Positions 1 through 64,000 of a DNA stretch of 64,000 nt are shown in pieces. The stretch is from contig NZ_CANMEZ010000002.1 in the NCBI RefSeq assembly GCF_947496985.1, positions 701,803 through 765,802 on the forward strand. Direction: 5' to 3'. Origin of the DNA: an uncultured Kordia sp. (GTDB lineage: Bacteria; Bacteroidota; Bacteroidia; Flavobacteriales; Flavobacteriaceae). A program made the translations under genes and the position numbers. Each line of letters opens with the position of its first letter. The first letter of the stretch is position 1. Under the pieces are notes generated by a model that was not told where the DNA came from, ran no database searches, and worked only from the letters and a program-made list of their open reading frames with translations.

Positions 1-2351
1 GGTAATCCGTTATGGAAAGGCTGCCATGTTTTTCCCATATCTAAAGAAGCATATGCGCCGTTGTCCGTACCTACATATAGTACATTTTCATTTGTTGGAT
101 CTTCCTTAATTACGTTTACTGGCGAAGCTGGAATTCCGTTTGCAATGTTTTTCCACGTTTGCCCGTAATCGTCAGACATGTATACATAACTTGTAAAATT
201 GTCCCAACGGTATCCGTTTAATGTAATATATACACGCTCTTTTTTATGTGAAGAAGCAATGACACGTGAAACCCATAAATCTTTTGGAAATCCGCTAGAT
301 ATATTTTGCCAATCGCCACCGCCATTTTTTGTTATATGAACCAATCCATCATCACTTCCAACATAGATAACTCCAAATTGGAAAGGCGACTCTGAAATGC
401 TTGTCAATGTTCCATATGCAACATTTCCTTTCTTTCCTCCTTGCGTTAAATCGCCAGAAATTGTTTCCCAATCGTCTCCTTTATTTAATGATCTGTGTAA
501 CTTGTTTCCTCCTAAGTATAATATATCTTGATTGTGAACAGATAAATGAATTGGCGTTTGCCAATTGAATCTGTATGGAGATTCTCCTAATTCATGTTTG
601 GGTTGAATATATTTTTGTCCTCCATTTTCACCACGATCAATTCTAAAATAATTTCCAAATTGATATCCTGTGTATACAATGTTTGGGTTGCGATTGTCAA
701 CTTGAACTTGCATTCCATCTCCACCCATAATTCGTTCATACGGATATTGTCCTTCTTCATGCCATTTTACAGAAGCTTTGTAACTATTTGGACCAACCCA
801 AACACCATTATCTTGCAAACCTCCATACACTTTATACGGTGTTTGTTCGTCTGCATAAATAGCGTAAAATTGCCCTACAGAAGGTGTATTACATTTTATC
901 CAATTATCTCCATTATCGTATGAAATATTTACTCCTCCATCGTTTCCATTTACCAAATGATTTGGATTGTTAGGGTTTACCCAAAGTGCATGATGATCGG
1001 CGTGAACATTTTGTCCATTAATCGATTTAAACGTTTTTCCTCCATCTTGTGAGCGTACAATTGGCACACCTGCAATGTAAATATGATCTTCATTTTTTGG
1101 ACTTACACGAATCATTCCAAAGTAATATCCGTATGAATACACCAAATCATCTAAATAATCATCATGTGTTTTTTTCCATGATTTTCCACCGTTTGTCGTC
1201 TTGAAAACTTGTGCACCAATCACTGGCGTATCAAATAATAATGAATTTGCGTTTTCTAAATACTTTGCTAAATCAACAGGTTTTATAGTTCCGCTTCGCA
1301 CTAATTGCTTTACATTTTCGGCTCTGTATTTTTCTTGAAAACCATTTGTTTTTAGATAGGTATTTAATTTTTTATCGGTAAGATTTAAAAACGCTTGTGA
1401 AGACATTGTTTTGAAATCATCTTTTGTCAATGCTTTTGAATCACTTTTCTTTTTTTCTTTTGCTTCACGTCTAAACTGACTATCATGAAATGCATATACG
1501 GTATTTTCATCGTAAACAGCCAATCCAATTCGTCCTACACCATCACCTTCTGGAAAACCAGTTTTTTCACTTATTTTTTTCCAAGTGATTCCTGCATCTG
1601 TACTTTTAAAAATTGCAGAGTTGGTTCCATTTCCAACAAAATTCCAAGCTTTACGATCACGTTCCCATGAAGAAGCATACTGTATGTTGAAATTGTTTGG
1701 CGCAACTGCAATGTCTACAATTCCTGTTTCGTTATTTACAAACAATGTTTTATTCCATGTATTTCCACCGTCAGTAGTTCTAAAAATTCCACGTTCAGCA
1801 TTTGGCGAATATAAATGACCTAAAACACCAACAACTAATTCGTTTGAATTGTTTGGATTGATTAAGATTCTACTAATATGATGCGAATCGAGTAAACCTT
1901 TATTTTCCCAACTCTTTCCATTATCGGTACTTTTTAGAATTCCAATTCCTGCATACGATGATCGTGAAGAATTATTTTCTCCAGTTCCTACCCAAATGGT
2001 TTTTGATTTCCAATCAATAGCAATATCTCCTATATTTTGTGTTGGCGAACTGTCTAAAACAGGTTTAAATGTAGTTCCGTTATTGTTTGTATACCATAAT
2101 CCTCCAGAAGCATACGCTACATAGAATTCGGTTGTATTGTTTGGATTTACGTCTACATCTACCACACGACCACTCATAATTGTAGGGCCAATATTGGTGA
2201 ATTTGATGTTTTTTACGGTAGAGTTTTCTGTAAGTTTTGCTTTCTGTTTTAAAGCTTCTTGCACTTTTGCTGCTGAAGTTGCATTGCTTTGCGCAAAACT
2301 AATTTGCGCTAAAAAAAGTGATACTACGAATACTATTATTTTGGGTTTCAT
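1..2351 (-). CDS. BNR/sortilin-like repeat protein, 3' end outside window
   Basis: This reading frame is open on the minus strand from the ATG at 2351 to the left window edge (at least 783 codons). The ORF track omits it because it has no stop inside the window, and the plus-strand ORFs at 594-2394 are its shadows. The N-terminus MKPKIIVFVVSLFLAQISFA is a signal peptide. It is followed by the 'GPTIMSGRVVDVDVNPNN' start typical of Bacteroidota VPS10/sortilin-like glycosyl-hydrolase-annotated propellers. Repeated Asp-box units such as STDNGKSW recur through the visible part. Family knowledge suggests an exported beta-propeller. Catalytic activity is not established, and whether it ends in a T9SS sorting domain cannot be seen. 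Confidence 0.85.
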   Translation of the reverse strand, partial: MKPKIIVFVVSLFLAQISFAQSNATSAAKVQEALKQKAKLTENSTVKNIKFTNIGPTIMSGRVVDVDVNPNNTTEFYVAYASGGLWYTNNNGTTFKPVLDSSPTQNIGDIAIDWKSKTIWVGTGENNSSRSSYAGIGILKSTDNGKSWENKGLLDSHHISRILINPNNSNELVVGVLGHLYSPNAERGIFRTTDGGNTWNKTLFVNNETGIVDIAVAPNNFNIQYASSWERDRKAWNFVGNGTNSAIFKSTDAGITWKKISEKTGFPEGDGVGRIGLAVYDENTVYAFHDSQFRREAKEKKKSDSKALTKDDFKTMSSQAFLNLTDKKLNTYLKTNGFQEKYRAENVKQLVRSGTIKPVDLAKYLENANSLLFDTPVIGAQVFKTTNGGKSWKKTHDDYLDDLVYSYGYYFGMIRVSPKNEDHIYIAGVPIVRSQDGGKTFKSINGQNVHADHHALWVNPNNPNHLVNGNDGGVNISYDNGDNWIKCNTPSVGQFYAIYADEQTPYKVYGGLQDNGVWVGPNSYKASVKWHEEGQYPYERIMGGDGMQVQVDNRNPNIVYTGYQFGNYFRIDRGENGGQKYIQPKHELGESPYRFNWQTPIHLSVHNQDILYLGGNKLHRSLNKGDDWETISGDLTQGGKKGNVAYGTLTSISESPFQFGVIYVGSDDGLVHITKNGGGDWQNISSGFPKDLWVSRVIASSHKKERVYITLNGYRWDNFTSYVYMSDDYGQTWKNIANGIPASPVNVIKEDPTNENVLYVGTDNGAYASLDMGKTWQPFHNGL

Positions 2352-2483
2352 GGTTGGGTTTTGGTTTAGACTTTCAAAGTACAGAATGTTATAAACTTGG
2401 CAAAATTTTGCTTGTTTTTTTAACAATCCTTAAAGAAATAGAAATTTATAGAACATAATTTTAAACTTATTACTTTAGAGTTT

Positions 2484-2491
2484 TACATTTG
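2484..2491 (+). promoter_or_regulatory. -7 box TACATTTG upstream of Crp/Fnr gene
   Basis: TACATTTG matches the Bacteroidota -7 consensus TAnnTTTG. It ends 8 bases before the ATG at 2500, so the transcript would have almost no leader. I see no clear -33 TTTG at the usual distance. Confidence 0.45.
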
Positions 2492-2499
2492 TAATTATA

Positions 2500-3087
2500 A
2501 TGAGTGTAGCTACCACAAATTTTGAATCGTATTTGAAAACTTTCATTCAAGATGAAAAATTGGATGATCAAATTCCTGTGATTTTGGAGGCATTCAATTA
2601 TTTACACTTAAAAAAGAATACACTTTTTGTGGAAGAAGGTAAAATTTGCCAGTATTTCTGTTTTATTGAAAGCGGTATTTTACAGCATAATATCTTGGTA
2701 GAAGGTGAAGAAAAAACAACTTATCTAGCTTTGAAAAATTCCGCCACAGCGGCATTAAAAAGCTTTATGCATCAGATTCCTTCACGTAAAAATATTAAAG
2801 CAATTAGTGATTGTGATCTGTTTGTGATAGATCAAAAAAGTTTTCAAAATTTACTTATCAATAACAAAGCGTTTCATCACTTTTATTACAATTTAATTGA
2901 AAATCAAATTTATCGTATTGATGACTATCGCATTGATTTATTAACCTTGTCACCAGAAGAACGTTATAAAAAACTTCTTGCAAACGAACCTAAATTATTA
3001 AAGGAAGTTCCGCTACATTATTTAGCTTCTTTTTTAGGAATTTCATCACGAAATATGAGTCGTATTCGAAAGAATGTAGTTTTATGA
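2500..3087 (+). CDS. Crp/Fnr family transcriptional regulator
   Basis: This 195-residue protein has an N-terminal cyclic-nucleotide-binding-type beta-barrel (about residues 20-125, with 'LFVEEGKICQYFCFIESGIL' as the conserved strand pair). A helical linker follows, then a short C-terminal helix-turn-helix (LHYLASFLGISSRNMSRIRK, about residues 170-190). Its length and the abrupt end after the recognition helix are usual for the small Crp/Fnr proteins of Bacteroidota. I see no cysteine cluster for an iron-sulfur cluster, and the effector is unknown. It stands alone, divergent from the BNR gene at 1-2351, so the 148 bp between them may hold control sites for both. Confidence 0.88.
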   Translation: MSVATTNFESYLKTFIQDEKLDDQIPVILEAFNYLHLKKNTLFVEEGKICQYFCFIESGILQHNILVEGEEKTTYLALKNSATAALKSFMHQIPSRKNIKAISDCDLFVIDQKSFQNLLINNKAFHHFYYNLIENQIYRIDDYRIDLLTLSPEERYKKLLANEPKLLKEVPLHYLASFLGISSRNMSRIRKNVVL

Positions 3088-3088
3088 A

Positions 3089-3217
3089 TTTCGACTGTGT
3101 TCAATGTGAAAATTCTTTTTTGTCGTTAAACATCAAACTAAACTTATTATTAAATCGTTAGATTTTCAAATTAACACATTGCTTTATCTACAAAAATAAA
3201 CTGAACGGGATCGAAGT
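3089..3217. repeat. Inverted pair of dispersed TTCGACT..TCAA repeat
   Basis: TTCGACTGTGTTCAATGTGA begins just after the stop codon of the Crp gene. A related copy lies in reverse orientation at 3200-3217 (ACTGAACGGGATCGAAGT). The two arms enclose about 90 bp of AT-rich DNA without a gene. The same core recurs at 12168, 12390, 13470 and 14678, so this looks like a degenerate palindromic member of a dispersed intergenic family. Confidence 0.45.
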
Positions 3218-3352
3218 TTAAATCAAATAATTGACATTATTTATGTTAAAATTATCTTAATTCCATATTTTTACAAACAATACGTTCGTTTTTTCACAAC
3301 GAACCTCAACTTTTGCCTCGATTTTATTGTATTACTAGACAAAATGTGCGCT

Positions 3353-6300
3353 ATGAAAAAATTATTACTTTTATTCGTATTGCTATCTGCAAGCGTTGGA
3401 TATTCTCAACAATCTCCAAACCCAACTATTTCAAATACTTTATACAAAGATGCGCCTGCATGGGCAAAATTGATGTATAGTGAAAATCCAAATGCAAATA
3501 CTATTGATCATTTATACCGATCGTATTATGAAACGCATCCGTATGTAAAAACATTTCACACACAATATTATAAAAGGTGGCGTAGAGCTATTAATCCATT
3601 TTTAAATAATGAAGGTTTTTACGATCATACAAAAAAACAACAAGCTATAGATGCTGCAAGATTCTTAAAAAGTTCGCAAAGTGGGCATGCAGAAATGGGC
3701 AATTGGTCTGTTATGGGCCCATTTGAAAGTTATAAAGAAGGTGGAACAGTTTTAAGCGGTGCGCAAACAAACATATATAGTATTGGTAAATGTACAGCTG
3801 TTCCAAACACTTTATATTGTGGAACAGAATCTGGTGAAGTATACAAAACGACCGATGGAGGTGACAACTGGACAAACGCTTCTAAAACCTTGATTACTAC
3901 GTTAGCACCACAAGCAGTAATTGCCAATGCTGGAATTAGTGCAATTGCCGTACATCCAGTAAATCCAGATATTGTATATGCAGGTTCTGGAAGTGAATTA
4001 TTTAAAACGACCGACGGTGGAACTTCATGGTCTGTTGTTTTTGATAGTAACATTCCGTTATTTGGTTACATTGAAAATCCAGCAGAAATTTTCATCAATC
4101 CTAATAACCCAACTACTGTATTATTAGCTGGAAAAGAAGGTGTTTACAGAACTACAGACGATGGTCTTAACTGGAATAGAGTGGTTGTTAATGAAAGTTA
4201 TGATTTAAAAGCACAACCTGGCAATCCTAATACGCTATATGTTGTAAGGCGTAACACTTCTACAAACAGGCATGAATTTTTGAAATCTACCGATGGTGGA
4301 TTTCTTTGGCTGGTACAATCGACAGGTTGGTATAATTCTACAGACGCAAATAGAAGTGTTGTCGGTGCAAGACTTGCCGTGAGCGATGCTGACCCAAATA
4401 AAGTATATGCTTTTTTAATTGGCGATTCCAAAGCTGGTGATAATGGTTTTATTGGTGTTTACAGAAGTGATAATGCTGGTGCTTCATGGATAAACACTAT
4501 GGGATATGATGGCGCTCCCTATACAGCGACACATCCAAATTTATTAAACTCTGATACTTCAGCAGATGGATTTAATCAAGGTTTTTACAACTGTGCTACC
4601 ATGGCTTCAAATTCTAATGCAGATCAACTTTTAGTTGGAGGAATTGGTATGTGGCGATCAAATGATGGCGGACAAACATTTACGTGTGTTTATAATTATG
4701 GTTGTGGAACGTACAATCCTATGCATGTAGATATGCAAGATTTTAGAGCATTTGGAAACGAATATTGGGCAACAACTGATGGTGGAATTTTTAAATCGAA
4801 TGATTTATTTGGTTCACAACCAGAATTTAAAATGAATGGCGTTCATGGAACTGATTTTTGGGGATTTGGCTCTGGCTGGAATCGTGATTTATTAGTTGGT
4901 GGAACATTTCATAATGGTGTAGATGTATATTCTGAAGGTTTTCCTTTTGGAGCTTTCTTAGATTTAGGCGGTGGAGAACCAGCTTCAGGTTATGTGAATC
5001 CTGGAACAGAACAAATTTATTCTACAAACATTGGAAGTCGTTTTATTCCAAATACCTTAAGTGGAGCTGTTTTAAATGCTTCTATGGGATTAGCTCCAAA
5101 TGAAGAACCTTGGTTTGCGCAATCGTCAGAAATGGAATTTCATCCAAGTTGTTACAACCATGTATATATCGGAAATAGCAATCAATTATTTAGAAGTTTA
5201 GATGCAGGCGGAAATTATGAAGCTATTTATACAGCGCCGGCAAATAGTACAGTTTTAGGAATAGAAATTTCTCGTACCAATACAAACACAATGTATATTG
5301 TAGTGCGTCCTAGTGCTGGAAATGCATATTTAGTAAAAACTACAGACGATTGGTCAACGAATAGCACTATTACTTTACCAAGCGGAAATGGAACTTTAGC
5401 ATTAATTAGTATAGACCCAGAAAACGATCAAACAATTTGGGTTGCGTATCCACGTGGAACTAATGGCAATAAAGTATTCAAAAGTATAAATGGAGGAACT
5501 TCTTGGACCAACGAAACTTCAAGTGAATTAAATGGTCAAAATATTCAAGTATTAACTACTATTGGCGGAACGGATGGCGGCGTATATGTAGCAACTGGTA
5601 TGTCTGTCTATTACAAAAACAATGTAATGTCTTCATGGACATTAGACAATGCAAACTTACCTACAACAATTGGCGCTAATGATTTACGTCCATTTTACAG
5701 AGATGGAAAAATACGTTTAGCTAGTTATGGAAAAGGTATTTGGGAAAGTAATTTATACGAAACACCTACACGACCTGTAGCAAAAATTATGGTTGATAAA
5801 TTAAAAGCAACCTGTGCTGGAGATATTTTTTATTTTGATGATTTTTCTATGTTAAATCATACCAATGCTACGTGGGCTTGGACCTTTGAAAATGCAAACA
5901 TTGCTACTTCTTCCATAAGAAATCCGGAAGTTACTTTTACCACTACTGGAAATCATGTAGTGACCTTAACCGTAACTAATGATGCTGGTGTTTCTTCTAG
6001 TGATTCTATCATAATAAATGTAGAAGCGTTGGCAAATACAAATTTGGAAGAAGATTTTGAAGTTTCATTTTTACCAGAAGGTTGGAAGCAAGAAACTAAC
6101 GGAAATCTTTCATGGACCTATGAAAACACTGTTGGTGGTTTTGGACAAAGTACCAATTCAATGTTTGTGAATAATTATACTATTTCACAAGTAGGTCAAT
6201 TTTGTGATGTTATTGCTCCTTTAAATATGGCAAATACAAATACAAGTGATGCCACTTTAACCTTTGATGTAGCGTATGCTTTATATTCAAGCGCATATGC

Positions 6301-6814
6301 CGACGGATTAGAAGTGTATGTTTCAACAGATTGCGGTATGACATGGACATCTGAATATAGTAAATTTGGAAGTACATTGGCTACAGCTCCAAACACGACC
6401 AACCAATTTGTTCCAACGGCAACTCAATGGCGTGAAGAATCTATTGATCTTTCCTCATATGTTGGAAACGAAAATGTTCAAGTACGATTTAGAAATGTGA
6501 ATGCTTACGGACAAGCTGTCTATGTAGACAACATCAATTTAGGCAGTATATTAGGTGTAAATGAAGTTACGTCAAGCGCGATTACATTTTACCCAAATCC
6601 TGTAAAGAACAATGACAACATTTTTGTAAAAAGCACAAAAAACGAAGACATTAAATTTTCATTATATAACATTCAAGGAAAACTGATCGGAACTATTTTT
6701 ACACAAACCAACACAGGAATTCCAACACAACAATGGAGTCTAAGCGCCGGTGTGTATTTATATAATGTTCGATCAAATGATAAAATCAAAAAAGGAAAGC
6801 TGATTGTGTATTAA
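3353..6814 (+). CDS. T9SS-exported BNR/PKD-domain protein
   Basis: I start the gene at the second ATG (3353), because MKKLLLLFVLLSASVGYSQ is then a complete signal peptide. The track start is nine bases upstream. Residues about 110-760 hold repeated Asp-box units (TTDGGDNW, TTDGGTSW, TTDDGLNW, RSNDGGQTF, SINGGTSW), giving one or two sortilin-like beta-propellers. A PKD domain follows (VTFTTTGNHVVTLTVTNDAG, about 860-890), then a choice-of-anchor J-like beta-sandwich (EEDFEVSFLPEGWKQ). A type A T9SS sorting domain closes the protein (FYPNPVKNN ... GVYLYNVRS). It is expected to be exported through the outer membrane and attached to the surface or released. The ligand is unknown. It stands alone, transcribed away from the repeat at 3089-3217. 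Confidence 0.88.
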   Translation: MKKLLLLFVLLSASVGYSQQSPNPTISNTLYKDAPAWAKLMYSENPNANTIDHLYRSYYETHPYVKTFHTQYYKRWRRAINPFLNNEGFYDHTKKQQAIDAARFLKSSQSGHAEMGNWSVMGPFESYKEGGTVLSGAQTNIYSIGKCTAVPNTLYCGTESGEVYKTTDGGDNWTNASKTLITTLAPQAVIANAGISAIAVHPVNPDIVYAGSGSELFKTTDGGTSWSVVFDSNIPLFGYIENPAEIFINPNNPTTVLLAGKEGVYRTTDDGLNWNRVVVNESYDLKAQPGNPNTLYVVRRNTSTNRHEFLKSTDGGFLWLVQSTGWYNSTDANRSVVGARLAVSDADPNKVYAFLIGDSKAGDNGFIGVYRSDNAGASWINTMGYDGAPYTATHPNLLNSDTSADGFNQGFYNCATMASNSNADQLLVGGIGMWRSNDGGQTFTCVYNYGCGTYNPMHVDMQDFRAFGNEYWATTDGGIFKSNDLFGSQPEFKMNGVHGTDFWGFGSGWNRDLLVGGTFHNGVDVYSEGFPFGAFLDLGGGEPASGYVNPGTEQIYSTNIGSRFIPNTLSGAVLNASMGLAPNEEPWFAQSSEMEFHPSCYNHVYIGNSNQLFRSLDAGGNYEAIYTAPANSTVLGIEISRTNTNTMYIVVRPSAGNAYLVKTTDDWSTNSTITLPSGNGTLALISIDPENDQTIWVAYPRGTNGNKVFKSINGGTSWTNETSSELNGQNIQVLTTIGGTDGGVYVATGMSVYYKNNVMSSWTLDNANLPTTIGANDLRPFYRDGKIRLASYGKGIWESNLYETPTRPVAKIMVDKLKATCAGDIFYFDDFSMLNHTNATWAWTFENANIATSSIRNPEVTFTTTGNHVVTLTVTNDAGVSSSDSIIINVEALANTNLEEDFEVSFLPEGWKQETNGNLSWTYENTVGGFGQSTNSMFVNNYTISQVGQFCDVIAPLNMANTNTSDATLTFDVAYALYSSAYADGLEVYVSTDCGMTWTSEYSKFGSTLATAPNTTNQFVPTATQWREESIDLSSYVGNENVQVRFRNVNAYGQAVYVDNINLGSILGVNEVTSSAITFYPNPVKNNDNIFVKSTKNEDIKFSLYNIQGKLIGTIFTQTNTGIPTQQWSLSAGVYLYNVRSNDKIKKGKLIVY

Positions 6815-6952
6815 CTGATAGACATTTCTAATTCTTTTTTTGTACAACAATATTCAAGCTCGCAAATTAGCCCATCAAAAAAACCGCCATTTGGCTACTA
6901 AATTCTTTTTTTGTTTGATTATTTTTGAAAGAAATCAATTAAAATTACTAAA

Positions 6953-8245
6953 ATGAAATACCATCCAATAGACCGTAACTTATTTATAAAGAATAGAAAA
7001 AATTTCATGGCACAGATGAAACCAAGTAGTTTAGCTGTGTTCAATTCAAATGATATTTATCCAATTAGTGCAGATAGCACAATGCCTTTTGAGCAACACA
7101 GGGATATTTTTTACTTAAGTGGAGTTGATCAGGAAGAAAGTATTTTAGTATTATTTCCTGATTGTCCAAAAGAGAAACATCGCGAAATTTTATTCTTAAA
7201 AGAAACCAACGAGCATATTGCGGTTTGGGAAGGTGAAAAATTGACAAAAGAAGCCGCTTTGGCAACTTCTGGGATTAAAACAGTGTATTGGTTACAAGAC
7301 ATGGAAAAAATCATGTTTGAAATTATGACGCAATGTGACACGGTTTACATTAATACCAACGAGCATTATCGTGCCAATGTAGAAACTGAAACACGCGAAG
7401 ATCGTTTCACAAAATGGTTAACAGCTAAATATCCTGCACACAGCGTTGCTAAAAGCAATCCTATTTTACAACGACTACGTTCTGTAAAAGATCAAGTTGA
7501 GTTAGATTTAATCCAACAAGCTTGTGAGATTACTAACAAAGGTTTTCGTAGAATTTTAAACTTTGTAAAACCTGGCGTTTGGGAATATGAAATTGAAGCC
7601 GAATTTATGCACGAATTCTTAAGAAATCGTTCTAAAAAGTTTGCATACACACCGATTGTAGCTTCAGGAAACAACGCAAACGTATTACACTATATTGAAA
7701 ATAATCAGCAATGCAAAGCAGGCGATTTACTCTTACTTGATGTTGGTGCAGAATATGCAAATTATGCAAGTGATATGACGCGTACTATTCCTGTTTCTGG
7801 ACGTTTTACTGAACGTCAAAAAGCAGTATACAATGCGGTAAATCGTGTAAAAAATGATGCTACAAAGATGTTAGTTCCTGGAACTATTTGGGCAGATTAC
7901 CATGTAGAAGTTGGAAAGTTAATGACTTCTGAATTGTTAGGTCTTGGTTTACTAGATAAAGCTGACATACAAAACGAAGATCCAGATTGGCCAGCATATA
8001 AAAAGTATTTTATGCACGGAACTTCTCACCATATGGGATTAGACACACATGATTACGGAATTTTAACAGAACCAATGCAAGCAAATATGGTGTTCACTGT
8101 GGAGCCAGGGATTTATATTCCAGAAGAAGGTTTTGGAATTCGTTTGGAAGATGATGTCGTAATTCAGGAAACTGAAGAACCATTTAACTTAATGCGTAAT
8201 ATTCCTATTGAAGCAGATGAAATTGAAGCGTTGATGAATAAGTAG
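6953..8245 (+). CDS. pepP: Aminopeptidase P family protein (Xaa-Pro aminopeptidase, M24B)
   Basis: This 430-residue protein has the two-domain layout of aminopeptidase P, which removes an N-terminal residue preceding proline. The first half is the creatinase-like N domain. The second is the pita-bread catalytic domain, with all five metal ligands visible in order: Asp in LLLDVGAEY, Asp in ASDMTRTIP, His in HGTSHHMGLDTHD, Glu in FTVEPGIY and Glu in RLEDDVV. There is no signal peptide, so it is probably cytoplasmic and works in peptide turnover. Length is normal for the family. A strong terminator follows at 8271-8310. Confidence 0.93.
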   Translation: MKYHPIDRNLFIKNRKNFMAQMKPSSLAVFNSNDIYPISADSTMPFEQHRDIFYLSGVDQEESILVLFPDCPKEKHREILFLKETNEHIAVWEGEKLTKEAALATSGIKTVYWLQDMEKIMFEIMTQCDTVYINTNEHYRANVETETREDRFTKWLTAKYPAHSVAKSNPILQRLRSVKDQVELDLIQQACEITNKGFRRILNFVKPGVWEYEIEAEFMHEFLRNRSKKFAYTPIVASGNNANVLHYIENNQQCKAGDLLLLDVGAEYANYASDMTRTIPVSGRFTERQKAVYNAVNRVKNDATKMLVPGTIWADYHVEVGKLMTSELLGLGLLDKADIQNEDPDWPAYKKYFMHGTSHHMGLDTHDYGILTEPMQANMVFTVEPGIYIPEEGFGIRLEDDVVIQETEEPFNLMRNIPIEADEIEALMNK

Positions 8246-8270
8246 TTGTTCTTCATTAAAAAATAAATAC

Positions 8271-8310
8271 AACCCAAGTAATGTTTTCACATACCATTGC
8301 TTGGGTTTTT
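8271..8310 (+). terminator. Rho-independent terminator after pepP
   Basis: AACCCAAGTAATG pairs with CATTGCTTGGGTT across an 11-base loop, with one G-U pair, and is followed by TTT. Confidence 0.8.
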
Positions 8311-8377
8311 ATATACCCAATATTTGCGCTAATTAAAAGATTCCAAACATGTTAACAATAACTTTTGATAAAAAACA

Positions 8378-8385
8378 TACATTTG
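8378..8385 (+). promoter_or_regulatory. -7 box TACATTTG upstream of M43 gene
   Basis: TACATTTG matches the -7 consensus and lies directly before the track start at 8387. This argues that translation really begins at 8411, where a signal peptide starts. Confidence 0.5.
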
Positions 8386-8410
8386 TATGTATTCACATTA
8401 TTACCACGCT

Positions 8411-10432
8411 ATGAAAAAAAATTTACTATTTCTATTCTTCTTTTCTTGTATTATTTTATCACATGCACAACAGCAATGTGGACAAGACATTGTACAGCAA
8501 CAATTATATGCAACGCATCCTGAATTGCGACCTGAAAATAATCAAGCATACCAAGACTTGGAACGTTTTACAGAAAATTTTCAGGTAAGTCCTTCATTAA
8601 CTGAAGATCTCATAGGCGTAGAAGGGTTAACTATTGGAACCGATTACATCATTCCTGTAGTTGTACATGTTATTCATAATAATGGTGTAGAAAACATCTC
8701 AGATGCAGCGGTAGAGAGAGCTATTGAATCGTTAAATATTTTCTTTTCTGGAACTTCTGCATTTGATACAAATATTGATCCAAGTTTCTTAGCAGTCAGA
8801 GGAGCTTTTGATACAAAAAAATTACGATTTGTATTAGCAAAGTTTGATCCGCAAGGAAATCCTACCAATGGAATTGACAGACAGGTAGATGCTTTTTACA
8901 CATTACGAGGAAACAACAATAATATGCGTCAAATTTATCATTGGCCACGTGAAAACTATTTCAATATTTATGTAGTTCGTCAGGCAATTGATGGAAGTGG
9001 AACTTCAGGTTTTGCAACGTTTCCACCTAATGTAGACGGTTCCACTCTTGCCTATTTAGACGGGCATGTAATGTCTGCTTGGGCTTTTGGAGAACATGAT
9101 GAAATGTGGCAAACTTGGTATCATAACTTAGCGCATGAAGTTGGGCATTGGCTAAATGTATATCATATTTGGGCAAATGCTGGAGGAAATGGAAATGATG
9201 TATATTGTGGTGAAGATGATAGTGTTCTTGACACACCAAATACAAAAGGAAATATTATTAGAGATTTAGATGATTATCCCGGCCAAGGAGCCGTAACAAA
9301 TTGTGGAAGTGTAGATAATTTGACCAACATGATGGATTATACAGGCGCAACATATGCCATGTTTACACAAGGACAAAAAACACGTATGGAAGCTGCACTA
9401 AATTCTACAGTTGCTGATAGAAACAACTTGTGGTCTATTGATAATGTTTTAACCACCTTATACGGTTGTACTTCAGGATTAGATACGGATCTTGATAATA
9501 TTCCTGATGCTTGTGATGAGTGTCCAAACGACATTAACAATGATAGTGATGGCGATGGTATTTGCGACAGTTTAGATCAATGTCCTGGTTACCCAGATGT
9601 AAATTTAGACGCCAATCCTAACCAAAATGATGCCTGTGACACCTTACTTCCAATCATTGATTTTAGCAATGAAACTATTTTAATATATGATGTTGTACAA
9701 GATCGCGGTGTGCATGCTATATATGATAATGGCGCAACATTGCACTTATCCGTAAATGCATGGAAAGCTATTGAAATCAATTATAATTTTACATCAAATA
9801 CAGTTATTGAATTCGATTTTATGAGTACCATTGAAGGAGAAATTCATTATATCGGAATTGATGATGACTTAACACTAGATCCTCTTCTTGCCTATAAGAT
9901 TTTTGGAACACAAGATGTGAGTGGTTCAACTGCATTCAACAGCGATTTTAATACATATACAGACACTGATAAATACGCATACAAACATTATTCAATTCCA
10001 ATTGGGCAATTATATAATGGAACTGCGCAGTATTTATTCTTCTCAGCCGATAATGATAACTTTAACGAAGCATGGACTTCAGGAAATAACTATCCTGGTG
10101 GCGGAAGTTATAACAATGGAACTTCATTTTATAGAAATGTAAAAATTTATGAGAACACCGTTTTATCAACTGTAGAATTTCCTGAGTTGAATACACAAAT
10201 TTCTATGTACCCAAATCCTGTTCAGAATGAAATTACTTTTTCTACAACAAACGGAGTCGTATTAAAAAGTATTTCTATTGTTGATATGAATGGAAAAGCT
10301 ATTAAAACTATATCTCTAAAAAACCAAGTTCAAAACACAGTAGCTATAGATGATTTATCTAGTGGTGTTTATTTCGTGAACATTCGTTCTGACAAAGGAG
10401 AAATTGCTACTAAAAAATTAATCAAATTATAA
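8411..10432 (+). CDS. T9SS-exported M43 zinc metalloprotease (pappalysin family)
   Basis: I prefer the ATG at 8411 (MKKNLLFLFFFSCIILSHAQ, a signal peptide). The track start at 8387 overlaps the promoter. The zinc site HEVGHWLNVYH spans about residues 242-252, matching HExxHxxxxxH of M43 peptidases, and NMMDYT is the Met-turn. A calcium-binding thrombospondin type 3-like stretch follows (DTDLDNIPDACDECPND, SDGDGICDSLDQC), then a beta-sandwich of unknown type. A type A T9SS sorting domain ends the protein (MYPNPVQNE ... GVYFVNIRS). It should act outside the cell on protein substrates. A second M43 protein without the sorting domain is at 46181. Confidence 0.92.
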   Translation: MKKNLLFLFFFSCIILSHAQQQCGQDIVQQQLYATHPELRPENNQAYQDLERFTENFQVSPSLTEDLIGVEGLTIGTDYIIPVVVHVIHNNGVENISDAAVERAIESLNIFFSGTSAFDTNIDPSFLAVRGAFDTKKLRFVLAKFDPQGNPTNGIDRQVDAFYTLRGNNNNMRQIYHWPRENYFNIYVVRQAIDGSGTSGFATFPPNVDGSTLAYLDGHVMSAWAFGEHDEMWQTWYHNLAHEVGHWLNVYHIWANAGGNGNDVYCGEDDSVLDTPNTKGNIIRDLDDYPGQGAVTNCGSVDNLTNMMDYTGATYAMFTQGQKTRMEAALNSTVADRNNLWSIDNVLTTLYGCTSGLDTDLDNIPDACDECPNDINNDSDGDGICDSLDQCPGYPDVNLDANPNQNDACDTLLPIIDFSNETILIYDVVQDRGVHAIYDNGATLHLSVNAWKAIEINYNFTSNTVIEFDFMSTIEGEIHYIGIDDDLTLDPLLAYKIFGTQDVSGSTAFNSDFNTYTDTDKYAYKHYSIPIGQLYNGTAQYLFFSADNDNFNEAWTSGNNYPGGGSYNNGTSFYRNVKIYENTVLSTVEFPELNTQISMYPNPVQNEITFSTTNGVVLKSISIVDMNGKAIKTISLKNQVQNTVAIDDLSSGVYFVNIRSDKGEIATKKLIKL

Positions 10433-10456
10433 ATTTTCATACAATAGCGAATACAT

Positions 10457-10488
10457 AAAAAAAGCACGCTCTTAGAGTGTGCTTTTTT
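10457..10488. terminator. Terminator between convergent genes
   Basis: AAAAAAGCACGCTCT and AGTGTGCTTTTTT form a hairpin with A/T tracts on both sides. It can therefore serve the M43 gene on the plus strand and the cupredoxin-like gene on the minus strand. Confidence 0.8.
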
Positions 10489-10517
10489 ACTATCAATCAT
10501 GAAAAAAACAGTAGTAT

Positions 10518-10898
10518 TTATTCTACTACTAAAGTATATTGAGGTGTTGGGTTTAAGGGACAAAAGTATACATAAGTACCTTTTGTAAGCTTTACTTCTT
10601 TCGAATGTCCAGTTGTGTTATTTTTTACAACTTCTGTTACATATGCGTTTTTAATATGGTTTGCCGCATCCGTTTTCCCTTTTGGTGCTAACACAAATCC
10701 TACATCATGTCCAACATTTGTGTTTTCAATTTCGAAAACATACGTTCCTTCTGAAAGTGTAATAGATTTTTGAGTGAACTCTCCTTTTGTTTGTTGTAAA
10801 GAAACCGTTTTCACATCTTTCTTCATCATTTTGTTTTGCGCTTGTGTAGTCATTGAAAATCCTACGAATAATACTAAAATTGCAATTAATTTTTTCAT
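10518..10898 (-). CDS. Cupredoxin-like exported protein, incomplete copper site
   Basis: This 126-residue protein begins with a signal peptide (MKKLIAILVLFVGFSMTTQAQ). It has the size and strand pattern of a single cupredoxin domain: 'GTYVFEIENTNVGHDVGFVLAPKG' in the middle and 'KGTYVYFCPLNPTPQYTLVV' at the end. His64 and Cys113 sit where type 1 copper proteins have two of their ligands. The usual second His and the Met after the Cys are absent (CPLNPTPQY). Copper binding is therefore doubtful or uses other ligands. It is the last gene of the minus-strand group from 12150, downstream of SnoaL-like and AhpD-like genes, which suggests a redox or stress role. Confidence 0.72.
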   Translation of the reverse strand: MKKLIAILVLFVGFSMTTQAQNKMMKKDVKTVSLQQTKGEFTQKSITLSEGTYVFEIENTNVGHDVGFVLAPKGKTDAANHIKNAYVTEVVKNNTTGHSKEVKLTKGTYVYFCPLNPTPQYTLVVE

Positions 10899-10967
10899 CT
10901 TTTTAATTCTTTTAAAATTTATATTTGTGTAATTATTGAATTATATTCAAGTTTTTAATGCTGTTTT

Positions 10968-11324
10968 TTATGCGTGATAATAACGTTCTCTGTATATTTT
11001 TCCATCTTTCCATTCCGTAGCAACTGCTTGCTCAGAAAGCATAGTACTTCCGTCTTTTAGCTTCAATTCCATTTCCGCAGTATAAAAAGAGTGATTTCCA
11101 TTTACCGCAAGATTCTTTACATCATATCTTACAAATTCTTCTAACTGATTGTTAATGAAATCATGTTCAAAATCAACATTAAATTTTTTCCCTTTTTTAG
11201 GTGCTCCATTAGCTTCTCTTAACTCTACTTCATCATGTAAATATGTTTCCATTGCTTCAATAAAAGCTCCTTTTGCTAAAAGTTCATGAACGTGTTTTAA
11301 ATTATTTTTTACTTGGTTTTCCAT
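10968..11324 (-). CDS. SnoaL-like / NTF2-like family protein
   Basis: This 118-residue cytoplasmic protein has the compact cone fold signature of the SnoaL/NTF2 superfamily. An N-terminal helix pair (LLAKGAFIEAMETYLHDEVELRE) is followed by strands ending in 'EQAVATEWKDGKIYRERYYH'. Many members bind small hydrophobic molecules and others are only structural, so no reaction can be assigned. It lies 91 bp downstream of the AhpD-like gene and 69 bp upstream of the cupredoxin-like gene on the same strand, and it is probably co-transcribed with them. Confidence 0.75.
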   Translation of the reverse strand: MENQVKNNLKHVHELLAKGAFIEAMETYLHDEVELREANGAPKKGKKFNVDFEHDFINNQLEEFVRYDVKNLAVNGNHSFYTAEMELKLKDGSTMLSEQAVATEWKDGKIYRERYYHA

Positions 11325-11415
11325 AATTGATCTGTTTTTAGTGTTATTGATTATTTAAAAGCGAACTCCTGAATTCCATTATTACAACTCAGGAAATTCA
11401 CTTTTTTATTTGATA

Positions 11416-11973
11416 TTACTGTGTTACTGTAAATTTTCCAGCTTCAACACTTGGGAAATCTACTTCTGTTTCTGCAATGTGATTTACATAATTTGTCAAT
11501 GTATTTGAAACTACATTCAATACAATCTCCAAAATATCACCATCATTATATCCAGCTGCTTTTGCTGCTGTAATTTCATCACCTGAAACTTGTCCTCTAT
11601 TTTTTGTTACGCTTTGTGCAAATTGTAAACCAGCTTGTACTTTAGCATCACTTGCTAATCCTTTACGACTTGCCTCTGTTTGCTCTTCTGTCAATCCGTT
11701 CATTTTTCCAATTGCTGTATGTGCAGACAAGCAATAGTTACATGTATTTTCTTCCGCGATTGCTAATGCTAATTGCTCTCTGAATTTGTTACTAAAGTTT
11801 CCACTTGCAGTTAATTCTCCTAAACTTAAGTACGTTTGTAATGTTGCTGGAGAGTTTCCAAAAACTTTGATAAGGTTTGGAATAAATCCTAGTTTCTTTT
11901 GAACTGCGTCAAATAACTCTTTTGATTTTCCTGTTGTTGTTTCTGGGTTTAATGTTTCAATTCGTGTACTCAT
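11416..11973 (-). CDS. AhpD-like carboxymuconolactone decarboxylase family protein
   Basis: This 185-residue protein carries the AhpD-type active site EENTCNYCLSAH: Cys78, Cys81 and His85, with Glu74/75 just before. In AhpD the Cys pair supplies electrons for peroxide reduction, and the Glu and His form a proton relay. Family members of this length are usually annotated as peroxidase-related or CMD-family proteins, so a thiol-disulfide or alkylhydroperoxidase role is plausible. It follows a 32-residue Cys protein and precedes a SnoaL-like gene. The probable AraC-type operator at about 12273-12300 lies upstream of the whole group. Confidence 0.85.
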   Translation of the reverse strand: MSTRIETLNPETTTGKSKELFDAVQKKLGFIPNLIKVFGNSPATLQTYLSLGELTASGNFSNKFREQLALAIAEENTCNYCLSAHTAIGKMNGLTEEQTEASRKGLASDAKVQAGLQFAQSVTKNRGQVSGDEITAAKAAGYNDGDILEIVLNVVSNTLTNYVNHIAETEVDFPSVEAGKFTVTQ

Positions 11974-12051
11974 AATTTCTATAATTTTTTAGTTTTTTAT
12001 TCCCGTATAAACAGGAATCTATTGTTTGTTTTGTTTTAATTTTTTAATAAT

Positions 12052-12150
12052 TTAATTTTTGCATTCGCAGATTTTTCTCTCTGGGTATTGCTCGTCGTAT
12101 TCTTGATATCCCCAGCAATTTGGGCATGTAGTATTTTGTGTATCGCTCAT
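12052..12150 (-). CDS. 32-residue CxxC/CxC mini-protein (below ORF-track size)
   Basis: The minus strand from ATG at 12150 to TAA at 12052 encodes a 32-residue protein that starts MSDTQNTTCPNCWGYQEY and ends KICECKN. The CPNCWG pair and the CEC pair could together bind one metal ion such as zinc. It is too short for the ORF track. Support comes from its position at the head of the minus-strand group, 78 bp before the AhpD-like gene. Other support is the regular Cys pattern and a probable operator and promoter directly upstream (12241-12300). I believe similar tiny proteins occur beside AhpD-like genes in other Flavobacteria, but cannot check here. Function unknown. Confidence 0.7.
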   Translation of the reverse strand: MSDTQNTTCPNCWGYQEYDEQYPERKICECKN

Positions 12151-12167
12151 AATTCTTTTGGTTTGTT

Positions 12168-12190
12168 TTCGACTTCGCTCAAACTGTAAC
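12168..12190 (+). repeat. Dispersed intergenic repeat copy
   Basis: TTCGACTTCGCTCAAACTGTAAC is a copy of the TTCGACTnCGCTCAA family seen also at 3089, 12390, 13470 and 14678. It lies in a non-coding gap. Confidence 0.5.
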
Positions 12191-12240
12191 TTTTAGCTTC
12201 ATATTAAACGTTGCCGAAACGTTGATTTCTAATTACAGTA

Positions 12241-12300
12241 CAAAGATGCGGCGGAAAGACATGCCAGAAAATGGACAAAAGTTCCTAAGAATTGGACAAA
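12241..12300 (-). promoter_or_regulatory. Probable AraC-type operator and -7 box for the AhpD/SnoaL/cupredoxin group
   Basis: GGACAAA occurs at 12273-12279 and again at 12294-12300, exactly 21 bp apart, within longer similar flanks (AAAATGGACAAAA and GAATTGGACAAAT). Two direct half-sites two helical turns apart are the classic AraC-family layout. On the minus strand CATCTTTG (12248 to 12241) resembles a -7 box with one mismatch, and no -33 TTTG is seen. An activator bound here would take the place of the -33 element. The AraC-family gene at 12487-13332 is the obvious candidate binder. This is inference from spacing and position. Confidence 0.5.
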
Positions 12301-12389
12301 TGGGAATTAGATGCTTAGATGGCTGAATTTATTAGCTTTTTAGACGCGCTAGACTTTCGGATTATTAGATAAAAAGACAATGAAGTAGT

Positions 12390-12418
12390 TCTCGACTGCA
12401 CTCGAACTGACGTTCTGA
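12390..12418 (+). repeat. Dispersed intergenic repeat copy
   Basis: TCTCGACTGCACTCGAACTG followed by ACGTTCTGA is a longer variant of the TTCGACTnCGCTCAA family. Confidence 0.5.
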
Positions 12419-12486
12419 AATGCTAGATTATAAATGTTGAATTTTAATGTAAGAGTATTTTAAGAATATACGCGAAGCGATCCAAA

Positions 12487-13332
12487 CTACTTCTTATACT
12501 CAGCTTTAAAGTTTAGTGGAGATTTCTGAATAGCTTTGGTAAAGAAACGTGTAAAATATGCCGGATCGTTAAATCCCAACTCAAAAGCTATTTCTTTTAC
12601 AGATTGTTCTGAATATAACAATTGGCGTTTGGCTTCTAAGATGATTCTATTCTTTATAAAATCGCTTGGCGTTGTCGTTCCAAGTTTTTGAAAATGCTTG
12701 GAAATTGATTTTGGAGAAATTCCTAAACGATCTGCATACGCAGAAACCGAATGCATTTTCTTGAAATTTTGTTCCACCAATACACTAAAATCTTTGTAAA
12801 GTTTAGTTTCTATTTCTTCTTTTACAACAAAATCTTCCTTCTTTACACGAACAGAATGAATTATAAATTGTTTCAGGTATGTTTGCAACATATCATACTG
12901 CCCTGAATTTTCACTATTGAATTCTTCAATTAAATCTTCTAACAGAAAACTCAAGCGTTGTATATCTTTTGGTTTTGGAATCACAAAAGGCGTATCGTAT
13001 ACATTATTAAACAAGACACCATTACATGAAATTTCTTTATCATGGGTTTGAATACAATAAAAATCACGTTTAAACGAAAGTTTATAGGCTTCCTTAATCT
13101 TTTCCGAACTTACTGAGAAAACCTGTCCTGGCGACAAAAAGAAGATAATATTTCCATCAAATGTATATTCTTCAAAATCGATATGATAGGTTCCTTTTCC
13201 TTCTTTAATCCAGTAAATCGTATAAGAATCAACTTGTTCAGGCTTATTGACAACACAAGCTTTTTCAAACTGCACAACACTTAATGAAAATGTATCTTGA
13301 TAGGTATATGTTGTAATATCTTGAACTGCCAT
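12487..13332 (-). CDS. AraC family transcriptional regulator
   Basis: This 281-residue protein has an N-terminal cupin-like sensing half (residues about 10-100, 'YWIKEGKGTYHIDFEEY ... FFLSPGQVF'). A C-terminal pair of AraC helix-turn-helix motifs spans about 180-280 (VSAYADRLGISPKSISKHFQKL and SVKEIAFELGFNDPAYFTRFF). The inducer is unknown. It sits upstream of, and in the same direction as, the 32-residue/AhpD/SnoaL/cupredoxin group. The 21-bp direct repeat between them is the likely target. Confidence 0.92.
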   Translation of the reverse strand: MAVQDITTYTYQDTFSLSVVQFEKACVVNKPEQVDSYTIYWIKEGKGTYHIDFEEYTFDGNIIFFLSPGQVFSVSSEKIKEAYKLSFKRDFYCIQTHDKEISCNGVLFNNVYDTPFVIPKPKDIQRLSFLLEDLIEEFNSENSGQYDMLQTYLKQFIIHSVRVKKEDFVVKEEIETKLYKDFSVLVEQNFKKMHSVSAYADRLGISPKSISKHFQKLGTTTPSDFIKNRIILEAKRQLLYSEQSVKEIAFELGFNDPAYFTRFFTKAIQKSPLNFKAEYKK

Positions 13333-13469
13333 GAATGCTTGTTTCTTTGGTGTAATATATAACTTTTTCTTTGGTCGTAAAAAGTAGTGTTTGTTTACTA
13401 CTAAATATATGTTTTATCATTCCAGAAAAAGCCGTAATCTATTTCATAAAAAGTGGATTCTGAATCACA

Positions 13470-13490
13470 CTTCGACAATGCTCAGTATAA
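13470..13490 (+). repeat. Dispersed intergenic repeat copy (divergent)
   Basis: CTTCGACAATGCTCAGTATAA is a weaker match to the TTCGACTnCGCTCAA family, located between the AbiH and AraC genes. Confidence 0.35.
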
Positions 13491-13508
13491 AAGTGCAGAA
13501 TGATAACT

Positions 13509-14630
13509 TTACTCCTTCTTCGGCAACTTAATCTGTGGCATGGGTTCACACAAGGTTTTCTCTACGATTTTAGTACGCATGAGTTTCTTATCATTAAAAT
13601 GTCTGGAAATATTTTGAATAATTTCTGTATAGTTATCAGTTCCATCATACTTTCTATGATAAAAGACTTTTATGGAACGGCAATTATCGTGTTCAAAAAT
13701 AGTATTCAACAAGGTTCTATCTGACAAACCACAAGAATGTCCCATGATAATGACTTGAAACTTTTCAGAATCTATATACCGTAATACATCTTTATAATTG
13801 GAGTTTTGCACATATTGAAACGATTTAAAATACCGTAAATATTCATTATCATTTATATTCTCAATCAACTTATAATCATCGTCCATTTCGTCTCCAAAAC
13901 CGAAATTCATACCCTTTACTAGTTTCCCGTGGATATGTGTTAATTTAATATTCTGATACTTATAATTAGGATTAAAATACTTCTGAAAAGTCGAAGTGTA
14001 ATTAAAGTTAATAATTCTTATTTGTTCATTAAGAGATGTTTTTAATACTTCATTGAATTCTGAACAATTAGGATTATTTTCATAATTAAAATCATATCTT
14101 TTCATCACATTGTTTTTTAAATAGGATCTTAATAATTTTTTGACTTGATCAAACTCATCATTTAATTTTAATACTTTCTCTCTTTTCTGTCTAATACTTA
14201 AATTTACATCTTTACATATATATTTTAACTCTTTATAGTATTCATCTTCTACATCTACCCAGTTTTGAATAGATTTTATTTCATTTAACTTTTTAAAAAA
14301 CTCACTCTTAAATTTGAATAGCTCTATCTCTTTTAGAAAACCTGTATTAGTATCTTTTATAGACACAATATACGTTTTGTGATCTTCTCTATTATAATTA
14401 TTCTTATTCATATATTTAATGATACTGAATCTAAAATCATCAAAATTACTTATAGTTTGTTCATCAAAAAAACCATCATAATATGAATCAACATACACTA
14501 CTTTACTAACCAACCTGTCTCTTTTATTCTTCTTCAAATTACGCCAAAAAGCATCTATAAAATGGTTGTACGAAGTTGGCAATCCGTGTGCTAAGTCAAA
14601 ACCGTTTCCAGCTATAATGAGTTTGTTCAT
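13509..14630 (-). CDS. abiH: AbiH family abortive phage infection protein
   Basis: This 373-residue protein opens with NKLIIAGNGFDLAHGLPTSY, the signature N-terminus of AbiH (a nucleotide-binding-like GNGFD loop followed by HGLPT). Near the C-terminus, IIMGHSCGLSDRTLL matches the second conserved AbiH block (GHS-x(2)-SD). AbiH was first described as a phage-abortive-infection protein in Lactococcus; its biochemical mechanism is not settled. The gene is solitary, with dispersed repeats on both sides (13470, 14678), and its middle is Lys- and Asn-rich and AT-rich. All this fits horizontally moving defence cargo. I see no second defence gene next to it. Confidence 0.88.
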   Translation of the reverse strand: MNKLIIAGNGFDLAHGLPTSYNHFIDAFWRNLKKNKRDRLVSKVVYVDSYYDGFFDEQTISNFDDFRFSIIKYMNKNNYNREDHKTYIVSIKDTNTGFLKEIELFKFKSEFFKKLNEIKSIQNWVDVEDEYYKELKYICKDVNLSIRQKREKVLKLNDEFDQVKKLLRSYLKNNVMKRYDFNYENNPNCSEFNEVLKTSLNEQIRIINFNYTSTFQKYFNPNYKYQNIKLTHIHGKLVKGMNFGFGDEMDDDYKLIENINDNEYLRYFKSFQYVQNSNYKDVLRYIDSEKFQVIIMGHSCGLSDRTLLNTIFEHDNCRSIKVFYHRKYDGTDNYTEIIQNISRHFNDKKLMRTKIVEKTLCEPMPQIKLPKKE

Positions 14631-14677
14631 ATTTACATAATTTAATTACAACTTTCATTTTCTTTGCATGCCCAACA

Positions 14678-14700
14678 TTTCGACTGCGCTCAATGTGACA
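14678..14700 (+). repeat. Dispersed intergenic repeat copy
   Basis: TTTCGACTGCGCTCAATGTGACA is the cleanest copy of the dispersed family in this window, between abiH and brnQ. Confidence 0.55.
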
Positions 14701-14849
14701 AGCACGAAACAAAAGAAAAAGTATTGATTTTGTAAATTAAGTAAAATCTGTAAGAATTTTATTTTAAAGCACTAAAATTTATGTGCTAACAACACAGCCA
14801 TACCAAAGCCAAGTGTGACCGACAATCTAAAAAAGCATAGCAATCTAAA

Positions 14850-16142
14850 TTACCTACTTCGCTGATACGCCACAACACCAATAAACGCTAAAACAGAAGG
14901 CAAAACCCAAGCAAAATCTAGGGTTCCTAACGGAATAACTTCACGAAGTGTTTTTAAGAATACGTTTTCTGGAAAGAAATGCGCAAACATATCCAACACT
15001 CCAAAGATAAAAGTGACTAAAACCACGACTCTAAATGCTAACGGAGTTGCTAGCTTTTGAGATATTACATTTAAAAAGATCAATACTATTGCAATTGGAT
15101 AAATGAATTTCAATACAGGAATTGCTACAATAATAATATAATGAAAGTCTAATTGTCCAACTAAAATTCCTATCAAACATGCAACAATTGCTGTGATTAT
15201 GTATGCTTGTTGTGAATTATTAAATAAACTTTTGAAATAATCTGAGGTTCCTGTAGTGATTCCGACAGCAGTTGTAAAACATGCCAACGCTACCAATACA
15301 CTTAAAAAGGCAGTTCCAATGTTTCCTAGGGTTGCCAAACTAATCCCACGTAATAACGTAGCACGTTTCATATCGCCACTCATGGTAGATTCAAGAGCAA
15401 CTTCACTACTGAAATACGACCCTAGAATTATCAATCCTGCATAGATAGCGAACAATCCAAAACCAGCAATCCAACCTGATTTTGCTATGAGTTTTTTCTT
15501 TTCTTCAAAAGAATCGTGTCCTTTTAAGTTTAACGAAATGATGATAACACCACCAATAACGATTGCACCAATTGCATCAAAAGTTTGATAACCTTCTTTT
15601 AAACCAATTACGATAGGTGACATATTTAAACTTGCAGCAGTAAGGTCAGCATGTGGCATCGATAAACCAATACTGATAATTGCTACTAGGATTAATACAA
15701 TTAATGGTGTTAAGAATTTTCCAATAAAATTGAGAATCTTTGATCTATTCAACACAAAAACTAATACCAATGCAAAGTATATTGTACTTGTTAATAAAGC
15801 ACTTGTTCCAAAGTTGGGAAATATAGAAATTTCGTGTGTAGCTGCTGCCGTTCTAGGAGATGGAATTGCCACAGAAATTACATAAATAATAATACAAAAT
15901 ACACTACTAAAGAGCGGAGATACTTTTTTTCCAAAATCATACATCGAACCTTGTAAACGTGCATGTGCTAAAATTCCAAAGATTGGAATAACTACTGCTG
16001 TTACTATAAATCCGAGTGTAACCCAAAACCATTGATCCGTTGCTTGATATCCTAATAATGGTGGCAATAATAGATTTCCTGCTCCAAAGAACATAGAAAA
16101 CAAGGCAAAAGCAGTTACAAAGAGTTCTTTATTTTCTGACAC
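14850..16142 (-). CDS. brnQ: Branched-chain amino acid carrier BrnQ (LIVCS family)
   Basis: This 430-residue protein starts with the family signature MSENKELFVTAFALFSMFFGAGNLLLPPLLG and has about 12 hydrophobic segments. BrnQ proteins are cation symporters for leucine, isoleucine and valine in the inner membrane. Length is normal. Its start overlaps the end of the upstream membrane protein (16129-16701) by 14 bases, so the two are almost certainly translated from one mRNA. No ribosome binding site separate from the upstream coding sequence can be placed. Confidence 0.93.
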   Translation of the reverse strand: MSENKELFVTAFALFSMFFGAGNLLLPPLLGYQATDQWFWVTLGFIVTAVVIPIFGILAHARLQGSMYDFGKKVSPLFSSVFCIIIYVISVAIPSPRTAAATHEISIFPNFGTSALLTSTIYFALVLVFVLNRSKILNFIGKFLTPLIVLILVAIISIGLSMPHADLTAASLNMSPIVIGLKEGYQTFDAIGAIVIGGVIIISLNLKGHDSFEEKKKLIAKSGWIAGFGLFAIYAGLIILGSYFSSEVALESTMSGDMKRATLLRGISLATLGNIGTAFLSVLVALACFTTAVGITTGTSDYFKSLFNNSQQAYIITAIVACLIGILVGQLDFHYIIIVAIPVLKFIYPIAIVLIFLNVISQKLATPLAFRVVVLVTFIFGVLDMFAHFFPENVFLKTLREVIPLGTLDFAWVLPSVLAFIGVVAYQRSR

Positions 16143-16701
16143 GAGTATTTTTTTTAAGTAGATATATGAGGTAACTCACTAATAGATATAAAATTCCTAA
16201 TGCAAGTTTTATGAATTTAAGTAAAGCAGTTACAAAAGCTAAATTAGTCCAATGCGCTTGTATTCCATCATAGAATATTTGTAACAACGCAAAATTTTCA
16301 ACCATGTCCAACACACCTGCAAAAATCACCATTCGGATTAGAACAGTTCCTAAACGATATGCCTGACTTTCTTTGTTTGGCCAAGCAAGCTTCATCACTT
16401 TATGAATTAGCAAGCATAATAAAAACACATAGGTTATGATGAAAATATAGTCGAACCACAAACTCCATTCGGCAGATTTCATTGCACCATCAACTGCTTG
16501 CCAGGATGTTATAATGGCATCGGCACTATCAACTGTTCTTGCAAGTTCAAACGAGATTATTCCCAAAGGAGCTTCTACAGTTTTCAACAACACATCAAAT
16601 TGTACCATACAAGTACCTGCTAATAAAAAAGTAGTAATTGCCAGAATTAGCAATTTCTTTTCTGCAGCATTTGATAGTTTTTTAAAAGGAGATGAAAACA
16701 T
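16129..16701 (-). CDS. Hypothetical membrane protein overlapping brnQ
   Basis: I do not recognise a family. The 190-residue protein has four to five predicted membrane segments. One is near the N-terminus (LLILAITTFLLAGTCMVQF), followed by a loop with LARTVDSADAIITSWQAVDGA. Another is around 80-105 (DYIFIITYVFLLCLLIHKVM), and more lie in the second half. Its stop codon lies inside the brnQ reading frame (14-base overlap), so it is translationally coupled and may assist or modulate the transporter. A near-consensus -7 (TATCTTTC on the minus strand) lies in the 48 bp shared with the divergent hydrolase gene. Confidence 0.75.
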   Translation of the reverse strand: MFSSPFKKLSNAAEKKLLILAITTFLLAGTCMVQFDVLLKTVEAPLGIISFELARTVDSADAIITSWQAVDGAMKSAEWSLWFDYIFIITYVFLLCLLIHKVMKLAWPNKESQAYRLGTVLIRMVIFAGVLDMVENFALLQIFYDGIQAHWTNLAFVTALLKFIKLALGILYLLVSYLIYLLKKNTRVRK

Positions 16702-16737
16702 TTTTAGATTCAGGTTTTATAGCTAACGAAAGATACA

Positions 16738-16745
16738 TATTTTTG
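16738..16745 (+). promoter_or_regulatory. -7 box TATTTTTG adjoining the hydrolase start
   Basis: TATTTTTG matches TAnnTTTG and ends four bases before the ATG at 16750. If used, it would give a leaderless mRNA. I see no clear -33. Confidence 0.4.
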
Positions 16746-16749
16746 CGAC

Positions 16750-17532
16750 ATGCAACAGTTTGTGACGTATAAAAATATAGAAATTGGATATACCGTTTCG
16801 GGTGAAGGAAATGCATTGGTACTATTACATGGTTTTTTGGAAACAAGTTCTATGTGGAATGACTATGTAAATGTGTTTTCTAAAACGCACAAAGTCATCA
16901 CTATAGATTTGCTAGGTCATGGAAAAACAGGTTGTATTGGCTATATTCATACGATGGAAGAAATGGCAGAAGCTGTTTTTGCAGTTTTGTCAACTTTGCG
17001 TTTACGTAAACTGCATCTTGCGGGACATTCTATGGGCGGTTATGTTGCGTTGGCTTTCGCCGAAATGTATCCAGATTATGTAAAAGCCTTGTGTTTGATA
17101 AATTCAACCGCTAGAGCTGATAGTGCTGAACGAAAAGTAAACCGTGATCGTGCAATTAAAGCCGTAAAATACAATCATAAACAATTTATCCGCATTGCAA
17201 TTACAAATTTATTCCGTCCAAAAAACCGTAAAATCTTTGCAGAAAATATCAAGGCTGTCAAAAAAGAAGCTTTAACAATTTCACTTCAAGGAATTGTGGC
17301 AGCATTAGAAGGCATGAAAATTAGAGAAGATCGTGAAGTATTATTGCATTTTTCTCCATACAAGAAAATGATGATCATAGGAAAACACGATCCTATTTTA
17401 GTTTTTGATGATTTAATTGATCAAACAAAAAATTCAGAAGTAATTGTTGATATTTTACCTGATGGACATATGAGTCATATTGAAAATAAAGAAGAATTGA
17501 TATATGCACTTCATTTATTTGTCCGAAATTAA
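16750..17532 (+). CDS. Alpha/beta hydrolase
   Basis: This 260-residue alpha/beta hydrolase contains the oxyanion-hole block LLHGFLETSSMWNDY, the nucleophile elbow GHSMGGYVA (Ser near residue 94), an Asp in IIGKHDPI and the His in PDGHMSHIENKEE. The catalytic triad is therefore complete. There is no signal peptide, so the enzyme is cytoplasmic. The substrate is not indicated by the neighbours; it is divergent from the brnQ pair. Confidence 0.9.
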   Translation: MQQFVTYKNIEIGYTVSGEGNALVLLHGFLETSSMWNDYVNVFSKTHKVITIDLLGHGKTGCIGYIHTMEEMAEAVFAVLSTLRLRKLHLAGHSMGGYVALAFAEMYPDYVKALCLINSTARADSAERKVNRDRAIKAVKYNHKQFIRIAITNLFRPKNRKIFAENIKAVKKEALTISLQGIVAALEGMKIREDREVLLHFSPYKKMMIIGKHDPILVFDDLIDQTKNSEVIVDILPDGHMSHIENKEELIYALHLFVRN

Positions 17533-17744
17533 GTCTTCTTCAAAACAATTTCATCCTAAGTAAGAAAAAACCTTTTTATTGATTAAGAATTTTAAAATAT
17601 TTTATAAAGAATTAATCCTTTAAAATATTGTTTTACTTGTAAAAAAGTGCATTTCATCTAAAAAATCAATCTTTTCATCGGATAAACAAGAACATTTACA
17701 TATCTTAGTTGTGCCCAAAAAAACTACTTAACCTACTTACAGCC

Positions 17745-17987
17745 ATGGATAATAACATGAGTATTAAAACTACTTTTTCGCTCGGAAAATTATATTGTAA
17801 TATTTTCGGTCACCGTTACAGAGTTACTAAAAAAATCACTTCACATGTTAACGAATATCAATGCATGTTGTGCAATTGTGAAGCTACTAATGATGATAAA
17901 GGAAAACTTACCTCATTAACACCTCAACTTAGAGACATTAATAGAACATTGACTTCTTTTCACAAAAAGAAGAATCATGCTTTTTAA
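17745..17987 (+). CDS. Small conserved-type hypothetical with Cys motif
   Basis: I place the start at the ATG at 17745 (MDNNMSIKTTF); a further ATG at 17757 is equally possible. The track start at 17709 is a TTG giving an unlikely extension. The product of about 76-80 residues reads '..KLYCNIFGHRYRVTKKITSHVNEYQCMLCNCEATNDD..'. A GH-Y segment and a CxxCxC group could bind a metal. The C-terminus is basic. I do not recognise a function. It is preceded and followed by gene-poor AT-rich DNA. Confidence 0.6.
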   Translation: MDNNMSIKTTFSLGKLYCNIFGHRYRVTKKITSHVNEYQCMLCNCEATNDDKGKLTSLTPQLRDINRTLTSFHKKKNHAF

Positions 17988-18417
17988 GTTGTAACTCTTT
18001 CATTTTTTTCCTTTGGTATAATTTTATCTAAAAAGTATATTTTGCAACATCGTTGACATAAATCTCCACGCGGTTTTTATAATGTCAAAACCCATAAGAA
18101 AACTAAACAGCAAATCTTGGTTATATACGAAGTATACGTAATTTAGATACCTATAAATAGTATACTTTAGTCTGAAAAATATCTTAAGAGATAGTAATCT
18201 ACAATTGAATCATTTGCAAAACTTTAGCTGTATTTTATTCCCATTTTTTTAGCGTTAACAGCTTTGTTATAGTCAAACAAATTCAATGTGCTTTATCAAA
18301 GGAAAATAGAAAGAGGTTCATACATTCTCCATTTTATTTTATACTATAACCATACCACAATCGTTTGGTTACAGTTAAAATATGTATATTTTGCGCGTAT
18401 TCTAAGTAACTTTCTAT
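17988..18417. other. Gene-free AT-rich stretch
   Basis: About 430 bp without a supportable gene. It holds an 8-bp inverted repeat, AAGTATAC ... GTATACTT, about 20 bp apart near 18130-18170. I see no clear RNA structure or promoter until a weak TATATTTTG just before 18418. Confidence 0.5.
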
Positions 18418-18831
18418 ATGAGTTTAAAACCTGAAGAACTTGTCACACAAGATCAGACTATTCGGAAAACGTTGGCGATGGTATTTATCCCTATGTTTCT
18501 AATTTTAGCTGTCATGATTTATTTTAGAAATAATTCAACTGATTATATCGAGGACGAATATTTAAAAATCCACAATGCCTCCTACTCAGGAGTAATTACA
18601 AATATGTATGAAGAGCAGACAGGTAGAGGAATTAGAATCGTTCTTATGAATGATAAAACTCAGAAAAAAATTCATCAATCTATCTATTATCAACTATCCA
18701 TTGGCGATTCTATTATAAAAAGACCACAATCAGATATTGTATATTATATCAAAAAGGATGGTGACACTATTGAAGAAGACATCAATAGCTTTTACAGAGA
18801 TAAGTATTTCGAAAAATTACAAAAGCAATAA
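18418..18831 (+). CDS. Hypothetical protein with one N-terminal membrane anchor
   Basis: This 137-residue protein has a membrane segment at about residues 19-37 (LAMVFIPMFLILAVMIYF). A soluble beta-rich domain follows (SGVITNMYEEQTGRGIRIVLM ... YQLSIGDSIIKRPQSD), resembling small bacterial proteins with a GIxxSGxV-type strand. I do not recognise a family. It converges on thiL with only seven bases between the stop codons, and no terminator lies between them, so the two transcripts must overlap. Confidence 0.65.
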   Translation: MSLKPEELVTQDQTIRKTLAMVFIPMFLILAVMIYFRNNSTDYIEDEYLKIHNASYSGVITNMYEEQTGRGIRIVLMNDKTQKKIHQSIYYQLSIGDSIIKRPQSDIVYYIKKDGDTIEEDINSFYRDKYFEKLQKQ

Positions 18832-18838
18832 CATTACA

Positions 18839-19891
18839 TTACTCTTGCTCATCCATTGCATTCCAACCTTGCGCTTTTAATGGAATTTTAGTATTTGCTC
18901 TTGTTACTAAATGAATTCCTTCATTGGCTGGTGTCATATGTCCAATTATGCTAAGGTTTGGATTTGCTTTTATTTTAGGAAAATCTTCTTGACTAACTGT
19001 GAATAATAATTCATAATCTTCTCCTCCACTTAACGCAACCATGGTACTATCCAATTTAAATTCTTCGCAAGTTGAAATCACTTGCGGATCAAGCGGAATT
19101 TTATCTTCATACAAGTTACATCCAACCGCAGATTGCTTACACAAATGCATAATTTCAGACGATAAACCATCACTTAAATCAATCATCGAAGTAGGTTGCA
19201 CTCCTAAATCATTCAATAATTTTGGAATATCTTTTCGAGCTTCAGGTTTTAATTGTCGTTCAATAATATATGAATACATATCTAAATCTGGTTGATTATT
19301 CGGGTTTACCTCAAATACAGATTTTTCACGTTGCAATACTTTCAATCCTAAAAATGCACCACCAACATCACCGCTTACTACTAATAAATCATTGTCTTTA
19401 GCGCCATTTCTATAAGTAATTTTCTCTTCATCAATTTCACCAATTGCAGTTACACTAAGTAGTAATCCTGTTGTTGAAGAAGTCGTATCACCACCAATAA
19501 CATCAACATTATAAATCTTAGCCGCCAATTGAATTCCTGCATACAATTCTTCCAAAGCTTCCAATGGAAAACGATTAGAAACCGCAATAGAAATAGTCAC
19601 TTGCGTTGCCGTCGCATTCATTGCATAAATATCAGATAAATTTACAACAACAGCCTTGTAACCTAAGTGCTTTAAAGGCATATAGCTCAAATCAAAATGC
19701 ACGCCTTCAACCAATAAATCAGTAGAAACCACTACTTTTTTTGATTTAAAATCTAACACTGCAGCATCATCTCCTATTCCTTTCACTGTAGAGTTTTGCG
19801 TAATTGTAAAATTTGCTGTCAAATGGTCTATCAAGCCAAACTCTCCTAAACTAGCTAATGATGTTCGCTGTTCTCCTTTGTCTTTTAACAT
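18839..19891 (-). CDS. thiL: Thiamine-monophosphate kinase ThiL
   Basis: This 350-residue protein matches ThiL, which phosphorylates thiamine monophosphate to the active cofactor thiamine diphosphate with ATP. Visible family blocks in order are GEFGLIDHL, VKGIGDDAAVLD, STDLLVEGVHFD, GYKAVVVNLSDIYAM, NVDVIGGDTTSS, PTSMIDLSDGLSSEI and LSGGEDYELLFTV. The acidic clusters bind magnesium. It stands alone, with no other thiamine genes nearby. A possible -7 (TAATTTTG on the minus strand, 19972 to 19965) lies in the divergent spacer. Confidence 0.94.
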   Translation of the reverse strand: MLKDKGEQRTSLASLGEFGLIDHLTANFTITQNSTVKGIGDDAAVLDFKSKKVVVSTDLLVEGVHFDLSYMPLKHLGYKAVVVNLSDIYAMNATATQVTISIAVSNRFPLEALEELYAGIQLAAKIYNVDVIGGDTTSSTTGLLLSVTAIGEIDEEKITYRNGAKDNDLLVVSGDVGGAFLGLKVLQREKSVFEVNPNNQPDLDMYSYIIERQLKPEARKDIPKLLNDLGVQPTSMIDLSDGLSSEIMHLCKQSAVGCNLYEDKIPLDPQVISTCEEFKLDSTMVALSGGEDYELLFTVSQEDFPKIKANPNLSIIGHMTPANEGIHLVTRANTKIPLKAQGWNAMDEQE

Positions 19892-19981
19892 GTTACAGTG
19901 GTATTAATTAAGTTAAAAATTGTATTTTGCAGGCAGTTTTTCTAGCCTCGATCCTTTAAAAATGCAAAATTAGCCAAAAAA

Positions 19982-21409
19982 ATGACACCTATTGCACGAA
20001 ACCTACTCTTTGTTCTTGCTCTTATTATGATTTCCCCTTCAATTGCCCAAATTGTCCCATGTGATGGAGGTTTTGCAGGATCATTTCCATGTGATGGATA
20101 TGATTTAATGTCAAACTTACCAAAATCTACATTTAGCAACGAAGATGGAAGTGATATTTGGGGATGGACAGACACTACTACTAATAAAGAATATGCACTT
20201 ATTACATTTGAAGATAAAACTTGTTTTGTTGATGTTACCGATCCTGTAACTCCAATTTACTTGGGAAACATTCCAACAAACGCAGGTGTCAATTTTTGGA
20301 GAGATATAAAAGTATATAACAATTATGCCTACATAGTGGCAGACAATGTTGGAAATCACGGAATGCAAGTATTCGATTTAACACGATTGCGAAACGTATC
20401 CAATCCACCAGAAACATTTGTTCCAGATAAAATACTAACAGATGTTGGAAGTTGCCACAATATCGCAATCAATGAAGATACTGGTTTTGCTTATTTAGTG
20501 GGATGTGACACATTTAGTGGCGGACCTCACTTTGTAAATTTGGCAGATCCTGCAAATCCAGTAAGTGCTGGTGGCTATGCTACAGATGGCTACACGCATG
20601 ATGCACAAATTGTAATATATAATGGTCCAGATACCGAGCATAATGGAAAAGAAATCATGATTGCTAGTAATGAAAATGAAATTGTAATTTTAGATGTGTC
20701 TAATAAAACTTCTGTAACTCGATTGTCAAGAATTGATTATACGGATGTTGGCTATACACATCAAGGTTGGCTTTCAGATGATCATCGTTATTTTTATTTA
20801 GGAGATGAAACAGATGAAATTGACTTTGGATACTCAACAAGAGGTTTGGTATTTGATTTTGCCAACTTAGATAATCCTAGTTTTGTAACAACGTTTACAG
20901 GAGACTCAAATGCTATTGATCATAATTACTACACAAAAGGCAACAAACTTTACCAAGCAAATTATACAGCTGGCGTACGCGTATTAGATATTTCCAATCC
21001 GTCCAATGTTACAGAAATTGGTTTTTTTGATACACATCCTGATTCTAACAACACAACATTCTTTGGCGCTTGGACAGCATATCCATATTTTGCTAGTGGA
21101 AATATTATTATAAGTGATACAGACCGAGGTCTTTTTATCATAAGAGAAAGTGGCACGCTCAATACAAGTGAAATAGAAACGTTCGATTTTACAATGTACC
21201 CTAATCCAGCTTCTAGTTTTACGCTAATTAAAGCAGGAAAAAATAATACTATCAACAAAATTGAAGTTTTTGATCTTATAGGAAAAAAAGTCCTAGAAAA
21301 TATCAACATGAATGAAACTCAGTTTCAATTACCAGTTAAAAAATTACCTACTGGCATGTATGTTATAAAAATAAATGATGCAACCTCTCAGAAATTAGTT
21401 GTAAAATAA
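19982..21409 (+). CDS. Choice-of-anchor B family protein with T9SS sorting domain
   Basis: This 475-residue protein has a signal peptide (LLFVLALIMISPSIAQ) and then the choice-of-anchor B domain. The domain opens with GFAGSFPCDGYDLMSNLP and has LVIVD-type repeats of the pattern 'D(V/I)S(D/N)P..P': FVDVTDPVTPIYLGN, VFDLTRLRNV and VLDISNPSNVTEIG. These build a beta-propeller. A type A T9SS domain ends it (MYPNPASSF ... GMYVIKIND). The protein should be displayed on the surface. It heads a run of surface proteins and has a close paralogue directly downstream that uses a lipid anchor instead. Confidence 0.88.
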   Translation: MTPIARNLLFVLALIMISPSIAQIVPCDGGFAGSFPCDGYDLMSNLPKSTFSNEDGSDIWGWTDTTTNKEYALITFEDKTCFVDVTDPVTPIYLGNIPTNAGVNFWRDIKVYNNYAYIVADNVGNHGMQVFDLTRLRNVSNPPETFVPDKILTDVGSCHNIAINEDTGFAYLVGCDTFSGGPHFVNLADPANPVSAGGYATDGYTHDAQIVIYNGPDTEHNGKEIMIASNENEIVILDVSNKTSVTRLSRIDYTDVGYTHQGWLSDDHRYFYLGDETDEIDFGYSTRGLVFDFANLDNPSFVTTFTGDSNAIDHNYYTKGNKLYQANYTAGVRVLDISNPSNVTEIGFFDTHPDSNNTTFFGAWTAYPYFASGNIIISDTDRGLFIIRESGTLNTSEIETFDFTMYPNPASSFTLIKAGKNNTINKIEVFDLIGKKVLENINMNETQFQLPVKKLPTGMYVIKINDATSQKLVVK

Positions 21410-21449
21410 GAGATTTATTGAGCTACTAAAACACTAAAAAACAAAACAT

Positions 21450-22706
21450 GTGAAAAATTTCAAATTATTCATAATCACAGTTGTTATCACAATAGGCTTT
21501 GGAGCATGTTCTCCAGATGATCCTTTTACAAATGTTGCTCCACCAGCTAGTAATGGCGATATCTTTCCAGGTATTGTTTTGTGTGAAAATGGATTTGCTG
21601 GCATCTTTCCTTGTGAAGGATATGATCTATTAGGTAGAGTCGATTTATTTACATTAGGCGGTAATAGAGGAAATGATTCTTGGGGCTGGACAGATCCACA
21701 AACAGGAAAAGAATATGCGCTCATAGGAACGGATACAAATTCGTCATTTATAGACATATCCGATCCTGTTAATCCTATTCTATTAGGAAACCTTCCAACA
21801 GCAACAGATCCTAGTAATTGGAGAGATATAAAAGTATATCAAAATCACGCTTTCATTGTGAGTGAAGCACCAGGTCACGGAATGCAAGTATTCGATTTAA
21901 CACGTTTGCGAGATGTTACCAATCCGCCACAAACGTTTACTGCAGATGCTTTGTACACTGGTTTTGGAAGCGCACATAATATTGTCATCAATGAAAATAC
22001 AGGGTTTGCATATGCTGTTGGTGCAATGACATTAAACGATGTATTTCCTTCTTTTAATGGTGGACCACATTTTATAAATATTCAAAACCCTACAAACCCA
22101 GTTGCCGCTGGCGGCTATCCAAATGATGCATACTCACACGATGCACAAGTAGTTACTTATAATGGGCCCGATACTGAGCATCTTGGAAAAGAAATTTTAA
22201 TTGGCAGCAACACCAATGAAGTTGTTATCATTGATATTACAAACAAAAATAATCCAACTCAAATATCTACCATTGATTATGCAGACATTGGCTACACACA
22301 TCAAGGTTGGTTTACAGAAGATCAACGATATTTTATAGTAGGTGATGAATTAGATGAAATCAATTCTGGATTTAGTTCTAGAAGTATCGTGTTTGACTTA
22401 TCGGACTTAGACAATCCAACAGTTTCTATGACCTATACAGGTCCAACACCTGCAATTGATCATAATGGATACACTAAAGGAGATAATTTCTTTTTGGCAA
22501 ACTACACAGCTGGAGTGCGTATCTTAGACATTTCAAATATTGGTTCTAATCAAATACAGGAAGTTGGTTATTTTGATACCTTTCCAGTTAATAACAGTGC
22601 TACTTTTAGTGGTCTCTGGAACGTATACCCATACTTTGAAAGTGGAAATATCATTTTAAGTGATATCAACTCAGGATTATTTATTATTCGAAAAAGTACT
22701 GACTAA
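21450..22706 (+). CDS. Choice-of-anchor B family lipoprotein
   Basis: This 418-residue paralogue of the preceding protein has the same GFAGIFPCEGYDLLGRV opening and the same order of propeller repeats (FIDISDPVNPILLGN, GMQVFDLTRLRDV, VRILDISNI). It begins at a GTG codon and has a lipobox (TIGFGACSPDD) in place of a plain signal peptide, and it lacks the T9SS domain. It is therefore anchored by lipid. It is 40 bp downstream of its paralogue and three bases before the next gene, so it is part of one operon. Confidence 0.88.
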   Translation: MKNFKLFIITVVITIGFGACSPDDPFTNVAPPASNGDIFPGIVLCENGFAGIFPCEGYDLLGRVDLFTLGGNRGNDSWGWTDPQTGKEYALIGTDTNSSFIDISDPVNPILLGNLPTATDPSNWRDIKVYQNHAFIVSEAPGHGMQVFDLTRLRDVTNPPQTFTADALYTGFGSAHNIVINENTGFAYAVGAMTLNDVFPSFNGGPHFINIQNPTNPVAAGGYPNDAYSHDAQVVTYNGPDTEHLGKEILIGSNTNEVVIIDITNKNNPTQISTIDYADIGYTHQGWFTEDQRYFIVGDELDEINSGFSSRSIVFDLSDLDNPTVSMTYTGPTPAIDHNGYTKGDNFFLANYTAGVRILDISNIGSNQIQEVGYFDTFPVNNSATFSGLWNVYPYFESGNIILSDINSGLFIIRKSTD

Positions 22707-22709
22707 TTT

Positions 22710-24092
22710 ATGAAAAAACACATACTACATATACACTATTTATGTTTTTTAGCTTTCGCGATAATTGCCATATCGAGTTGTTCATCTGATGATACAACTC
22801 CACCTGAAGAAACACCAGATCCTGTTGGTTTTTTAGGGGAAATTGAATGGTTAAAAACAATTGGCGGAACACAAGAAGATACAGCGCAAGACATTACAAT
22901 GACAGCAGACGGCGGTTATGCTATTGTTGGCTTTACCAAAAGTATCAATGGAGACATTACAGATCATACTTCTGAACAAAATGATTATTGGGTAACGCGT
23001 TTAGATTCAGACGGAAATATTATTTGGTCAAAAACCTATGGCGGAAGTGCAGATGATCGTGGACAAGCTATCAAAACAACGACAGATGGCGGATTTATCA
23101 TTACTGGTTACAGCAGAAGCGATGATGAAGATGTAAGTGCAAACAGTGGTTTTTATGATCAATGGGTTGTAAAATTAGACGCAAGCGGAACTATTCAATG
23201 GGAACAAAATTTTGGTTTCTCTGGAAGCGATCAAGCATTTGATATTATTCAAACAAACGACGGCGGTTACTTTACCACTGGTTTTTTAGATGTTACGGCT
23301 TCTGGCGGACAAGGAGATTTTGGAAGACCAAATGGAGGTTTTGGAAATCCTGAACATGGTGTTGGTGAGTTTTGGTGTCACAAACTTGATGCTAGCGGAG
23401 CTATTGTTTGGAGTCGTTATTTTGGAGGAACTAACAATGATAGATCATATAGCTCTTTGGAAACAGACGACAATAACTTTATTATAGCTGGTTCTTCTGA
23501 AAGTGATGATTTTGATGTAACAAGTAGCCAAGGAAGTTATGATTTTTGGGTAGTAAAACTTAGTAATACAGGTGATTTGATTTGGCAAAAATCATATGGA
23601 GGTTCTGGAATTGATATTGGCTATGATATTGTCAAAACGACAGACGGAAACTATGTTGTTGCGGGTGACACAAGAAGTTCCGATGGAGATATTACAAACC
23701 TAAAAGGTTCTTCAGATTTTTGGGTTATCAAAATTAGTGATACAGATGGTTCATTACTTTGGGAACGTACGTATGGTGGAACTGACTTTGAATCTGCTCG
23801 TGCAATTACACGCATTCAAGATGGTGGATTTGCCATTGTAGGAAGCGCTAAAAGTAATAATACAGATGTGAGCTCCAATCATGGTCAAAATGACTTTTGG
23901 GTTATTAAAATCAGTGAGAACGGAAATCTTACTTGGGAGAAAAACTTTGGTGGTTCACAACTCGATTTTGCATATGGAATCATAGAAACAAGTGATAAAA
24001 AACTAGTCGTAGTAGGAAACACGCAAAGCGATGACATTGATATTTCCACAAATAAAGGAATCAAAGATGCATTAATCATAAAAATAAAATAG
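22710..24092 (+). CDS. Repeat-containing lipoprotein (WD40/PQQ-like propeller)
   Basis: This 460-residue lipoprotein (lipobox IAISSCSSDD) consists of about seven repeats of 50-60 residues. The pattern is 'W-x-K-x-(Y/F)GGS..D.A..I..T.DGG..I.G.T.S.DGD......D.WV.KL...G'. Clear copies start with WLKTIGGTQEDTAQ, WSKTYGGSADDRGQ, WQKSYGGSGIDIGY, WERTYGGTDFESAR and WEKNFGGSQLDFAY. Seven such units suit a beta-propeller. No catalytic motif is visible. It is tightly linked to the choice-of-anchor B lipoprotein upstream and precedes the MbnP-like gene. Confidence 0.8.
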   Translation: MKKHILHIHYLCFLAFAIIAISSCSSDDTTPPEETPDPVGFLGEIEWLKTIGGTQEDTAQDITMTADGGYAIVGFTKSINGDITDHTSEQNDYWVTRLDSDGNIIWSKTYGGSADDRGQAIKTTTDGGFIITGYSRSDDEDVSANSGFYDQWVVKLDASGTIQWEQNFGFSGSDQAFDIIQTNDGGYFTTGFLDVTASGGQGDFGRPNGGFGNPEHGVGEFWCHKLDASGAIVWSRYFGGTNNDRSYSSLETDDNNFIIAGSSESDDFDVTSSQGSYDFWVVKLSNTGDLIWQKSYGGSGIDIGYDIVKTTDGNYVVAGDTRSSDGDITNLKGSSDFWVIKISDTDGSLLWERTYGGTDFESARAITRIQDGGFAIVGSAKSNNTDVSSNHGQNDFWVIKISENGNLTWEKNFGGSQLDFAYGIIETSDKKLVVVGNTQSDDIDISTNKGIKDALIIKIK

Positions 24093-24163
24093 AGGAAGCC
24101 AAAATCAACTCGTTATGTTTCAGATGAATTCCATTTGACAGCATTCATAAAAGAAAAAAGAAA

Positions 24164-24922
24164 ATGAAAAAGATTGCATATTTACTTACCTGCATATTAT
24201 CGTTGTTTACATTATCGTGTAGTGACGATAATAATACGAATCAAACTTCAGCAATGGAGCTTACATTTGACAACAGAATTTCGGCTAGTCAAGATTTAAA
24301 CTTAAGCACATCTACTTTTGTAAATCAAAATAACGAAACTGTGTTAACCAACGAGTTAAAATATATTATATCAAACATAACACTAACGCAAGATAATGGA
24401 ACTATTTTCGAATACCCAAAAGCAGATTCATACTTTGTAATTAATGAAGAAGATGCTAGCAGTTTAACATTAAGCCTAACAGGAATTCCTGTTGGAAATT
24501 ATACGCATGTTTCTTTTGGTATCGGTGTTGATCAATCAAAATATCCACTAGATGGCGGCGTGATGAATTTTATACCACAAGCAGAAGCAGCAGGTATGTT
24601 ATGGAATTGGGCGGCAGGTTACAAATTTATCAAATTTGAAGGAACATTTACACCACTTGGTGGCACAGAAAATCCATTTGTCATTCATGTAGGAAGTCAT
24701 GGTACAAATCTTGACAATTATAAATTTATAACTCTTCCACTTGGGAATTCAGTTACAGTTGCTACTGGAAATACTGCCAATGTAAACGTAGATGTTTTTG
24801 TTGCAAACATTATTGATGCAACTAATCAAATAAAACTAGAAGACACAAGCGACATTCAAGTTGATCCTGTAAATGCTCCAAAAATTGCTAAAAACATGGA
24901 AAGTGCTTTTGATGCACAATAA
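24164..24922 (+). CDS. MbnP family copper-binding lipoprotein
   Basis: This 252-residue lipoprotein (lipobox LFTLSCSDDN) matches the MbnP family. MELTFDNRISASQDL opens the domain, LKYIISNITLTQDNG follows, and LTGIPVGNYTHVSFGIGVDQ, the Trp motif MLWNWAAGYKFIKFEG and FVIHVGSHG come after. In the studied methanotroph MbnP, copper binding depends on a tryptophan being oxidised to kynurenine by the di-heme partner MbnH. The W-x-W motif here is the likely equivalent. An MbnH/MauG-like gene lies 4 kb downstream (28880). MbnP proteins are periplasmic or lipid-anchored, so a role in copper handling is likely. Confidence 0.85.
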   Translation: MKKIAYLLTCILSLFTLSCSDDNNTNQTSAMELTFDNRISASQDLNLSTSTFVNQNNETVLTNELKYIISNITLTQDNGTIFEYPKADSYFVINEEDASSLTLSLTGIPVGNYTHVSFGIGVDQSKYPLDGGVMNFIPQAEAAGMLWNWAAGYKFIKFEGTFTPLGGTENPFVIHVGSHGTNLDNYKFITLPLGNSVTVATGNTANVNVDVFVANIIDATNQIKLEDTSDIQVDPVNAPKIAKNMESAFDAQ

Positions 24923-24923
24923 A

Positions 24924-24989
24924 TACTACATTTTGTAGTACTACCTATACTACTTAATCACTATTTTTAAGGAAACTAATGTTTCCTTA
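24924..24989 (+). repeat. Two hairpins before the histidine kinase start
   Basis: TACTACA TTT TGTAGTA (24924-24940) and TAAGGAAAC TAAT GTTTCCTTA (24968-24989) are perfect inverted repeats. The second ends one base before the GTG start at 24991, so in RNA it would occupy the ribosome-binding region. Neither has a U tract, so neither looks like a simple terminator. Confidence 0.55.
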
Positions 24990-24990
24990 G

Positions 24991-27777
24991 GTGAAAAAAA
25001 TCATACTATTCGGTATTCTTCTATTCAGCTGTTTTGTCTTAAATGCACAATATTGGACAAAGCAACATTTCAATTTGGAAGACGGCTTACCTGATAACTA
25101 TACGTTTGCTATTGAAAAGTTTCAAAACGAGATTTACATAGCAACTGATGGTGGATTGGCTACTTTTGATGGGGAAAACTTTAAAATTCTTAATAAAAAA
25201 AGAATCCGATATCCTGTTTCTTTACTCAACACAAATGACAGCATTCTACACATAGCCTCATGGTTAGATGGAGTTATAGCGAAAGATGGTAAACAACTTG
25301 AAATAATATACCCAGAACGCATCAACCGAATTCTAAAAAGCAAAAACAAAAGTCTAATTTTCAATATATACCAACGGATGTCTCTGTTGGCTTTTAATGA
25401 AAAATCTCAAATTGACACTTTACTTTTTTTTAGTGAGATTAATAAAACAAGACGAGTTGCCATTGATGATTCGTCCATATACATTAGTGAAGATAAAAAC
25501 ATTTCAGCATACAATTGGGAAGGCGAAAAACAGCAAGAGTTTCCACACGAACTCAATACATTTATAGAAACTATTAATAGTATTGACGGTTATATTTTTT
25601 ATGGCGATTTAGAAGGAAATCTAACTTGGATTTCAAAATCAAATCCTAGTCAAAAAACAGTATATCATTTTGAGAAACCGAATAAGATAAAACGAATTAC
25701 ACCTTATAAAAAGCAACAAATATTAGTTCAACTTAATCATCGTGAAGAACACAACAGCTTGTATTTACTCACTTTTGACAAGACCTATTCAAAAATTACA
25801 AATGTTGAATCTATCTTAACCATAAAAAACGGAATCAGTGATATTTTTGTAGATCAGCAAACCATTTATGTTGCTGTATATGGTGATGGATTTTACAAAA
25901 TATTTCCTTCACTTATCAAATCGTATCATAAAACAGACTATCAAATTCCGATTCCTAAATTCAGCTATGAAAATAAAGAAGGTAAGATGGTTTTTGCTAC
26001 TGAAAACATTTCATATATACTTCAAGAAAAAGATACATTTATACGTCAAAAAAATCCTTTCAGACTTAATACTATTTTTAAATTTAAAGGAGAACGATAC
26101 TTTTCATCTCATGATAGTTTGTACAACAATAAACTTGAAAAAATTAGTAATTGTAGAGTTGATAATTTTTTATATGCTATTGAAAAAGACACACTATTTT
26201 ACTCAAAATATTGGTTCAGTCGATTTCATAACAACGAACATGAAAACATCTACTGTATTGATTATAATAAGAAAGATAAAAAAATAAATACTGGTACCTT
26301 ATTCAACGATGAAGTTTATTTAGGTACACAAAATGGTATTCGAAAATTCATTAGAAATGACATAGATTTATGGGAACGCGTACGAGATACAATCTTAGAA
26401 AAAAGTTTTCATCAACGCGTAATTAGAAAAATTATACCGCATAAAAACCAATTAATTATTACTACACCTTATGAAGCGTACACCTATAAAAACAACAAAG
26501 TATTTCCAGTACTTTTTACAGAGGAAAACATCTATATCAACGAAACTTTTGTAGATACAAATGATCGAATCTATTTTGGAACAAATAAAGGTTTTTGGGT
26601 TTTAACAGACGAATTCAATTATCATTTCAACACTAAAAATGGCACAAATTCAGATAACATTGCTTCTTTCTATCAAGATTCAAAAGGGATCATTTGGATG
26701 ATTTCCGGAAACGGAATCATGAAATTTAATCCTGATTTATTAGATGTTACCATTCCTCCAAAAATAGAAATTCACAAAAAAATGATTCATAATGACGATG
26801 CTTCTTTTGGAATAAAAAGTAGTACAAGTCATTTTACAGCTGCCATGCTTTTTGAATATAAAGTAAATGATTCCGAGTGGAAAAAACTACGAGGTTACCA
26901 TTTAGAAATGAGCAATTTAAAACCAGGAAACTACATTATTTCTTTTCGTGGAAAACGTATCAATAGTGAATGGTCAGTTCCAAAAACATTTGAGTTTGCT
27001 ATTTCGCCAAAATGGTATCAAATCACCGTTATCAAAATCTTTATTTTTGGATTGATTACGATGCTATTGCTAGGATTTTCATGGTATCGCTTGCGCGTGA
27101 TTAAACGCAGAAACGAAACCTTATCAAACGAAATTAATAAACGAATTTTCCTAGAACACAAAGTAGAAAACCTTCGTGAAGAAATTGCGCGCGACTTCCA
27201 CGATGAAATCGGAAACAAAATTGCTTCTGTTATTGGATTATCAAACAATTTAAAACATAGTGAAAAAGTAAAATCGCCTAAAATTGACAAAATATCAGAA
27301 CTTTCTAAAGAAATTTATCATACCGCAAAAGACTTTGTTTGGTCGTTAAATCCAAATAACAACAACATTGAAAGCTTGTGTAAATACTTAAGAGATTACG
27401 GCGAAAATTTCTTCTATCTCTTTGATGAAATAGACTTTTTATATCTTGAAATTGACATCATTCCTATTGACATTTCTTATGTAAAAAGCCGAAACATCAT
27501 TTTAGCATACAAAGAAATATTAGCAAACATTATCAAACATTCAAAAGCCAATACTGTAACCTTAAAAGCGTATTTAGAAGATCATTTATTTACAATCCAA
27601 ATTCAGGATAATGGAATTGGATTTGATGAAATAACCTCATCACAAGGAAATGGACTTGAAAACATTAAAAAACGTATGGAAATGATAAAAGCTGATATGA
27701 AAATTAAAAAAGAAGACGGCGTATTTTACATCTTCACACTAGATTTAAAAGAAGAATTGAACAATCAAAATAAATAA
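24991..27777 (+). CDS. Two-component propeller sensor histidine kinase (LytS/NarX type)
   Basis: This 928-residue protein starts at GTG with a signal peptide (ILLFSCFVLNAQYW). The periplasmic half is a regulator-propeller (IYIATDGGLATFDG, VYLGTQNGIRKF, IYFGTNKGFWVL). It is followed by a Y_Y_Y domain (about 600-670) and one membrane segment (VIKIFIFGLITMLLLGFSW, about 680-700). The cytoplasmic half has a HisKA_3 phospho-acceptor block (ARDFHDEIGNKIASVIG) and a HATPase (DNGIGFDE ... GNGLENIKKRM). It should sense an extracytoplasmic cue and phosphorylate the LuxR-type regulator that starts four bases downstream. Position after MbnP suggests control of that surface or copper gene set. Confidence 0.93.
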   Translation: MKKIILFGILLFSCFVLNAQYWTKQHFNLEDGLPDNYTFAIEKFQNEIYIATDGGLATFDGENFKILNKKRIRYPVSLLNTNDSILHIASWLDGVIAKDGKQLEIIYPERINRILKSKNKSLIFNIYQRMSLLAFNEKSQIDTLLFFSEINKTRRVAIDDSSIYISEDKNISAYNWEGEKQQEFPHELNTFIETINSIDGYIFYGDLEGNLTWISKSNPSQKTVYHFEKPNKIKRITPYKKQQILVQLNHREEHNSLYLLTFDKTYSKITNVESILTIKNGISDIFVDQQTIYVAVYGDGFYKIFPSLIKSYHKTDYQIPIPKFSYENKEGKMVFATENISYILQEKDTFIRQKNPFRLNTIFKFKGERYFSSHDSLYNNKLEKISNCRVDNFLYAIEKDTLFYSKYWFSRFHNNEHENIYCIDYNKKDKKINTGTLFNDEVYLGTQNGIRKFIRNDIDLWERVRDTILEKSFHQRVIRKIIPHKNQLIITTPYEAYTYKNNKVFPVLFTEENIYINETFVDTNDRIYFGTNKGFWVLTDEFNYHFNTKNGTNSDNIASFYQDSKGIIWMISGNGIMKFNPDLLDVTIPPKIEIHKKMIHNDDASFGIKSSTSHFTAAMLFEYKVNDSEWKKLRGYHLEMSNLKPGNYIISFRGKRINSEWSVPKTFEFAISPKWYQITVIKIFIFGLITMLLLGFSWYRLRVIKRRNETLSNEINKRIFLEHKVENLREEIARDFHDEIGNKIASVIGLSNNLKHSEKVKSPKIDKISELSKEIYHTAKDFVWSLNPNNNNIESLCKYLRDYGENFFYLFDEIDFLYLEIDIIPIDISYVKSRNIILAYKEILANIIKHSKANTVTLKAYLEDHLFTIQIQDNGIGFDEITSSQGNGLENIKKRMEMIKADMKIKKEDGVFYIFTLDLKEELNNQNK

Positions 27778-27781
27778 TATT

Positions 27782-28411
27782 ATGGAAAAAAAGTATATCT
27801 CCATTATAGAAGACAACATAATTTTTAGAGAAAATTTAGCAGCATACTTACAACAACTTCCCAATTATTTTTTACTTGGAACATATGATTGTTTTGAAAC
27901 GGCACTGACAGATTTCAAATCGGGAAATCATCCTGATATTGTATTAATGGATATTGGGCTTCCTGGAAAAAACGGAATAGATGGCACAAAAATTATAAAG
28001 CAGTTATTTCCAAAAACTGAACTTATTATTGTAACCGTTTTTGAAGATAGCAATATGGTTTTTGAAGCTTTAAAGGCAGGCGCTTGCGGATATTTAACCA
28101 AAAGTTTAGGCTTACCCGAACTCAAAAAGGCATTAGACGATTTGGAAAAAGGTGGCGCTCCCATGAGTAATAAAATTGCAAAAATGGTCGTAGAATCGTT
28201 TCAACTAAATCATGAAGATAACACCTTATCTAAACGTGAAAAAGAAGTACTAACCTTGCTTGCAAAAGGAAAAACCTATAGTGCCATTGCTGAAGAATTA
28301 TTTATTTCAAAAACTACCGTTCGTACACACATTCGAAACATTTATCAAAAACTACACGTAAACTCCAAAGCAGAAGCTATTCAATTGGCAAATGAAAAGA
28401 AGATGATATAA
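27782..28411 (+). CDS. NarL/LuxR-type response regulator
   Basis: This 209-residue response regulator has a receiver domain with the phospho-acceptor Asp in IVLMDIGLPGKNG, the Thr/Lys switch residues (IVTVFEDSN, GYLTKS), and a C-terminal LuxR helix-turn-helix (LSKREKEVLTLLAKGKTYSAI ... VRTHIRNIYQKL). It is the partner of the kinase directly upstream. Confidence 0.94.
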   Translation: MEKKYISIIEDNIIFRENLAAYLQQLPNYFLLGTYDCFETALTDFKSGNHPDIVLMDIGLPGKNGIDGTKIIKQLFPKTELIIVTVFEDSNMVFEALKAGACGYLTKSLGLPELKKALDDLEKGGAPMSNKIAKMVVESFQLNHEDNTLSKREKEVLTLLAKGKTYSAIAEELFISKTTVRTHIRNIYQKLHVNSKAEAIQLANEKKMI

Positions 28412-28521
28412 AAAAACTCGCAGCAAATAGCACATCTAAAACTTGCCTATTACAACTACGAGTTTATCGTTTAAAAACTAGAAACCTATATCATATAGAT
28501 ATTAATATTGTCTGTCTACAA

Positions 28522-28716
28522 CTAACAAGCAAAAGAGTTACAATTTGCACAACGTGTTTGTGTTCTTTCTGTAGGACATACGCTATATTGTGATTGTCTA
28601 CAAGTAGGTCCACCAATAGTACTTCCTACGACTCCACCTAAAATTTGATCTGTTGTTAAGTTGGAAACTAATTGTTTCTTCAAATTCAATCCTGTTTTTA
28701 AATTCTGTTTTTTCAT
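28522..28716 (-). CDS. RiPP (class I lanthipeptide-type) precursor peptide 1
   Basis: I start at the internal ATG at 28716 (MKKQNLKTGLNLKKQLVSNL), giving 64 residues; the track start adds seven unlikely residues. The leader has the LxLKK...VSNL pattern and ends in ILGG, a double-glycine processing site. The core (VVGSTIGGPTC to the end) has five Cys and many Ser/Thr, as in lanthipeptide-type precursors. Four relatives with the same leader are at 37089, 41334, 41678 and 51327. It lies antisense between the response regulator and the di-heme peroxidase. No modifying enzyme is nearby. Confidence 0.8.
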   Translation of the reverse strand: MKKQNLKTGLNLKKQLVSNLTTDQILGGVVGSTIGGPTCRQSQYSVCPTERTQTRCANCNSFAC

Positions 28717-28879
28717 AATGTGTATGTTTTGATTCAATCCAAAACTACTGCAAACAGAAGCGCGCTAAATCCTACAAAATGTATGATTCTACCAAAAAAA
28801 GCTTTAAAACCTGTTAAAATGATGTAAAAAGTTAAGTTTCTTGCGTCATTCTCACACATTTGATATCTTAGCAAAAGCT

Positions 28880-29950
28880 ATGAATTTTAAGACTTACGTA
28901 TACATTTTACTCATATGTGTACTTTCTTCCTGCAAAAATGAACCTTATGAAGATGTTCCAACGGCAGTAAGTGGTGCATATAGTGATGTACGTCTTGACT
29001 TTACAGTTCCTTCCAATTTTCCACCTTTAACATATGATTTAGAATCAAATCCGCCCACAGAAACTGGTTTTGAACTCGGAAGGCGCTTATTTTATGAAGG
29101 CCGATTAGCTTCTGATGGCGTTGTTGCCTGCGGATTCTGCCATATTCAAGAATTTGCATTTACACATCACACACACATTATAAGTCATGGTGTAGATGGT
29201 GCACTCGGAAGTAGAAATGCACAACCATTACACAATTTGGCATTTCAAAACGAATTTACATGGGACGGCGCTGCCATTCATTTAGACTTGCAACCAATCA
29301 TTCCTATTACGAATGAAGTAGAAATGAACGAAACTTTCACCAATGTTATCGCTAAACTAGAAGCGCATCCTGATTATCCACGCTTATTTCGTGAAGCTTT
29401 TGAAAATGGTGAAATCAATTCTGAAAATATATTAAAAGCCTTGTCGCAATTCATGGTGATGATGGTTACCTCTAACAGTAAGTATGACAAATTTCGTCGT
29501 AATGAAGGAAATGTAACCTTAACAGCAAACGAAATGCAAGGAATGGCACTGTTCAACCAAAAATGTGCTTCCTGCCATGCTGGCGAATTATTTACAGATC
29601 AATCCTATCGCAACAATGGCTTGGCTATTGATCCTGATTATAATGATGTCGGACGCGCACGTGTTACGGGACTTCCGGAAGATAATTACAAATTTAAAGT
29701 ACCAAATCTACGTAATATTGAAGTTACATTTCCGTATATGCACGACGGACGTTTTTCTAACTTAGAACAAGTATTAGAGCATTATCAAAGTGGAATTACG
29801 GACTATGACAACTTAGACAATTCGTTACGTCAACCTGATGGAACTTTAGGAATTCCTATGACCAACGAAGAAAAAGCACGAATTATTGACTTCCTAAAAA
29901 CCTTTACGGATGCCGATTTCATTTTCGATCAGCGATTCTCTGAATTTTAG
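28880..29950 (+). CDS. Di-heme cytochrome c peroxidase / MbnH-MauG-like lipoprotein
   Basis: I use the ATG at 28880, which gives a lipoprotein signal (ILLICVLSSCKNE). The track start at 28841 is a TTG. The 356-residue protein has two heme c sites, CGFCH and CASCH, and the conserved MauG/bacterial CCP blocks (FELGRRLFYEGRLASDG, SRNAQPLHNLAFQNEFTWDG, FKVPNLRNIEVTFPYMHDG). MbnH, of this family, oxidises a tryptophan of MbnP, and an MbnP-like lipoprotein is 4 kb upstream. That pairing favours MbnH function over plain peroxide detoxification, although the ORF length also fits ordinary cytochrome c peroxidase. Confidence 0.87.
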   Translation: MNFKTYVYILLICVLSSCKNEPYEDVPTAVSGAYSDVRLDFTVPSNFPPLTYDLESNPPTETGFELGRRLFYEGRLASDGVVACGFCHIQEFAFTHHTHIISHGVDGALGSRNAQPLHNLAFQNEFTWDGAAIHLDLQPIIPITNEVEMNETFTNVIAKLEAHPDYPRLFREAFENGEINSENILKALSQFMVMMVTSNSKYDKFRRNEGNVTLTANEMQGMALFNQKCASCHAGELFTDQSYRNNGLAIDPDYNDVGRARVTGLPEDNYKFKVPNLRNIEVTFPYMHDGRFSNLEQVLEHYQSGITDYDNLDNSLRQPDGTLGIPMTNEEKARIIDFLKTFTDADFIFDQRFSEF

Positions 29951-29960
29951 CTACATAATT

Positions 29961-30050
29961 TGGGCGCATCGCCATGAAAAATGCCGTCGGGCTATTCGCT
30001 ACAATTCCTCGCTTCGCTGCGGGATTTTCACTGCTATCCTTTGCGCGATT
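29961..30050 (+). repeat. GC-rich structured intergenic element
   Basis: About 90 bp of GC-rich DNA in a very AT-rich setting, reading TGGGCGCATCGCC ... GTCGGGCTATTCGCTACAATTCC ... GGGATTTTCACTGCTATCC ... TTGCGCGA. GGCGCAT/ATGCCG and TCCTCGC/GCGGGA can pair inside it. From memory it resembles a dispersed repeat found in many Flavobacteria (GGGCGTTACCC ... GTCGGGCT ... CCGCT-CAATCCC ... ACGC). Its function is unknown and no other copy is in this window. Confidence 0.55.
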
Positions 30051-30076
30051 TAAGGACAATTAAACCCTGAAAAAAC

Positions 30077-30604
30077 ATGAAACTTGAATACATATTAGAA
30101 GAACAAGATTTTATTAATTATCATTTATTCTCACTATCTGAAAACAAAACTCAAAAAAAAATAAAAAACATAACGAAACTAATTCTCGTGGGATTTTTTC
30201 TATATATCGGAATAACCATGTATACTTCTAATAAAACTGAACTTGCTATATTGTTAGGAATTACGGCTATTTTAGGGCTATTGTTTTTTGATAAATATTA
30301 CAATTACCAATTAAGAAAATTGCATTCCAAAATTGTTAAAAATACGTATGCAAAAAGAATAGGAGAAAAAGAGACTATGGAGTTCACTTCTGAATATATC
30401 ATTACAGAAGATAAAGCTGGCGAGGGAAAAATGAAAATATCCGAAGTAGAAAAAATTAACGAAACGCAAGCTAATTTTTTTATCAGACTATCAAACGGCG
30501 CTGCTTTAATTATTTCTAAAAAAGGAATCGATAATTTAGAAGAAATTAAAAATAAGTGGAAAGAATTGAAAATACCTATTTCTGAAAACTTATCTTGGAA
30601 ATAG
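30077..30604 (+). CDS. YcxB-like membrane protein
   Basis: This 175-residue protein has a short N-terminal part and two adjacent membrane segments at about residues 35-75 (LILVGFFLYIGITMY and LAILLGITAILGLLFF). A soluble C-terminal domain follows, with EFTSEYIITEDKAGEGKMKISEVEKI and a strand pair NFFIRLSNGAALIISKKG. This layout matches the YcxB-like family, whose function is unknown. The next gene starts 21 bp downstream. Confidence 0.7.
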   Translation: MKLEYILEEQDFINYHLFSLSENKTQKKIKNITKLILVGFFLYIGITMYTSNKTELAILLGITAILGLLFFDKYYNYQLRKLHSKIVKNTYAKRIGEKETMEFTSEYIITEDKAGEGKMKISEVEKINETQANFFIRLSNGAALIISKKGIDNLEEIKNKWKELKIPISENLSWK

Positions 30605-30625
30605 ATAATTACACGTTACATTAAA

Positions 30626-31003
30626 ATGGACAAAAGAACCCGCAACTATATTTTTGAGAATCAACTTGCATCTTGTATGAATACGACAAAATGGAAAAAA
30701 TTAGTTGCCGAAATTACCGCTAATGAAACCTATGATCCTTTAGTAAATATCAAATTAATTTTTGATACAGATAACAATAATAGTTTTTCACCTGTTTGGT
30801 GGAATGAAGTTGAAAGAGATGGTTTTGAATTGACAGAATGGATTCAAATTCAGCCATTTAAAACTGAAAAAGGAGTTCGATTAATAAGTTCAACACAAAT
30901 TGATTATACAGAATTCATACAAAAAGGACTCAATAAGCACAATATTCCATACGAATATGATGATGGTATTTTTACTATTTATGGATACAAACGCATGAAA
31001 TAA
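30626..31003 (+). CDS. Hypothetical soluble protein (possibly DUF6678-like)
   Basis: This 125-residue soluble protein contains TTKWKKLVAEITANETYDP, a Trp-rich segment (PVWWNEVERDGFELTEWIQIQP) and a C-terminal YEYDDGIFTIYGYKR. It reminds me of DUF6678 proteins, which are also seen as possible immunity-type proteins, but I am not certain. It is 21 bp downstream of the YcxB-like gene and probably co-transcribed. Confidence 0.6.
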   Translation: MDKRTRNYIFENQLASCMNTTKWKKLVAEITANETYDPLVNIKLIFDTDNNNSFSPVWWNEVERDGFELTEWIQIQPFKTEKGVRLISSTQIDYTEFIQKGLNKHNIPYEYDDGIFTIYGYKRMK

Positions 31004-31011
31004 ATCAAAAA

Positions 31012-31054
31012 AAATAGTAGTAAACAACAAAAGTATTGTCATTCACTACTATTT
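31012..31054. terminator. Long-loop inverted repeat between convergent genes
   Basis: AAATAGTAGT and ACTACTATTT are perfect 10-bp arms with a 23-base loop, lying between the stop of the 30626 gene and the stop of the LamG gene. It may act as a weak terminator. Confidence 0.35.
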
Positions 31055-31087
31055 CGCGTTATCTCTGATAAAAGATATATAATGTGT

Positions 31088-32110
31088 TTACTTCTTAATA
31101 AACTTCATTGAACTTCCATTTTTAAATTTCAAAAAGTACAATCCGTTTGTTAAGTTATTAATTGCTATTTCTTCGTTATTAGCAACTGTTCCACTTTTTA
31201 CAATAGCTCCAATTGTATTATAAATTGTATAGCTTTCATTTGCTTTCAATCCATTCACTTTTACAAAATTCTTTGCTGGATTTGGGTACAAACTTACTTC
31301 AGAACTATTGTTTTCAAATGTATCTACAGACAATGTTGAATCTGCCACTGTATGTACCCAATTTGAACAAGGTCCTAGTCTAAAAACATTCCATAAATCT
31401 CCAGGACGTCCGTTTCCTGTATGATCTACTAACTGATATAAAATCCAATTATCAGTATCTGGAAGTCCTTCATTGCACTTGAAGTATTGAATTAAACCTG
31501 TTGAAGCAACATCTACTTCCATGTTCATTCCAATATTAATTTCCGAAGCCGTTCTTATAGTATTCCATACTCTTACTTCATCATATGCTCCTCCAAAATA
31601 AGTGTTTTCATATTCAGAACTCGCCAAGCGTGCATCCACATTGTTTCCAAATACAGGTGTAATTCCATTAGCAGTAGCTTCCCAATACCCATCAACATAC
31701 AACATTAATCGGCCTGTAGTAATATCGAAAGTAACTGCAACATGATGCCAATTTCCATCATTGATGGCTCTAGTTCCTGTAATTGTAGTCCAATTGTTTG
31801 TATTATTTGCAATTCCAGTAGTCACAGTTCCTGTAGCGCTTTTTTCAATAAAGTATCCTTCTTTTGCTGTTCCACTATCATAGTGTTTAGAGTACAAGTG
31901 CTTTCCTCCGTTTCCGTTATCTTTTACCCAGAATTCAATAGTAAAACTGTCATTGTTAGCATTGGTGCCAAAAATTCCTGTTTCTGTAGATCTATACACT
32001 GGTGCAAAATCATTAACGCCATCAAAGCAAATGGCATATCCTAAAACTTGTGCGTTCAAACTTAAAACACAAGTTAAAAAGGCTAGTAAAAAAATGTAGT
32101 TTTTCTTCAT
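31088..32110 (-). CDS. LamG/concanavalin-like protein with T9SS sorting domain
   Basis: This 340-residue protein begins with a signal peptide (IFLLAFLTCVLSLNAQ). Residues about 25-215 form a LamG/concanavalin A-like jelly roll (CFDGVNDF, FTIEFWVKD, GNWHHVAVTFD, LMLYVDGYW, YDEVRVWNTIRT), a fold often used for carbohydrate or protein binding. A type A T9SS domain ends it (LYPNPAKNF ... NGLYFLKFKN). It is expected on the cell surface or secreted. It stands alone; a possible minus-strand -7 box, TAAATTTG (32213 to 32206), lies about 96 bases upstream. Confidence 0.9.
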   Translation of the reverse strand: MKKNYIFLLAFLTCVLSLNAQVLGYAICFDGVNDFAPVYRSTETGIFGTNANNDSFTIEFWVKDNGNGGKHLYSKHYDSGTAKEGYFIEKSATGTVTTGIANNTNNWTTITGTRAINDGNWHHVAVTFDITTGRLMLYVDGYWEATANGITPVFGNNVDARLASSEYENTYFGGAYDEVRVWNTIRTASEINIGMNMEVDVASTGLIQYFKCNEGLPDTDNWILYQLVDHTGNGRPGDLWNVFRLGPCSNWVHTVADSTLSVDTFENNSSEVSLYPNPAKNFVKVNGLKANESYTIYNTIGAIVKSGTVANNEEIAINNLTNGLYFLKFKNGSSMKFIKK

Positions 32111-32556
32111 TTGATAAAAATTTCAATTAATAATAGGGGTTAAAAATTCTAGTATTTCTAAAGTAGAAAAACGCAACAATACTTTTTTGCTTCAGAAGTA
32201 CAACACAAATTTAGCATATTATGAACTAAACATACCTGCGAAATTCACGCATTTCAACAAAACAGGTAAAATTACATACAGATTTTTCCCAACAAATCAA
32301 CAAGTTAGAAATTTGGATTTTTTTAAGTCCTAAAACATTTATAACCTTTTACTGAATAAGACTACTTATCATGTTTCATACAAAATAAGTCATTAAAAAA
32401 GGCCTTTTTTATGGTCTGTTTTTTTTAAAATTTTAGTCAAAAAAAACACTATCAAGAAATTCTATTATATGATTTATTATATAAATGTTAGGTTTTTATA
32501 AATAAAGCGGCAAATAGCGTATCTTTGCAAGTACAAATTAAACGTAGTATAAAAAA
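32111..32556. other. Gene-free spacer with suf promoter
   Basis: About 446 bp of AT-rich DNA between the divergent LamG gene and the suf operon. Apart from -7-like boxes for each side (32206-32213 minus; 32520-32527 plus), I see no gene, clear operator or RNA structure. Confidence 0.55.
32520..32527 (+). promoter_or_regulatory. -7 box of the suf operon
   Basis: TATCTTTG matches TAnnTTTG and lies 29 bases before the sufA start. No good -33 TTTG is present at the expected distance, so an activator may be needed. Confidence 0.5.
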
Positions 32557-32886
32557 ATGATAACAGTTTCAGAAACAGCCCGTAAAAAAGTAGTCGAGCT
32601 TATGACAGACGACGGTTTTGACGCTATCAACGATTATGTTCGTGTAGGTGTAAAAAGTGGTGGATGTTCCGGACTATCTTACGACCTTACGTTTGACAAA
32701 AGTCAAAAAGAAGAAGATAAAGTATTTGAAGACAACGGTGTAAAAATTATTGTAGACAAAAAAAGCTTTTTATATCTAGTAGGAACCACTTTGGAATACT
32801 CTGGTGGATTAAACGGAAAAGGATTTGTTTTTAATAATCCTAATGCACAACGTACCTGTGGTTGCGGAGAATCATTCTCTCTATAA
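32557..32886 (+). CDS. sufA: A-type iron-sulfur carrier (HesB/IscA/SufA family)
   Basis: This 109-residue protein has the three conserved cysteines of A-type carriers: one in SGGCSGLSYDL and two in the C-terminal TCGCGESF. These hold and hand on iron-sulfur clusters. It opens the main suf operon, 122 bp before sufB. Which A-type subfamily it belongs to cannot be decided by eye. Confidence 0.92.
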   Translation: MITVSETARKKVVELMTDDGFDAINDYVRVGVKSGGCSGLSYDLTFDKSQKEEDKVFEDNGVKIIVDKKSFLYLVGTTLEYSGGLNGKGFVFNNPNAQRTCGCGESFSL

Positions 32887-33008
32887 GCAATTTGAAAGAT
32901 TCAAACATTAAACAATACACACAAGCGCATTTATAAATTATTTGTCAAAAAGTGAGATTAGATAAGTTGATTTTTTAAATTATTTAATCTTTTAATCATA
33001 TCGAAAGA

Positions 33009-34457
33009 ATGAGTAAGTATACCGAAGAAGAATTACAAAAAGAACTCGAAACAAAAGAATACGAGTACGGGTTTTATACAGATATTGAAAGTGACACATT
33101 TCCTAGTGGATTGAATGAAGAAATTGTAATAGCAATTTCAAAAAAGAAAAACGAACCACAATGGATGACAGATTGGCGAATTGAAGCTTTTAGAATTTGG
33201 TCGGAAATGGAAGAGCCAGAATGGGCAAATGTACATTATGAAAAACCAGATTTTCAAGCCATTTCATATTATTCAGCTCCTAAAAAAGCAGATCCAAACA
33301 AAACGTTAGATGATGTAGATCCTGAGTTATTGGAAATGTACAAAAAACTTGGAATTTCTATTGATGAGCAAAAAAAATTACAAGGTGTCGCTATTGATAT
33401 TGTTGTAGATTCTGTTTCAGTTGCTACGACTTTCAAAAAGACATTAGCCGAAAAAGGTATCATCTTCTGTCCTATCTCAGAAGCGATTCAAGATCATCCT
33501 GAATTGGTGAAAAAATATTTAGGAACTATTGTTCCACAAAAAGATAACTTCTATGCCGCTTTAAACTCGGCAGTATTTACGGATGGCTCATTCTGTTACA
33601 TTCCAAAAGGCGTTCGTTGCCCTATGGAATTATCAACCTATTTCCGAATCAATCAAGCAGGAACCGGTCAGTTTGAACGTACACTTTTAGTTGCCGATAA
33701 AGGAAGTTATGTAAGTTACTTAGAAGGATGTACAGCGCCATCACGTGATGAAAATCAATTGCATGCTGCAGTTGTAGAGTTAATTGCATTAGATGATGCA
33801 GAAATAAAATACTCAACAGTTCAGAACTGGTATCCTGGAAATGCAGAAGGAAAAGGTGGTGTTTTTAACTTTGTAACCAAAAGAGGTTTGTGTGAGAAAA
33901 ACGCAAAAATTTCTTGGACGCAAGTAGAAACAGGTTCAGCAGTAACATGGAAATATCCTAGTTGTATTTTAAAAGGAAACAATTCGGTTGGTGAATTCTA
34001 CTCAATTGCAGTTACCAATAATTTCCAACAAGCAGATACAGGAACAAAAATGATTCATCTTGGAAAAAATACCAAGAGTACTATCATTTCAAAAGGAATT
34101 TCTGCAGGAAAATCGCAAAACAGCTATAGAGGTTTGGTTCAAATTGCCCCAAAAGCGGAAAACGCGCGTAACTTTTCACAATGTGATTCACTCTTAATGG
34201 GGAATCAATGTGGTGCACACACCTTTCCATATATAGAAGCAAAAAACAAATCTGCACAAATAGAACACGAAGCAACGACAAGTAAAATTGGAGAAGACCA
34301 AATATTCTATTGCAATCAACGTGGAATCGACACAGAAAAAGCAATTGCTTTAATTGTAAATGGTTTCAGCAAGGATGTATTGAACAAACTACCAATGGAA
34401 TTTGCCGTTGAAGCACAAAAACTATTAGAAATTTCATTAGAAGGTTCAGTAGGATAG
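33009..34457 (+). CDS. sufB: Fe-S cluster assembly scaffold SufB
   Basis: This 482-residue protein has SufB length and its characteristic blocks ([84 protein letters not shown]). SufB forms the SufBC2D scaffold on which iron-sulfur clusters are built. It is followed by a small lipoprotein gene 29 bp downstream, then by sufC. Confidence 0.96.
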
Positions 34458-34486
34458 ATAATCAATCATTAAAAATTAAAGCAAAC

Positions 34487-34894
34487 ATGAAAAAAATCTA
34501 TTTCATATTCGCAGTATGCATGTTGACAATCGTAAGTTGTAAAAATGACGCTAAGAGTTCTGATAAAGAAACAGAAAAGACTGTAGCTTCGCAATACGAA
34601 ACATTTACAGGTATGTTTTTATACTTGGAAAGTGAAAAAGCAGCCGTTTTCCAGGCAGCTGGAAGCAACATGTACGGAGTCGTAATAGACGATCAAATGT
34701 TAGCACTTAACAAAGAGTGCAAAAAATACAAAACAAAAGAACACGATATGGTTCCTGTTGTTATTAAAGGAATTACAAAGCCAAATCCTGTAAAAGATGC
34801 TTGGAAAGAAGTAATTGAAATTAAAGAAATTGTTTCAGTTCAAAAGCCAAGTGAAAATCAAGATGGTACTATTATCATCACAAACAATCAATAA
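34487..34894 (+). CDS. Small lipoprotein inserted between sufB and sufC
   Basis: This 135-residue lipoprotein has a clear lipobox (LTIVSCKND) and a short beta-rich domain containing YETFTGMFLYLESEKAAVFQAAG and VPVVIKGITKPNPVKDAWKEVIEIKEI. I do not recognise the family. It is 29 bp after sufB and 31 bp before sufC on the same strand, so it is transcribed with cytoplasmic iron-sulfur genes although it is exported. A functional link is not obvious. Confidence 0.8.
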   Translation: MKKIYFIFAVCMLTIVSCKNDAKSSDKETEKTVASQYETFTGMFLYLESEKAAVFQAAGSNMYGVVIDDQMLALNKECKKYKTKEHDMVPVVIKGITKPNPVKDAWKEVIEIKEIVSVQKPSENQDGTIIITNNQ

Positions 34895-34925
34895 TTTCGA
34901 TTAAAAAAATATAACACGCAGTAAA

Positions 34926-35678
34926 ATGTTACACGTAAAAAATTTACACGCAAGTGTCGAAGATAAAGCAATTCTAAAAGGAATTAATTTAGAAGTAAAA
35001 GCAGGAGAAGTACATGCAATCATGGGACCAAATGGCTCTGGAAAAAGCACACTATCTTCTGTAATTGCTGGAAAGGAAGAATATGAAGTAACTGATGGAG
35101 AAATCTTTTTAAATGGTGAAAACATTGAAGAACTTTCTGCCGAAGAGCGTGCACATGAAGGTGTATTTTTATCATTTCAATATCCTGTAGAAATCCCTGG
35201 AGTTTCTGTAACAAACTTCGTTAAAACTGCTATCAACGAAACGCGCAAAGCGAAAGGTGAAGACGAAATGCCTGCAAGTGCTATGTTGAAGAAAATTAGA
35301 GAAAAAGCAGAATTATTAGAAATTGATCGTAAATTTTTATCTCGTTCGTTAAATGAAGGATTTTCTGGAGGAGAAAAGAAACGTAACGAAATTTTCCAAA
35401 TGGCCATGTTAGAACCAAAATTAGCCATCTTAGATGAAACAGATTCTGGTTTGGATATTGATGCCTTACGTATTGTTGCCAATGGTGTAAATAAACTACG
35501 CAGTGAAGATAACGCAGTTATTGTAATTACACATTACCAACGCTTATTAGAATATATTGTTCCAGATTTTGTACATGTATTACACAATGGTAAAATTGTA
35601 AAATCAGGAACGAAAGAATTAGCCTTAGAATTAGAAGAAAAAGGATACGATTGGATTAAACAAGAAGCAACTGTTTAA
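34926..35678 (+). CDS. sufC: Fe-S assembly ATPase SufC
   Basis: This 250-residue ABC-type ATPase has Walker A (GPNGSGKST), the ABC signature (FSGGEKKR), Walker B ([12 protein letters not shown]) and a switch His (VITHYQRLL). All are as in SufC, which powers the SufBC2D complex. There is no membrane part. It is 23 bp upstream of sufD. Confidence 0.96.
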
Positions 35679-35701
35679 GCAACGATCACAAAACGATATA
35701 C

Positions 35702-37021
35702 ATGGAGTTAAAAGATAAATTATTGTCATCCTTTATGGTTTTTGAAGATCGTGTACATGATCAATCAAAAGATTTAAACGATATCAGAAATGCAGCGATT
35801 AAAACGTTTGAACAAAAAGGATTTCCTACCAAAAAAGATGAAGATTGGAAATATACTTCCTTGAATGCTCTATTGAAGCACGATTATAGTATTTCTCCAC
35901 AACAAGAAACTGCTGTTGAGTTTAAGGATGTAAAGAAGTTTTTTATTCACGATATTGATACCTATAAAATTGTATTTATCGATGGAAAATATAGTTCTTT
36001 CCTTTCGGAAACGACACATGATGGCATTGATGTTTGTTTAATGAGTTCAGCATTAAACAAGCCTAAATATAAAATCATTATTGATTCATATTATAACAAA
36101 GCTGCAAAATCAGATCATAGTTTAACGTCTTTAAATACGGCTTTTGCTTCTGAAGGTGCATACATTCATATTCCAAAAAATAAAGTAGTAGAAAAGCCAA
36201 TTCAAATTGTCCATTTTTCTACTGGAAATGAAGCTTCGTTATTATTACAACCACGTAATTTAATTGTGGTTGATGAAAATTCGCATGTACAAATTATTGA
36301 GCGTCATCAAAGTTTAACATCAAATGTAGTGTTGACAAATTCGGTAACGGAAATTTTCGCAAATAAACGTGCGATTGTTGATTATTATAAAATTCAAAAT
36401 GATAACCAACAAGCTTCGTTAATCGACAATACCTATATTTCACAAAAGCAAAGTAGCCATGCTTCTGTACATACATTTTCATTTGGCGGAAAATTGATTA
36501 GAAACAATCTGCAATTCTTTCAAAAAGGAGAACACATTGATTCTACTATGAAAGGAATCACAATTATTGGCAACAAACAACATGTTGACCATAATACATT
36601 GGTACATCATATTGAGCCAAATTGTGAAAGTCATCAAGATTACAAAGGTATTTTTGCAGATAGGTCTACAGGAGTATTTAACGGGAAAGTTGTTGTTGAG
36701 AAAGAAGCACAAAAGACAAATGCTTTCCAGGCGAACAATAATATTTTAGTAGACGACAAAGCAACTATTAACACTAAACCTCAGCTTGAAATTTTTGCAG
36801 ATGATGTAAAATGTTCACACGGTTGTACGATTGGTCAGTTAGACAAAGATGCTTTATTTTATTTACGCTCACGCGGAATTCCGACAAAAGAAGCCAAAGC
36901 TTTATTAACATATGCTTTTGCGAACAATGTATTGGAAAGCGTAAAAATAAATTCGATTAAAACACGAATTAATAAATTAATAGCTCAGAAATTAGGCGTT
37001 AATTTAGGATTCGATTTATAA
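35702..37021 (+). CDS. sufD: Fe-S assembly protein SufD
   Basis: This 439-residue protein is SufD, the paralogue of SufB in the scaffold complex. Evidence includes KDEDWKYTSLNALL near the N-terminus, a long beta-helix core, and the C-terminal block DDVKCSHGCTIGQLDKDALFYLRSRGI. It ends the first suf segment and is followed by a strong terminator. Confidence 0.95.
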   Translation: MELKDKLLSSFMVFEDRVHDQSKDLNDIRNAAIKTFEQKGFPTKKDEDWKYTSLNALLKHDYSISPQQETAVEFKDVKKFFIHDIDTYKIVFIDGKYSSFLSETTHDGIDVCLMSSALNKPKYKIIIDSYYNKAAKSDHSLTSLNTAFASEGAYIHIPKNKVVEKPIQIVHFSTGNEASLLLQPRNLIVVDENSHVQIIERHQSLTSNVVLTNSVTEIFANKRAIVDYYKIQNDNQQASLIDNTYISQKQSSHASVHTFSFGGKLIRNNLQFFQKGEHIDSTMKGITIIGNKQHVDHNTLVHHIEPNCESHQDYKGIFADRSTGVFNGKVVVEKEAQKTNAFQANNNILVDDKATINTKPQLEIFADDVKCSHGCTIGQLDKDALFYLRSRGIPTKEAKALLTYAFANNVLESVKINSIKTRINKLIAQKLGVNLGFDL

Positions 37022-37042
37022 AATATAACGACATAAAAACAG

Positions 37043-37073
37043 AAAACCCGAAGTATATGCTTCGGGTTTTTTC
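37043..37073 (+). terminator. Terminator after sufD
   Basis: AAAACCCGAAG and CTTCGGGTTTT form a perfect 11-bp stem with a 6-base loop, followed by a T run. Confidence 0.88.
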
Positions 37074-37088
37074 ATTTTCATAGAATTT

Positions 37089-37301
37089 TTAAATCGATAC
37101 TGGAGGATTTATGAGAATTGATGTGTCAAATGTTAAACATCCATCACACGAATTACATGAGTTACATGAGCCAGTGCATGAAAACGCACACGAATTCCTT
37201 GTAATAATTATAGTTCCAGTGATGAAAACATCGTTTCCTCCTTTCAATTCTGAGATTGATGTTTTGTTAAGCTTAAGTGATTTTAATCCTCTTTTTTTCA
37301 T
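37089..37301 (-). CDS. RiPP precursor peptide 2
   Basis: This 70-residue peptide starts MKKRGLKSLKLNKTSISELKGG, the shortest version of the shared LxLNK...GG leader. The core begins NDVFITG and contains a dense Cys/Ser/Gly block (CAFSCTGSCNSCNSCDGC). A hydrophobic tail, LTFDTSILINPPVSI, follows it. Six Cys at spacings of 3-5 residues could form thioether or other crosslinks. It is antisense between sufD and the DUF2589 group, and no modifying enzyme is nearby. Confidence 0.78.
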   Translation of the reverse strand: MKKRGLKSLKLNKTSISELKGGNDVFITGTIIITRNSCAFSCTGSCNSCNSCDGCLTFDTSILINPPVSI

Positions 37302-37403
37302 GATAAATAATTTTAAAAATTGATAGTTACAAGGTTTTAAAAAATCAATCTCAATGTAAGAGGCTAAACACTAATAGTGTGTACGTAGAAATGCGTAAAA
37401 GCA

Positions 37404-37437
37404 AAAATCCCTAAGCAAATACCTTGGGATTTTTTTA
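37404..37437. terminator. Terminator-like hairpin
   Basis: AAAAATCCCTAAG and CCTTGGGATTTTTTT pair across CAAATA with A/T tracts on both sides. It probably ends the minus-strand DUF2589 unit and could also stop plus-strand read-through. Confidence 0.65.
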
Positions 37438-37446
37438 TTGCGAACT

Positions 37447-37983
37447 TTATAATGTTACTTCTTCCGCAATGATTCTAAATATATCAACCTCTGGAACCAA
37501 TGTCTGTAATTGTAGAGCAACTGAACTAAATTGAGGATCTGCTTTCAGTTTTGCCCATATAATTTTGATATATTTATTGAAGTTATCCTGATCTCTTTGT
37601 TGATAATCTGGCTGATCTTTTACTAAAACCAACACTTGTTGAATTGTTTCTCTGGCTTGACTAATTTTTGAATTGATAGGATCGTGCAAACTTACCAAGA
37701 CTGTATGAGCTGTTGCCAAACATTCAGCAGAAACCATAAACTGATGTTTGCGTTTTTGTGGAATATCTTTCTCTTTTGCAATGAATAATTGATTTCGTAA
37801 AATGCTTATCCTACTTGACTCTGCATACCCAAATTGCTTCAACACTTGTTCGTTTTCTGAAAGCCAACGCTCAATCTCTGCAAAAAAGCGGGAAGATTTG
37901 GAGCGAAGCAATTCAGAAATTAACCCAACTTTCAAAATAGATGTTTCAAAAAAGGTATGCTTTTCTATAATACTTGTTTTCAT
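37447..37983 (-). CDS. Hypothetical protein, third gene of DUF2589 unit
   Basis: This 178-residue soluble, mostly helical protein has no signal peptide. Its N-terminus (KHTFFETSILKVGLISELLRSKSS) is followed by charged helices and 'KIIWAKLKADPQFSSVALQLQTLVP'. I do not recognise a family. It is 35 bp downstream of the 38019 gene, reads in the same direction and ends at the 37404 hairpin, so it closes the three-gene unit. Confidence 0.65.
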   Translation of the reverse strand: MKTSIIEKHTFFETSILKVGLISELLRSKSSRFFAEIERWLSENEQVLKQFGYAESSRISILRNQLFIAKEKDIPQKRKHQFMVSAECLATAHTVLVSLHDPINSKISQARETIQQVLVLVKDQPDYQQRDQDNFNKYIKIIWAKLKADPQFSSVALQLQTLVPEVDIFRIIAEEVTL

Positions 37984-38018
37984 GTTTTCTTTGGTTTAAT
38001 TTTTTTTTGCGAATCGAC

Positions 38019-38810
38019 TTATTCGTAATTCAATACCTGTACTGTATTTCCTTCTGCATCAACATCTGTTGTCCATTCCATAGCATCATCCATAATATTT
38101 ACTTTGATATTGATCATACTTGCCGGATCATTAATTTCTTTGAGTTTTTGTGTTTCTATAATCACTGGAAGCTCCTCTATTTCAGGTAATCTTTGTTGTA
38201 AATTGCTTTCAATTTCTAACACCATTGCATTACGAAACGTAGCTTCTTCAATATATGAACCAACAAAAGCTGAATACGCTTTAGAAGCAAATTTCTCCGC
38301 TTCTTCCCTTACTATTGTACTATAACTATTTGGTGACACTGGTGATAAATCATCTCTAGTTACCGCTACTTCAGAATCACGTTTTGTGCTTAAAGTAGCT
38401 TCTGATGAATTTTGTACTGTTAAAGCTGAAACGGTTTCTAAATCTGTAGCTATTTTAACGGAATAATCTTTTGCGATTTGTGAGACTTGTGATCTTATCT
38501 CGTTAATGTATTCTACTTGTTGTTCTGTTTTATTTGGAATAAGGTCTGAATTCACTTTAAAAAATGCCTTTTCATACACTTCTTGAATTTCTCTTTCAGA
38601 ATAATTTCTTGTGACTGTTTGTGTATTATCAACAGCAACAGGAATTGTCAATTCTACATTTTTGATACGAATATTTGGCACAGAAAAATGCTTTAACATA
38701 GGGTTATTTACATATTCATCTGCAATGGCCAATGTTTCAATATCTGACTGCACTTTTGCATTGGTGATTTCTTTATAAATCTTTCCTATATAATCTTTTA
38801 ATGTAATCAT
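38019..38810 (-). CDS. Hypothetical protein, second gene of DUF2589 unit
   Basis: This 263-residue soluble protein begins MITLKDYIGKIYKEITNAKVQSD, followed by a beta-rich part (HFSVPNIRIKNVELTIPVAV). Long acidic helices come next and the C-terminus is INIKVNIMDDAMEW. I do not recognise a named family. The start resembles proteins encoded beside DUF2589 proteins, which also treat 'ADxYVxxP' and 'PxxRIKNVELTIPV'-like segments as their core; this is a weak impression only. It lies between the DUF2589 gene and the 37447 gene. Confidence 0.65.
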   Translation of the reverse strand: MITLKDYIGKIYKEITNAKVQSDIETLAIADEYVNNPMLKHFSVPNIRIKNVELTIPVAVDNTQTVTRNYSEREIQEVYEKAFFKVNSDLIPNKTEQQVEYINEIRSQVSQIAKDYSVKIATDLETVSALTVQNSSEATLSTKRDSEVAVTRDDLSPVSPNSYSTIVREEAEKFASKAYSAFVGSYIEEATFRNAMVLEIESNLQQRLPEIEELPVIIETQKLKEINDPASMINIKVNIMDDAMEWTTDVDAEGNTVQVLNYE

Positions 38811-38829
38811 GATTTTATTTTTTTAGGTA

Positions 38830-38855
38830 GAAGAAACCTCCAAAGAGGTTTCTTC
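38830..38855. repeat. Intercistronic hairpin in DUF2589 unit
   Basis: GAAGAAACCTC CAAA GAGGTTTCTTC is a perfect 11-bp stem between the DUF2589 gene and the next gene on the minus strand. It has no good U tract in that direction, so it may be a processing or partial-termination site that favours the first gene. Confidence 0.6.
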
Positions 38856-38868
38856 AATTAATTTTTAG

Positions 38869-39417
38869 TTAGGCTACTTTCTCAACTTCAGAAATTCCTT
38901 CTTCTAATAAATCTAAAACTCTGCTCATTCCAGCAGGTAATTCGTCTTGTACGGCATGGATTTTAATATTCATACTGTATGAACGTGTAGCTTCATCAGA
39001 GTAGCGGTTTTTCTTTTGGAACGAATAACTTCCTTTAAAATTCAATCGTCCAAATCCCCAACGTAAACGTAAATCTGCACTTAAGTTTAATTTGTGACTT
39101 GTCTCAGAAGTGTATTCAGTTACACTAGAAATTTTAGCATTAAAATCAATAGTAGTATCTGCTACACGCAAAAACGGAATTGGAATAATTGTTAATAAAG
39201 GAGTTGTTAACGTTACTGTTGTTGGCGAACCATCAACTAACTTTGAATACTCAAAAGTTACGTTTTTAACTTTACTGTCAGCATCAAGACCAACTGCATT
39301 GATAAAATCAACCGTTGATAAAGCTGCTGCTGCTTGCGCATCAATAACTGCTGTTAATGGTTTCCCTAACATTGCACTGAAATTGATGTTAGCGATTTCA
39401 TTTGGACTAACTGGCAT
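38869..39417 (-). CDS. DUF2589 domain-containing protein
   Basis: I start at the ATG at 39417 (MPVSPNEIANINFSAMLGKP), because the extra 31 residues of the track ORF are basic and unrelated to the domain. The 182-residue protein matches DUF2589: IGxPL-type opening 'SAMLGKPLTAVIDAQAAAALSTVDFINAVGL', a beta-rich centre and the end block IKIHAVQDELPAGMSRVLDLLEEGI. The family has no known function. It is first in a three-gene minus-strand unit with a good promoter at 39556-39587 and a hairpin directly after its stop. Confidence 0.85.
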   Translation of the reverse strand: MPVSPNEIANINFSAMLGKPLTAVIDAQAAAALSTVDFINAVGLDADSKVKNVTFEYSKLVDGSPTTVTLTTPLLTIIPIPFLRVADTTIDFNAKISSVTEYTSETSHKLNLSADLRLRWGFGRLNFKGSYSFQKKNRYSDEATRSYSMNIKIHAVQDELPAGMSRVLDLLEEGISEVEKVA

Positions 39418-39555
39418 AATTGTAATATTTAAAATTTTTAACCTACTCTTTTTTAAAAGGCTTTTCGGCTTTCTCCTTAGGTCGTGAGCTTTATCGCGAA
39501 TAATTCTCACATCATTTTAAGCTTAAAATTATACTCTTTCGAAAGAATTACAATG

Positions 39556-39587
39556 CAAATATAAAACATATGTTGCAATTAAGCAAA
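39556..39587 (-). promoter_or_regulatory. Promoter of the DUF2589 unit
   Basis: On the minus strand TTTG (39587 to 39584), a 20-bp spacer and TATATTTG (39563 to 39556) fit the Bacteroidota -33/-7 promoter. The leader before the ATG at 39417 would be about 130 bases. Confidence 0.65.
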
Positions 39588-39789
39588 CATATTACAGTAA
39601 ATATTTGCAGCAGCCTATTAAAAAATTGTAATATGTTGTAAGATATGTGTAAAAAATACTTATAAGAGATTGGAATCTGTAATTTTGAAGAATTAAGGCA
39701 TCATTATGCTAATTTACAGACGCACGAAAACATATGTTCGTTTTGTACATAACATTTGTGATAGTTGCAGCAGAAAAATTTACTATTAA

Positions 39790-41133
39790 TTATTCAATAG
39801 CTGTACATATATTTTTTAGAAAAGAATTGAAATCCATTCCATCGTTTCCAGCCAGCCCAAAACGAACTACGACTAAATCCTTTGATGGAATAATGTATAC
39901 ACGTTGCCCTTGGTAACCGTTTGCTGAATACATATCTTTTGGCACATCTGGATGAAAACCACCTGCGTTGAGCCAAAAGTGTGCCCCATAGCGTCCGTCA
40001 GAAGTTGGTGTTGGCTTAGTCACATAATCTACCCAAGAAGCATCAAATAGTTGTGTTCCGTTCCAGTTTCCTTTGTGTAAATATAATAGTCCAAACTTCG
40101 CCCAATCACGTGGAGTTGCCCAAGAATATGAAGACCCAACATAGTTTCCTTCCATATCGGCTTCTAACAACATTGAATGCATTCCTATTTTATCAATGAA
40201 TTCATCATATGGAAAATCTAAATATGCTTGATGATTTGAAAATTGCTTTCGCAGAATTCCTGATAGTAAATTTGATGTTCCAGAAGAGTAATACCAAGTT
40301 TCGTTTGGCTTCCCAATTAATGGTTTTTCAGCTTGCGACTTTGTCATGTCTTTTTCAAGAAACAACATCTTAGTTACATCTGATATTTTACCATAATCTT
40401 CTTCCCATTCCAAACCACTATTCATTTGTAATAGATTGTGTATCGTAATTGCGTTGCGTTCATCTTCTTTCCATTCATCAATTGGCGCTTTGTCCCAAAC
40501 ACTCAATTTTCCTTGATATTGTAAAATCCCATACATGGTACTTACCAAACTTTTTGTCATAGACCAACCTAGTATTCTAGAATCTTTATTAAACCCATCT
40601 GCATATTGCTCTGCTAGTATTTGATCTTTATATATGACTAAAACTGCACGTGTTTTTTTAACATCTTCTCCATCTACTTTTTCAAAAGCATTAGCAACTG
40701 CTGCATTAATTTGATCATATTTTACATTAGAAAATACTGTATCTTTTTGCTTCATTCCACCATATGGATATGGCGCCATGCGTGTAATGGAACTTCTATG
40801 TGGCACAGGCGTTTCCTGAGAAAGATCGTAATCATCCGTAATTAAAACACTTCCCAAGCCTTTTCTGTATACTGCTTTACGTGTCATTAATCCGTAAACG
40901 GAAGCAGAAGCCATTTTTTTACTTTCATCTACTTCATCGGCAGCAATATTGATAGGTCCGAAGTTATTATCTGTTTCATCAGTAAATTCTACGCTTCTTC
41001 CTGCAACAAATACAGAGGAACTCATACTTTTTGCAGAATAGCCTGAAATAATGTTCAAACGCGAATAATTAAATGCTATTACAATTCCTAAAAGGACAAC
41101 TATGACGGCAAGTATTTTGAATGCTTTCTTCAT
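39790..41133 (-). CDS. Serine hydrolase (class C beta-lactamase-like)
   Basis: This 447-residue protein has an N-terminal membrane or signal segment (FKILAVIVVLLGIVIAF) and a class C beta-lactamase/PBP-like domain. The SxxK nucleophile motif is in LGWSMTKSLVSTMYG, and the Tyr motif is in WYYSSGTSNLLSGIL (YxS/N type). Relatives include esterases and D-aminopeptidases, so antibiotic hydrolysis is not implied. It probably acts in the periplasm. Nothing in the neighbourhood points to its substrate. Confidence 0.88.
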   Translation of the reverse strand: MKKAFKILAVIVVLLGIVIAFNYSRLNIISGYSAKSMSSSVFVAGRSVEFTDETDNNFGPINIAADEVDESKKMASASVYGLMTRKAVYRKGLGSVLITDDYDLSQETPVPHRSSITRMAPYPYGGMKQKDTVFSNVKYDQINAAVANAFEKVDGEDVKKTRAVLVIYKDQILAEQYADGFNKDSRILGWSMTKSLVSTMYGILQYQGKLSVWDKAPIDEWKEDERNAITIHNLLQMNSGLEWEEDYGKISDVTKMLFLEKDMTKSQAEKPLIGKPNETWYYSSGTSNLLSGILRKQFSNHQAYLDFPYDEFIDKIGMHSMLLEADMEGNYVGSSYSWATPRDWAKFGLLYLHKGNWNGTQLFDASWVDYVTKPTPTSDGRYGAHFWLNAGGFHPDVPKDMYSANGYQGQRVYIIPSKDLVVVRFGLAGNDGMDFNSFLKNICTAIE

Positions 41134-41333
41134 GATAAATCAATTTCTGTACTCAAATATATTAAAATGAAATTTAGTAATGACATCTATCGTAGTGTTT
41201 TCCCTTTGTGAGAAATAGGAAAAACACCTAATTATTTTATCTATATACCTGCCTGCCAATAAATTAAAACAATTGACCTTTATCAAACTGTTACGTAACG
41301 GTGAAAATTATAAACCTTTTTAAAACAAAAACC

Positions 41334-41594
41334 ATGAAAAAAAACAAAAAAAGCTTAAAAAAATTATCGTTAAACAAAGATGTAATTTCAAATTTAGAGA
41401 ATGGTAGAATTAATGGTGGAGCACCAATTACTGTAGTTATTTGTCCAATTGTAACCAGATTTAACTGTCCAGTATTAACACCAGCGTGTCCTATATTAAC
41501 AAATCCTATCTGTCCTATTTTAACACCGGCTTGTCCAATTCAATCAAGATTCGTTTGTTCTGATGTTGGATGTCCATCTGACTTTATCTGCTAA
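41334..41594 (+). CDS. RiPP precursor peptide 3 with Cys-Pro repeat core
   Basis: I start at the ATG at 41334 (MKKNKKSLKKLSLNKDVISNL), giving 86 residues with the leader ending INGG. The core has eight Cys, most in CP(I/V) units: CPIVTRFN, CPVLTPA, CPILTNPI, CPILTPA, CPIQSRFV, then a C-terminal CSDVGCPSDFIC. The unit length alternates 8-7-8-7-8 residues. The next gene (41678) has nearly the same leader and a related CP-repeat core, so the two are tandem duplicates that diverged. No modifying enzyme is nearby. Confidence 0.82.
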   Translation: MKKNKKSLKKLSLNKDVISNLENGRINGGAPITVVICPIVTRFNCPVLTPACPILTNPICPILTPACPIQSRFVCSDVGCPSDFIC

Positions 41595-41626
41595 TTTTTA
41601 GCAATTAATTATTAACAAGATTAAGG

Positions 41627-41650
41627 GCAACTACTGTAAAAAGTAGTTGC
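41627..41650 (+). terminator. Hairpin after RiPP precursor 3
   Basis: GCAACTACT GTAAAA AGTAGTTGC is a perfect 9-bp stem. Only a weak T tract follows (TGCTTAATTT), so it may leak into the next precursor. The loop GTAAAA is identical to that of the hairpin after precursor 4. Confidence 0.6.
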
Positions 41651-41677
41651 TGCTTAATTTATTAACACGTTACAACC

Positions 41678-41926
41678 ATGAAAAAAAATAAAAAAAGTTT
41701 AAAGAAATTGACGCTTAATAAAAAAGTAGTGTCAAATTTAGAAAGCGAACAAATTAGTGGAGGAACTATTGTTACTATAGCATGTCCGGTAACTATTTTT
41801 TGTCCAACTCGATTTTGTCCGACAAAATTCAATTGTCCAACACTATTTAACTGTCCAACGCTTGGAGGTTGCCCTACATTCGGTGCATGTCCGTCAATAG
41901 CTGGTGGATGTCCAACAACTTTTTAG
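41678..41926 (+). CDS. RiPP precursor peptide 4 with CPT repeat core
   Basis: This 82-residue peptide starts MKKNKKSLKKLTLNKKVVSNL and its leader ends ISGG. The core is eight consecutive units starting with Cys-Pro (CPVTIF, CPTRF, CPTKFN, CPTLFN, CPTLGG, CPTFGA, CPSIAGG, CPTTF), about one Cys per six residues, with Thr or Ser usually right after the Pro. Such a regular Cys/Thr core suggests repeated thioether rings, a metal site, or a repeated processing unit. It is a tandem paralogue of precursor 3, 83 bp downstream. Confidence 0.82.
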   Translation: MKKNKKSLKKLTLNKKVVSNLESEQISGGTIVTIACPVTIFCPTRFCPTKFNCPTLFNCPTLGGCPTFGACPSIAGGCPTTF

Positions 41927-41950
41927 TTATAGGAAGTGTTTAAAACGTAT

Positions 41951-41982
41951 GAAGTCGCTGTAAAAAGCGACTTCTCTTTTTA
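41951..41982 (+). terminator. Terminator after RiPP precursor 4
   Basis: GAAGTCGCT GTAAAA AGCGACTTC is a perfect 9-bp stem followed by TCTTTTTATTT. It has the same loop as the hairpin at 41627. Confidence 0.82.
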
Positions 41983-44472
41983 TTTATATTTTGATTCAGG
42001 AAGTGACATGGCTTGTGGATAGTTTTTAGCGCGACTCAAAATATAATCTGCTTTTGCTTTCTCCATTTGCCCTAATTGTTCGTAACAATATCCTCTACTG
42101 TATTCAGCTTTTCCATCACTAAAAGCACCTGCATCGATTACAACACTTAAGTTTTTAATTGCTTTTTCGTAGTTCTTTTTTACTAAATCTATAATCCCAA
42201 TATTTTGAACCGATAAGTAATCTTTAGGGTTTGTTTTTAGAATTTCTTGAAAAATCTTCCTAGCTTCTTCATACTTTTGTTGACTAAAGAAATTAAACGC
42301 AACTTGATGTTTCTGCTTCACCTCTGCACTACTTAAGTAAGATTTAAATTTTAACTTGTTCAACACTTCCTTTTTGGCTTTTAACAATGTATTACTGTTT
42401 GTATTATATACCAAACCTGTATCTAGTACTTTTAGCATCAATTCGCTATTTTTAGTACGATTGTACATCGTATTTGCTTTTACTTTCCATTCGTTTACAT
42501 CAACCCAATTTAACTTTGTATATCTATTCATTATACGAGATAGGTTTGCAGTATCTTTTTGCTTGTTATAAATTCCTTTTAAAAGTCTATAGTTTGTTTT
42601 AAAAGCTGGATATCCATCAAATATGGCTTCTGAGTAATAGGCTGCACTATCCATATTATCATACACATTGTAAAAAATCTCTGCTTTGAAAGCTTTTACC
42701 AAGAAAGCATCTTTGTTATAATCTTGTGATTTGTTTAGAATCTCTAACGCTTCTTCATATTTTTTTGCTTTGATCGCATAGTTTGCTAAGTATACATTGT
42801 TTACGGTTCCTACATAACTTAATTCTGGATAGTTAGACCATTGTTTTTTTATACTTTGATATGAATTGTTCAGTTTTTCATCCGTGAATAGTGTTTTTCC
42901 GCTTAAATCTTGACGCATTGCACGTTGTAATCTATACGATTTTAACACCAAATAATTTGAAGCTACACTAGCAAAACTCACAAAGAAGATAATTCCAAAT
43001 AATATCACTGAACGCTTACTTATGATAGTTTCGCCTTCTTTTTGTGTAAATGTCAAAATAAAAATTACGGCAAGTAAAAAGTAGAGTTGAATTGGCGCTC
43101 TTTCTAACGGGAAGTTTAACAAAGCATCAAATGTATACGCTAATGCAGATAAGAAAATAGTAAAATACAACAGTTGTTTTCCAAAATCTTTTTCGTTGCG
43201 AATCAATTTAAAAAACAACCATAACGGAAACAAAAATAGAGATACATATAGTAGAAACCCAATAACTCCTGTTTCTGCTAACTTTTCAAGAAAGTCGTTG
43301 TGCGCTCTTCTAGGGTTTTTAAAATTTCCTTTATCTGTCGTTAAATTTATATAATGCTCTTTTTTCCCAACTGCTTTATAGTTTCCATAGCCAACACCTA
43401 AGATTGGATTTTCTTGAAACTTTATAAATGCTAAATTCCACAAAGAAGATCGTCCTGAAACACTACTTTTATCAACAGTAATTGTTCCTGTATTTGGTAA
43501 CAACTCTTTTACATTGTCTATATTTCTTTTTACAGCGATATCACCTTCATAAAAATCTATCAATTTAGGTTGAAATAGTGTTGTAAGACTGTTCATAGAC
43601 ATTTTATCCACTCTATTTACATTCAACACTAAAATAATTGCTACAATAGGCATTAAAAATAATACAACAGCTTCTTTCCTAAGAGCTATTTTATGCCTTA
43701 CAATTCCATATATAATAAAACCTACTAACAATGTCATCACAATTACTAAAGACAAAACTGCCGTTCTCGATCCTGAAAAGAATAATGCCAACATTGTCAT
43801 AAAAATAGCAACACTTGCAATGTATTTCCATACTTTTTTAAAATATAAAAACGCATATAATACAAACGGAAGCTGTACTATTAAAAATGCGGTATAAATA
43901 TTTACACTAGAAAAATGATGCTGAAAATCATTAATAAAATCATTAATTCTTGGGCTGGATGCATTTCCTAAAAAATAACGTACAGATCGCCAAGAAAAGT
44001 AAATAACAAGCAACGTTGCGATGCGACATGTAAATTCGAAAAACGATCTCGGATTTTGTTTTACAAACACATACAAACAATACAAGGCAACCAAAATAGC
44101 TATCAATCGTGCCAAATGCACCAAACTTTCACTTACATTAATTGCCGTTAACATTGATAAACAACCAATTGCAAAAAAACCAATAAATAATAAAAAATAG
44201 CGTTGTACATGTTTTGGAAATGAAAACACTTCAAACTCATCTCTATTTTTATAGATAAAACCTAGCGAAATTAAATTCAAAACAGATACATACAACCATT
44301 CTGGCGCGTCATAATCCATAGCGCCAAGCAATGGCATCAATCCTGTAAGTAAGTATAAAACAAATAGAATTTTCGCTATAGTAACATTGGTATCTTCACT
44401 AGGCGTAGTGTTTGCGGCTTTTTTGGTTTTCATGTTGGCTTGTTTAAATCGCTGAAATCTATCAATGAACAC
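41980..44472 (-). CDS. O-antigen ligase family protein with C-terminal TPR repeats
   Basis: This 830-residue protein has about 10-12 membrane segments in residues 30-500, with a Wzy_C/O-antigen ligase type periplasmic loop (WNLAFIKFQENPILGVGYGNYKAV ... RRAHNDFLEKLAETGVIGFLLY). A soluble C-terminal half (about 540-830) follows, with TPR-like helices (YEEARKIFQEILKTNPKDYLSVQNIGIIDL, YEKAIKNLSVVIDAGA). Such fusions are common in Bacteroidota and are thought to polymerise or ligate surface polysaccharide or glycosylate proteins. The ATG 13 codons inside (MKTKKAANT) is an alternative start. No other polysaccharide gene is close. Confidence 0.87.
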   Translation of the reverse strand: MFIDRFQRFKQANMKTKKAANTTPSEDTNVTIAKILFVLYLLTGLMPLLGAMDYDAPEWLYVSVLNLISLGFIYKNRDEFEVFSFPKHVQRYFLLFIGFFAIGCLSMLTAINVSESLVHLARLIAILVALYCLYVFVKQNPRSFFEFTCRIATLLVIYFSWRSVRYFLGNASSPRINDFINDFQHHFSSVNIYTAFLIVQLPFVLYAFLYFKKVWKYIASVAIFMTMLALFFSGSRTAVLSLVIVMTLLVGFIIYGIVRHKIALRKEAVVLFLMPIVAIILVLNVNRVDKMSMNSLTTLFQPKLIDFYEGDIAVKRNIDNVKELLPNTGTITVDKSSVSGRSSLWNLAFIKFQENPILGVGYGNYKAVGKKEHYINLTTDKGNFKNPRRAHNDFLEKLAETGVIGFLLYVSLFLFPLWLFFKLIRNEKDFGKQLLYFTIFLSALAYTFDALLNFPLERAPIQLYFLLAVIFILTFTQKEGETIISKRSVILFGIIFFVSFASVASNYLVLKSYRLQRAMRQDLSGKTLFTDEKLNNSYQSIKKQWSNYPELSYVGTVNNVYLANYAIKAKKYEEALEILNKSQDYNKDAFLVKAFKAEIFYNVYDNMDSAAYYSEAIFDGYPAFKTNYRLLKGIYNKQKDTANLSRIMNRYTKLNWVDVNEWKVKANTMYNRTKNSELMLKVLDTGLVYNTNSNTLLKAKKEVLNKLKFKSYLSSAEVKQKHQVAFNFFSQQKYEEARKIFQEILKTNPKDYLSVQNIGIIDLVKKNYEKAIKNLSVVIDAGAFSDGKAEYSRGYCYEQLGQMEKAKADYILSRAKNYPQAMSLPESKYK

Positions 44473-44676
44473 ATCTTGATTTTTTAATTCTCTAAAGAAT
44501 AACTAAAATGAGTTCCCTAATTTGAAAGCAAAATACGAGAAAAAACTCAAAATAATTTACATCCTACTTAGAAAGAAAATCATATTTACGATGAAAGGCA
44601 AAAAGCAGCGTTTAGTGTTGTTACAATTACAACTGATTTCATATAAAAAGTGACAAGGCATTCTATGAATAGTTAG

Positions 44677-44684
44677 TATCTTTG
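44677..44684 (+). promoter_or_regulatory. -7 box of sufS
   Basis: TATCTTTG, 19 bases before the sufS start, is identical to the -7 box of the sufA-D operon (32520). This supports independent transcription of the detached suf gene. Confidence 0.55.
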
Positions 44685-44703
44685 CACAGATAGAATTCAG
44701 ACT

Positions 44704-45915
44704 ATGTTAGATATTCAAAAAATAAGAAAAGATTTTCCTATTCTCAATCGAGAAGTAAATGGAAAACCCTTAATATACTTCGATAATGCGGCAACTTCGC
44801 AAACACCACAACAAGTAATTGATTGTATTGTAGATTATTATTCACGTTACAATGCAAACATTCATAGAGGTGTACATACGTTAAGTCAGGAAGCAACGGA
44901 TGCTTATGAAGAAGCACGTATAAAAATTCAGCAACATTTTAATGCGGCAAAACCGCATGAAATGATTCTTACTTCAGGAACTACAGATAGTATTAATTTA
45001 GTTGCCAATGGATTTTCTTCGCTTTTACAAAAAGGTGACGAAATCATTGTTTCTGCGTTAGAACATCATTCAAATATTGTTCCTTGGCAAATGTTGTGCG
45101 AACACACAGGTGCTATTTTAAAAGTAATTCCAATGTTTGAAGATGGAAAACTTGATATGGATGCGTATGTTTCATTATTGAATGAAAATACAAAATTGGT
45201 CTTCTGTAATCATGTGTCCAATGCCTTGGGAATTATCAATCCGATCGAATTTATCATCGAAAAAGCACATGCCGTAAACGCAGCTGTATTAATCGATGGC
45301 GCACAAGCTTCTCCACATATAAAAGCAGATGTACAAGCATTGGATGTTGATTTCTATGTAGCTTCTGCACATAAAATTTGTGGTCCAACTGGTGTTGGAT
45401 TATTATATGGAAAAGAAGCTTGGCTGAATAAATTACCTCCATACAGAGGTGGTGGCGAAATGATTGACCAAGTTACGTTTGAAAAAACAACGTATGCAGG
45501 TTTGCCACACAAATTTGAAGCTGGAACGCCAAATATTTGCGGCGTTATTGCTTTTGGAGCTGCTTTAGATTATATGAATAATATTGGTTTTGACGCTATT
45601 GCTGCATATGAAGACGAATTATTAGCCTATGCTACCCAAAAATTGCTAGCTGTTGGTGATGTTACTATTTACGGAACTGAAAACAAAGTAGCCGTAATTT
45701 CATTTAATATAGCAAACATTCATCCGTATGATATTGGAACTATTATAGACAAGCTAGGAATAGCCGTTCGTACAGGACACCATTGTGCGCAACCAATTAT
45801 GGATTTCTACAACATTCCAGGAACGGTTCGTGCTTCATTTTCATTTTACAATACCAAAGAAGAAATAGATACCTTTATTGAAGCTATAAAAAAGGCTAAA
45901 ATGATGCTTTCGTAA
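44704..45915 (+). CDS. sufS: Cysteine desulfurase SufS
   Basis: This 403-residue PLP enzyme takes sulfur from cysteine as a protein persulfide. The PLP lysine is in VASAHKICGPTGVGLLYG, and the catalytic Cys is in VRTGHHCAQPIMDFY. Other class V blocks include YFDNAATSQTP and ILTSGTTDSINLVANG. Its partner SufE is 1.9 kb downstream at 47842. It has its own promoter and terminator and is separated from sufD by 7.7 kb of unrelated genes. Confidence 0.96.
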   Translation: MLDIQKIRKDFPILNREVNGKPLIYFDNAATSQTPQQVIDCIVDYYSRYNANIHRGVHTLSQEATDAYEEARIKIQQHFNAAKPHEMILTSGTTDSINLVANGFSSLLQKGDEIIVSALEHHSNIVPWQMLCEHTGAILKVIPMFEDGKLDMDAYVSLLNENTKLVFCNHVSNALGIINPIEFIIEKAHAVNAAVLIDGAQASPHIKADVQALDVDFYVASAHKICGPTGVGLLYGKEAWLNKLPPYRGGGEMIDQVTFEKTTYAGLPHKFEAGTPNICGVIAFGAALDYMNNIGFDAIAAYEDELLAYATQKLLAVGDVTIYGTENKVAVISFNIANIHPYDIGTIIDKLGIAVRTGHHCAQPIMDFYNIPGTVRASFSFYNTKEEIDTFIEAIKKAKMMLS

Positions 45916-45945
45916 TAAAAAGCACTTAAAATACCATCCATCTAC

Positions 45946-45975
45946 AGAATCGACCCATTGGTCGATTCTTTTTAT
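45946..45975 (+). terminator. Terminator after sufS
   Basis: AGAATCGACC CATT GGTCGATTCT is a perfect 10-bp stem followed by TTTTATTTT. Confidence 0.9.
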
Positions 45976-46112
45976 TTTAAATACATTCAAAATATTTGTG
46001 TATTTCATCGATAAACTTACTATTTCTCACTTATAGGTCAAAACTCTCAAATATTGTATTTGCAACAAAGTTGCTATAAAACTGTTATTTATCTAAAATT
46101 TTAGGCTTTTTG

Positions 46113-46142
46113 TTGTGAAAATCACAAAAAATTATACATTTG
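46113..46142 (+). promoter_or_regulatory. Promoter of the M43 lipoprotein gene
   Basis: TTG at 46113-46115, a 19-bp spacer and TACATTTG at 46135-46142 fit the Bacteroidota -33/-7 promoter. The ATG is 39 bases downstream. Confidence 0.7.
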
Positions 46143-46180
46143 ATCGATTTTAACCCGAATTAACTTTAAAGACAAAAATT

Positions 46181-47245
46181 ATGAGAAAAATTTTTCTGAG
46201 TATGATTGCACTTGCGGCAATTACGGTATCATGTAGTGATGACCAAACTACTGACACAAATGAAATACCACAACAAGAAGCGGTAGACATGAGTGATTTC
46301 TACTTGTATACTGATGCTAATACCTATGTTGGTAGAGGAGAACAAGCAACTACTGGTGGCTGTTTTAGTATGCAAAAGCTAAATCAACAATTAGATAACG
46401 ATCCTCAGTTATACCAAAAAATGTACGACCTCGAAAAAAAGTACAGACAAAATACTATTGCACAAAGACCAGGAAATGGTAACGGAAATAATAACAATGG
46501 CGGAGGTGGTGATCCAGAACCACCAACAGACAATTTAGGTGTGGTAACTATTCCTGTATATGTGCATGTTGTATACAGTAACAGTAATGAAAACATTAGT
46601 AGTGCACAAATTAATTCTCAAATCGCAGTATTAAATGACGATTTTAGAAGAAATAACAATGACGCTAATCAAACACCATCATTATTTGCTCCAGTAGCTG
46701 CAGATACTGAAATTCAGTTTACTTTAGCTAACACATTTAGATATTCAAACTCAAGAACTTCTTGGGGAACTAATGATTTAGTAAAATCAACATATCCACC
46801 AGTAACACCTTCAACTCACTTAAATATTTGGGTTTGTAATATTGGTGGTGGAATCTTAGGATATGCACAATTTCCTGGTGGAAGTTCAGCTACAGATGGA
46901 GTTGTAGTTTCTCCACAGTATTTTGGAACAACTGGATTTGTTGCTGCTCCATTTGATGGAGGTAGAACAACAACACATGAAGTTGGTCATTACTTAAACT
47001 TACGTCACATTTGGGGAGACGGAAGATGTAACAGAGATGATTTTGTTTCTGATACACCAAAATCTGACAGACCAAATTACGGATGTCCATCATTCCCAAC
47101 AACACATTGTCGTTCAACAGATATGACTATGAACTATATGGATTACACAGATGATGCATGTATGAATATGTTTAGTGAAGGTCAAAAAAGTAGAATGCGT
47201 GGTGTATTAGTTTCTGGTGGAGCTAGAGCAAGTCTTGTAAATTAA
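46181..47245 (+). CDS. M43 zinc metalloprotease lipoprotein
   Basis: This 354-residue lipoprotein (lipobox ITVSCSDDQ) has a Gly/Asn-rich linker near residue 105 (GNGNGNNNNGGGGDP) and a pappalysin-type catalytic domain. The zinc site HEVGHYLNLRH spans residues about 266-276, with WGDGRC following and MNYMDYTDD as Met-turn. It is a surface- or periplasm-facing protease without the T9SS domain found in the relative at 8411. It sits alone, with its own promoter and terminator, between sufS and sufE. Confidence 0.92.
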   Translation: MRKIFLSMIALAAITVSCSDDQTTDTNEIPQQEAVDMSDFYLYTDANTYVGRGEQATTGGCFSMQKLNQQLDNDPQLYQKMYDLEKKYRQNTIAQRPGNGNGNNNNGGGGDPEPPTDNLGVVTIPVYVHVVYSNSNENISSAQINSQIAVLNDDFRRNNNDANQTPSLFAPVAADTEIQFTLANTFRYSNSRTSWGTNDLVKSTYPPVTPSTHLNIWVCNIGGGILGYAQFPGGSSATDGVVVSPQYFGTTGFVAAPFDGGRTTTHEVGHYLNLRHIWGDGRCNRDDFVSDTPKSDRPNYGCPSFPTTHCRSTDMTMNYMDYTDDACMNMFSEGQKSRMRGVLVSGGARASLVN

Positions 47246-47275
47246 TCTACGTTAAAGTGCTAAATTTAATAGAAG

Positions 47276-47302
47276 AAAGACGTCAAATTGGCGTCTTTTT
47301 TT
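47276..47302 (+). terminator. Terminator after M43 lipoprotein gene
   Basis: AAAGACGTC and GGCGTCTTT pair across AAATT with one G-U pair, followed by TTTT. Confidence 0.82.
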
Positions 47303-47336
47303 GTATTATTATATAACAAAATTAAAAATACGACTC

Positions 47337-47789
47337 ATGAAATATCTTCTATGTTTATTCTCCATTACATTATTTGCTAAAGGTTGTAATAACTCAGAAA
47401 CTGAAACTATAAAAAGTGCCCAAGACGATATTTCAATTTCATACGAAGCATCTTCTCGTGGCTTCTATCAAAAAGTAAATCTTACCAAAGAAAAATTTTC
47501 ATTTACCAAAATTAGAGACGGCAAAGTTTCTGTACAACAAGAGATGTCTACAGAAGATTGGAATGAAATTATACAACTCTTAGATAAGATTGATTCTGAA
47601 AAAGTAAAAAGCAATCCTGCGAAAGAAGAAGATCTTGCCAGAGATGCTGCCATTCCTGCAACCTTAGCTATTAAATACAAAGACAATACGGTAACCACAA
47701 GTTCATTTGGTCATGGAAATCCACCAGAAACACTAGCGCCTTTAATGAATAAAATTCAAGCAATGATAAAAGCAGTTGATAAACCGTAA
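47337..47789 (+). CDS. Small hypothetical lipoprotein
   Basis: I start at the ATG at 47337 (MKYLLCLFSITLFAKGCNN), where a lipoprotein signal begins; the track adds 12 residues. The product of about 150 residues has a single small domain with SFTKIRDGKVSVQQEMSTEDWNEIIQLL and a conserved-looking TTSSFGHGNPPETLAPLMNKIQ near the end. I believe such proteins recur in Flavobacteria but know no function. It lies just upstream of the sufE group, whose promoter overlaps its last codons. Confidence 0.75.
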   Translation: MKYLLCLFSITLFAKGCNNSETETIKSAQDDISISYEASSRGFYQKVNLTKEKFSFTKIRDGKVSVQQEMSTEDWNEIIQLLDKIDSEKVKSNPAKEEDLARDAAIPATLAIKYKDNTVTTSSFGHGNPPETLAPLMNKIQAMIKAVDKP

Positions 47790-47806
47790 TAGTTGTTGTA
47801 TTTTTG
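47776..47806 (+). promoter_or_regulatory. Promoter of the sufE group
   Basis: TTG at 47776-47778, a 20-bp spacer and TATTTTTG at 47799-47806 match the -33/-7 pattern. The -33 lies inside the end of the upstream lipoprotein gene. Confidence 0.6.
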
Positions 47807-47841
47807 CGTCTAAATAGTACAATCGTGTAAACGAAGAAAAA

Positions 47842-48264
47842 ATGACGATACAAGAGATACAAGAAGAAATAGTTGACGAGTTTGCTATGTTTGATGATTG
47901 GATGCAGCGCTACGAATACATGATTGACCTTGGGAAATCACTTCCACTTATTGACGAGAGTCTTAAAAAAGATGAAAACCTCATCAAAGGTTGTCAAAGT
48001 AAAGTATGGGTACATGGTGAGATGAAAGATGATAAAATTGTATTTACAGCGGACAGTGACGCAATTATCACCAAAGGAATCATTGCTATTCTAATCAGAG
48101 CCTTTTCTAATCAACATCCTTCTGCTATTATTGAAGCCAATACCGCTTTTATTGATGAAATTGGACTTAAAGAGCATTTATCACCAACAAGAGCAAATGG
48201 ATTGGTGAGCATGATTAAACAATTAAAGTTATATGCAATTGCATATCAAACACAATTAAACTAA
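47842..48264 (+). CDS. sufE: Sulfur acceptor SufE
   Basis: This 140-residue protein is SufE, which takes persulfide sulfur from SufS. It contains DWMQRYEYMIDLGKSLP and the active Cys in LIKGCQSKVWVHG. It begins a tight three-gene group: sufT starts four bases after its stop. Confidence 0.94.
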   Translation: MTIQEIQEEIVDEFAMFDDWMQRYEYMIDLGKSLPLIDESLKKDENLIKGCQSKVWVHGEMKDDKIVFTADSDAIITKGIIAILIRAFSNQHPSAIIEANTAFIDEIGLKEHLSPTRANGLVSMIKQLKLYAIAYQTQLN

Positions 48265-48268
48265 AAAA

Positions 48269-48595
48269 ATGTCAGTAGAAACAATAGATACAGCAGCTTT
48301 AGGCGAAAAAATAGTTAGAGTATTAAAAACAATTTACGATCCAGAAATTCCAGTAGACATCTACGAATTAGGGTTAATTTATGATGTTTTTGTAAACGAA
48401 AACCACGATGTAAAAATATTAATGACACTTACATCTCCAAACTGTCCTGTAGCAGAAACGCTTCCATTAGAGATTGAAGAAAAAGTAAAATCGTTAAAAG
48501 AAGTGAATAACGCTACTGTTGAAATTACTTTTGACCCTGAATGGACAAAAGATTTAATGAGTGAAGAAGCAAAACTAGAATTAGGTTTATTGTAA
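48269..48595 (+). CDS. sufT: MIP18/DUF59 family Fe-S assembly protein (SufT-like)
   Basis: This 108-residue DUF59 protein contains the family blocks IYDPEIPVDIYELGLIYDV and LTSPNCPVAETLP (conserved Cys), ending VEITFDPEWTKDLMSEEAKLELG. SufT-type proteins help mature or deliver iron-sulfur clusters. Its place between sufE and DUF2480 supports that role. Confidence 0.92.
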   Translation: MSVETIDTAALGEKIVRVLKTIYDPEIPVDIYELGLIYDVFVNENHDVKILMTLTSPNCPVAETLPLEIEEKVKSLKEVNNATVEITFDPEWTKDLMSEEAKLELGLL

Positions 48596-48599
48596 AGAT

Positions 48600-49106
48600 A
48601 TGGCAGAAGAAATCATCAATAGAGTTGCACAGAGTAAATTAATTACTGTTGATTTGGAGGACTATTATCCTGCTGGAGAACGTGTGCTTTTTGATATTTC
48701 TGATTGGTTGATGGAAGGACTTATTTTACGCGAAAAAGATTTCCGAAAATATGTTGCCGAATACGACTGGTCGCAACACAAAGGACAGTATGTTTCATTA
48801 ATTTGTTCAACGGATGCCATCATTCCTGCATGGGCATATATGCTAGTAAGCGTACATTTGACACCTTTTGTCGAAAAAACGATAATTGGCACTCTTGATC
48901 AGCTTGAAACTTCAATCTATCAGGAAATCATCAACAATTTAGACGTTTCTTCATACCAAGACAAGCCTGTTATTATAAAAGGTTGTGCCAACAAACCTAT
49001 ACCAGACAACGCCTACACGATGTTAACGGCAAAATTGCACAACGTTGCTAAAAGTGTTATGTATGGAGAAGCTTGTTCTTCTGTTCCACTTTATAAGAAA
49101 AGATAA
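48600..49106 (+). CDS. DUF2480 family protein
   Basis: This 168-residue soluble protein is the DUF2480 protein usually encoded at the end of Bacteroidota suf operons. Visible blocks are DLEDYYPAGERVLFDISDWL, REKDFRKYVAEYDWSQHKGQYVSLICSTDAIIPAWAYML and the end GEACSSVPLYKKR. Three conserved-looking Cys (LICSTD, KGCANK, GEACSS) suit a metal-related role, but none is proven. It starts four bases after sufT. Confidence 0.88.
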   Translation: MAEEIINRVAQSKLITVDLEDYYPAGERVLFDISDWLMEGLILREKDFRKYVAEYDWSQHKGQYVSLICSTDAIIPAWAYMLVSVHLTPFVEKTIIGTLDQLETSIYQEIINNLDVSSYQDKPVIIKGCANKPIPDNAYTMLTAKLHNVAKSVMYGEACSSVPLYKKR

Positions 49107-49165
49107 TTCTTTCAAAAAATCAATTAAACAATTGACAATCATAAGTTTAAAAATTTTATGATATT

Positions 49166-49196
49166 TTTGTGTTATAACGAGCAACTATTATATTTG
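49166..49196 (+). promoter_or_regulatory. Promoter of first DUF3078 gene
   Basis: TTTG (49166-49169), a 19-bp spacer and TATATTTG (49189-49196) match the Bacteroidota consensus well, 28 bases before the ATG. Confidence 0.75.
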
Positions 49197-49224
49197 CCGT
49201 CGCAAAAACCTAAAATAAATAAAC

Positions 49225-50148
49225 ATGAAAAAAATCGTATTTGCACTCGCATTATTCGTAGGTATTTTTTCTATGAATGCACAAACGGAAGAAGAATTAA
49301 AAGCTCAAAAAGCAGAAAAACAAGCAGCAGCAGATGCTTTACAAGCTGAGGCAAACGCTTTACAAGCACAAATTGACGCACTTCCTGGATGGAAAATTGG
49401 CGCATTTGGTACAATTGGTGGAAGTCTTTCAGAATTCAACAACTGGTATGCACAAGGAACACCAAACAACTCTTCGGGAAATATTGGATTTACAGTAAAT
49501 GCATATGCTAACTTAAATCAAGAGAAATTTTTCTGGAACAACAGTGCTAATGTAAACTTAGCTTGGGTAAAGTTAGACGATAAAGACGATCCAACTGACA
49601 GTAGTAAATTTAGAGAAGCTACAGACGTTTTCAACATCAGTTCATTATATGGGCGTAAATTAAGTGAAAAATTCGCAATTTCTGGATTAGTAGAATACAG
49701 AACTACATTATTGAGCAACTTTAATGATCCTGGATATTTAGATGTTGGTGTTGGTGCAACTTGGACGCCAATTAAGAACTTAATCGTGGTAATTCACCCA
49801 TTAAACTACAACTTCGTATTTAGTGATAATGATACGGTATTTGAATCTTCTTTAGGTGCAAAAATTGTTGCAGATTATACAAGAAGTATTGGAGCTGTAA
49901 ACTTCAAAACAAACTTATCTATGTTCCAAAGCTACAAGAGTAGTGATTACTCAAACTGGACATGGACAAACTCATTTAGCTATACTTTATGGAAAATGAT
50001 TGGTGTAGGTTTTGATTTTGGTTTAAGACAAAACAAACAAGAAGCGGTAAACTTCAACCTTGCACAAGGAAATACAACAACTACATTTGACAATGTAGAT
50101 AATAAATTACAATCATTCTGGACAATTGGTTTAAGCTACAACTTATAA
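49225..50148 (+). CDS. DUF3078 family outer-membrane-type protein
   Basis: This 307-residue protein has a signal peptide (IVFALALFVGIFSMNAQ), then a short Ala/Gln-rich coiled coil (EELKAQKAEKQAAADALQAEANALQAQ). A beta-barrel-like region of alternating strands follows, ending in aromatic residues (SFWTIGLSYNL). The pattern matches DUF3078, a Bacteroidota family thought to be outer-membrane proteins of unknown role. A paralogue follows at 50262 with its own spacing and terminator. Strong promoter elements suggest high expression. Confidence 0.85.
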   Translation: MKKIVFALALFVGIFSMNAQTEEELKAQKAEKQAAADALQAEANALQAQIDALPGWKIGAFGTIGGSLSEFNNWYAQGTPNNSSGNIGFTVNAYANLNQEKFFWNNSANVNLAWVKLDDKDDPTDSSKFREATDVFNISSLYGRKLSEKFAISGLVEYRTTLLSNFNDPGYLDVGVGATWTPIKNLIVVIHPLNYNFVFSDNDTVFESSLGAKIVADYTRSIGAVNFKTNLSMFQSYKSSDYSNWTWTNSFSYTLWKMIGVGFDFGLRQNKQEAVNFNLAQGNTTTTFDNVDNKLQSFWTIGLSYNL

Positions 50149-50173
50149 CAAACTGTCTTTTTTTTAAAATATA

Positions 50174-50204
50174 GAAAAGCGCTTCCTATTGGAAGCGTTT
50201 TTTG
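50174..50204 (+). terminator. Terminator between the DUF3078 genes
   Basis: CGCTTCC TATT GGAAGCG with flanking A and T runs forms a good intrinsic terminator. Confidence 0.85.
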
Positions 50205-50261
50205 TTTATATTGGTACAATTCTTGATGCAATTCATTTTTTTTAATTAAGAACTAACTCAT

Positions 50262-51170
50262 ATGAAAAATACACTAACCATCTTCGTATTATTTCTAAGT
50301 ACATTCCTCTTTGCACAGGAAACACATGAAACAGAAGCAATAAAAGCTGCTGTAAAAACTCAAACAGATACCATTTCAATGGGTTGGAACTCAAAAGGAA
50401 AAGTATCATTCCTCTTTAATCAGGCTGCTTTCTCAAACTGGGCTGCTGGTGGAGAAAATAGTATTTCTGGAACATTAGGACTCAATTACAACATAAATTA
50501 TCATCGAGAAAATTGGGATTGGGATAATCGAATTATTGTGGCATATGGCTTAACTCAAACAAAAAATAGTGAATTCGTAAAGAAGACTGACGACCGTTTT
50601 GAAGTCAACTCTGTTATTGGTAAAAAAGGAAAAAATAACTGGTTTTACTCAGGTTTTTTTAACCTTCGCACACAAATCACCAAAGGTTATCGTTACGACA
50701 CTGACGAAAACGGGAAAGAAATTCGCATGGAAAACACCAATTCTTTTTCTCCTGCATATGCTTCTTTTGGCCCAGGAGTTTTATGGAAAAAAAGTGATGA
50801 TTGCAAATTCAATATTGCGCCCGGAACTTCTAAAGTAACTATTGTTGATAGTGATCTTACATTACCAAACGAAGAGTATTTCGGTGTACCTGAAGGTGAA
50901 AGTTTACGTTATGAACTTGGCATGTATGCTTCAGGGTACTATAAATTGACATTACTTGATAATATTGTCATGGAAAACATCTTAAATGTATATGCAAACT
51001 ATTTAGAAAAACCTGAAAATGTAGACATCGACTATAATGTAAATATTGTCATGACAATCAACGAATATTTTTCTACAACGGTAAATTTTCAAACTATTTA
51101 TGATGACAATGCTTTTAATGGATTGCAAACACGTGAAGTCCTAGGTTTAGGTGTAAATTATGCTTTCTAA
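50262..51170 (+). CDS. DUF3078 family outer-membrane-type protein
   Basis: This 302-residue protein has a signal peptide (TIFVLFLSTFLFAQ). It has the DUF3078 core GWNSKGKVSFLFNQAAFSNWAAGGENSISG, then beta-barrel strands ending LGLGVNYAF. It lacks the coiled coil of its neighbour. A role at the outer membrane is inferred from the strand pattern and terminal aromatic residue. Confidence 0.88.
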   Translation: MKNTLTIFVLFLSTFLFAQETHETEAIKAAVKTQTDTISMGWNSKGKVSFLFNQAAFSNWAAGGENSISGTLGLNYNINYHRENWDWDNRIIVAYGLTQTKNSEFVKKTDDRFEVNSVIGKKGKNNWFYSGFFNLRTQITKGYRYDTDENGKEIRMENTNSFSPAYASFGPGVLWKKSDDCKFNIAPGTSKVTIVDSDLTLPNEEYFGVPEGESLRYELGMYASGYYKLTLLDNIVMENILNVYANYLEKPENVDIDYNVNIVMTINEYFSTTVNFQTIYDDNAFNGLQTREVLGLGVNYAF

Positions 51171-51326
51171 AACTCAAAAAAATTAAATCGTATACATGAA
51201 AAAAACAAGAGTGAAAACAGAAACGTTCTTGTGTGAGTTTCATTCAACTACATATTACAAGTATGGCTTTCCCGTAAGTGTTTGATTATTAATTTTTGTA
51301 GTTTCAGTAAACCAAAATTATATATC

Positions 51327-51497
51327 ATGAAAAAAAGAAATTTAAAGTCATTAAAGCTTAACAAAAAATCTGTTTCCAACTTACAAATAGACAAAGTAAA
51401 CGGAGGTTTTGACAGAGTAACGCTTACATTTTTTAACGGACTTTGTCAATGTCCAGCACCTACACGAAACAATGCCAGTTGGTGTATTTGTTTATAA
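51327..51497 (+). CDS. RiPP precursor peptide 5
   Basis: I start at the ATG at 51327 (MKKRNLKSLKLNKKSVSNL), giving 56 residues; the track start adds 15 unrelated residues. The leader ends KVNGG. The short core FDRVTLTFFNGLCQCPAPT ... WCICL has four Cys in two CxC pairs. It is the smallest of the five precursors here. A strong terminator follows and no modifying enzyme is near. Confidence 0.8.
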   Translation: MKKRNLKSLKLNKKSVSNLQIDKVNGGFDRVTLTFFNGLCQCPAPTRNNASWCICL

Positions 51498-51502
51498 CAT
51501 TT

Positions 51503-51529
51503 AAAAGCGAACTGAAGTTCGCTTTTTTT
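51503..51529 (+). terminator. Terminator after RiPP precursor 5
   Basis: AAAAGCGAAC and GTTCGCTTTT pair with a small TGAA loop and are followed by TTT. Confidence 0.87.
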
Positions 51530-51699
51530 ATACATTTCTTTTAAAAATTCTAATTACAGTCCTCTTTTTATTACATTCAGTAAACACGAATACTTTCTAT
51601 AAACCAACATCTGATAATTTAGAATAAACGCTTCCTAATTTTTAGCTTAAGAATACATTGTCAAACCATAGATTTGAGAAACTTTATGAATCGAAAATC

Positions 51700-52053
51700 A
51701 TGAGAACAAAAAAAATCCTTCCCACGTTTTTAACTTGGCTTCCTTCAGTAATCATACTATTATTTTTTATCCCAAATGCGTTAGGCAAAATATTGCATCC
51801 AAATCAAACAGGAAAAATTATCGCTAATAGCGCTGTACTAATAATGACAGGCATATTTTTATTAATTGCAATTGCGTTATTTCTATATAAGAAAACAATG
51901 CTCATTGGAACTTCTTTTTTAGCAATATATATGACATTTATCGTATGTATTCACATGTATAAAGGAAAACCTTATGAAATAGCTATATTGATTGTGACAG
52001 CAACAATATTTGCTGCATATATTAGAAAACCATCATTGTTTCATGAAAAATAA
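51700..52053 (+). CDS. DoxX-like small membrane protein
   Basis: I start at the ATG at 51700 (MRTKKILPTFLTWLPSV), because the track start is a TTG. The 117-residue protein has four membrane segments and the opening 'LPSVIILLFFIPNALGKILHP' typical of DoxX-like proteins. Their roles in quinone or redox membrane functions are mostly unproven. It stands alone and converges on the DUF5916 gene. Confidence 0.7.
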   Translation: MRTKKILPTFLTWLPSVIILLFFIPNALGKILHPNQTGKIIANSAVLIMTGIFLLIAIALFLYKKTMLIGTSFLAIYMTFIVCIHMYKGKPYEIAILIVTATIFAAYIRKPSLFHEK

Positions 52054-52101
52054 AATAGTAGCCTTAACTATCTGACGAGAAACCGAAACAGGCTATCTAA
52101 T

Positions 52102-54519
52102 TTACAATTTTCGGATTTGATTAAAATCTAAAAAGTAGGTCATTTTTAAAGAAATACTATTGCTATTATCTTGTTGTAAAGTGTTTTTCAAATTGGTTCC
52201 GTAACTCGAATTGATTTGATTGTTAAATAAATTAGCGCCTAATTTATAGTTAAAACTGAGCTCACTTGCGGGCGCAAATTGCCAACGTGCTGTATAATCA
52301 ATGGTAAATGAATTAAAATTATCATCAAAATCATCCGCGTTGATTGTATAATTGTTTCGATCTAAATTTCCTTGATTGTTCAACGTGAATTGATCATTAT
52401 AGTCAACTTGAATCCAGTAATGACGTACGCGCAAGTTCATACTCAATTTTGAATATACAGCATAACTTGCTTCAAAGGTATTGGTCAGTTCTTTAACGCT
52501 TCGTTTTCCAAAAATAAGATTATCATTTTCACGCGTTACAAACCCGGCATTGCTTGGAATATTAGTAAAATCTTGACTAAGGTATAAAGAAATATGCTGG
52601 CCCAATTGTGCTCGCAAACCATATCCTGCAATAAATTCATCTGAAAATATATCAGAATTCAAGGTCCTCACATACACTCCATATCCTGCAAATGATAGGT
52701 TTTTATTTCGATTGGTTTGATATTCTGCAAAATATTCCAACTGTGCAGGTTTATTAAAATTTCTGTCTTTTGTTCGTGGTTCAAAAAAATCTTGCCGCTT
52801 TTCTATATATGCAAAAGAACCAAAAACCACACTATTATTCTTAAAAGTAGCATCGCCCTGTATTTTATAATAAGCAAATTCCTTTTCAAATAAACTATAA
52901 TAATAACGTTGTGAATGATCAATTCCAATAGTATACTGATTGAACCATTTTTTAGGATTGTTATTTCTATAATTCAGATTCGCTCGTACACTAAATTGAT
53001 TGTTTCTGGTTAAAAACCCAAAGTCATTATTATCAAACTTTTCATCGTACAAATTTGCTGAAATACCTCCTGTCCAATTTCCACTTACTTTTGATGCATA
53101 CGCATAATATTGATGTCCAAATTCATTTTTTCGATCCGAAAAGTATTTCTGTGAAACTGCTTTCTTTACATATAAAGAATACGTACGTTCTTTGGTATAT
53201 CCACGAAATAAAAGTGCTGATAAATTACGATCATAATCGTTTCCACTTCGCCAAACAGAATTATTAAGAAACGTTACTGACGAGTTGTTTCTCAAGGTTT
53301 GATCCAACACCAAAGCATTGTAATTCGTAAACGGATTCGTCTGCTCTTTTCGGAATTCGTTGGTCGTTGTGTTTTTAATAGTTGCTTCACTTTTTGCGGT
53401 AATTCCATTCAATACACCAACAGAAAACCCTTTAGACGATTTCCCCGTAATTTTTACCAAGTTTAAAATATTAGAAGCAATCGGGTTTTCTATAATTTCT
53501 TCATCTTCTCCCAAAGAAATACGGTTTTTATTAATCGGCACACCGCCAATTCTACGTGTATACAAGTAACCTCCTTTGTCAAAAATCTCTGTCCCTTCTA
53601 TAAAAAATTGTCTATTTTCATTAAACCGAACTTCAAAAGGTGATAAATTAAAAATTTGATTATCAGACAATGCTTGGCTAAAATCTGGAATCAACGAAAC
53701 ATCTAATGTGTATGAATTGTCATGCACATATTTTACATCCAAACCTCCATTTAAGGTTGTTTTGCTCGTTCCGTCAGGACTTTTTTCATTGACAACTGAT
53801 ACAAACGGATAAAATGACAAGTTTAACGGCGGTGTAATTTTTGGCAATCCTTCCAATTTACCAAATTGATTTAAATACCCATCAATTTCAGGTTTTATAG
53901 GACTCCAATACGATTCTTCATTCAGTTTTGAAGCAATTCGTTGAAAATTAATCGTAAAATTATCCATCTTCTCTTTTGGAAAACGAATACTATTAAACGG
54001 GATTTTCAATTCGGCAATCCATTTGTCATCGTATAATTTTACGGCACTTTCCCAAACTACATTGAAATTGGCGTAACTATTATTTTGACTCAGTTTTATA
54101 TCCGATTGAACATTTGCGGCCGTTACTGTAAAGTCATATCCTTCACGTGTTTCGCCAAACGGATCAATTTGAATGGCAAAAACATCTGCATTTCCTGTAT
54201 CGTCTCGTGCTGATAATTGACTATTGATTTCTTCTTTCTTTTCTACATGCATAATTCCCAAAACGTATAAATAACTATCGTCATACAACACTGCAATTTC
54301 TGTATTTCGAACAGACGCTTTTCCGTTATCAGGTTGTACTTGAATAAAATTTCCTGTTTCCGCATACTGTTTCCAATCGGCTTCGTCGGCAACACCATCA
54401 ATGGAAATTTCAGTCGTTATTTTATGGGCTTGAATCGTTTTTTGTGCGTAACTTTTTAAACCAATAAGAAGAAATAAAAAAATAGCTACTATTCGTTTTT
54501 GATTGATAAATGGTTTCAT
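52102..54519 (-). CDS. DUF5916 outer-membrane protein with CBM9-like domain
   Basis: This 805-residue protein has a signal peptide (IVAIFLFLLIGLKSYAQ), a CBM9-like sugar-binding-type domain (ISIDGVADEADWKQYAETGNF ... VLYDDSYLYVLGIM, residues about 30-200) and the long DUF5916 beta-barrel-like region to the C-terminus (SLKMTYFLDFNQIRKL). The combination is common in Bacteroidota and is presumed to be an outer-membrane protein of unknown substrate. Its start lies about 50 bp from a cluster of phased GTTAA repeats shared with the divergent two-component system, so it may belong to that regulon. Confidence 0.87.
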   Translation of the reverse strand: MKPFINQKRIVAIFLFLLIGLKSYAQKTIQAHKITTEISIDGVADEADWKQYAETGNFIQVQPDNGKASVRNTEIAVLYDDSYLYVLGIMHVEKKEEINSQLSARDDTGNADVFAIQIDPFGETREGYDFTVTAANVQSDIKLSQNNSYANFNVVWESAVKLYDDKWIAELKIPFNSIRFPKEKMDNFTINFQRIASKLNEESYWSPIKPEIDGYLNQFGKLEGLPKITPPLNLSFYPFVSVVNEKSPDGTSKTTLNGGLDVKYVHDNSYTLDVSLIPDFSQALSDNQIFNLSPFEVRFNENRQFFIEGTEIFDKGGYLYTRRIGGVPINKNRISLGEDEEIIENPIASNILNLVKITGKSSKGFSVGVLNGITAKSEATIKNTTTNEFRKEQTNPFTNYNALVLDQTLRNNSSVTFLNNSVWRSGNDYDRNLSALLFRGYTKERTYSLYVKKAVSQKYFSDRKNEFGHQYYAYASKVSGNWTGGISANLYDEKFDNNDFGFLTRNNQFSVRANLNYRNNNPKKWFNQYTIGIDHSQRYYYSLFEKEFAYYKIQGDATFKNNSVVFGSFAYIEKRQDFFEPRTKDRNFNKPAQLEYFAEYQTNRNKNLSFAGYGVYVRTLNSDIFSDEFIAGYGLRAQLGQHISLYLSQDFTNIPSNAGFVTRENDNLIFGKRSVKELTNTFEASYAVYSKLSMNLRVRHYWIQVDYNDQFTLNNQGNLDRNNYTINADDFDDNFNSFTIDYTARWQFAPASELSFNYKLGANLFNNQINSSYGTNLKNTLQQDNSNSISLKMTYFLDFNQIRKL

Positions 54520-54571
54520 GATGATTGATTTTTGAATGCTGCAAATGTGAAGAAGTCACGCGGATAAACAG

Positions 54572-54695
54572 GTTAAGTACGAGTTAATGAGCGGTTAATG
54601 TATGTTAACAGGGAAATGTGATATTCATTAACATTAGTCTGAAACACCTATAAACACAGTAAGCACAGGCTTTTTTAAGGTTAATGATCGGTTAA
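54572..54695 (+). promoter_or_regulatory. Phased GTTAA direct repeats, probable OmpR-type operator
   Basis: GTTAA starts at 54572, 54583, 54594 and 54604 (spacings 11, 11, 10) and again at 54680 and 54691 (spacing 11), often as GGTTAA. Direct pentamer repeats one helical turn apart are how OmpR/PhoB/CpxR-type regulators bind. The downstream two-component system encodes exactly such a regulator. The first cluster is near the DUF5916 promoter and the second is about 40 bp upstream of the kinase -7 box, so both sides may be controlled. Confidence 0.6.
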
Positions 54696-54732
54696 CGATC
54701 TGCTTTTTTATGGCTAACATGAGCGTTATTGC

Positions 54733-54740
54733 TACTTTTG
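54733..54740 (+). promoter_or_regulatory. -7 box of the two-component operon
   Basis: TACTTTTG matches TAnnTTTG. There is no -33 TTTG, which fits activation by a regulator bound at the GTTAA pair just upstream. Confidence 0.5.
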
Positions 54741-54870
54741 GCTTGTTGAATCTGATAAAACAAACTATCAACGATCTCAAAACAAATTCACGAGATCTAT
54801 GTCAAGAGATTCACAACAATAAGTAGAGATCATTTAAATCTCGATTATCGAGAAAACCATTACCAACCGA

Positions 54871-56268
54871 ATGAAAAACAAAATCACCATATTAATTATT
54901 GCGTCTATTGCCACGTTGGCTGCTTTATCTGGTATTCAAGGATATTTAATAGAGAACGCGTATCAATTGGAAAAAAAATTATTCATTCAGGAAACGGACG
55001 AAGCTATTTCTGACATTGACAATCATCCTGAGTTAGATTCGTTAACAGATATCATTGGCGAAGAACTTAAAGGAAACTTAAGCGATTATAAAAACAAACG
55101 TATTACAAAAGCGGAAGTAATTCGAAAATTAAAAGCTCAAGGCGATAGCGTCAATCCACAATACATGAAGCGTTATAATACAGAATTGGACAGTATAAAC
55201 TTAGGATATAAAATTCGTTACAAACGTCAAATAACGAGCATTGTTACTTTTGATGGTAAAAAAATTGATTCTATTTTTCCATTTTCTAAAAATAGAGATC
55301 TAGCCATATTAGGAGAAGCTTTTCAAGATGAAGAATCGCAAACCATAAAAAGCGCACGTACGTTTACAGAGTTTGAATATGTAGAAAAATTAAACGATAG
55401 TATTTTTGTAAATAGTAGTATTGATTTAGAAATCAAAACCAAAGACGTTATTGTAATTACAGACTGGAAAAGTATTGTATTTCGCAGAATGGCAACCTTG
55501 CTAATTTTCTCGGTATTACTCTTCTTATTTGTGGTTGGATTGCTGTATTATTCCATTAAAAACTTAATCAATCAGAAAAAAATAACAGAAATTAAAACAG
55601 ATTTTATCAATAATATTACACACGAACTCAAAACGCCATTGGCAACTTTAAGTGTCGCTTCTAAAAGTTTGAAAAATAAAGAAATTCAAAATACACCTGA
55701 AGCTTTTGAAAACACCTTAAATATTGTGGATAGACAGAATACGCGTTTACAAAAATTAATTGATCAAGTGTTGACGAATAGTTTGAGTTCGGAAGACATT
55801 GTATTATCTAAAGATGCCGTAGTAGATACGACGTATTTTAAAGATTTGGTAGATGATTTCAAACTATCTACACAGCAAAAATCATTAAAACTCATCAACG
55901 ATGTATACAAAGAAGATGTCATTTTACGTATAGATACATTTCACTTTACAACGGCTTTGATCAATATTTTAGAGAATGCTGTAAAGTATGGAAACGACGA
56001 AACAGAAATTCATTTAACAACACGTTTAAAAAACAATAAGTACATCATTAAAATCAGTGATAACGGTACGGGAATTTCTGAGAAAGATCAAACACAAATT
56101 TTTGACAAATTTTACAGAGTCAGTCATGGCAATGTTCACAATGTAAAAGGATTAGGCTTAGGTTTGTATTATACACATCAAATAGTACATGCACACCAAG
56201 GAAAAATTACGGTACAGAGTGAACTTACAAAAGGAACAACATTTACCATTATAATACCAATTAACTAA
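54871..56268 (+). CDS. Sensor histidine kinase (HisKA type)
   Basis: This 465-residue kinase has an N-terminal membrane segment, an extracytoplasmic region of about 190 residues rich in charged helices, and a second membrane segment (LLIFSVLLFLFVVGLLYYSI, about 210-230). The cytoplasmic kinase has the H box FINNITHELKTPLATLS and ATP-binding N, G1 and G2 boxes (ILENAVKYGND, ISDNGTGIS, GLGLGLYY). It phosphorylates the response regulator whose ATG overlaps its stop codon (TAATG). Confidence 0.94.
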   Translation: MKNKITILIIASIATLAALSGIQGYLIENAYQLEKKLFIQETDEAISDIDNHPELDSLTDIIGEELKGNLSDYKNKRITKAEVIRKLKAQGDSVNPQYMKRYNTELDSINLGYKIRYKRQITSIVTFDGKKIDSIFPFSKNRDLAILGEAFQDEESQTIKSARTFTEFEYVEKLNDSIFVNSSIDLEIKTKDVIVITDWKSIVFRRMATLLIFSVLLFLFVVGLLYYSIKNLINQKKITEIKTDFINNITHELKTPLATLSVASKSLKNKEIQNTPEAFENTLNIVDRQNTRLQKLIDQVLTNSLSSEDIVLSKDAVVDTTYFKDLVDDFKLSTQQKSLKLINDVYKEDVILRIDTFHFTTALINILENAVKYGNDETEIHLTTRLKNNKYIIKISDNGTGISEKDQTQIFDKFYRVSHGNVHNVKGLGLGLYYTHQIVHAHQGKITVQSELTKGTTFTIIIPIN

Positions 56269-56984
56269 TGCAAAAAACCAAAGTTTTACTCGCAGAAGAC
56301 GATTACGATTTCGGAAGTATTTTAAAGCAATACTTGGCAATTCACAATTTTGAAGTGGTTTGGGCTAAAGACGGCAAAGAAGCTTTGGCATTTTTTACGG
56401 CGGCAGAACATCAGGAAAGCAATGCTTTTGATATTTGTGTATTTGATGTAATGATGCCAAAATTGGATGGTTTTTCATTAGCTGAAAAAGTGATTCAATT
56501 CAACCCAGAAATTCCATTCATCTTTTTAACAGCTAAGAAGATGAAAGAAGATAAAATACGAGGATTAAAACTCGGAGCTGACGATTATATCGTCAAACCA
56601 TTTGAAGCAGACATTTTAGTTTTACGTCTACAAAACATATTGAAACGAACACAAAAGACAAACATTTCATCAAAAAACGAACAAGAATATTCAATCGGAA
56701 ATTATGTTTTTGACACAGTAAACTATCAATTAAAATTCAATGGAGAAACCCAACGAATTACTGAAAAAGAAGCGCAACTTATTCAGTATTTCTATGACCA
56801 TAAAAACCAAATGATAAAACGAGAAGACGTTCTTGAAAATGTTTGGGGAAATGATGATTTCTTTTCCGGAAGAAGCATGGATGTATTCATTAGCAGACTT
56901 CGGAAATATTTTAAACAAGATTCAAATATCGCTATTGAAAGTACACGCGGTGTAGGATTGACATTTAAAATCATCACAAATTAA
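56268..56984 (+). CDS. OmpR/PhoB-type response regulator
   Basis: This 238-residue regulator has a receiver domain (Asp in FDICVFDVMMPKLDGF, Lys in DDYIVKPFE) and a winged-helix output domain (RITEKEAQLIQYFYDHKNQMIKREDVLENVWG ... MDVFISRLRKYF). Its start overlaps the kinase stop by one base, so translation is coupled. Its likely target is the phased GTTAA array upstream of the operon. Confidence 0.95.
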   Translation: MQKTKVLLAEDDYDFGSILKQYLAIHNFEVVWAKDGKEALAFFTAAEHQESNAFDICVFDVMMPKLDGFSLAEKVIQFNPEIPFIFLTAKKMKEDKIRGLKLGADDYIVKPFEADILVLRLQNILKRTQKTNISSKNEQEYSIGNYVFDTVNYQLKFNGETQRITEKEAQLIQYFYDHKNQMIKREDVLENVWGNDDFFSGRSMDVFISRLRKYFKQDSNIAIESTRGVGLTFKIITN

Positions 56985-57010
56985 TTTTACATCATTAAAA
57001 AAACGAACAA

Positions 57011-58339
57011 ATGAAAACTTATTTTATAACAGTTATATACATCGTATTTGCCTGCGCATTTAGTAATGCACAAGAAGCACCAACACCGCCAACGCCACCA
57101 TCAACAAGTAGTGTAAGCAAAAGCTCTACACAAACTGAAAGCACCTCTATTTCTATTAGTTACACGGATGAAGACTATAAATTACGAGCGCGTTTTCCAA
57201 AAAACAGGTATGAAAAATTGAAAGCACTTATTCAAAATGAACTTGGTGGAAAAAACATGGATATTGGCAAAGGATATTCTAAATGGAGTAATGATGAGAA
57301 GGTATATTACATTAAACTGACTGAAAAAAGTCTTCGTATTTCCTTAGATTTAACAGTTGCTTCTCCAGAGTTAGCGGACAAGTTTTCTGAAATGGGAAAA
57401 GATATTAAAATGATTGTATCTGGCACCAATGCCAATGATGAAAGAGTACGTATGCAGCGTGAAGCAGATCGCATGCGAAGTGAAGCAGATCGTATGCAAC
57501 GCGAAGCAGAACGTTTGGAGCTCCAAGTAAAACGTGATGCTAAACGTATACAACGTGAAAAACAACGTGTAAAGAAAGAAGCAGAACGCGAAATACAACG
57601 TATGGCACGCGAAGAAAAACGCTTGGCGCAACGTGTAGAAATGGAAGCAAAACGAGTAGAACGTGATGCAAAACGTATAGAAATGGAAGCAAAACGTTTG
57701 GATAGAGAAGCAAAACGCTTTGAAGAAAGAGCGCGTCATAAAGGCGGTGTTAGCCGATCTATTAAAAACTTACTTAATGATTCCAAAACCTTATATTCTG
57801 GAAACTCTAAAAGTTATAACAATTGGATTTGGCCGGCAATTCAGGATAGACTGATAGAAAAACTAAAAGCTGACAAACTAGTTTCTTCTGCGGATGATAT
57901 TACTTTTACTTCCGAAAGAGACCGATTGTATGTAAATGGAGAACAGTTATCTGAACGTCAAAATGAATCGTACAGGAAAATGTTGATGGACGCAGGGATT
58001 CAACCAAGTTCAGATTTTTCATTTTACAAACAAGGAAATCATATTGTTGTTATTGGCTTGAATGCGAAAATTAAAAAATTCTTTACAGATATACATTCAA
58101 AAGGATTTATTTCATCAACGGATGAAGCTGTAAAAATATTTATTAATGGAAATTCTGTAGTTCAAAACGGAACAGACTTGTCTGCAGATAAAGTAGCTAC
58201 ATACAACGCTATTCTTGCAGAAAATGGTATTATTCCAGCTCCAGGAAAATATATTGAAATGAAAAAAGCAGGAAGCTACCGACTAGGGTATAGTTTAGGG
58301 AAAAATGGAATTATTGGTACTTGGATTGAAGAAGATTGA
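57011..58339 (+). CDS. Exported protein with long Arg/Glu-rich coiled coil
   Basis: This 442-residue protein has a signal peptide (ITVIYIVFACAFSNAQ) and a Pro/Ser/Thr-rich stretch. A small domain (about 55-135) is followed by about 14 consecutive heptads at residues 147-245 (patterns EMEAKRV, ERDAKRI, DREAKRF). A C-terminal domain follows, with two similar segments (LYVNGEQLSERQNESYRKMLMDAGI and IFINGNSVVQNGTDLSADKVATYNAILAENGI). I do not recognise it. It is 26 bp downstream of the response regulator and shares its terminator, so it is probably the system's envelope partner or main target. Confidence 0.8.
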   Translation: MKTYFITVIYIVFACAFSNAQEAPTPPTPPSTSSVSKSSTQTESTSISISYTDEDYKLRARFPKNRYEKLKALIQNELGGKNMDIGKGYSKWSNDEKVYYIKLTEKSLRISLDLTVASPELADKFSEMGKDIKMIVSGTNANDERVRMQREADRMRSEADRMQREAERLELQVKRDAKRIQREKQRVKKEAEREIQRMAREEKRLAQRVEMEAKRVERDAKRIEMEAKRLDREAKRFEERARHKGGVSRSIKNLLNDSKTLYSGNSKSYNNWIWPAIQDRLIEKLKADKLVSSADDITFTSERDRLYVNGEQLSERQNESYRKMLMDAGIQPSSDFSFYKQGNHIVVIGLNAKIKKFFTDIHSKGFISSTDEAVKIFINGNSVVQNGTDLSADKVATYNAILAENGIIPAPGKYIEMKKAGSYRLGYSLGKNGIIGTWIEED

Positions 58340-58366
58340 TATGATAATAATTTTATATACAAACAC

Positions 58367-58405
58367 AAACCCCTTTATCAGCGATTACTGACAAAGGGGT
58401 TTTCT
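58367..58405. terminator. Terminator between convergent genes
   Basis: AACCCCTTTATCAG and CTGACAAAGGGGTT form a long stem with one mismatch, with a T-rich tail on the plus strand. It separates the two-component operon from the S8 protease gene. Confidence 0.85.
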
Positions 58406-58413
58406 TATTACTT

Positions 58414-60078
58414 TCATTTTTTCTTCTTAGAAACCTCTTCTGCTAACAACAACGCATTATAGGCGTTTACTATTTTCCCTGATTTAGATAAAGAACTGAA
58501 AGGTACTTTGTTGGGATCTTGTTTTTCTCCTCTAGCATATGGTTTTAGCACATCAATATCATATGAAACTCCTGATTCCATAATGATTTGTTTTACTTCG
58601 GAGGCTGATAGATTAGGGTAATACGAAAACAGTAAACTTGCGATACCACTTACTACAGCACATGACAAAGATGTACCTGTATCTTTAACTTTTCCTGATC
58701 TGCTTAAAGAGGTAATTCTGGTTCCTGGCGCAAAAATATCCACATTTTTCTTTCCATAATTTGAGTTACTAAATACTAGAGTAGAATCTATGTTTTGAGA
58801 CGTATTTCCAACTTTGATAAAGTTTCTAACAGATTCAATACCGTTAATATTGTCTGTAGGAAAATCATTGTTCTTGTCTATATTCAAGCCATTGTTTCCA
58901 GATGACGTCACTATTAATACGTCATGATCTTCCGCATATTTAATAGCTTCATTAACCCATTCAGGATACATAGAGAATGTTTTTCCTAAACTCATATTAA
59001 TCACTTTTGCACCGTTATCTACCGCATACCGAATTGCTAGAGTAATATCTTTATCAAATTCATTACCTACAACTGCAATACTCAACGGCATTAGTTGTAC
59101 ATTATCATTGATGCCATTTATACCGATATTATTGTTTCGTGTTGCTGCAATAAGAGATGCGATTTGTGTTGCATGATTTATGCCGTATATTCCTTGTACA
59201 TTATTGTTTCCGTAGGGGAAATCATTTAGATTATGTATATCGTCGTTTGTTAATAAACGATCGTTGTAATCAAAATTAAGTAGTGTATTTATTTTAAATT
59301 TTTCAAAATTAACACGACTATCAACCCACTTTTCATCAATGTTATATTTGATATAATATACTAATTTTGAGATTGATTCTTTTTCGTCTACATCTGAAAT
59401 TGTAAGTTTCAAGGAGTCCAAAGTTGAAGATGCGTAATTCTCTTTTGGAAAATACTTTTTAGCAATACTTTTACCTTTAAGGAATCGTCTTTCGATTCGT
59501 TTAAATCTAGCTATTTCTGATTTTCTTTTTTCAACTTCAAAATTATAAGCTAGATACGCTTTTTGATATAACTTAAAATTCTCAATGTCTTTCTTTGGAA
59601 CGTCTGATATAGAATTATATTTATCAAATAATGGTTTATATTTTCTTAGAATTCTTACATATTCATAACTCGTATAGGGTACATTATCTCCTTTGTTTGT
59701 TCCTACATAGTTCCAACCATGAATATCGTCTATATAACCATTGTTATCATCATCAATTCCATTATTAGGAATTTCATCTTTGTTAATCCAAATCTGATTT
59801 TTTAAGTCGTCATGATTAATATCAATTTCTGAATCAATTACAGCAACAATTATTGAACTATGTTTTTTAGTTTTTAAAAATTGATATGCCTTATCTAAAC
59901 TTATCCCAGGAATAGAATCATCAATAATATCTTTATGTTGCCATTCAGCCCATTCTTTATTAGTTAATTTTTGTTTAGAAACTGCATTCTTAACAGGTAC
60001 AAATTGAAACTGATTTTGTGAAATAGCTGAGTAACTATATAATAAAAGTAAAACAAGGAATTTTATAGTTTGTAACAT
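58414..60078 (-). CDS. S8 subtilisin-like serine protease
   Basis: This 554-residue protease has a signal peptide (FLVLLLLYSYSAISQ). The subtilisin triad is complete: Asp82 in VAVIDSEID, His302 in GINHATQIAS and Ser470 in GTSLSCAVVSG, with Asn in SSGNNG as oxyanion residue. The about 220 residues between Asp and His are an insert, a known feature of some Bacteroidota S8 enzymes. There is no T9SS domain; the protein ends EEVSKKKK. Just upstream lies a decayed copy of its own 3' end (60084-60170), so a tandem duplication once existed here. Confidence 0.91.
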   Translation of the reverse strand: MLQTIKFLVLLLLYSYSAISQNQFQFVPVKNAVSKQKLTNKEWAEWQHKDIIDDSIPGISLDKAYQFLKTKKHSSIIVAVIDSEIDINHDDLKNQIWINKDEIPNNGIDDDNNGYIDDIHGWNYVGTNKGDNVPYTSYEYVRILRKYKPLFDKYNSISDVPKKDIENFKLYQKAYLAYNFEVEKRKSEIARFKRIERRFLKGKSIAKKYFPKENYASSTLDSLKLTISDVDEKESISKLVYYIKYNIDEKWVDSRVNFEKFKINTLLNFDYNDRLLTNDDIHNLNDFPYGNNNVQGIYGINHATQIASLIAATRNNNIGINGINDNVQLMPLSIAVVGNEFDKDITLAIRYAVDNGAKVINMSLGKTFSMYPEWVNEAIKYAEDHDVLIVTSSGNNGLNIDKNNDFPTDNINGIESVRNFIKVGNTSQNIDSTLVFSNSNYGKKNVDIFAPGTRITSLSRSGKVKDTGTSLSCAVVSGIASLLFSYYPNLSASEVKQIIMESGVSYDIDVLKPYARGEKQDPNKVPFSSLSKSGKIVNAYNALLLAEEVSKKKK

Positions 60079-60083
60079 CTAAC

Positions 60084-60170
60084 TTATTTACGTCTTTTCT
60101 TCTTCTTAGAAACTTCTTCTGCCATCAATAAAACATTACAGGCATTTACTATTTTAACTGATTTGGATAG
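60084..60170 (-). pseudogene. 3' remnant of a second S8 protease gene
   Basis: Read on the minus strand this encodes LSKSVKIVNACNVLLMAEEV then SKKKKRRK and a stop. It closely matches the last residues of the intact S8 protease (LSKSGKIVNAYNALLLAEEV SKKKK). It has no start and no upstream part: the matching reading frame is lost beyond about 60170. The remnant is best explained by tandem duplication followed by deletion of most of one copy. Confidence 0.75.
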
Positions 60171-60248
60171 AGGAAGGTAATATAAATTATTTTATATTAT
60201 AAATTGAAACTTTATTTCTACTTTTAATTAAAATTTGTTTTTCTTCAA

Positions 60249-61385
60249 ATGTTTAAAGATTTAAACCTTAATATTTTTAATTTATTAATTTTTGCAGGAA
60301 TAATTCAAGGATTTATCTTTGGGTTTATTGTTTTATTTAATAAAAAATTTACAACAAAAGCTAGCTCTTATTTAGCTACATGTATGCTTTTATTATCATT
60401 AAGTAATCTACAATATTGGTTAATTGATATAAAAAGTGTAGAAAAGTATAATTTTTTAAAATATATTTATATCCCTTGGCATTGGTTAATAATGCCAGCT
60501 TTTTATCTATTTGTCTATAAATATTTGCAAAAAAAGGAAACTTTAAGCAAAAGAATGAAAATCTTTCTTTTTGCTCCATTTATATGCGTAAGTGCTTTAG
60601 TCATTGTTTTATTGTTTTATAAGTTTCTGATAAATAATAATTATAATTTCCCTTCCCACTTTAATCGAGGAATTTTTATATACTTGGATTTTCTATCTAT
60701 AATATTCAGCGTTTCCATTATATATTTAATTTTCAGCCTGTTAAGAAAATATGAAATAAAAAATAAAGAATACGATGCACATCAAATAGTTTCACAAACT
60801 CACTGGCTAAAACGTCTTATTACTATTGGGTTGATTACTTGTTTTTTTTGGATTATAGCAATTGTAATTACCATTTATTCTAATGAACAAAATCTTTCAT
60901 TATTTTACTTTTTATGGTTAGGTATGTCAATTATTATTTATTATTTAGGATACGTTGGTATTAACAAATTACAGTTGATCAAAGAACGAAAGAAAATAAG
61001 GGCTTCTCGGGAAGCACAAAAAAATATTGTGATAAGTGATCTAAAAATAAAAACCGATAGTGTGTATGAAGAATTTGTTTTGTTAGTCAATAAACAATTC
61101 ACAAATCCTAATTTATCACTAGATGAAGTTAGTAAGCTATTAGGAGTTAGCTTAAGTTCTATATCTGAAAAAATTAAAAAATATAGTGGTAATAATTTCT
61201 CGACATATGTAAATACGTTACGAATAGAAAGAGCAAAAGAAATATTTAATAATTCTGATTTTGAAAACTATACTACTACAGCAATAGGTTTGGAAGCTGG
61301 TTTTAATTCAAGATCTAGTTTTTATAGAGCATTTAAAAAAATAGAGAAATGTTCCCCTCAAGAATATTTAAATTCACAAAAATAA
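60249..61385 (+). CDS. Membrane-bound AraC family regulator
   Basis: This 378-residue protein has seven or so membrane segments in residues 10-240 (NLLIFAGIIQGFIFGFIVLF, LATCMLLLSLSNLQYWLI, WLIMPAFYLFVY, FLFAPFICVSALVIVLLF and more). A cytoplasmic AraC-type DNA-binding domain follows (LSLDEVSKLLGVSLSSISEKIKKYS and YTTTAIGLEAGFNSRSSFYRAFKKI). This 'membrane sensor plus AraC' design is common in Bacteroidota and should link a membrane signal to transcription. It is followed by the 61474 lipoprotein genes, which are candidate targets. Confidence 0.9.
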   Translation: MFKDLNLNIFNLLIFAGIIQGFIFGFIVLFNKKFTTKASSYLATCMLLLSLSNLQYWLIDIKSVEKYNFLKYIYIPWHWLIMPAFYLFVYKYLQKKETLSKRMKIFLFAPFICVSALVIVLLFYKFLINNNYNFPSHFNRGIFIYLDFLSIIFSVSIIYLIFSLLRKYEIKNKEYDAHQIVSQTHWLKRLITIGLITCFFWIIAIVITIYSNEQNLSLFYFLWLGMSIIIYYLGYVGINKLQLIKERKKIRASREAQKNIVISDLKIKTDSVYEEFVLLVNKQFTNPNLSLDEVSKLLGVSLSSISEKIKKYSGNNFSTYVNTLRIERAKEIFNNSDFENYTTTAIGLEAGFNSRSSFYRAFKKIEKCSPQEYLNSQK

Positions 61386-61473
61386 GTGTCATTTTCTCCA
61401 GATTTGAGATTTTGACACACCTTTAAATGTATCTACATGTATTATTGCAATGTACAAACACAAATAGTAATTT

Positions 61474-63117
61474 ATGAAATCAATTAAAAATATATTGTTA
61501 CTAGTTTTAGTTTTATTATGCTTCATTAACTGTGAAAAAGAAACTAGTCTAGGTGAATTTGAAGAAATAATAAATACCGCAAAACAAGTGCCTTTTTCCT
61601 CCCGTTTAGTATATACCAACGAAATTGAAAGCAATCGTATGATTAGTGAAAAACTGAGAGGGTTAAACATACACCGAAACAATGCAAATTTTGAAAGTGA
61701 CAGCAACGATTTCTCTATAGATACCAATATTGCTAAATACGTAGAAAAAACAGACGGTAGCGGTTATTCATATACCTTTGCTATTAATCGTGAAGGTGCT
61801 ATAGCTGGCGAGGTTGAAAACTTAGTACTCTCCATAAATACAACTACAAAAGAGATAAGCACGATACTAATAAAGTATCATTATTCAACTACACAATTTC
61901 AAGAACTTTTGAGTACGGGACATGTAAGTACCTACAATGAAACAACAGTAACACCTGTAACGGGTAATTTTTCAAGCTTACTAACCGAAAGCAGTACACA
62001 ACCTTGTACTATAAGTATAAATACTTTTCACATAATTCCAACTGTTAATGGAGTGCAAGGAGCTACATATCAATATACGGCAACCAGTCAATGTCAACAT
62101 GAAATAGATCCTGATACAGGAGAAACAGAATGTGAAGTATATAGTGTACTAAATATATGGTGTCCTCCTGGTTCTAGCAATGGAAGTTCAAGTACTTCAA
62201 CTACCAGTGGAACAAATACTAATAGTACTCCTTCAAATGATCCTATAAACAATACGACTAATGGAGGCAGTACAACACCAACAAATTCTAATAACAATAA
62301 TGACGAAAACGAAATTGTAACAACTCCTCTTTTAACTCCACAACAAGAAATTAATAATTGTATAAATTTATCATTACAAGAGAGTAATTGGTTAAATTTA
62401 AGAGAAAACAATGCTGTTGCTTTAGAAATTAATAATTATTTACAAAGTGAAGGTTGTAACGAAACAACGCAGAATATTATCCATGATGCATTAATACTTC
62501 TAATTTTAGACGAAAATTTAACTTTTGAAAAGTATTTCGTGCAAAATATGGTGTTTTTTAAAGCACCAACTAACCCAATTCAGGATATAATTGAATATTT
62601 AAATTGTTTTGACACTTCTGCTCCAGCTGAATTAACAATTTTTTCTGATCAACCTGTGCCAGGAGATAGAGAAGAGACTTGGACTTGGGGAGGAGATGTA
62701 GGTCATGCATATATAGGGATAACTCAAGGAAATATTACTAGGATTCTAGGTTTATACCCTACTGAAAATACTACACCTTTAGACCCTAGTGCTCCTTTTA
62801 TTTATGGAAATGATGAAAATTATAATTCTGACATTTCCATTACTAAAGATATATCTAGCTCTGAATTAACAAATATATTAACAGAAATCACGACTAATAC
62901 CAATAATTATAATTTAAATACTAATAACTGTGCAACTTTTGCAATTCGAATGGCTAATATAGGAGGAATAACTTTACCAAGTACTGAGAGTTCATGGCCA
63001 GGTGGAGAAGGAAATAATCCTGCCGATTTAGGCGAAGATATTAGAGAAAGTAATATTATAGAGACTGAAGTAAATCCAATTACAAGAAACGCTCCTCAAA
63101 ATAATGGAAATTGTTAA
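61474..63117 (+). CDS. Lipoprotein with C-terminal permuted papain-like domain
   Basis: This 547-residue lipoprotein has a lipobox (LLCFINCEKE) and an N-terminal domain of unknown type. A low-complexity Ser/Thr/Asn linker follows at about 230-275 (SNGSSSTSTTSGTNTNS). A C-terminal domain contains GHAYIGITQGNITRILGLYP and, 70 residues later, YNLNTNNCATFAIRMANIGGITLP. The His-before-Cys order is that of circularly permuted NlpC/P60 or LRAT-like papain folds, which cut or transfer acyl or amide bonds and also serve as toxin domains. The substrate is unknown. It is followed 10 bp later by a small lipoprotein gene. Confidence 0.7.
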   Translation: MKSIKNILLLVLVLLCFINCEKETSLGEFEEIINTAKQVPFSSRLVYTNEIESNRMISEKLRGLNIHRNNANFESDSNDFSIDTNIAKYVEKTDGSGYSYTFAINREGAIAGEVENLVLSINTTTKEISTILIKYHYSTTQFQELLSTGHVSTYNETTVTPVTGNFSSLLTESSTQPCTISINTFHIIPTVNGVQGATYQYTATSQCQHEIDPDTGETECEVYSVLNIWCPPGSSNGSSSTSTTSGTNTNSTPSNDPINNTTNGGSTTPTNSNNNNDENEIVTTPLLTPQQEINNCINLSLQESNWLNLRENNAVALEINNYLQSEGCNETTQNIIHDALILLILDENLTFEKYFVQNMVFFKAPTNPIQDIIEYLNCFDTSAPAELTIFSDQPVPGDREETWTWGGDVGHAYIGITQGNITRILGLYPTENTTPLDPSAPFIYGNDENYNSDISITKDISSSELTNILTEITTNTNNYNLNTNNCATFAIRMANIGGITLPSTESSWPGGEGNNPADLGEDIRESNIIETEVNPITRNAPQNNGNC

Positions 63118-63127
63118 TACTTAAATT

Positions 63128-63610
63128 ATGAAAAAACATATCACAATCCTTTTATTTATTTTTATTATTTCATGTTCAAAAGACAAGCATAAAGATTACG
63201 AAGTAATGAATGATTTTATGAATAATATTTTTCTTGTTGAAAATTACAAAATAGAGTATTTGAATAAGTACATGACAGATGAGTATGTAGAAAAATATAA
63301 CTCTTTATCAAAAAAAGAAAATGAAATTCATGAAAAGTTCACAAAAGCTATTATAGATAAGGTTAAAAAAACATTATCAGATAATGACAATAAATATGAA
63401 ATAATTGAAGAAGAAAAACTCACTAAGGAAAAATATAAAGGCTATTACGACATTGACTATCAAGGAAATGGAAAGATATACAGATTAATAATTAATGAAA
63501 ATTATATATTATTCTTTATTCTTGAAAACCAGAAAATTTATTCGTTTTGCCCAGACATTTATCAATCTTCTAAAGGCAAAGTTATCCCATACTTTTTCTT
63601 TGAAAAATAA
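63128..63610 (+). CDS. Small lipoprotein downstream of papain-like lipoprotein
   Basis: This 160-residue lipoprotein has a lipobox (FIFIISCSKDK) and a charged helical-then-beta domain (EKFTKAIIDKVKKTLSDND ... YKGYYDIDYQGNGKIYRLI ... NYILFFILENQKIYSFC). I do not recognise it. It starts 10 bp after the papain-like lipoprotein, so they form an operon. Its size and place would suit an immunity or accessory role, which is inference only. Confidence 0.72.
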   Translation: MKKHITILLFIFIISCSKDKHKDYEVMNDFMNNIFLVENYKIEYLNKYMTDEYVEKYNSLSKKENEIHEKFTKAIIDKVKKTLSDNDNKYEIIEEEKLTKEKYKGYYDIDYQGNGKIYRLIINENYILFFILENQKIYSFCPDIYQSSKGKVIPYFFFEK

Positions 63611-63806
63611 AAATCCTCGTACTTATAAAATTATATATAGTACTTAATTTTTAATAATAATATTTAGTTCATAAAATAACTATAGCTCTATTCAAGCATT
63701 ATAGGTGACTTTCTGTGGTTAAAATTTTCAAAAAAATGATATAACAATATGTTATACAGAAAAAGAATTACTTCGAATAAAGTATAATTCCTTAACACAA
63801 AACAGC

Positions 63807-64000
63807 ATGGCATTAGAAAATTTAATCAGTATTGAGTTTACTCAAGAAGAACTCACAGCTCTCGATGCACACCTTGATGGCATTCAACAAATACTTACAG
63901 GAAAAACAGTAAACATTACCCCCGAACAACGAAGACAATACGGAAGCATTGGCAACCAAAACAAACTCATTGTAGACAAAGCAAAAAACTATATGGAACA
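63807..64000 (+). CDS. Hypothetical protein, 3' end outside window
   Basis: An open frame runs from the ATG at 63807 to the right window edge (about 65 codons). The visible part, beginning MALENLISIEFTQEELTALD and including LTGKTVNITPEQRRQYGSIG, is soluble and helical without a signal peptide. I recall similar hypothetical proteins in Flavobacteria but no function. Confidence 0.65.
   Translation, partial: MALENLISIEFTQEELTALDAHLDGIQQILTGKTVNITPEQRRQYGSIGNQNKLIVDKAKNYME

Follow-up and report, generated by a model that had tools for sequence, protein, structure and literature searches.

Class I lanthipeptide precursors (LanA) of Bacteroidetes, including those of the pinensin kind, resemble the precursors studied here in their common leader motif, GG end, C39 exporter and LanB and LanC enzymes. 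According to Walker et al. (2020, PMC7268733), the motif of these precursors reads LxLxKx5L and is often accompanied by a C39 protease. As presented in the passages of that paper considered here, Bacteroidetes LanA are clustered with their own enzymes, unlike P3, P4 and most of their sister precursors, and no core forming a ladder of Cys-Pro (CP) rings is described among them. In Kordia itself, genome mining predicted in 2010 a type 1 lantibiotic cluster of K. algicida with one linked LanA, without reporting a scattered pool (PMC3091789); this cluster is very likely the same LanB/LanC operon as the one discussed below. A more recent survey from 2024 presents Kordia as RiPP-rich, and the pool is not described in its accessible portions (PMC11118758).

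Another relevant comparison is with the prochlorosins and synechococsins, of which ProcM has 29 and SyncM 79 substrates (PMC10783134). The likeness lies in a single modifying system for many dispersed precursors, in which a conserved leader precedes a hypervariable core. However, prochlorosins depend on a class II LanM, carry Nif11-type leaders and come from cyanobacteria, whereas in these Flavobacteriaceae the leaders belong to a class I family, the enzymes are LanB and LanC, with LanB co-occurring with the leaders, and there are more precursors per genome. By analogy, the Kordia pool appears to be the class I equivalent of the prochlorosin system, with a larger set of substrates, rather than a prochlorosin system itself. 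In the literature searched, with subscription papers outside its scope, no account of either the scattered pool or a CP ring ladder was found, in agreement with the original prediction, which knew of no characterised RiPP with such a core.

Leaders and repeated cores of P3 and P4

Both open reading frames were recovered where they had been predicted in the 64-kb window (the whole stretch of DNA that was analysed). P3 (41334–41594, + strand) encodes a class I lanthipeptide-type precursor of 86 aa, with its leader at 41334–41420 (to GG) and a core with 8 Cys at 41421–41591, and P4 (41678–41926, + strand) encodes a precursor of 82 aa, with its leader at 41678–41764 and a core of eight CP units at 41765–41923. 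Pfam gave no match that would name either precursor. The NCBIfam class I lanthipeptide leader NF038153 (curated cut-off 22 bits) matches P3 with 28 bits and P4 with 25.9 bits, both above the cut-off, which places the two leaders in an established class I family. These leaders read LxLxKx5L and terminate in GG; they had been called almost identical, a slightly generous wording for near-alike sequences sharing 22 of 29 residues to GG (76%).

The P4 core is indeed made of eight CP(V/T/S) units (one CPV, six CPT and one CPS), with Cys-Cys spacings of 6, 5, 6, 6, 6, 6 and 7. The 8-7-8-7-8 alternation reported for P3 is also real, within a full series of 8, 7, 8, 7, 8, 5 and 6, and Pro directly follows six of the eight Cys. 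A third CP-repeat precursor, absent from the original prediction, is located elsewhere in the genome (C2:202284) and contains nine Cys-Pro units. The P4 repeat is old, its DNA having diverged to 80% matches over 2.4 copies of an 18-bp unit; the C2:202284 gene still shows 15-bp repeats.

The P3/P4 pair is orthologous and syntenic in 11 of 11 Kordia genomes, one of which has a single member above threshold. Every named relative that was recovered is a Kordia, which assigns the genome to this genus. The closest relative is K. jejudonensis, whose P4 is 84% identical and which has a third tandem precursor copy. Unit types in the Kordia orthologs include CPIDTxx and CPxTxx. The proposal that the core evolves by repeat expansion therefore holds only in part: the units do change in sequence and length, and their number differs by about one (nine in the C2:202284 peptide versus eight in its K. 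jejudonensis relative), but the Cys number stays constant at 8–9 across the genus, and a wide expansion was rejected. Among 400 sampled genomes of the family, CP-repeat cores had no full match outside Kordia, and one other genus gave partial matches.

Position of Ser/Thr relative to Cys

In this genome, Ser/Thr occupies position -3 or -4 relative to 24 of the 25 CP-type Cys, a count reached by none of 20000 shuffles in which the Cys and Cys-Pro positions were held fixed (maximum 17). All eight Cys of P3 have this register, which was again matched by 0 of 20000 shuffles, and the ratio of Ser/Thr to Cys in P3 is exactly 8:8, the one-per-Cys proportion being also found in some orthologs. In P4, seven of eight Cys are in register and the last one has its Ser/Thr at -5. 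Neither the register nor the eight Ser/Thr per eight Cys of P3 had been mentioned in the original prediction. Genus-wide, 89% of the 202 Cys in 24 CP-family precursors have Ser/Thr at -3/-4, versus 39% in shuffles, and in a non-redundant set of 11 cores the register comprises 85 of 94 Cys versus 38 expected; a few P4 orthologs have 3–4 Cys out of register. In these precursors, Ser/Thr is nearly absent from positions -1 and -2. Unit length in the CP family ranges from 5 to 8 and the Ser/Thr offset from the preceding Cys varies from +2 to +4, while the distance to the following Cys is constant. Since the ring size would stay constant while the unit length varies, the register is no by-product of the repeat. 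Ser/Thr is found N-terminal to Cys at ring distance. The notion of CPT as the functional unit was rejected, because Ser/Thr lies at +4 in P3-type and at +2 in P4-type cores, with -3/-4 constant.

Comparison with K. jejudonensis points in the same direction. Between the P4 orthologs, the 23 codons for Cys, Pro and ring Ser/Thr show no amino-acid change and eight synonymous changes, and elsewhere in the core 10 of 30 residues have changed. In P3, the ring residues that differ have exchanged Ser and Thr or moved by one position, with a Thr still at ring distance. We read this conservation as selection for [S/T]xxC or [S/T]xxxC rings, mostly joined by one Pro. Several rings of nisin, a product of class I chemistry, have these same sizes, although nisin differs from the CP ladder in having five rings, no repeat unit and another type of leader.

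Remote enzymes and a genome-wide precursor pool

No modifying enzyme was found near P3/P4 in the 64-kb window, the operon being located on contig C1, and the two precursors thus lack enzymes encoded beside them. Such adjacency is usual, not defining, for lanthipeptides, and is absent from prochlorosins too. The genome contains one LanB and four LanC-like matches. The LanB operon is ordered LanC, LanB N-domain (PF04738) and SpaB_C (PF14028), with PF04738 (506 bits) and PF14028 (244 bits) in two adjacent genes and PF05147 (LanC) at 156 bits; the pinensin dehydratase is likewise split in two genes. Two precursors, a HlyD-type protein and a C39-peptidase ABC exporter are encoded near this operon. 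In alignments with NisB, a recent LanB structure, MibB and LanC-family structures, the glutamylation-domain positions R, R, T, D, R (NisB-type) and the elimination-domain positions R, R, H are retained, and the LanC lines up with its family at the Cys and Cys-His positions. We take these positions to be catalytic residues and zinc ligands, so that domain matches and alignment together indicate a LanB with both domains and a LanC with its presumed zinc ligands.

Exactly one LanB is present in 11 of 11 Kordia genomes, and the three LanC, LanB and SpaB_C genes are 85–98% identical across the genus. Sampled genomes without leader matches have no LanB, and six of the seven non-Kordia genomes with leader matches have one. 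As the enzymes are not clustered with P3/P4, the pairing rests on the leader, on exclusivity and on this co-occurrence. Against a pairing with the sole LanB stand the additional LanC proteins of the genome, together with its class V-like kinase/HopA1/LanC cluster.

From these sequence data, we consider it highly probable that P3 and P4 are LanA modified by the remote, shared LanB/LanC into a ring ladder. The leader family, the Ser/Thr register and the LanB/LanC operon likewise support the original proposal that these are RiPP precursors whose leader is conserved and whose core would form a ladder of like rings. The shared leader would recruit the split LanB, which would glutamylate Ser/Thr and then eliminate the glutamate, and LanC (or a second LanC) would join each Ser/Thr to the Cys that follows it by 3 or 4 residues. 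The predicted product is a ladder of about 8–9 small (methyl)lanthionine rings in succession, mostly with one Pro between neighbours; so long a chain of small rings jointed by Pro would be unusual. The C39 exporter would cleave after GG and secrete the peptide, and the same machinery would serve the ~200 scattered precursors of the genome. The product may be an antimicrobial, signal or structural peptide; our guess is that it is secreted and acts on other cells.

With weak scores included, the leader search gave 147 matches in this genome. The extracted regions contain 196 candidate precursors, of which 194 have Cys behind the leader and 168 fit the strict leader motif; the figure of about 195 leader-bearing precursors is a lower bound that covers these regions, later searches listing more outside them. 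The genes lie dispersed over the genome at a density of about one per 28 kb. A profile built from 55 leaders of this genome retrieved at least 122 to at least 150 matches in each Kordia genome and 0–6 in 11 other Flavobacteriaceae, and one other genus had 55 matches with a single LanB. The next largest leader count in an order-wide sample was 16, among fewer scored candidates per genome. The 189 non-CP cores also have a Ser/Thr bias on the N-terminal side of Cys, with -3 to -6 enriched and +4 depleted.

Each Kordia species probably possesses a combinatorial class I lanthipeptide library, in which one split LanB/LanC set would serve well over 100 (~200 here) scattered hypervariable precursors, the CP ring ladder being its most regular member and one that is conserved genus-wide. 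We know of no larger lanthipeptide substrate pool per genome. If true, this would be a second independent genome-scale diversification of lanthipeptides after the cyanobacterial prochlorosins, and the comparison of both would make the reason for such huge libraries testable. If it accepts ~200 natural substrates, the class I enzyme set would also offer a new engineering platform.

Other precursor types were observed in the genome. CGTxN repeats, in which every Cys is preceded by a Thr at -3, form a second periodic core type (C2:284288–284527 and C2:452697–452930, both on the - strand), also present in another genus (locus L176). A leader-bearing ORF (C3:237460–237684, -) has a core of FTHTFTHTFTDT repeats without Cys, in which only dehydration and no rings would be possible. 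On contig C15 (~9.7–13 kb; L058:4001–7219, +), three leader-bearing precursors with related NCIPxT cores adjoin a lone LanC, with no LanB. Finally, on contig C1 (~149.4–154.3 kb; L113:6399–11271, +), a repetitive 460-aa protein with GPTGTQGCTQPGHC-like blocks and AQAQ/GGAHAQ separators resembles a multi-core precursor; next come genes for an APH-like kinase, a HopA1-family protein and LanC, which make up a class V-like lanthipeptide set with a LanC cyclase.

Competing explanations and genomic surroundings

The regular Cys spacing and the location of the pair between sufD and sufS would also suit unmodified or disulfide-bonded cores acting as secreted metal-binding, metallothionein-like peptides in an interrupted SUF region. 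We regard this as quite improbable, and the metal-binding polymer originally suggested is disfavoured, because the leader is of the lanthipeptide type, the conserved Ser/Thr register has no obvious reason in a thiolate ligand and P3/P4, with Cys spacings of 5–8, contain none of the CxC/CxxC thiolate clusters of metallothioneins. Moreover, with ~200 sister genes scattered over the genome, the SUF neighbourhood is likely coincidental. A different possibility is that LanB dehydrates the cores but LanC leaves some rings open or uses another topology, such as Cys to downstream Ser/Thr. Ser/Thr does occur at +2 or +4 of Cys, because the units repeat, and in P4 alone +2/+3 fits equally well (8/8) as -3/-4, so that only the family-wide comparison separates them. 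We consider this possibility improbable, as the downstream offset differs by subfamily while the constant -3/-4 equals the spacing of the nisin rings mentioned above. Cleavage of the core between units into several small cyclic products, also part of the original prediction, would agree with units that repeat and resemble each other. We consider it very improbable, since no repeated protease site was found in the cores apart from the leader GG and most relatives do not retain the GG pairs that lie within P4.

P3 and P4 are separated by a terminator/attenuator-like hairpin (41626–41651, +; RNA fold 41615–41665 of -20.9 kcal/mol, z -6.5), and an intrinsic-terminator-like hairpin with an identical loop lies 3' of P4 (41951–41974, +; fold 41940–41990 of -15.2 kcal/mol, z -5.1). 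The first hairpin may attenuate P4. In a sigma-70 promoter scan, matches were no more frequent than in shuffles and no promoter was identified. Upstream, a beta-lactamase-fold protein (PF00144; 39790–41133, -) adjoins the pair in Kordia genomes and is taken only as a syntenic marker. The downstream neighbour is an O-antigen ligase/TPR protein (PF04932; 41980–44472, -), found in the same place in some other species. The SUF genes of the window (33009–48595) are split: sufB-C-D (33009–37021) are followed by a stretch of ~7.7 kb with the precursors and the DUF2589, beta-lactamase-fold and O-antigen ligase genes, beyond which sufS, sufE and a FeS assembly gene are located. The window also contains a leader-bearing pool precursor without CP repeats (28522–28716, -; genome match C2:730447, 21.3 bits) and two probable further precursors with NF038153 scores below the cut-off, one at 37089–37301 (-; core SCTGSCNSCNSCDGC, 11.3 bits) and one at 51327–51497 (+; 13 bits), the latter with a close relative at C1:344505.
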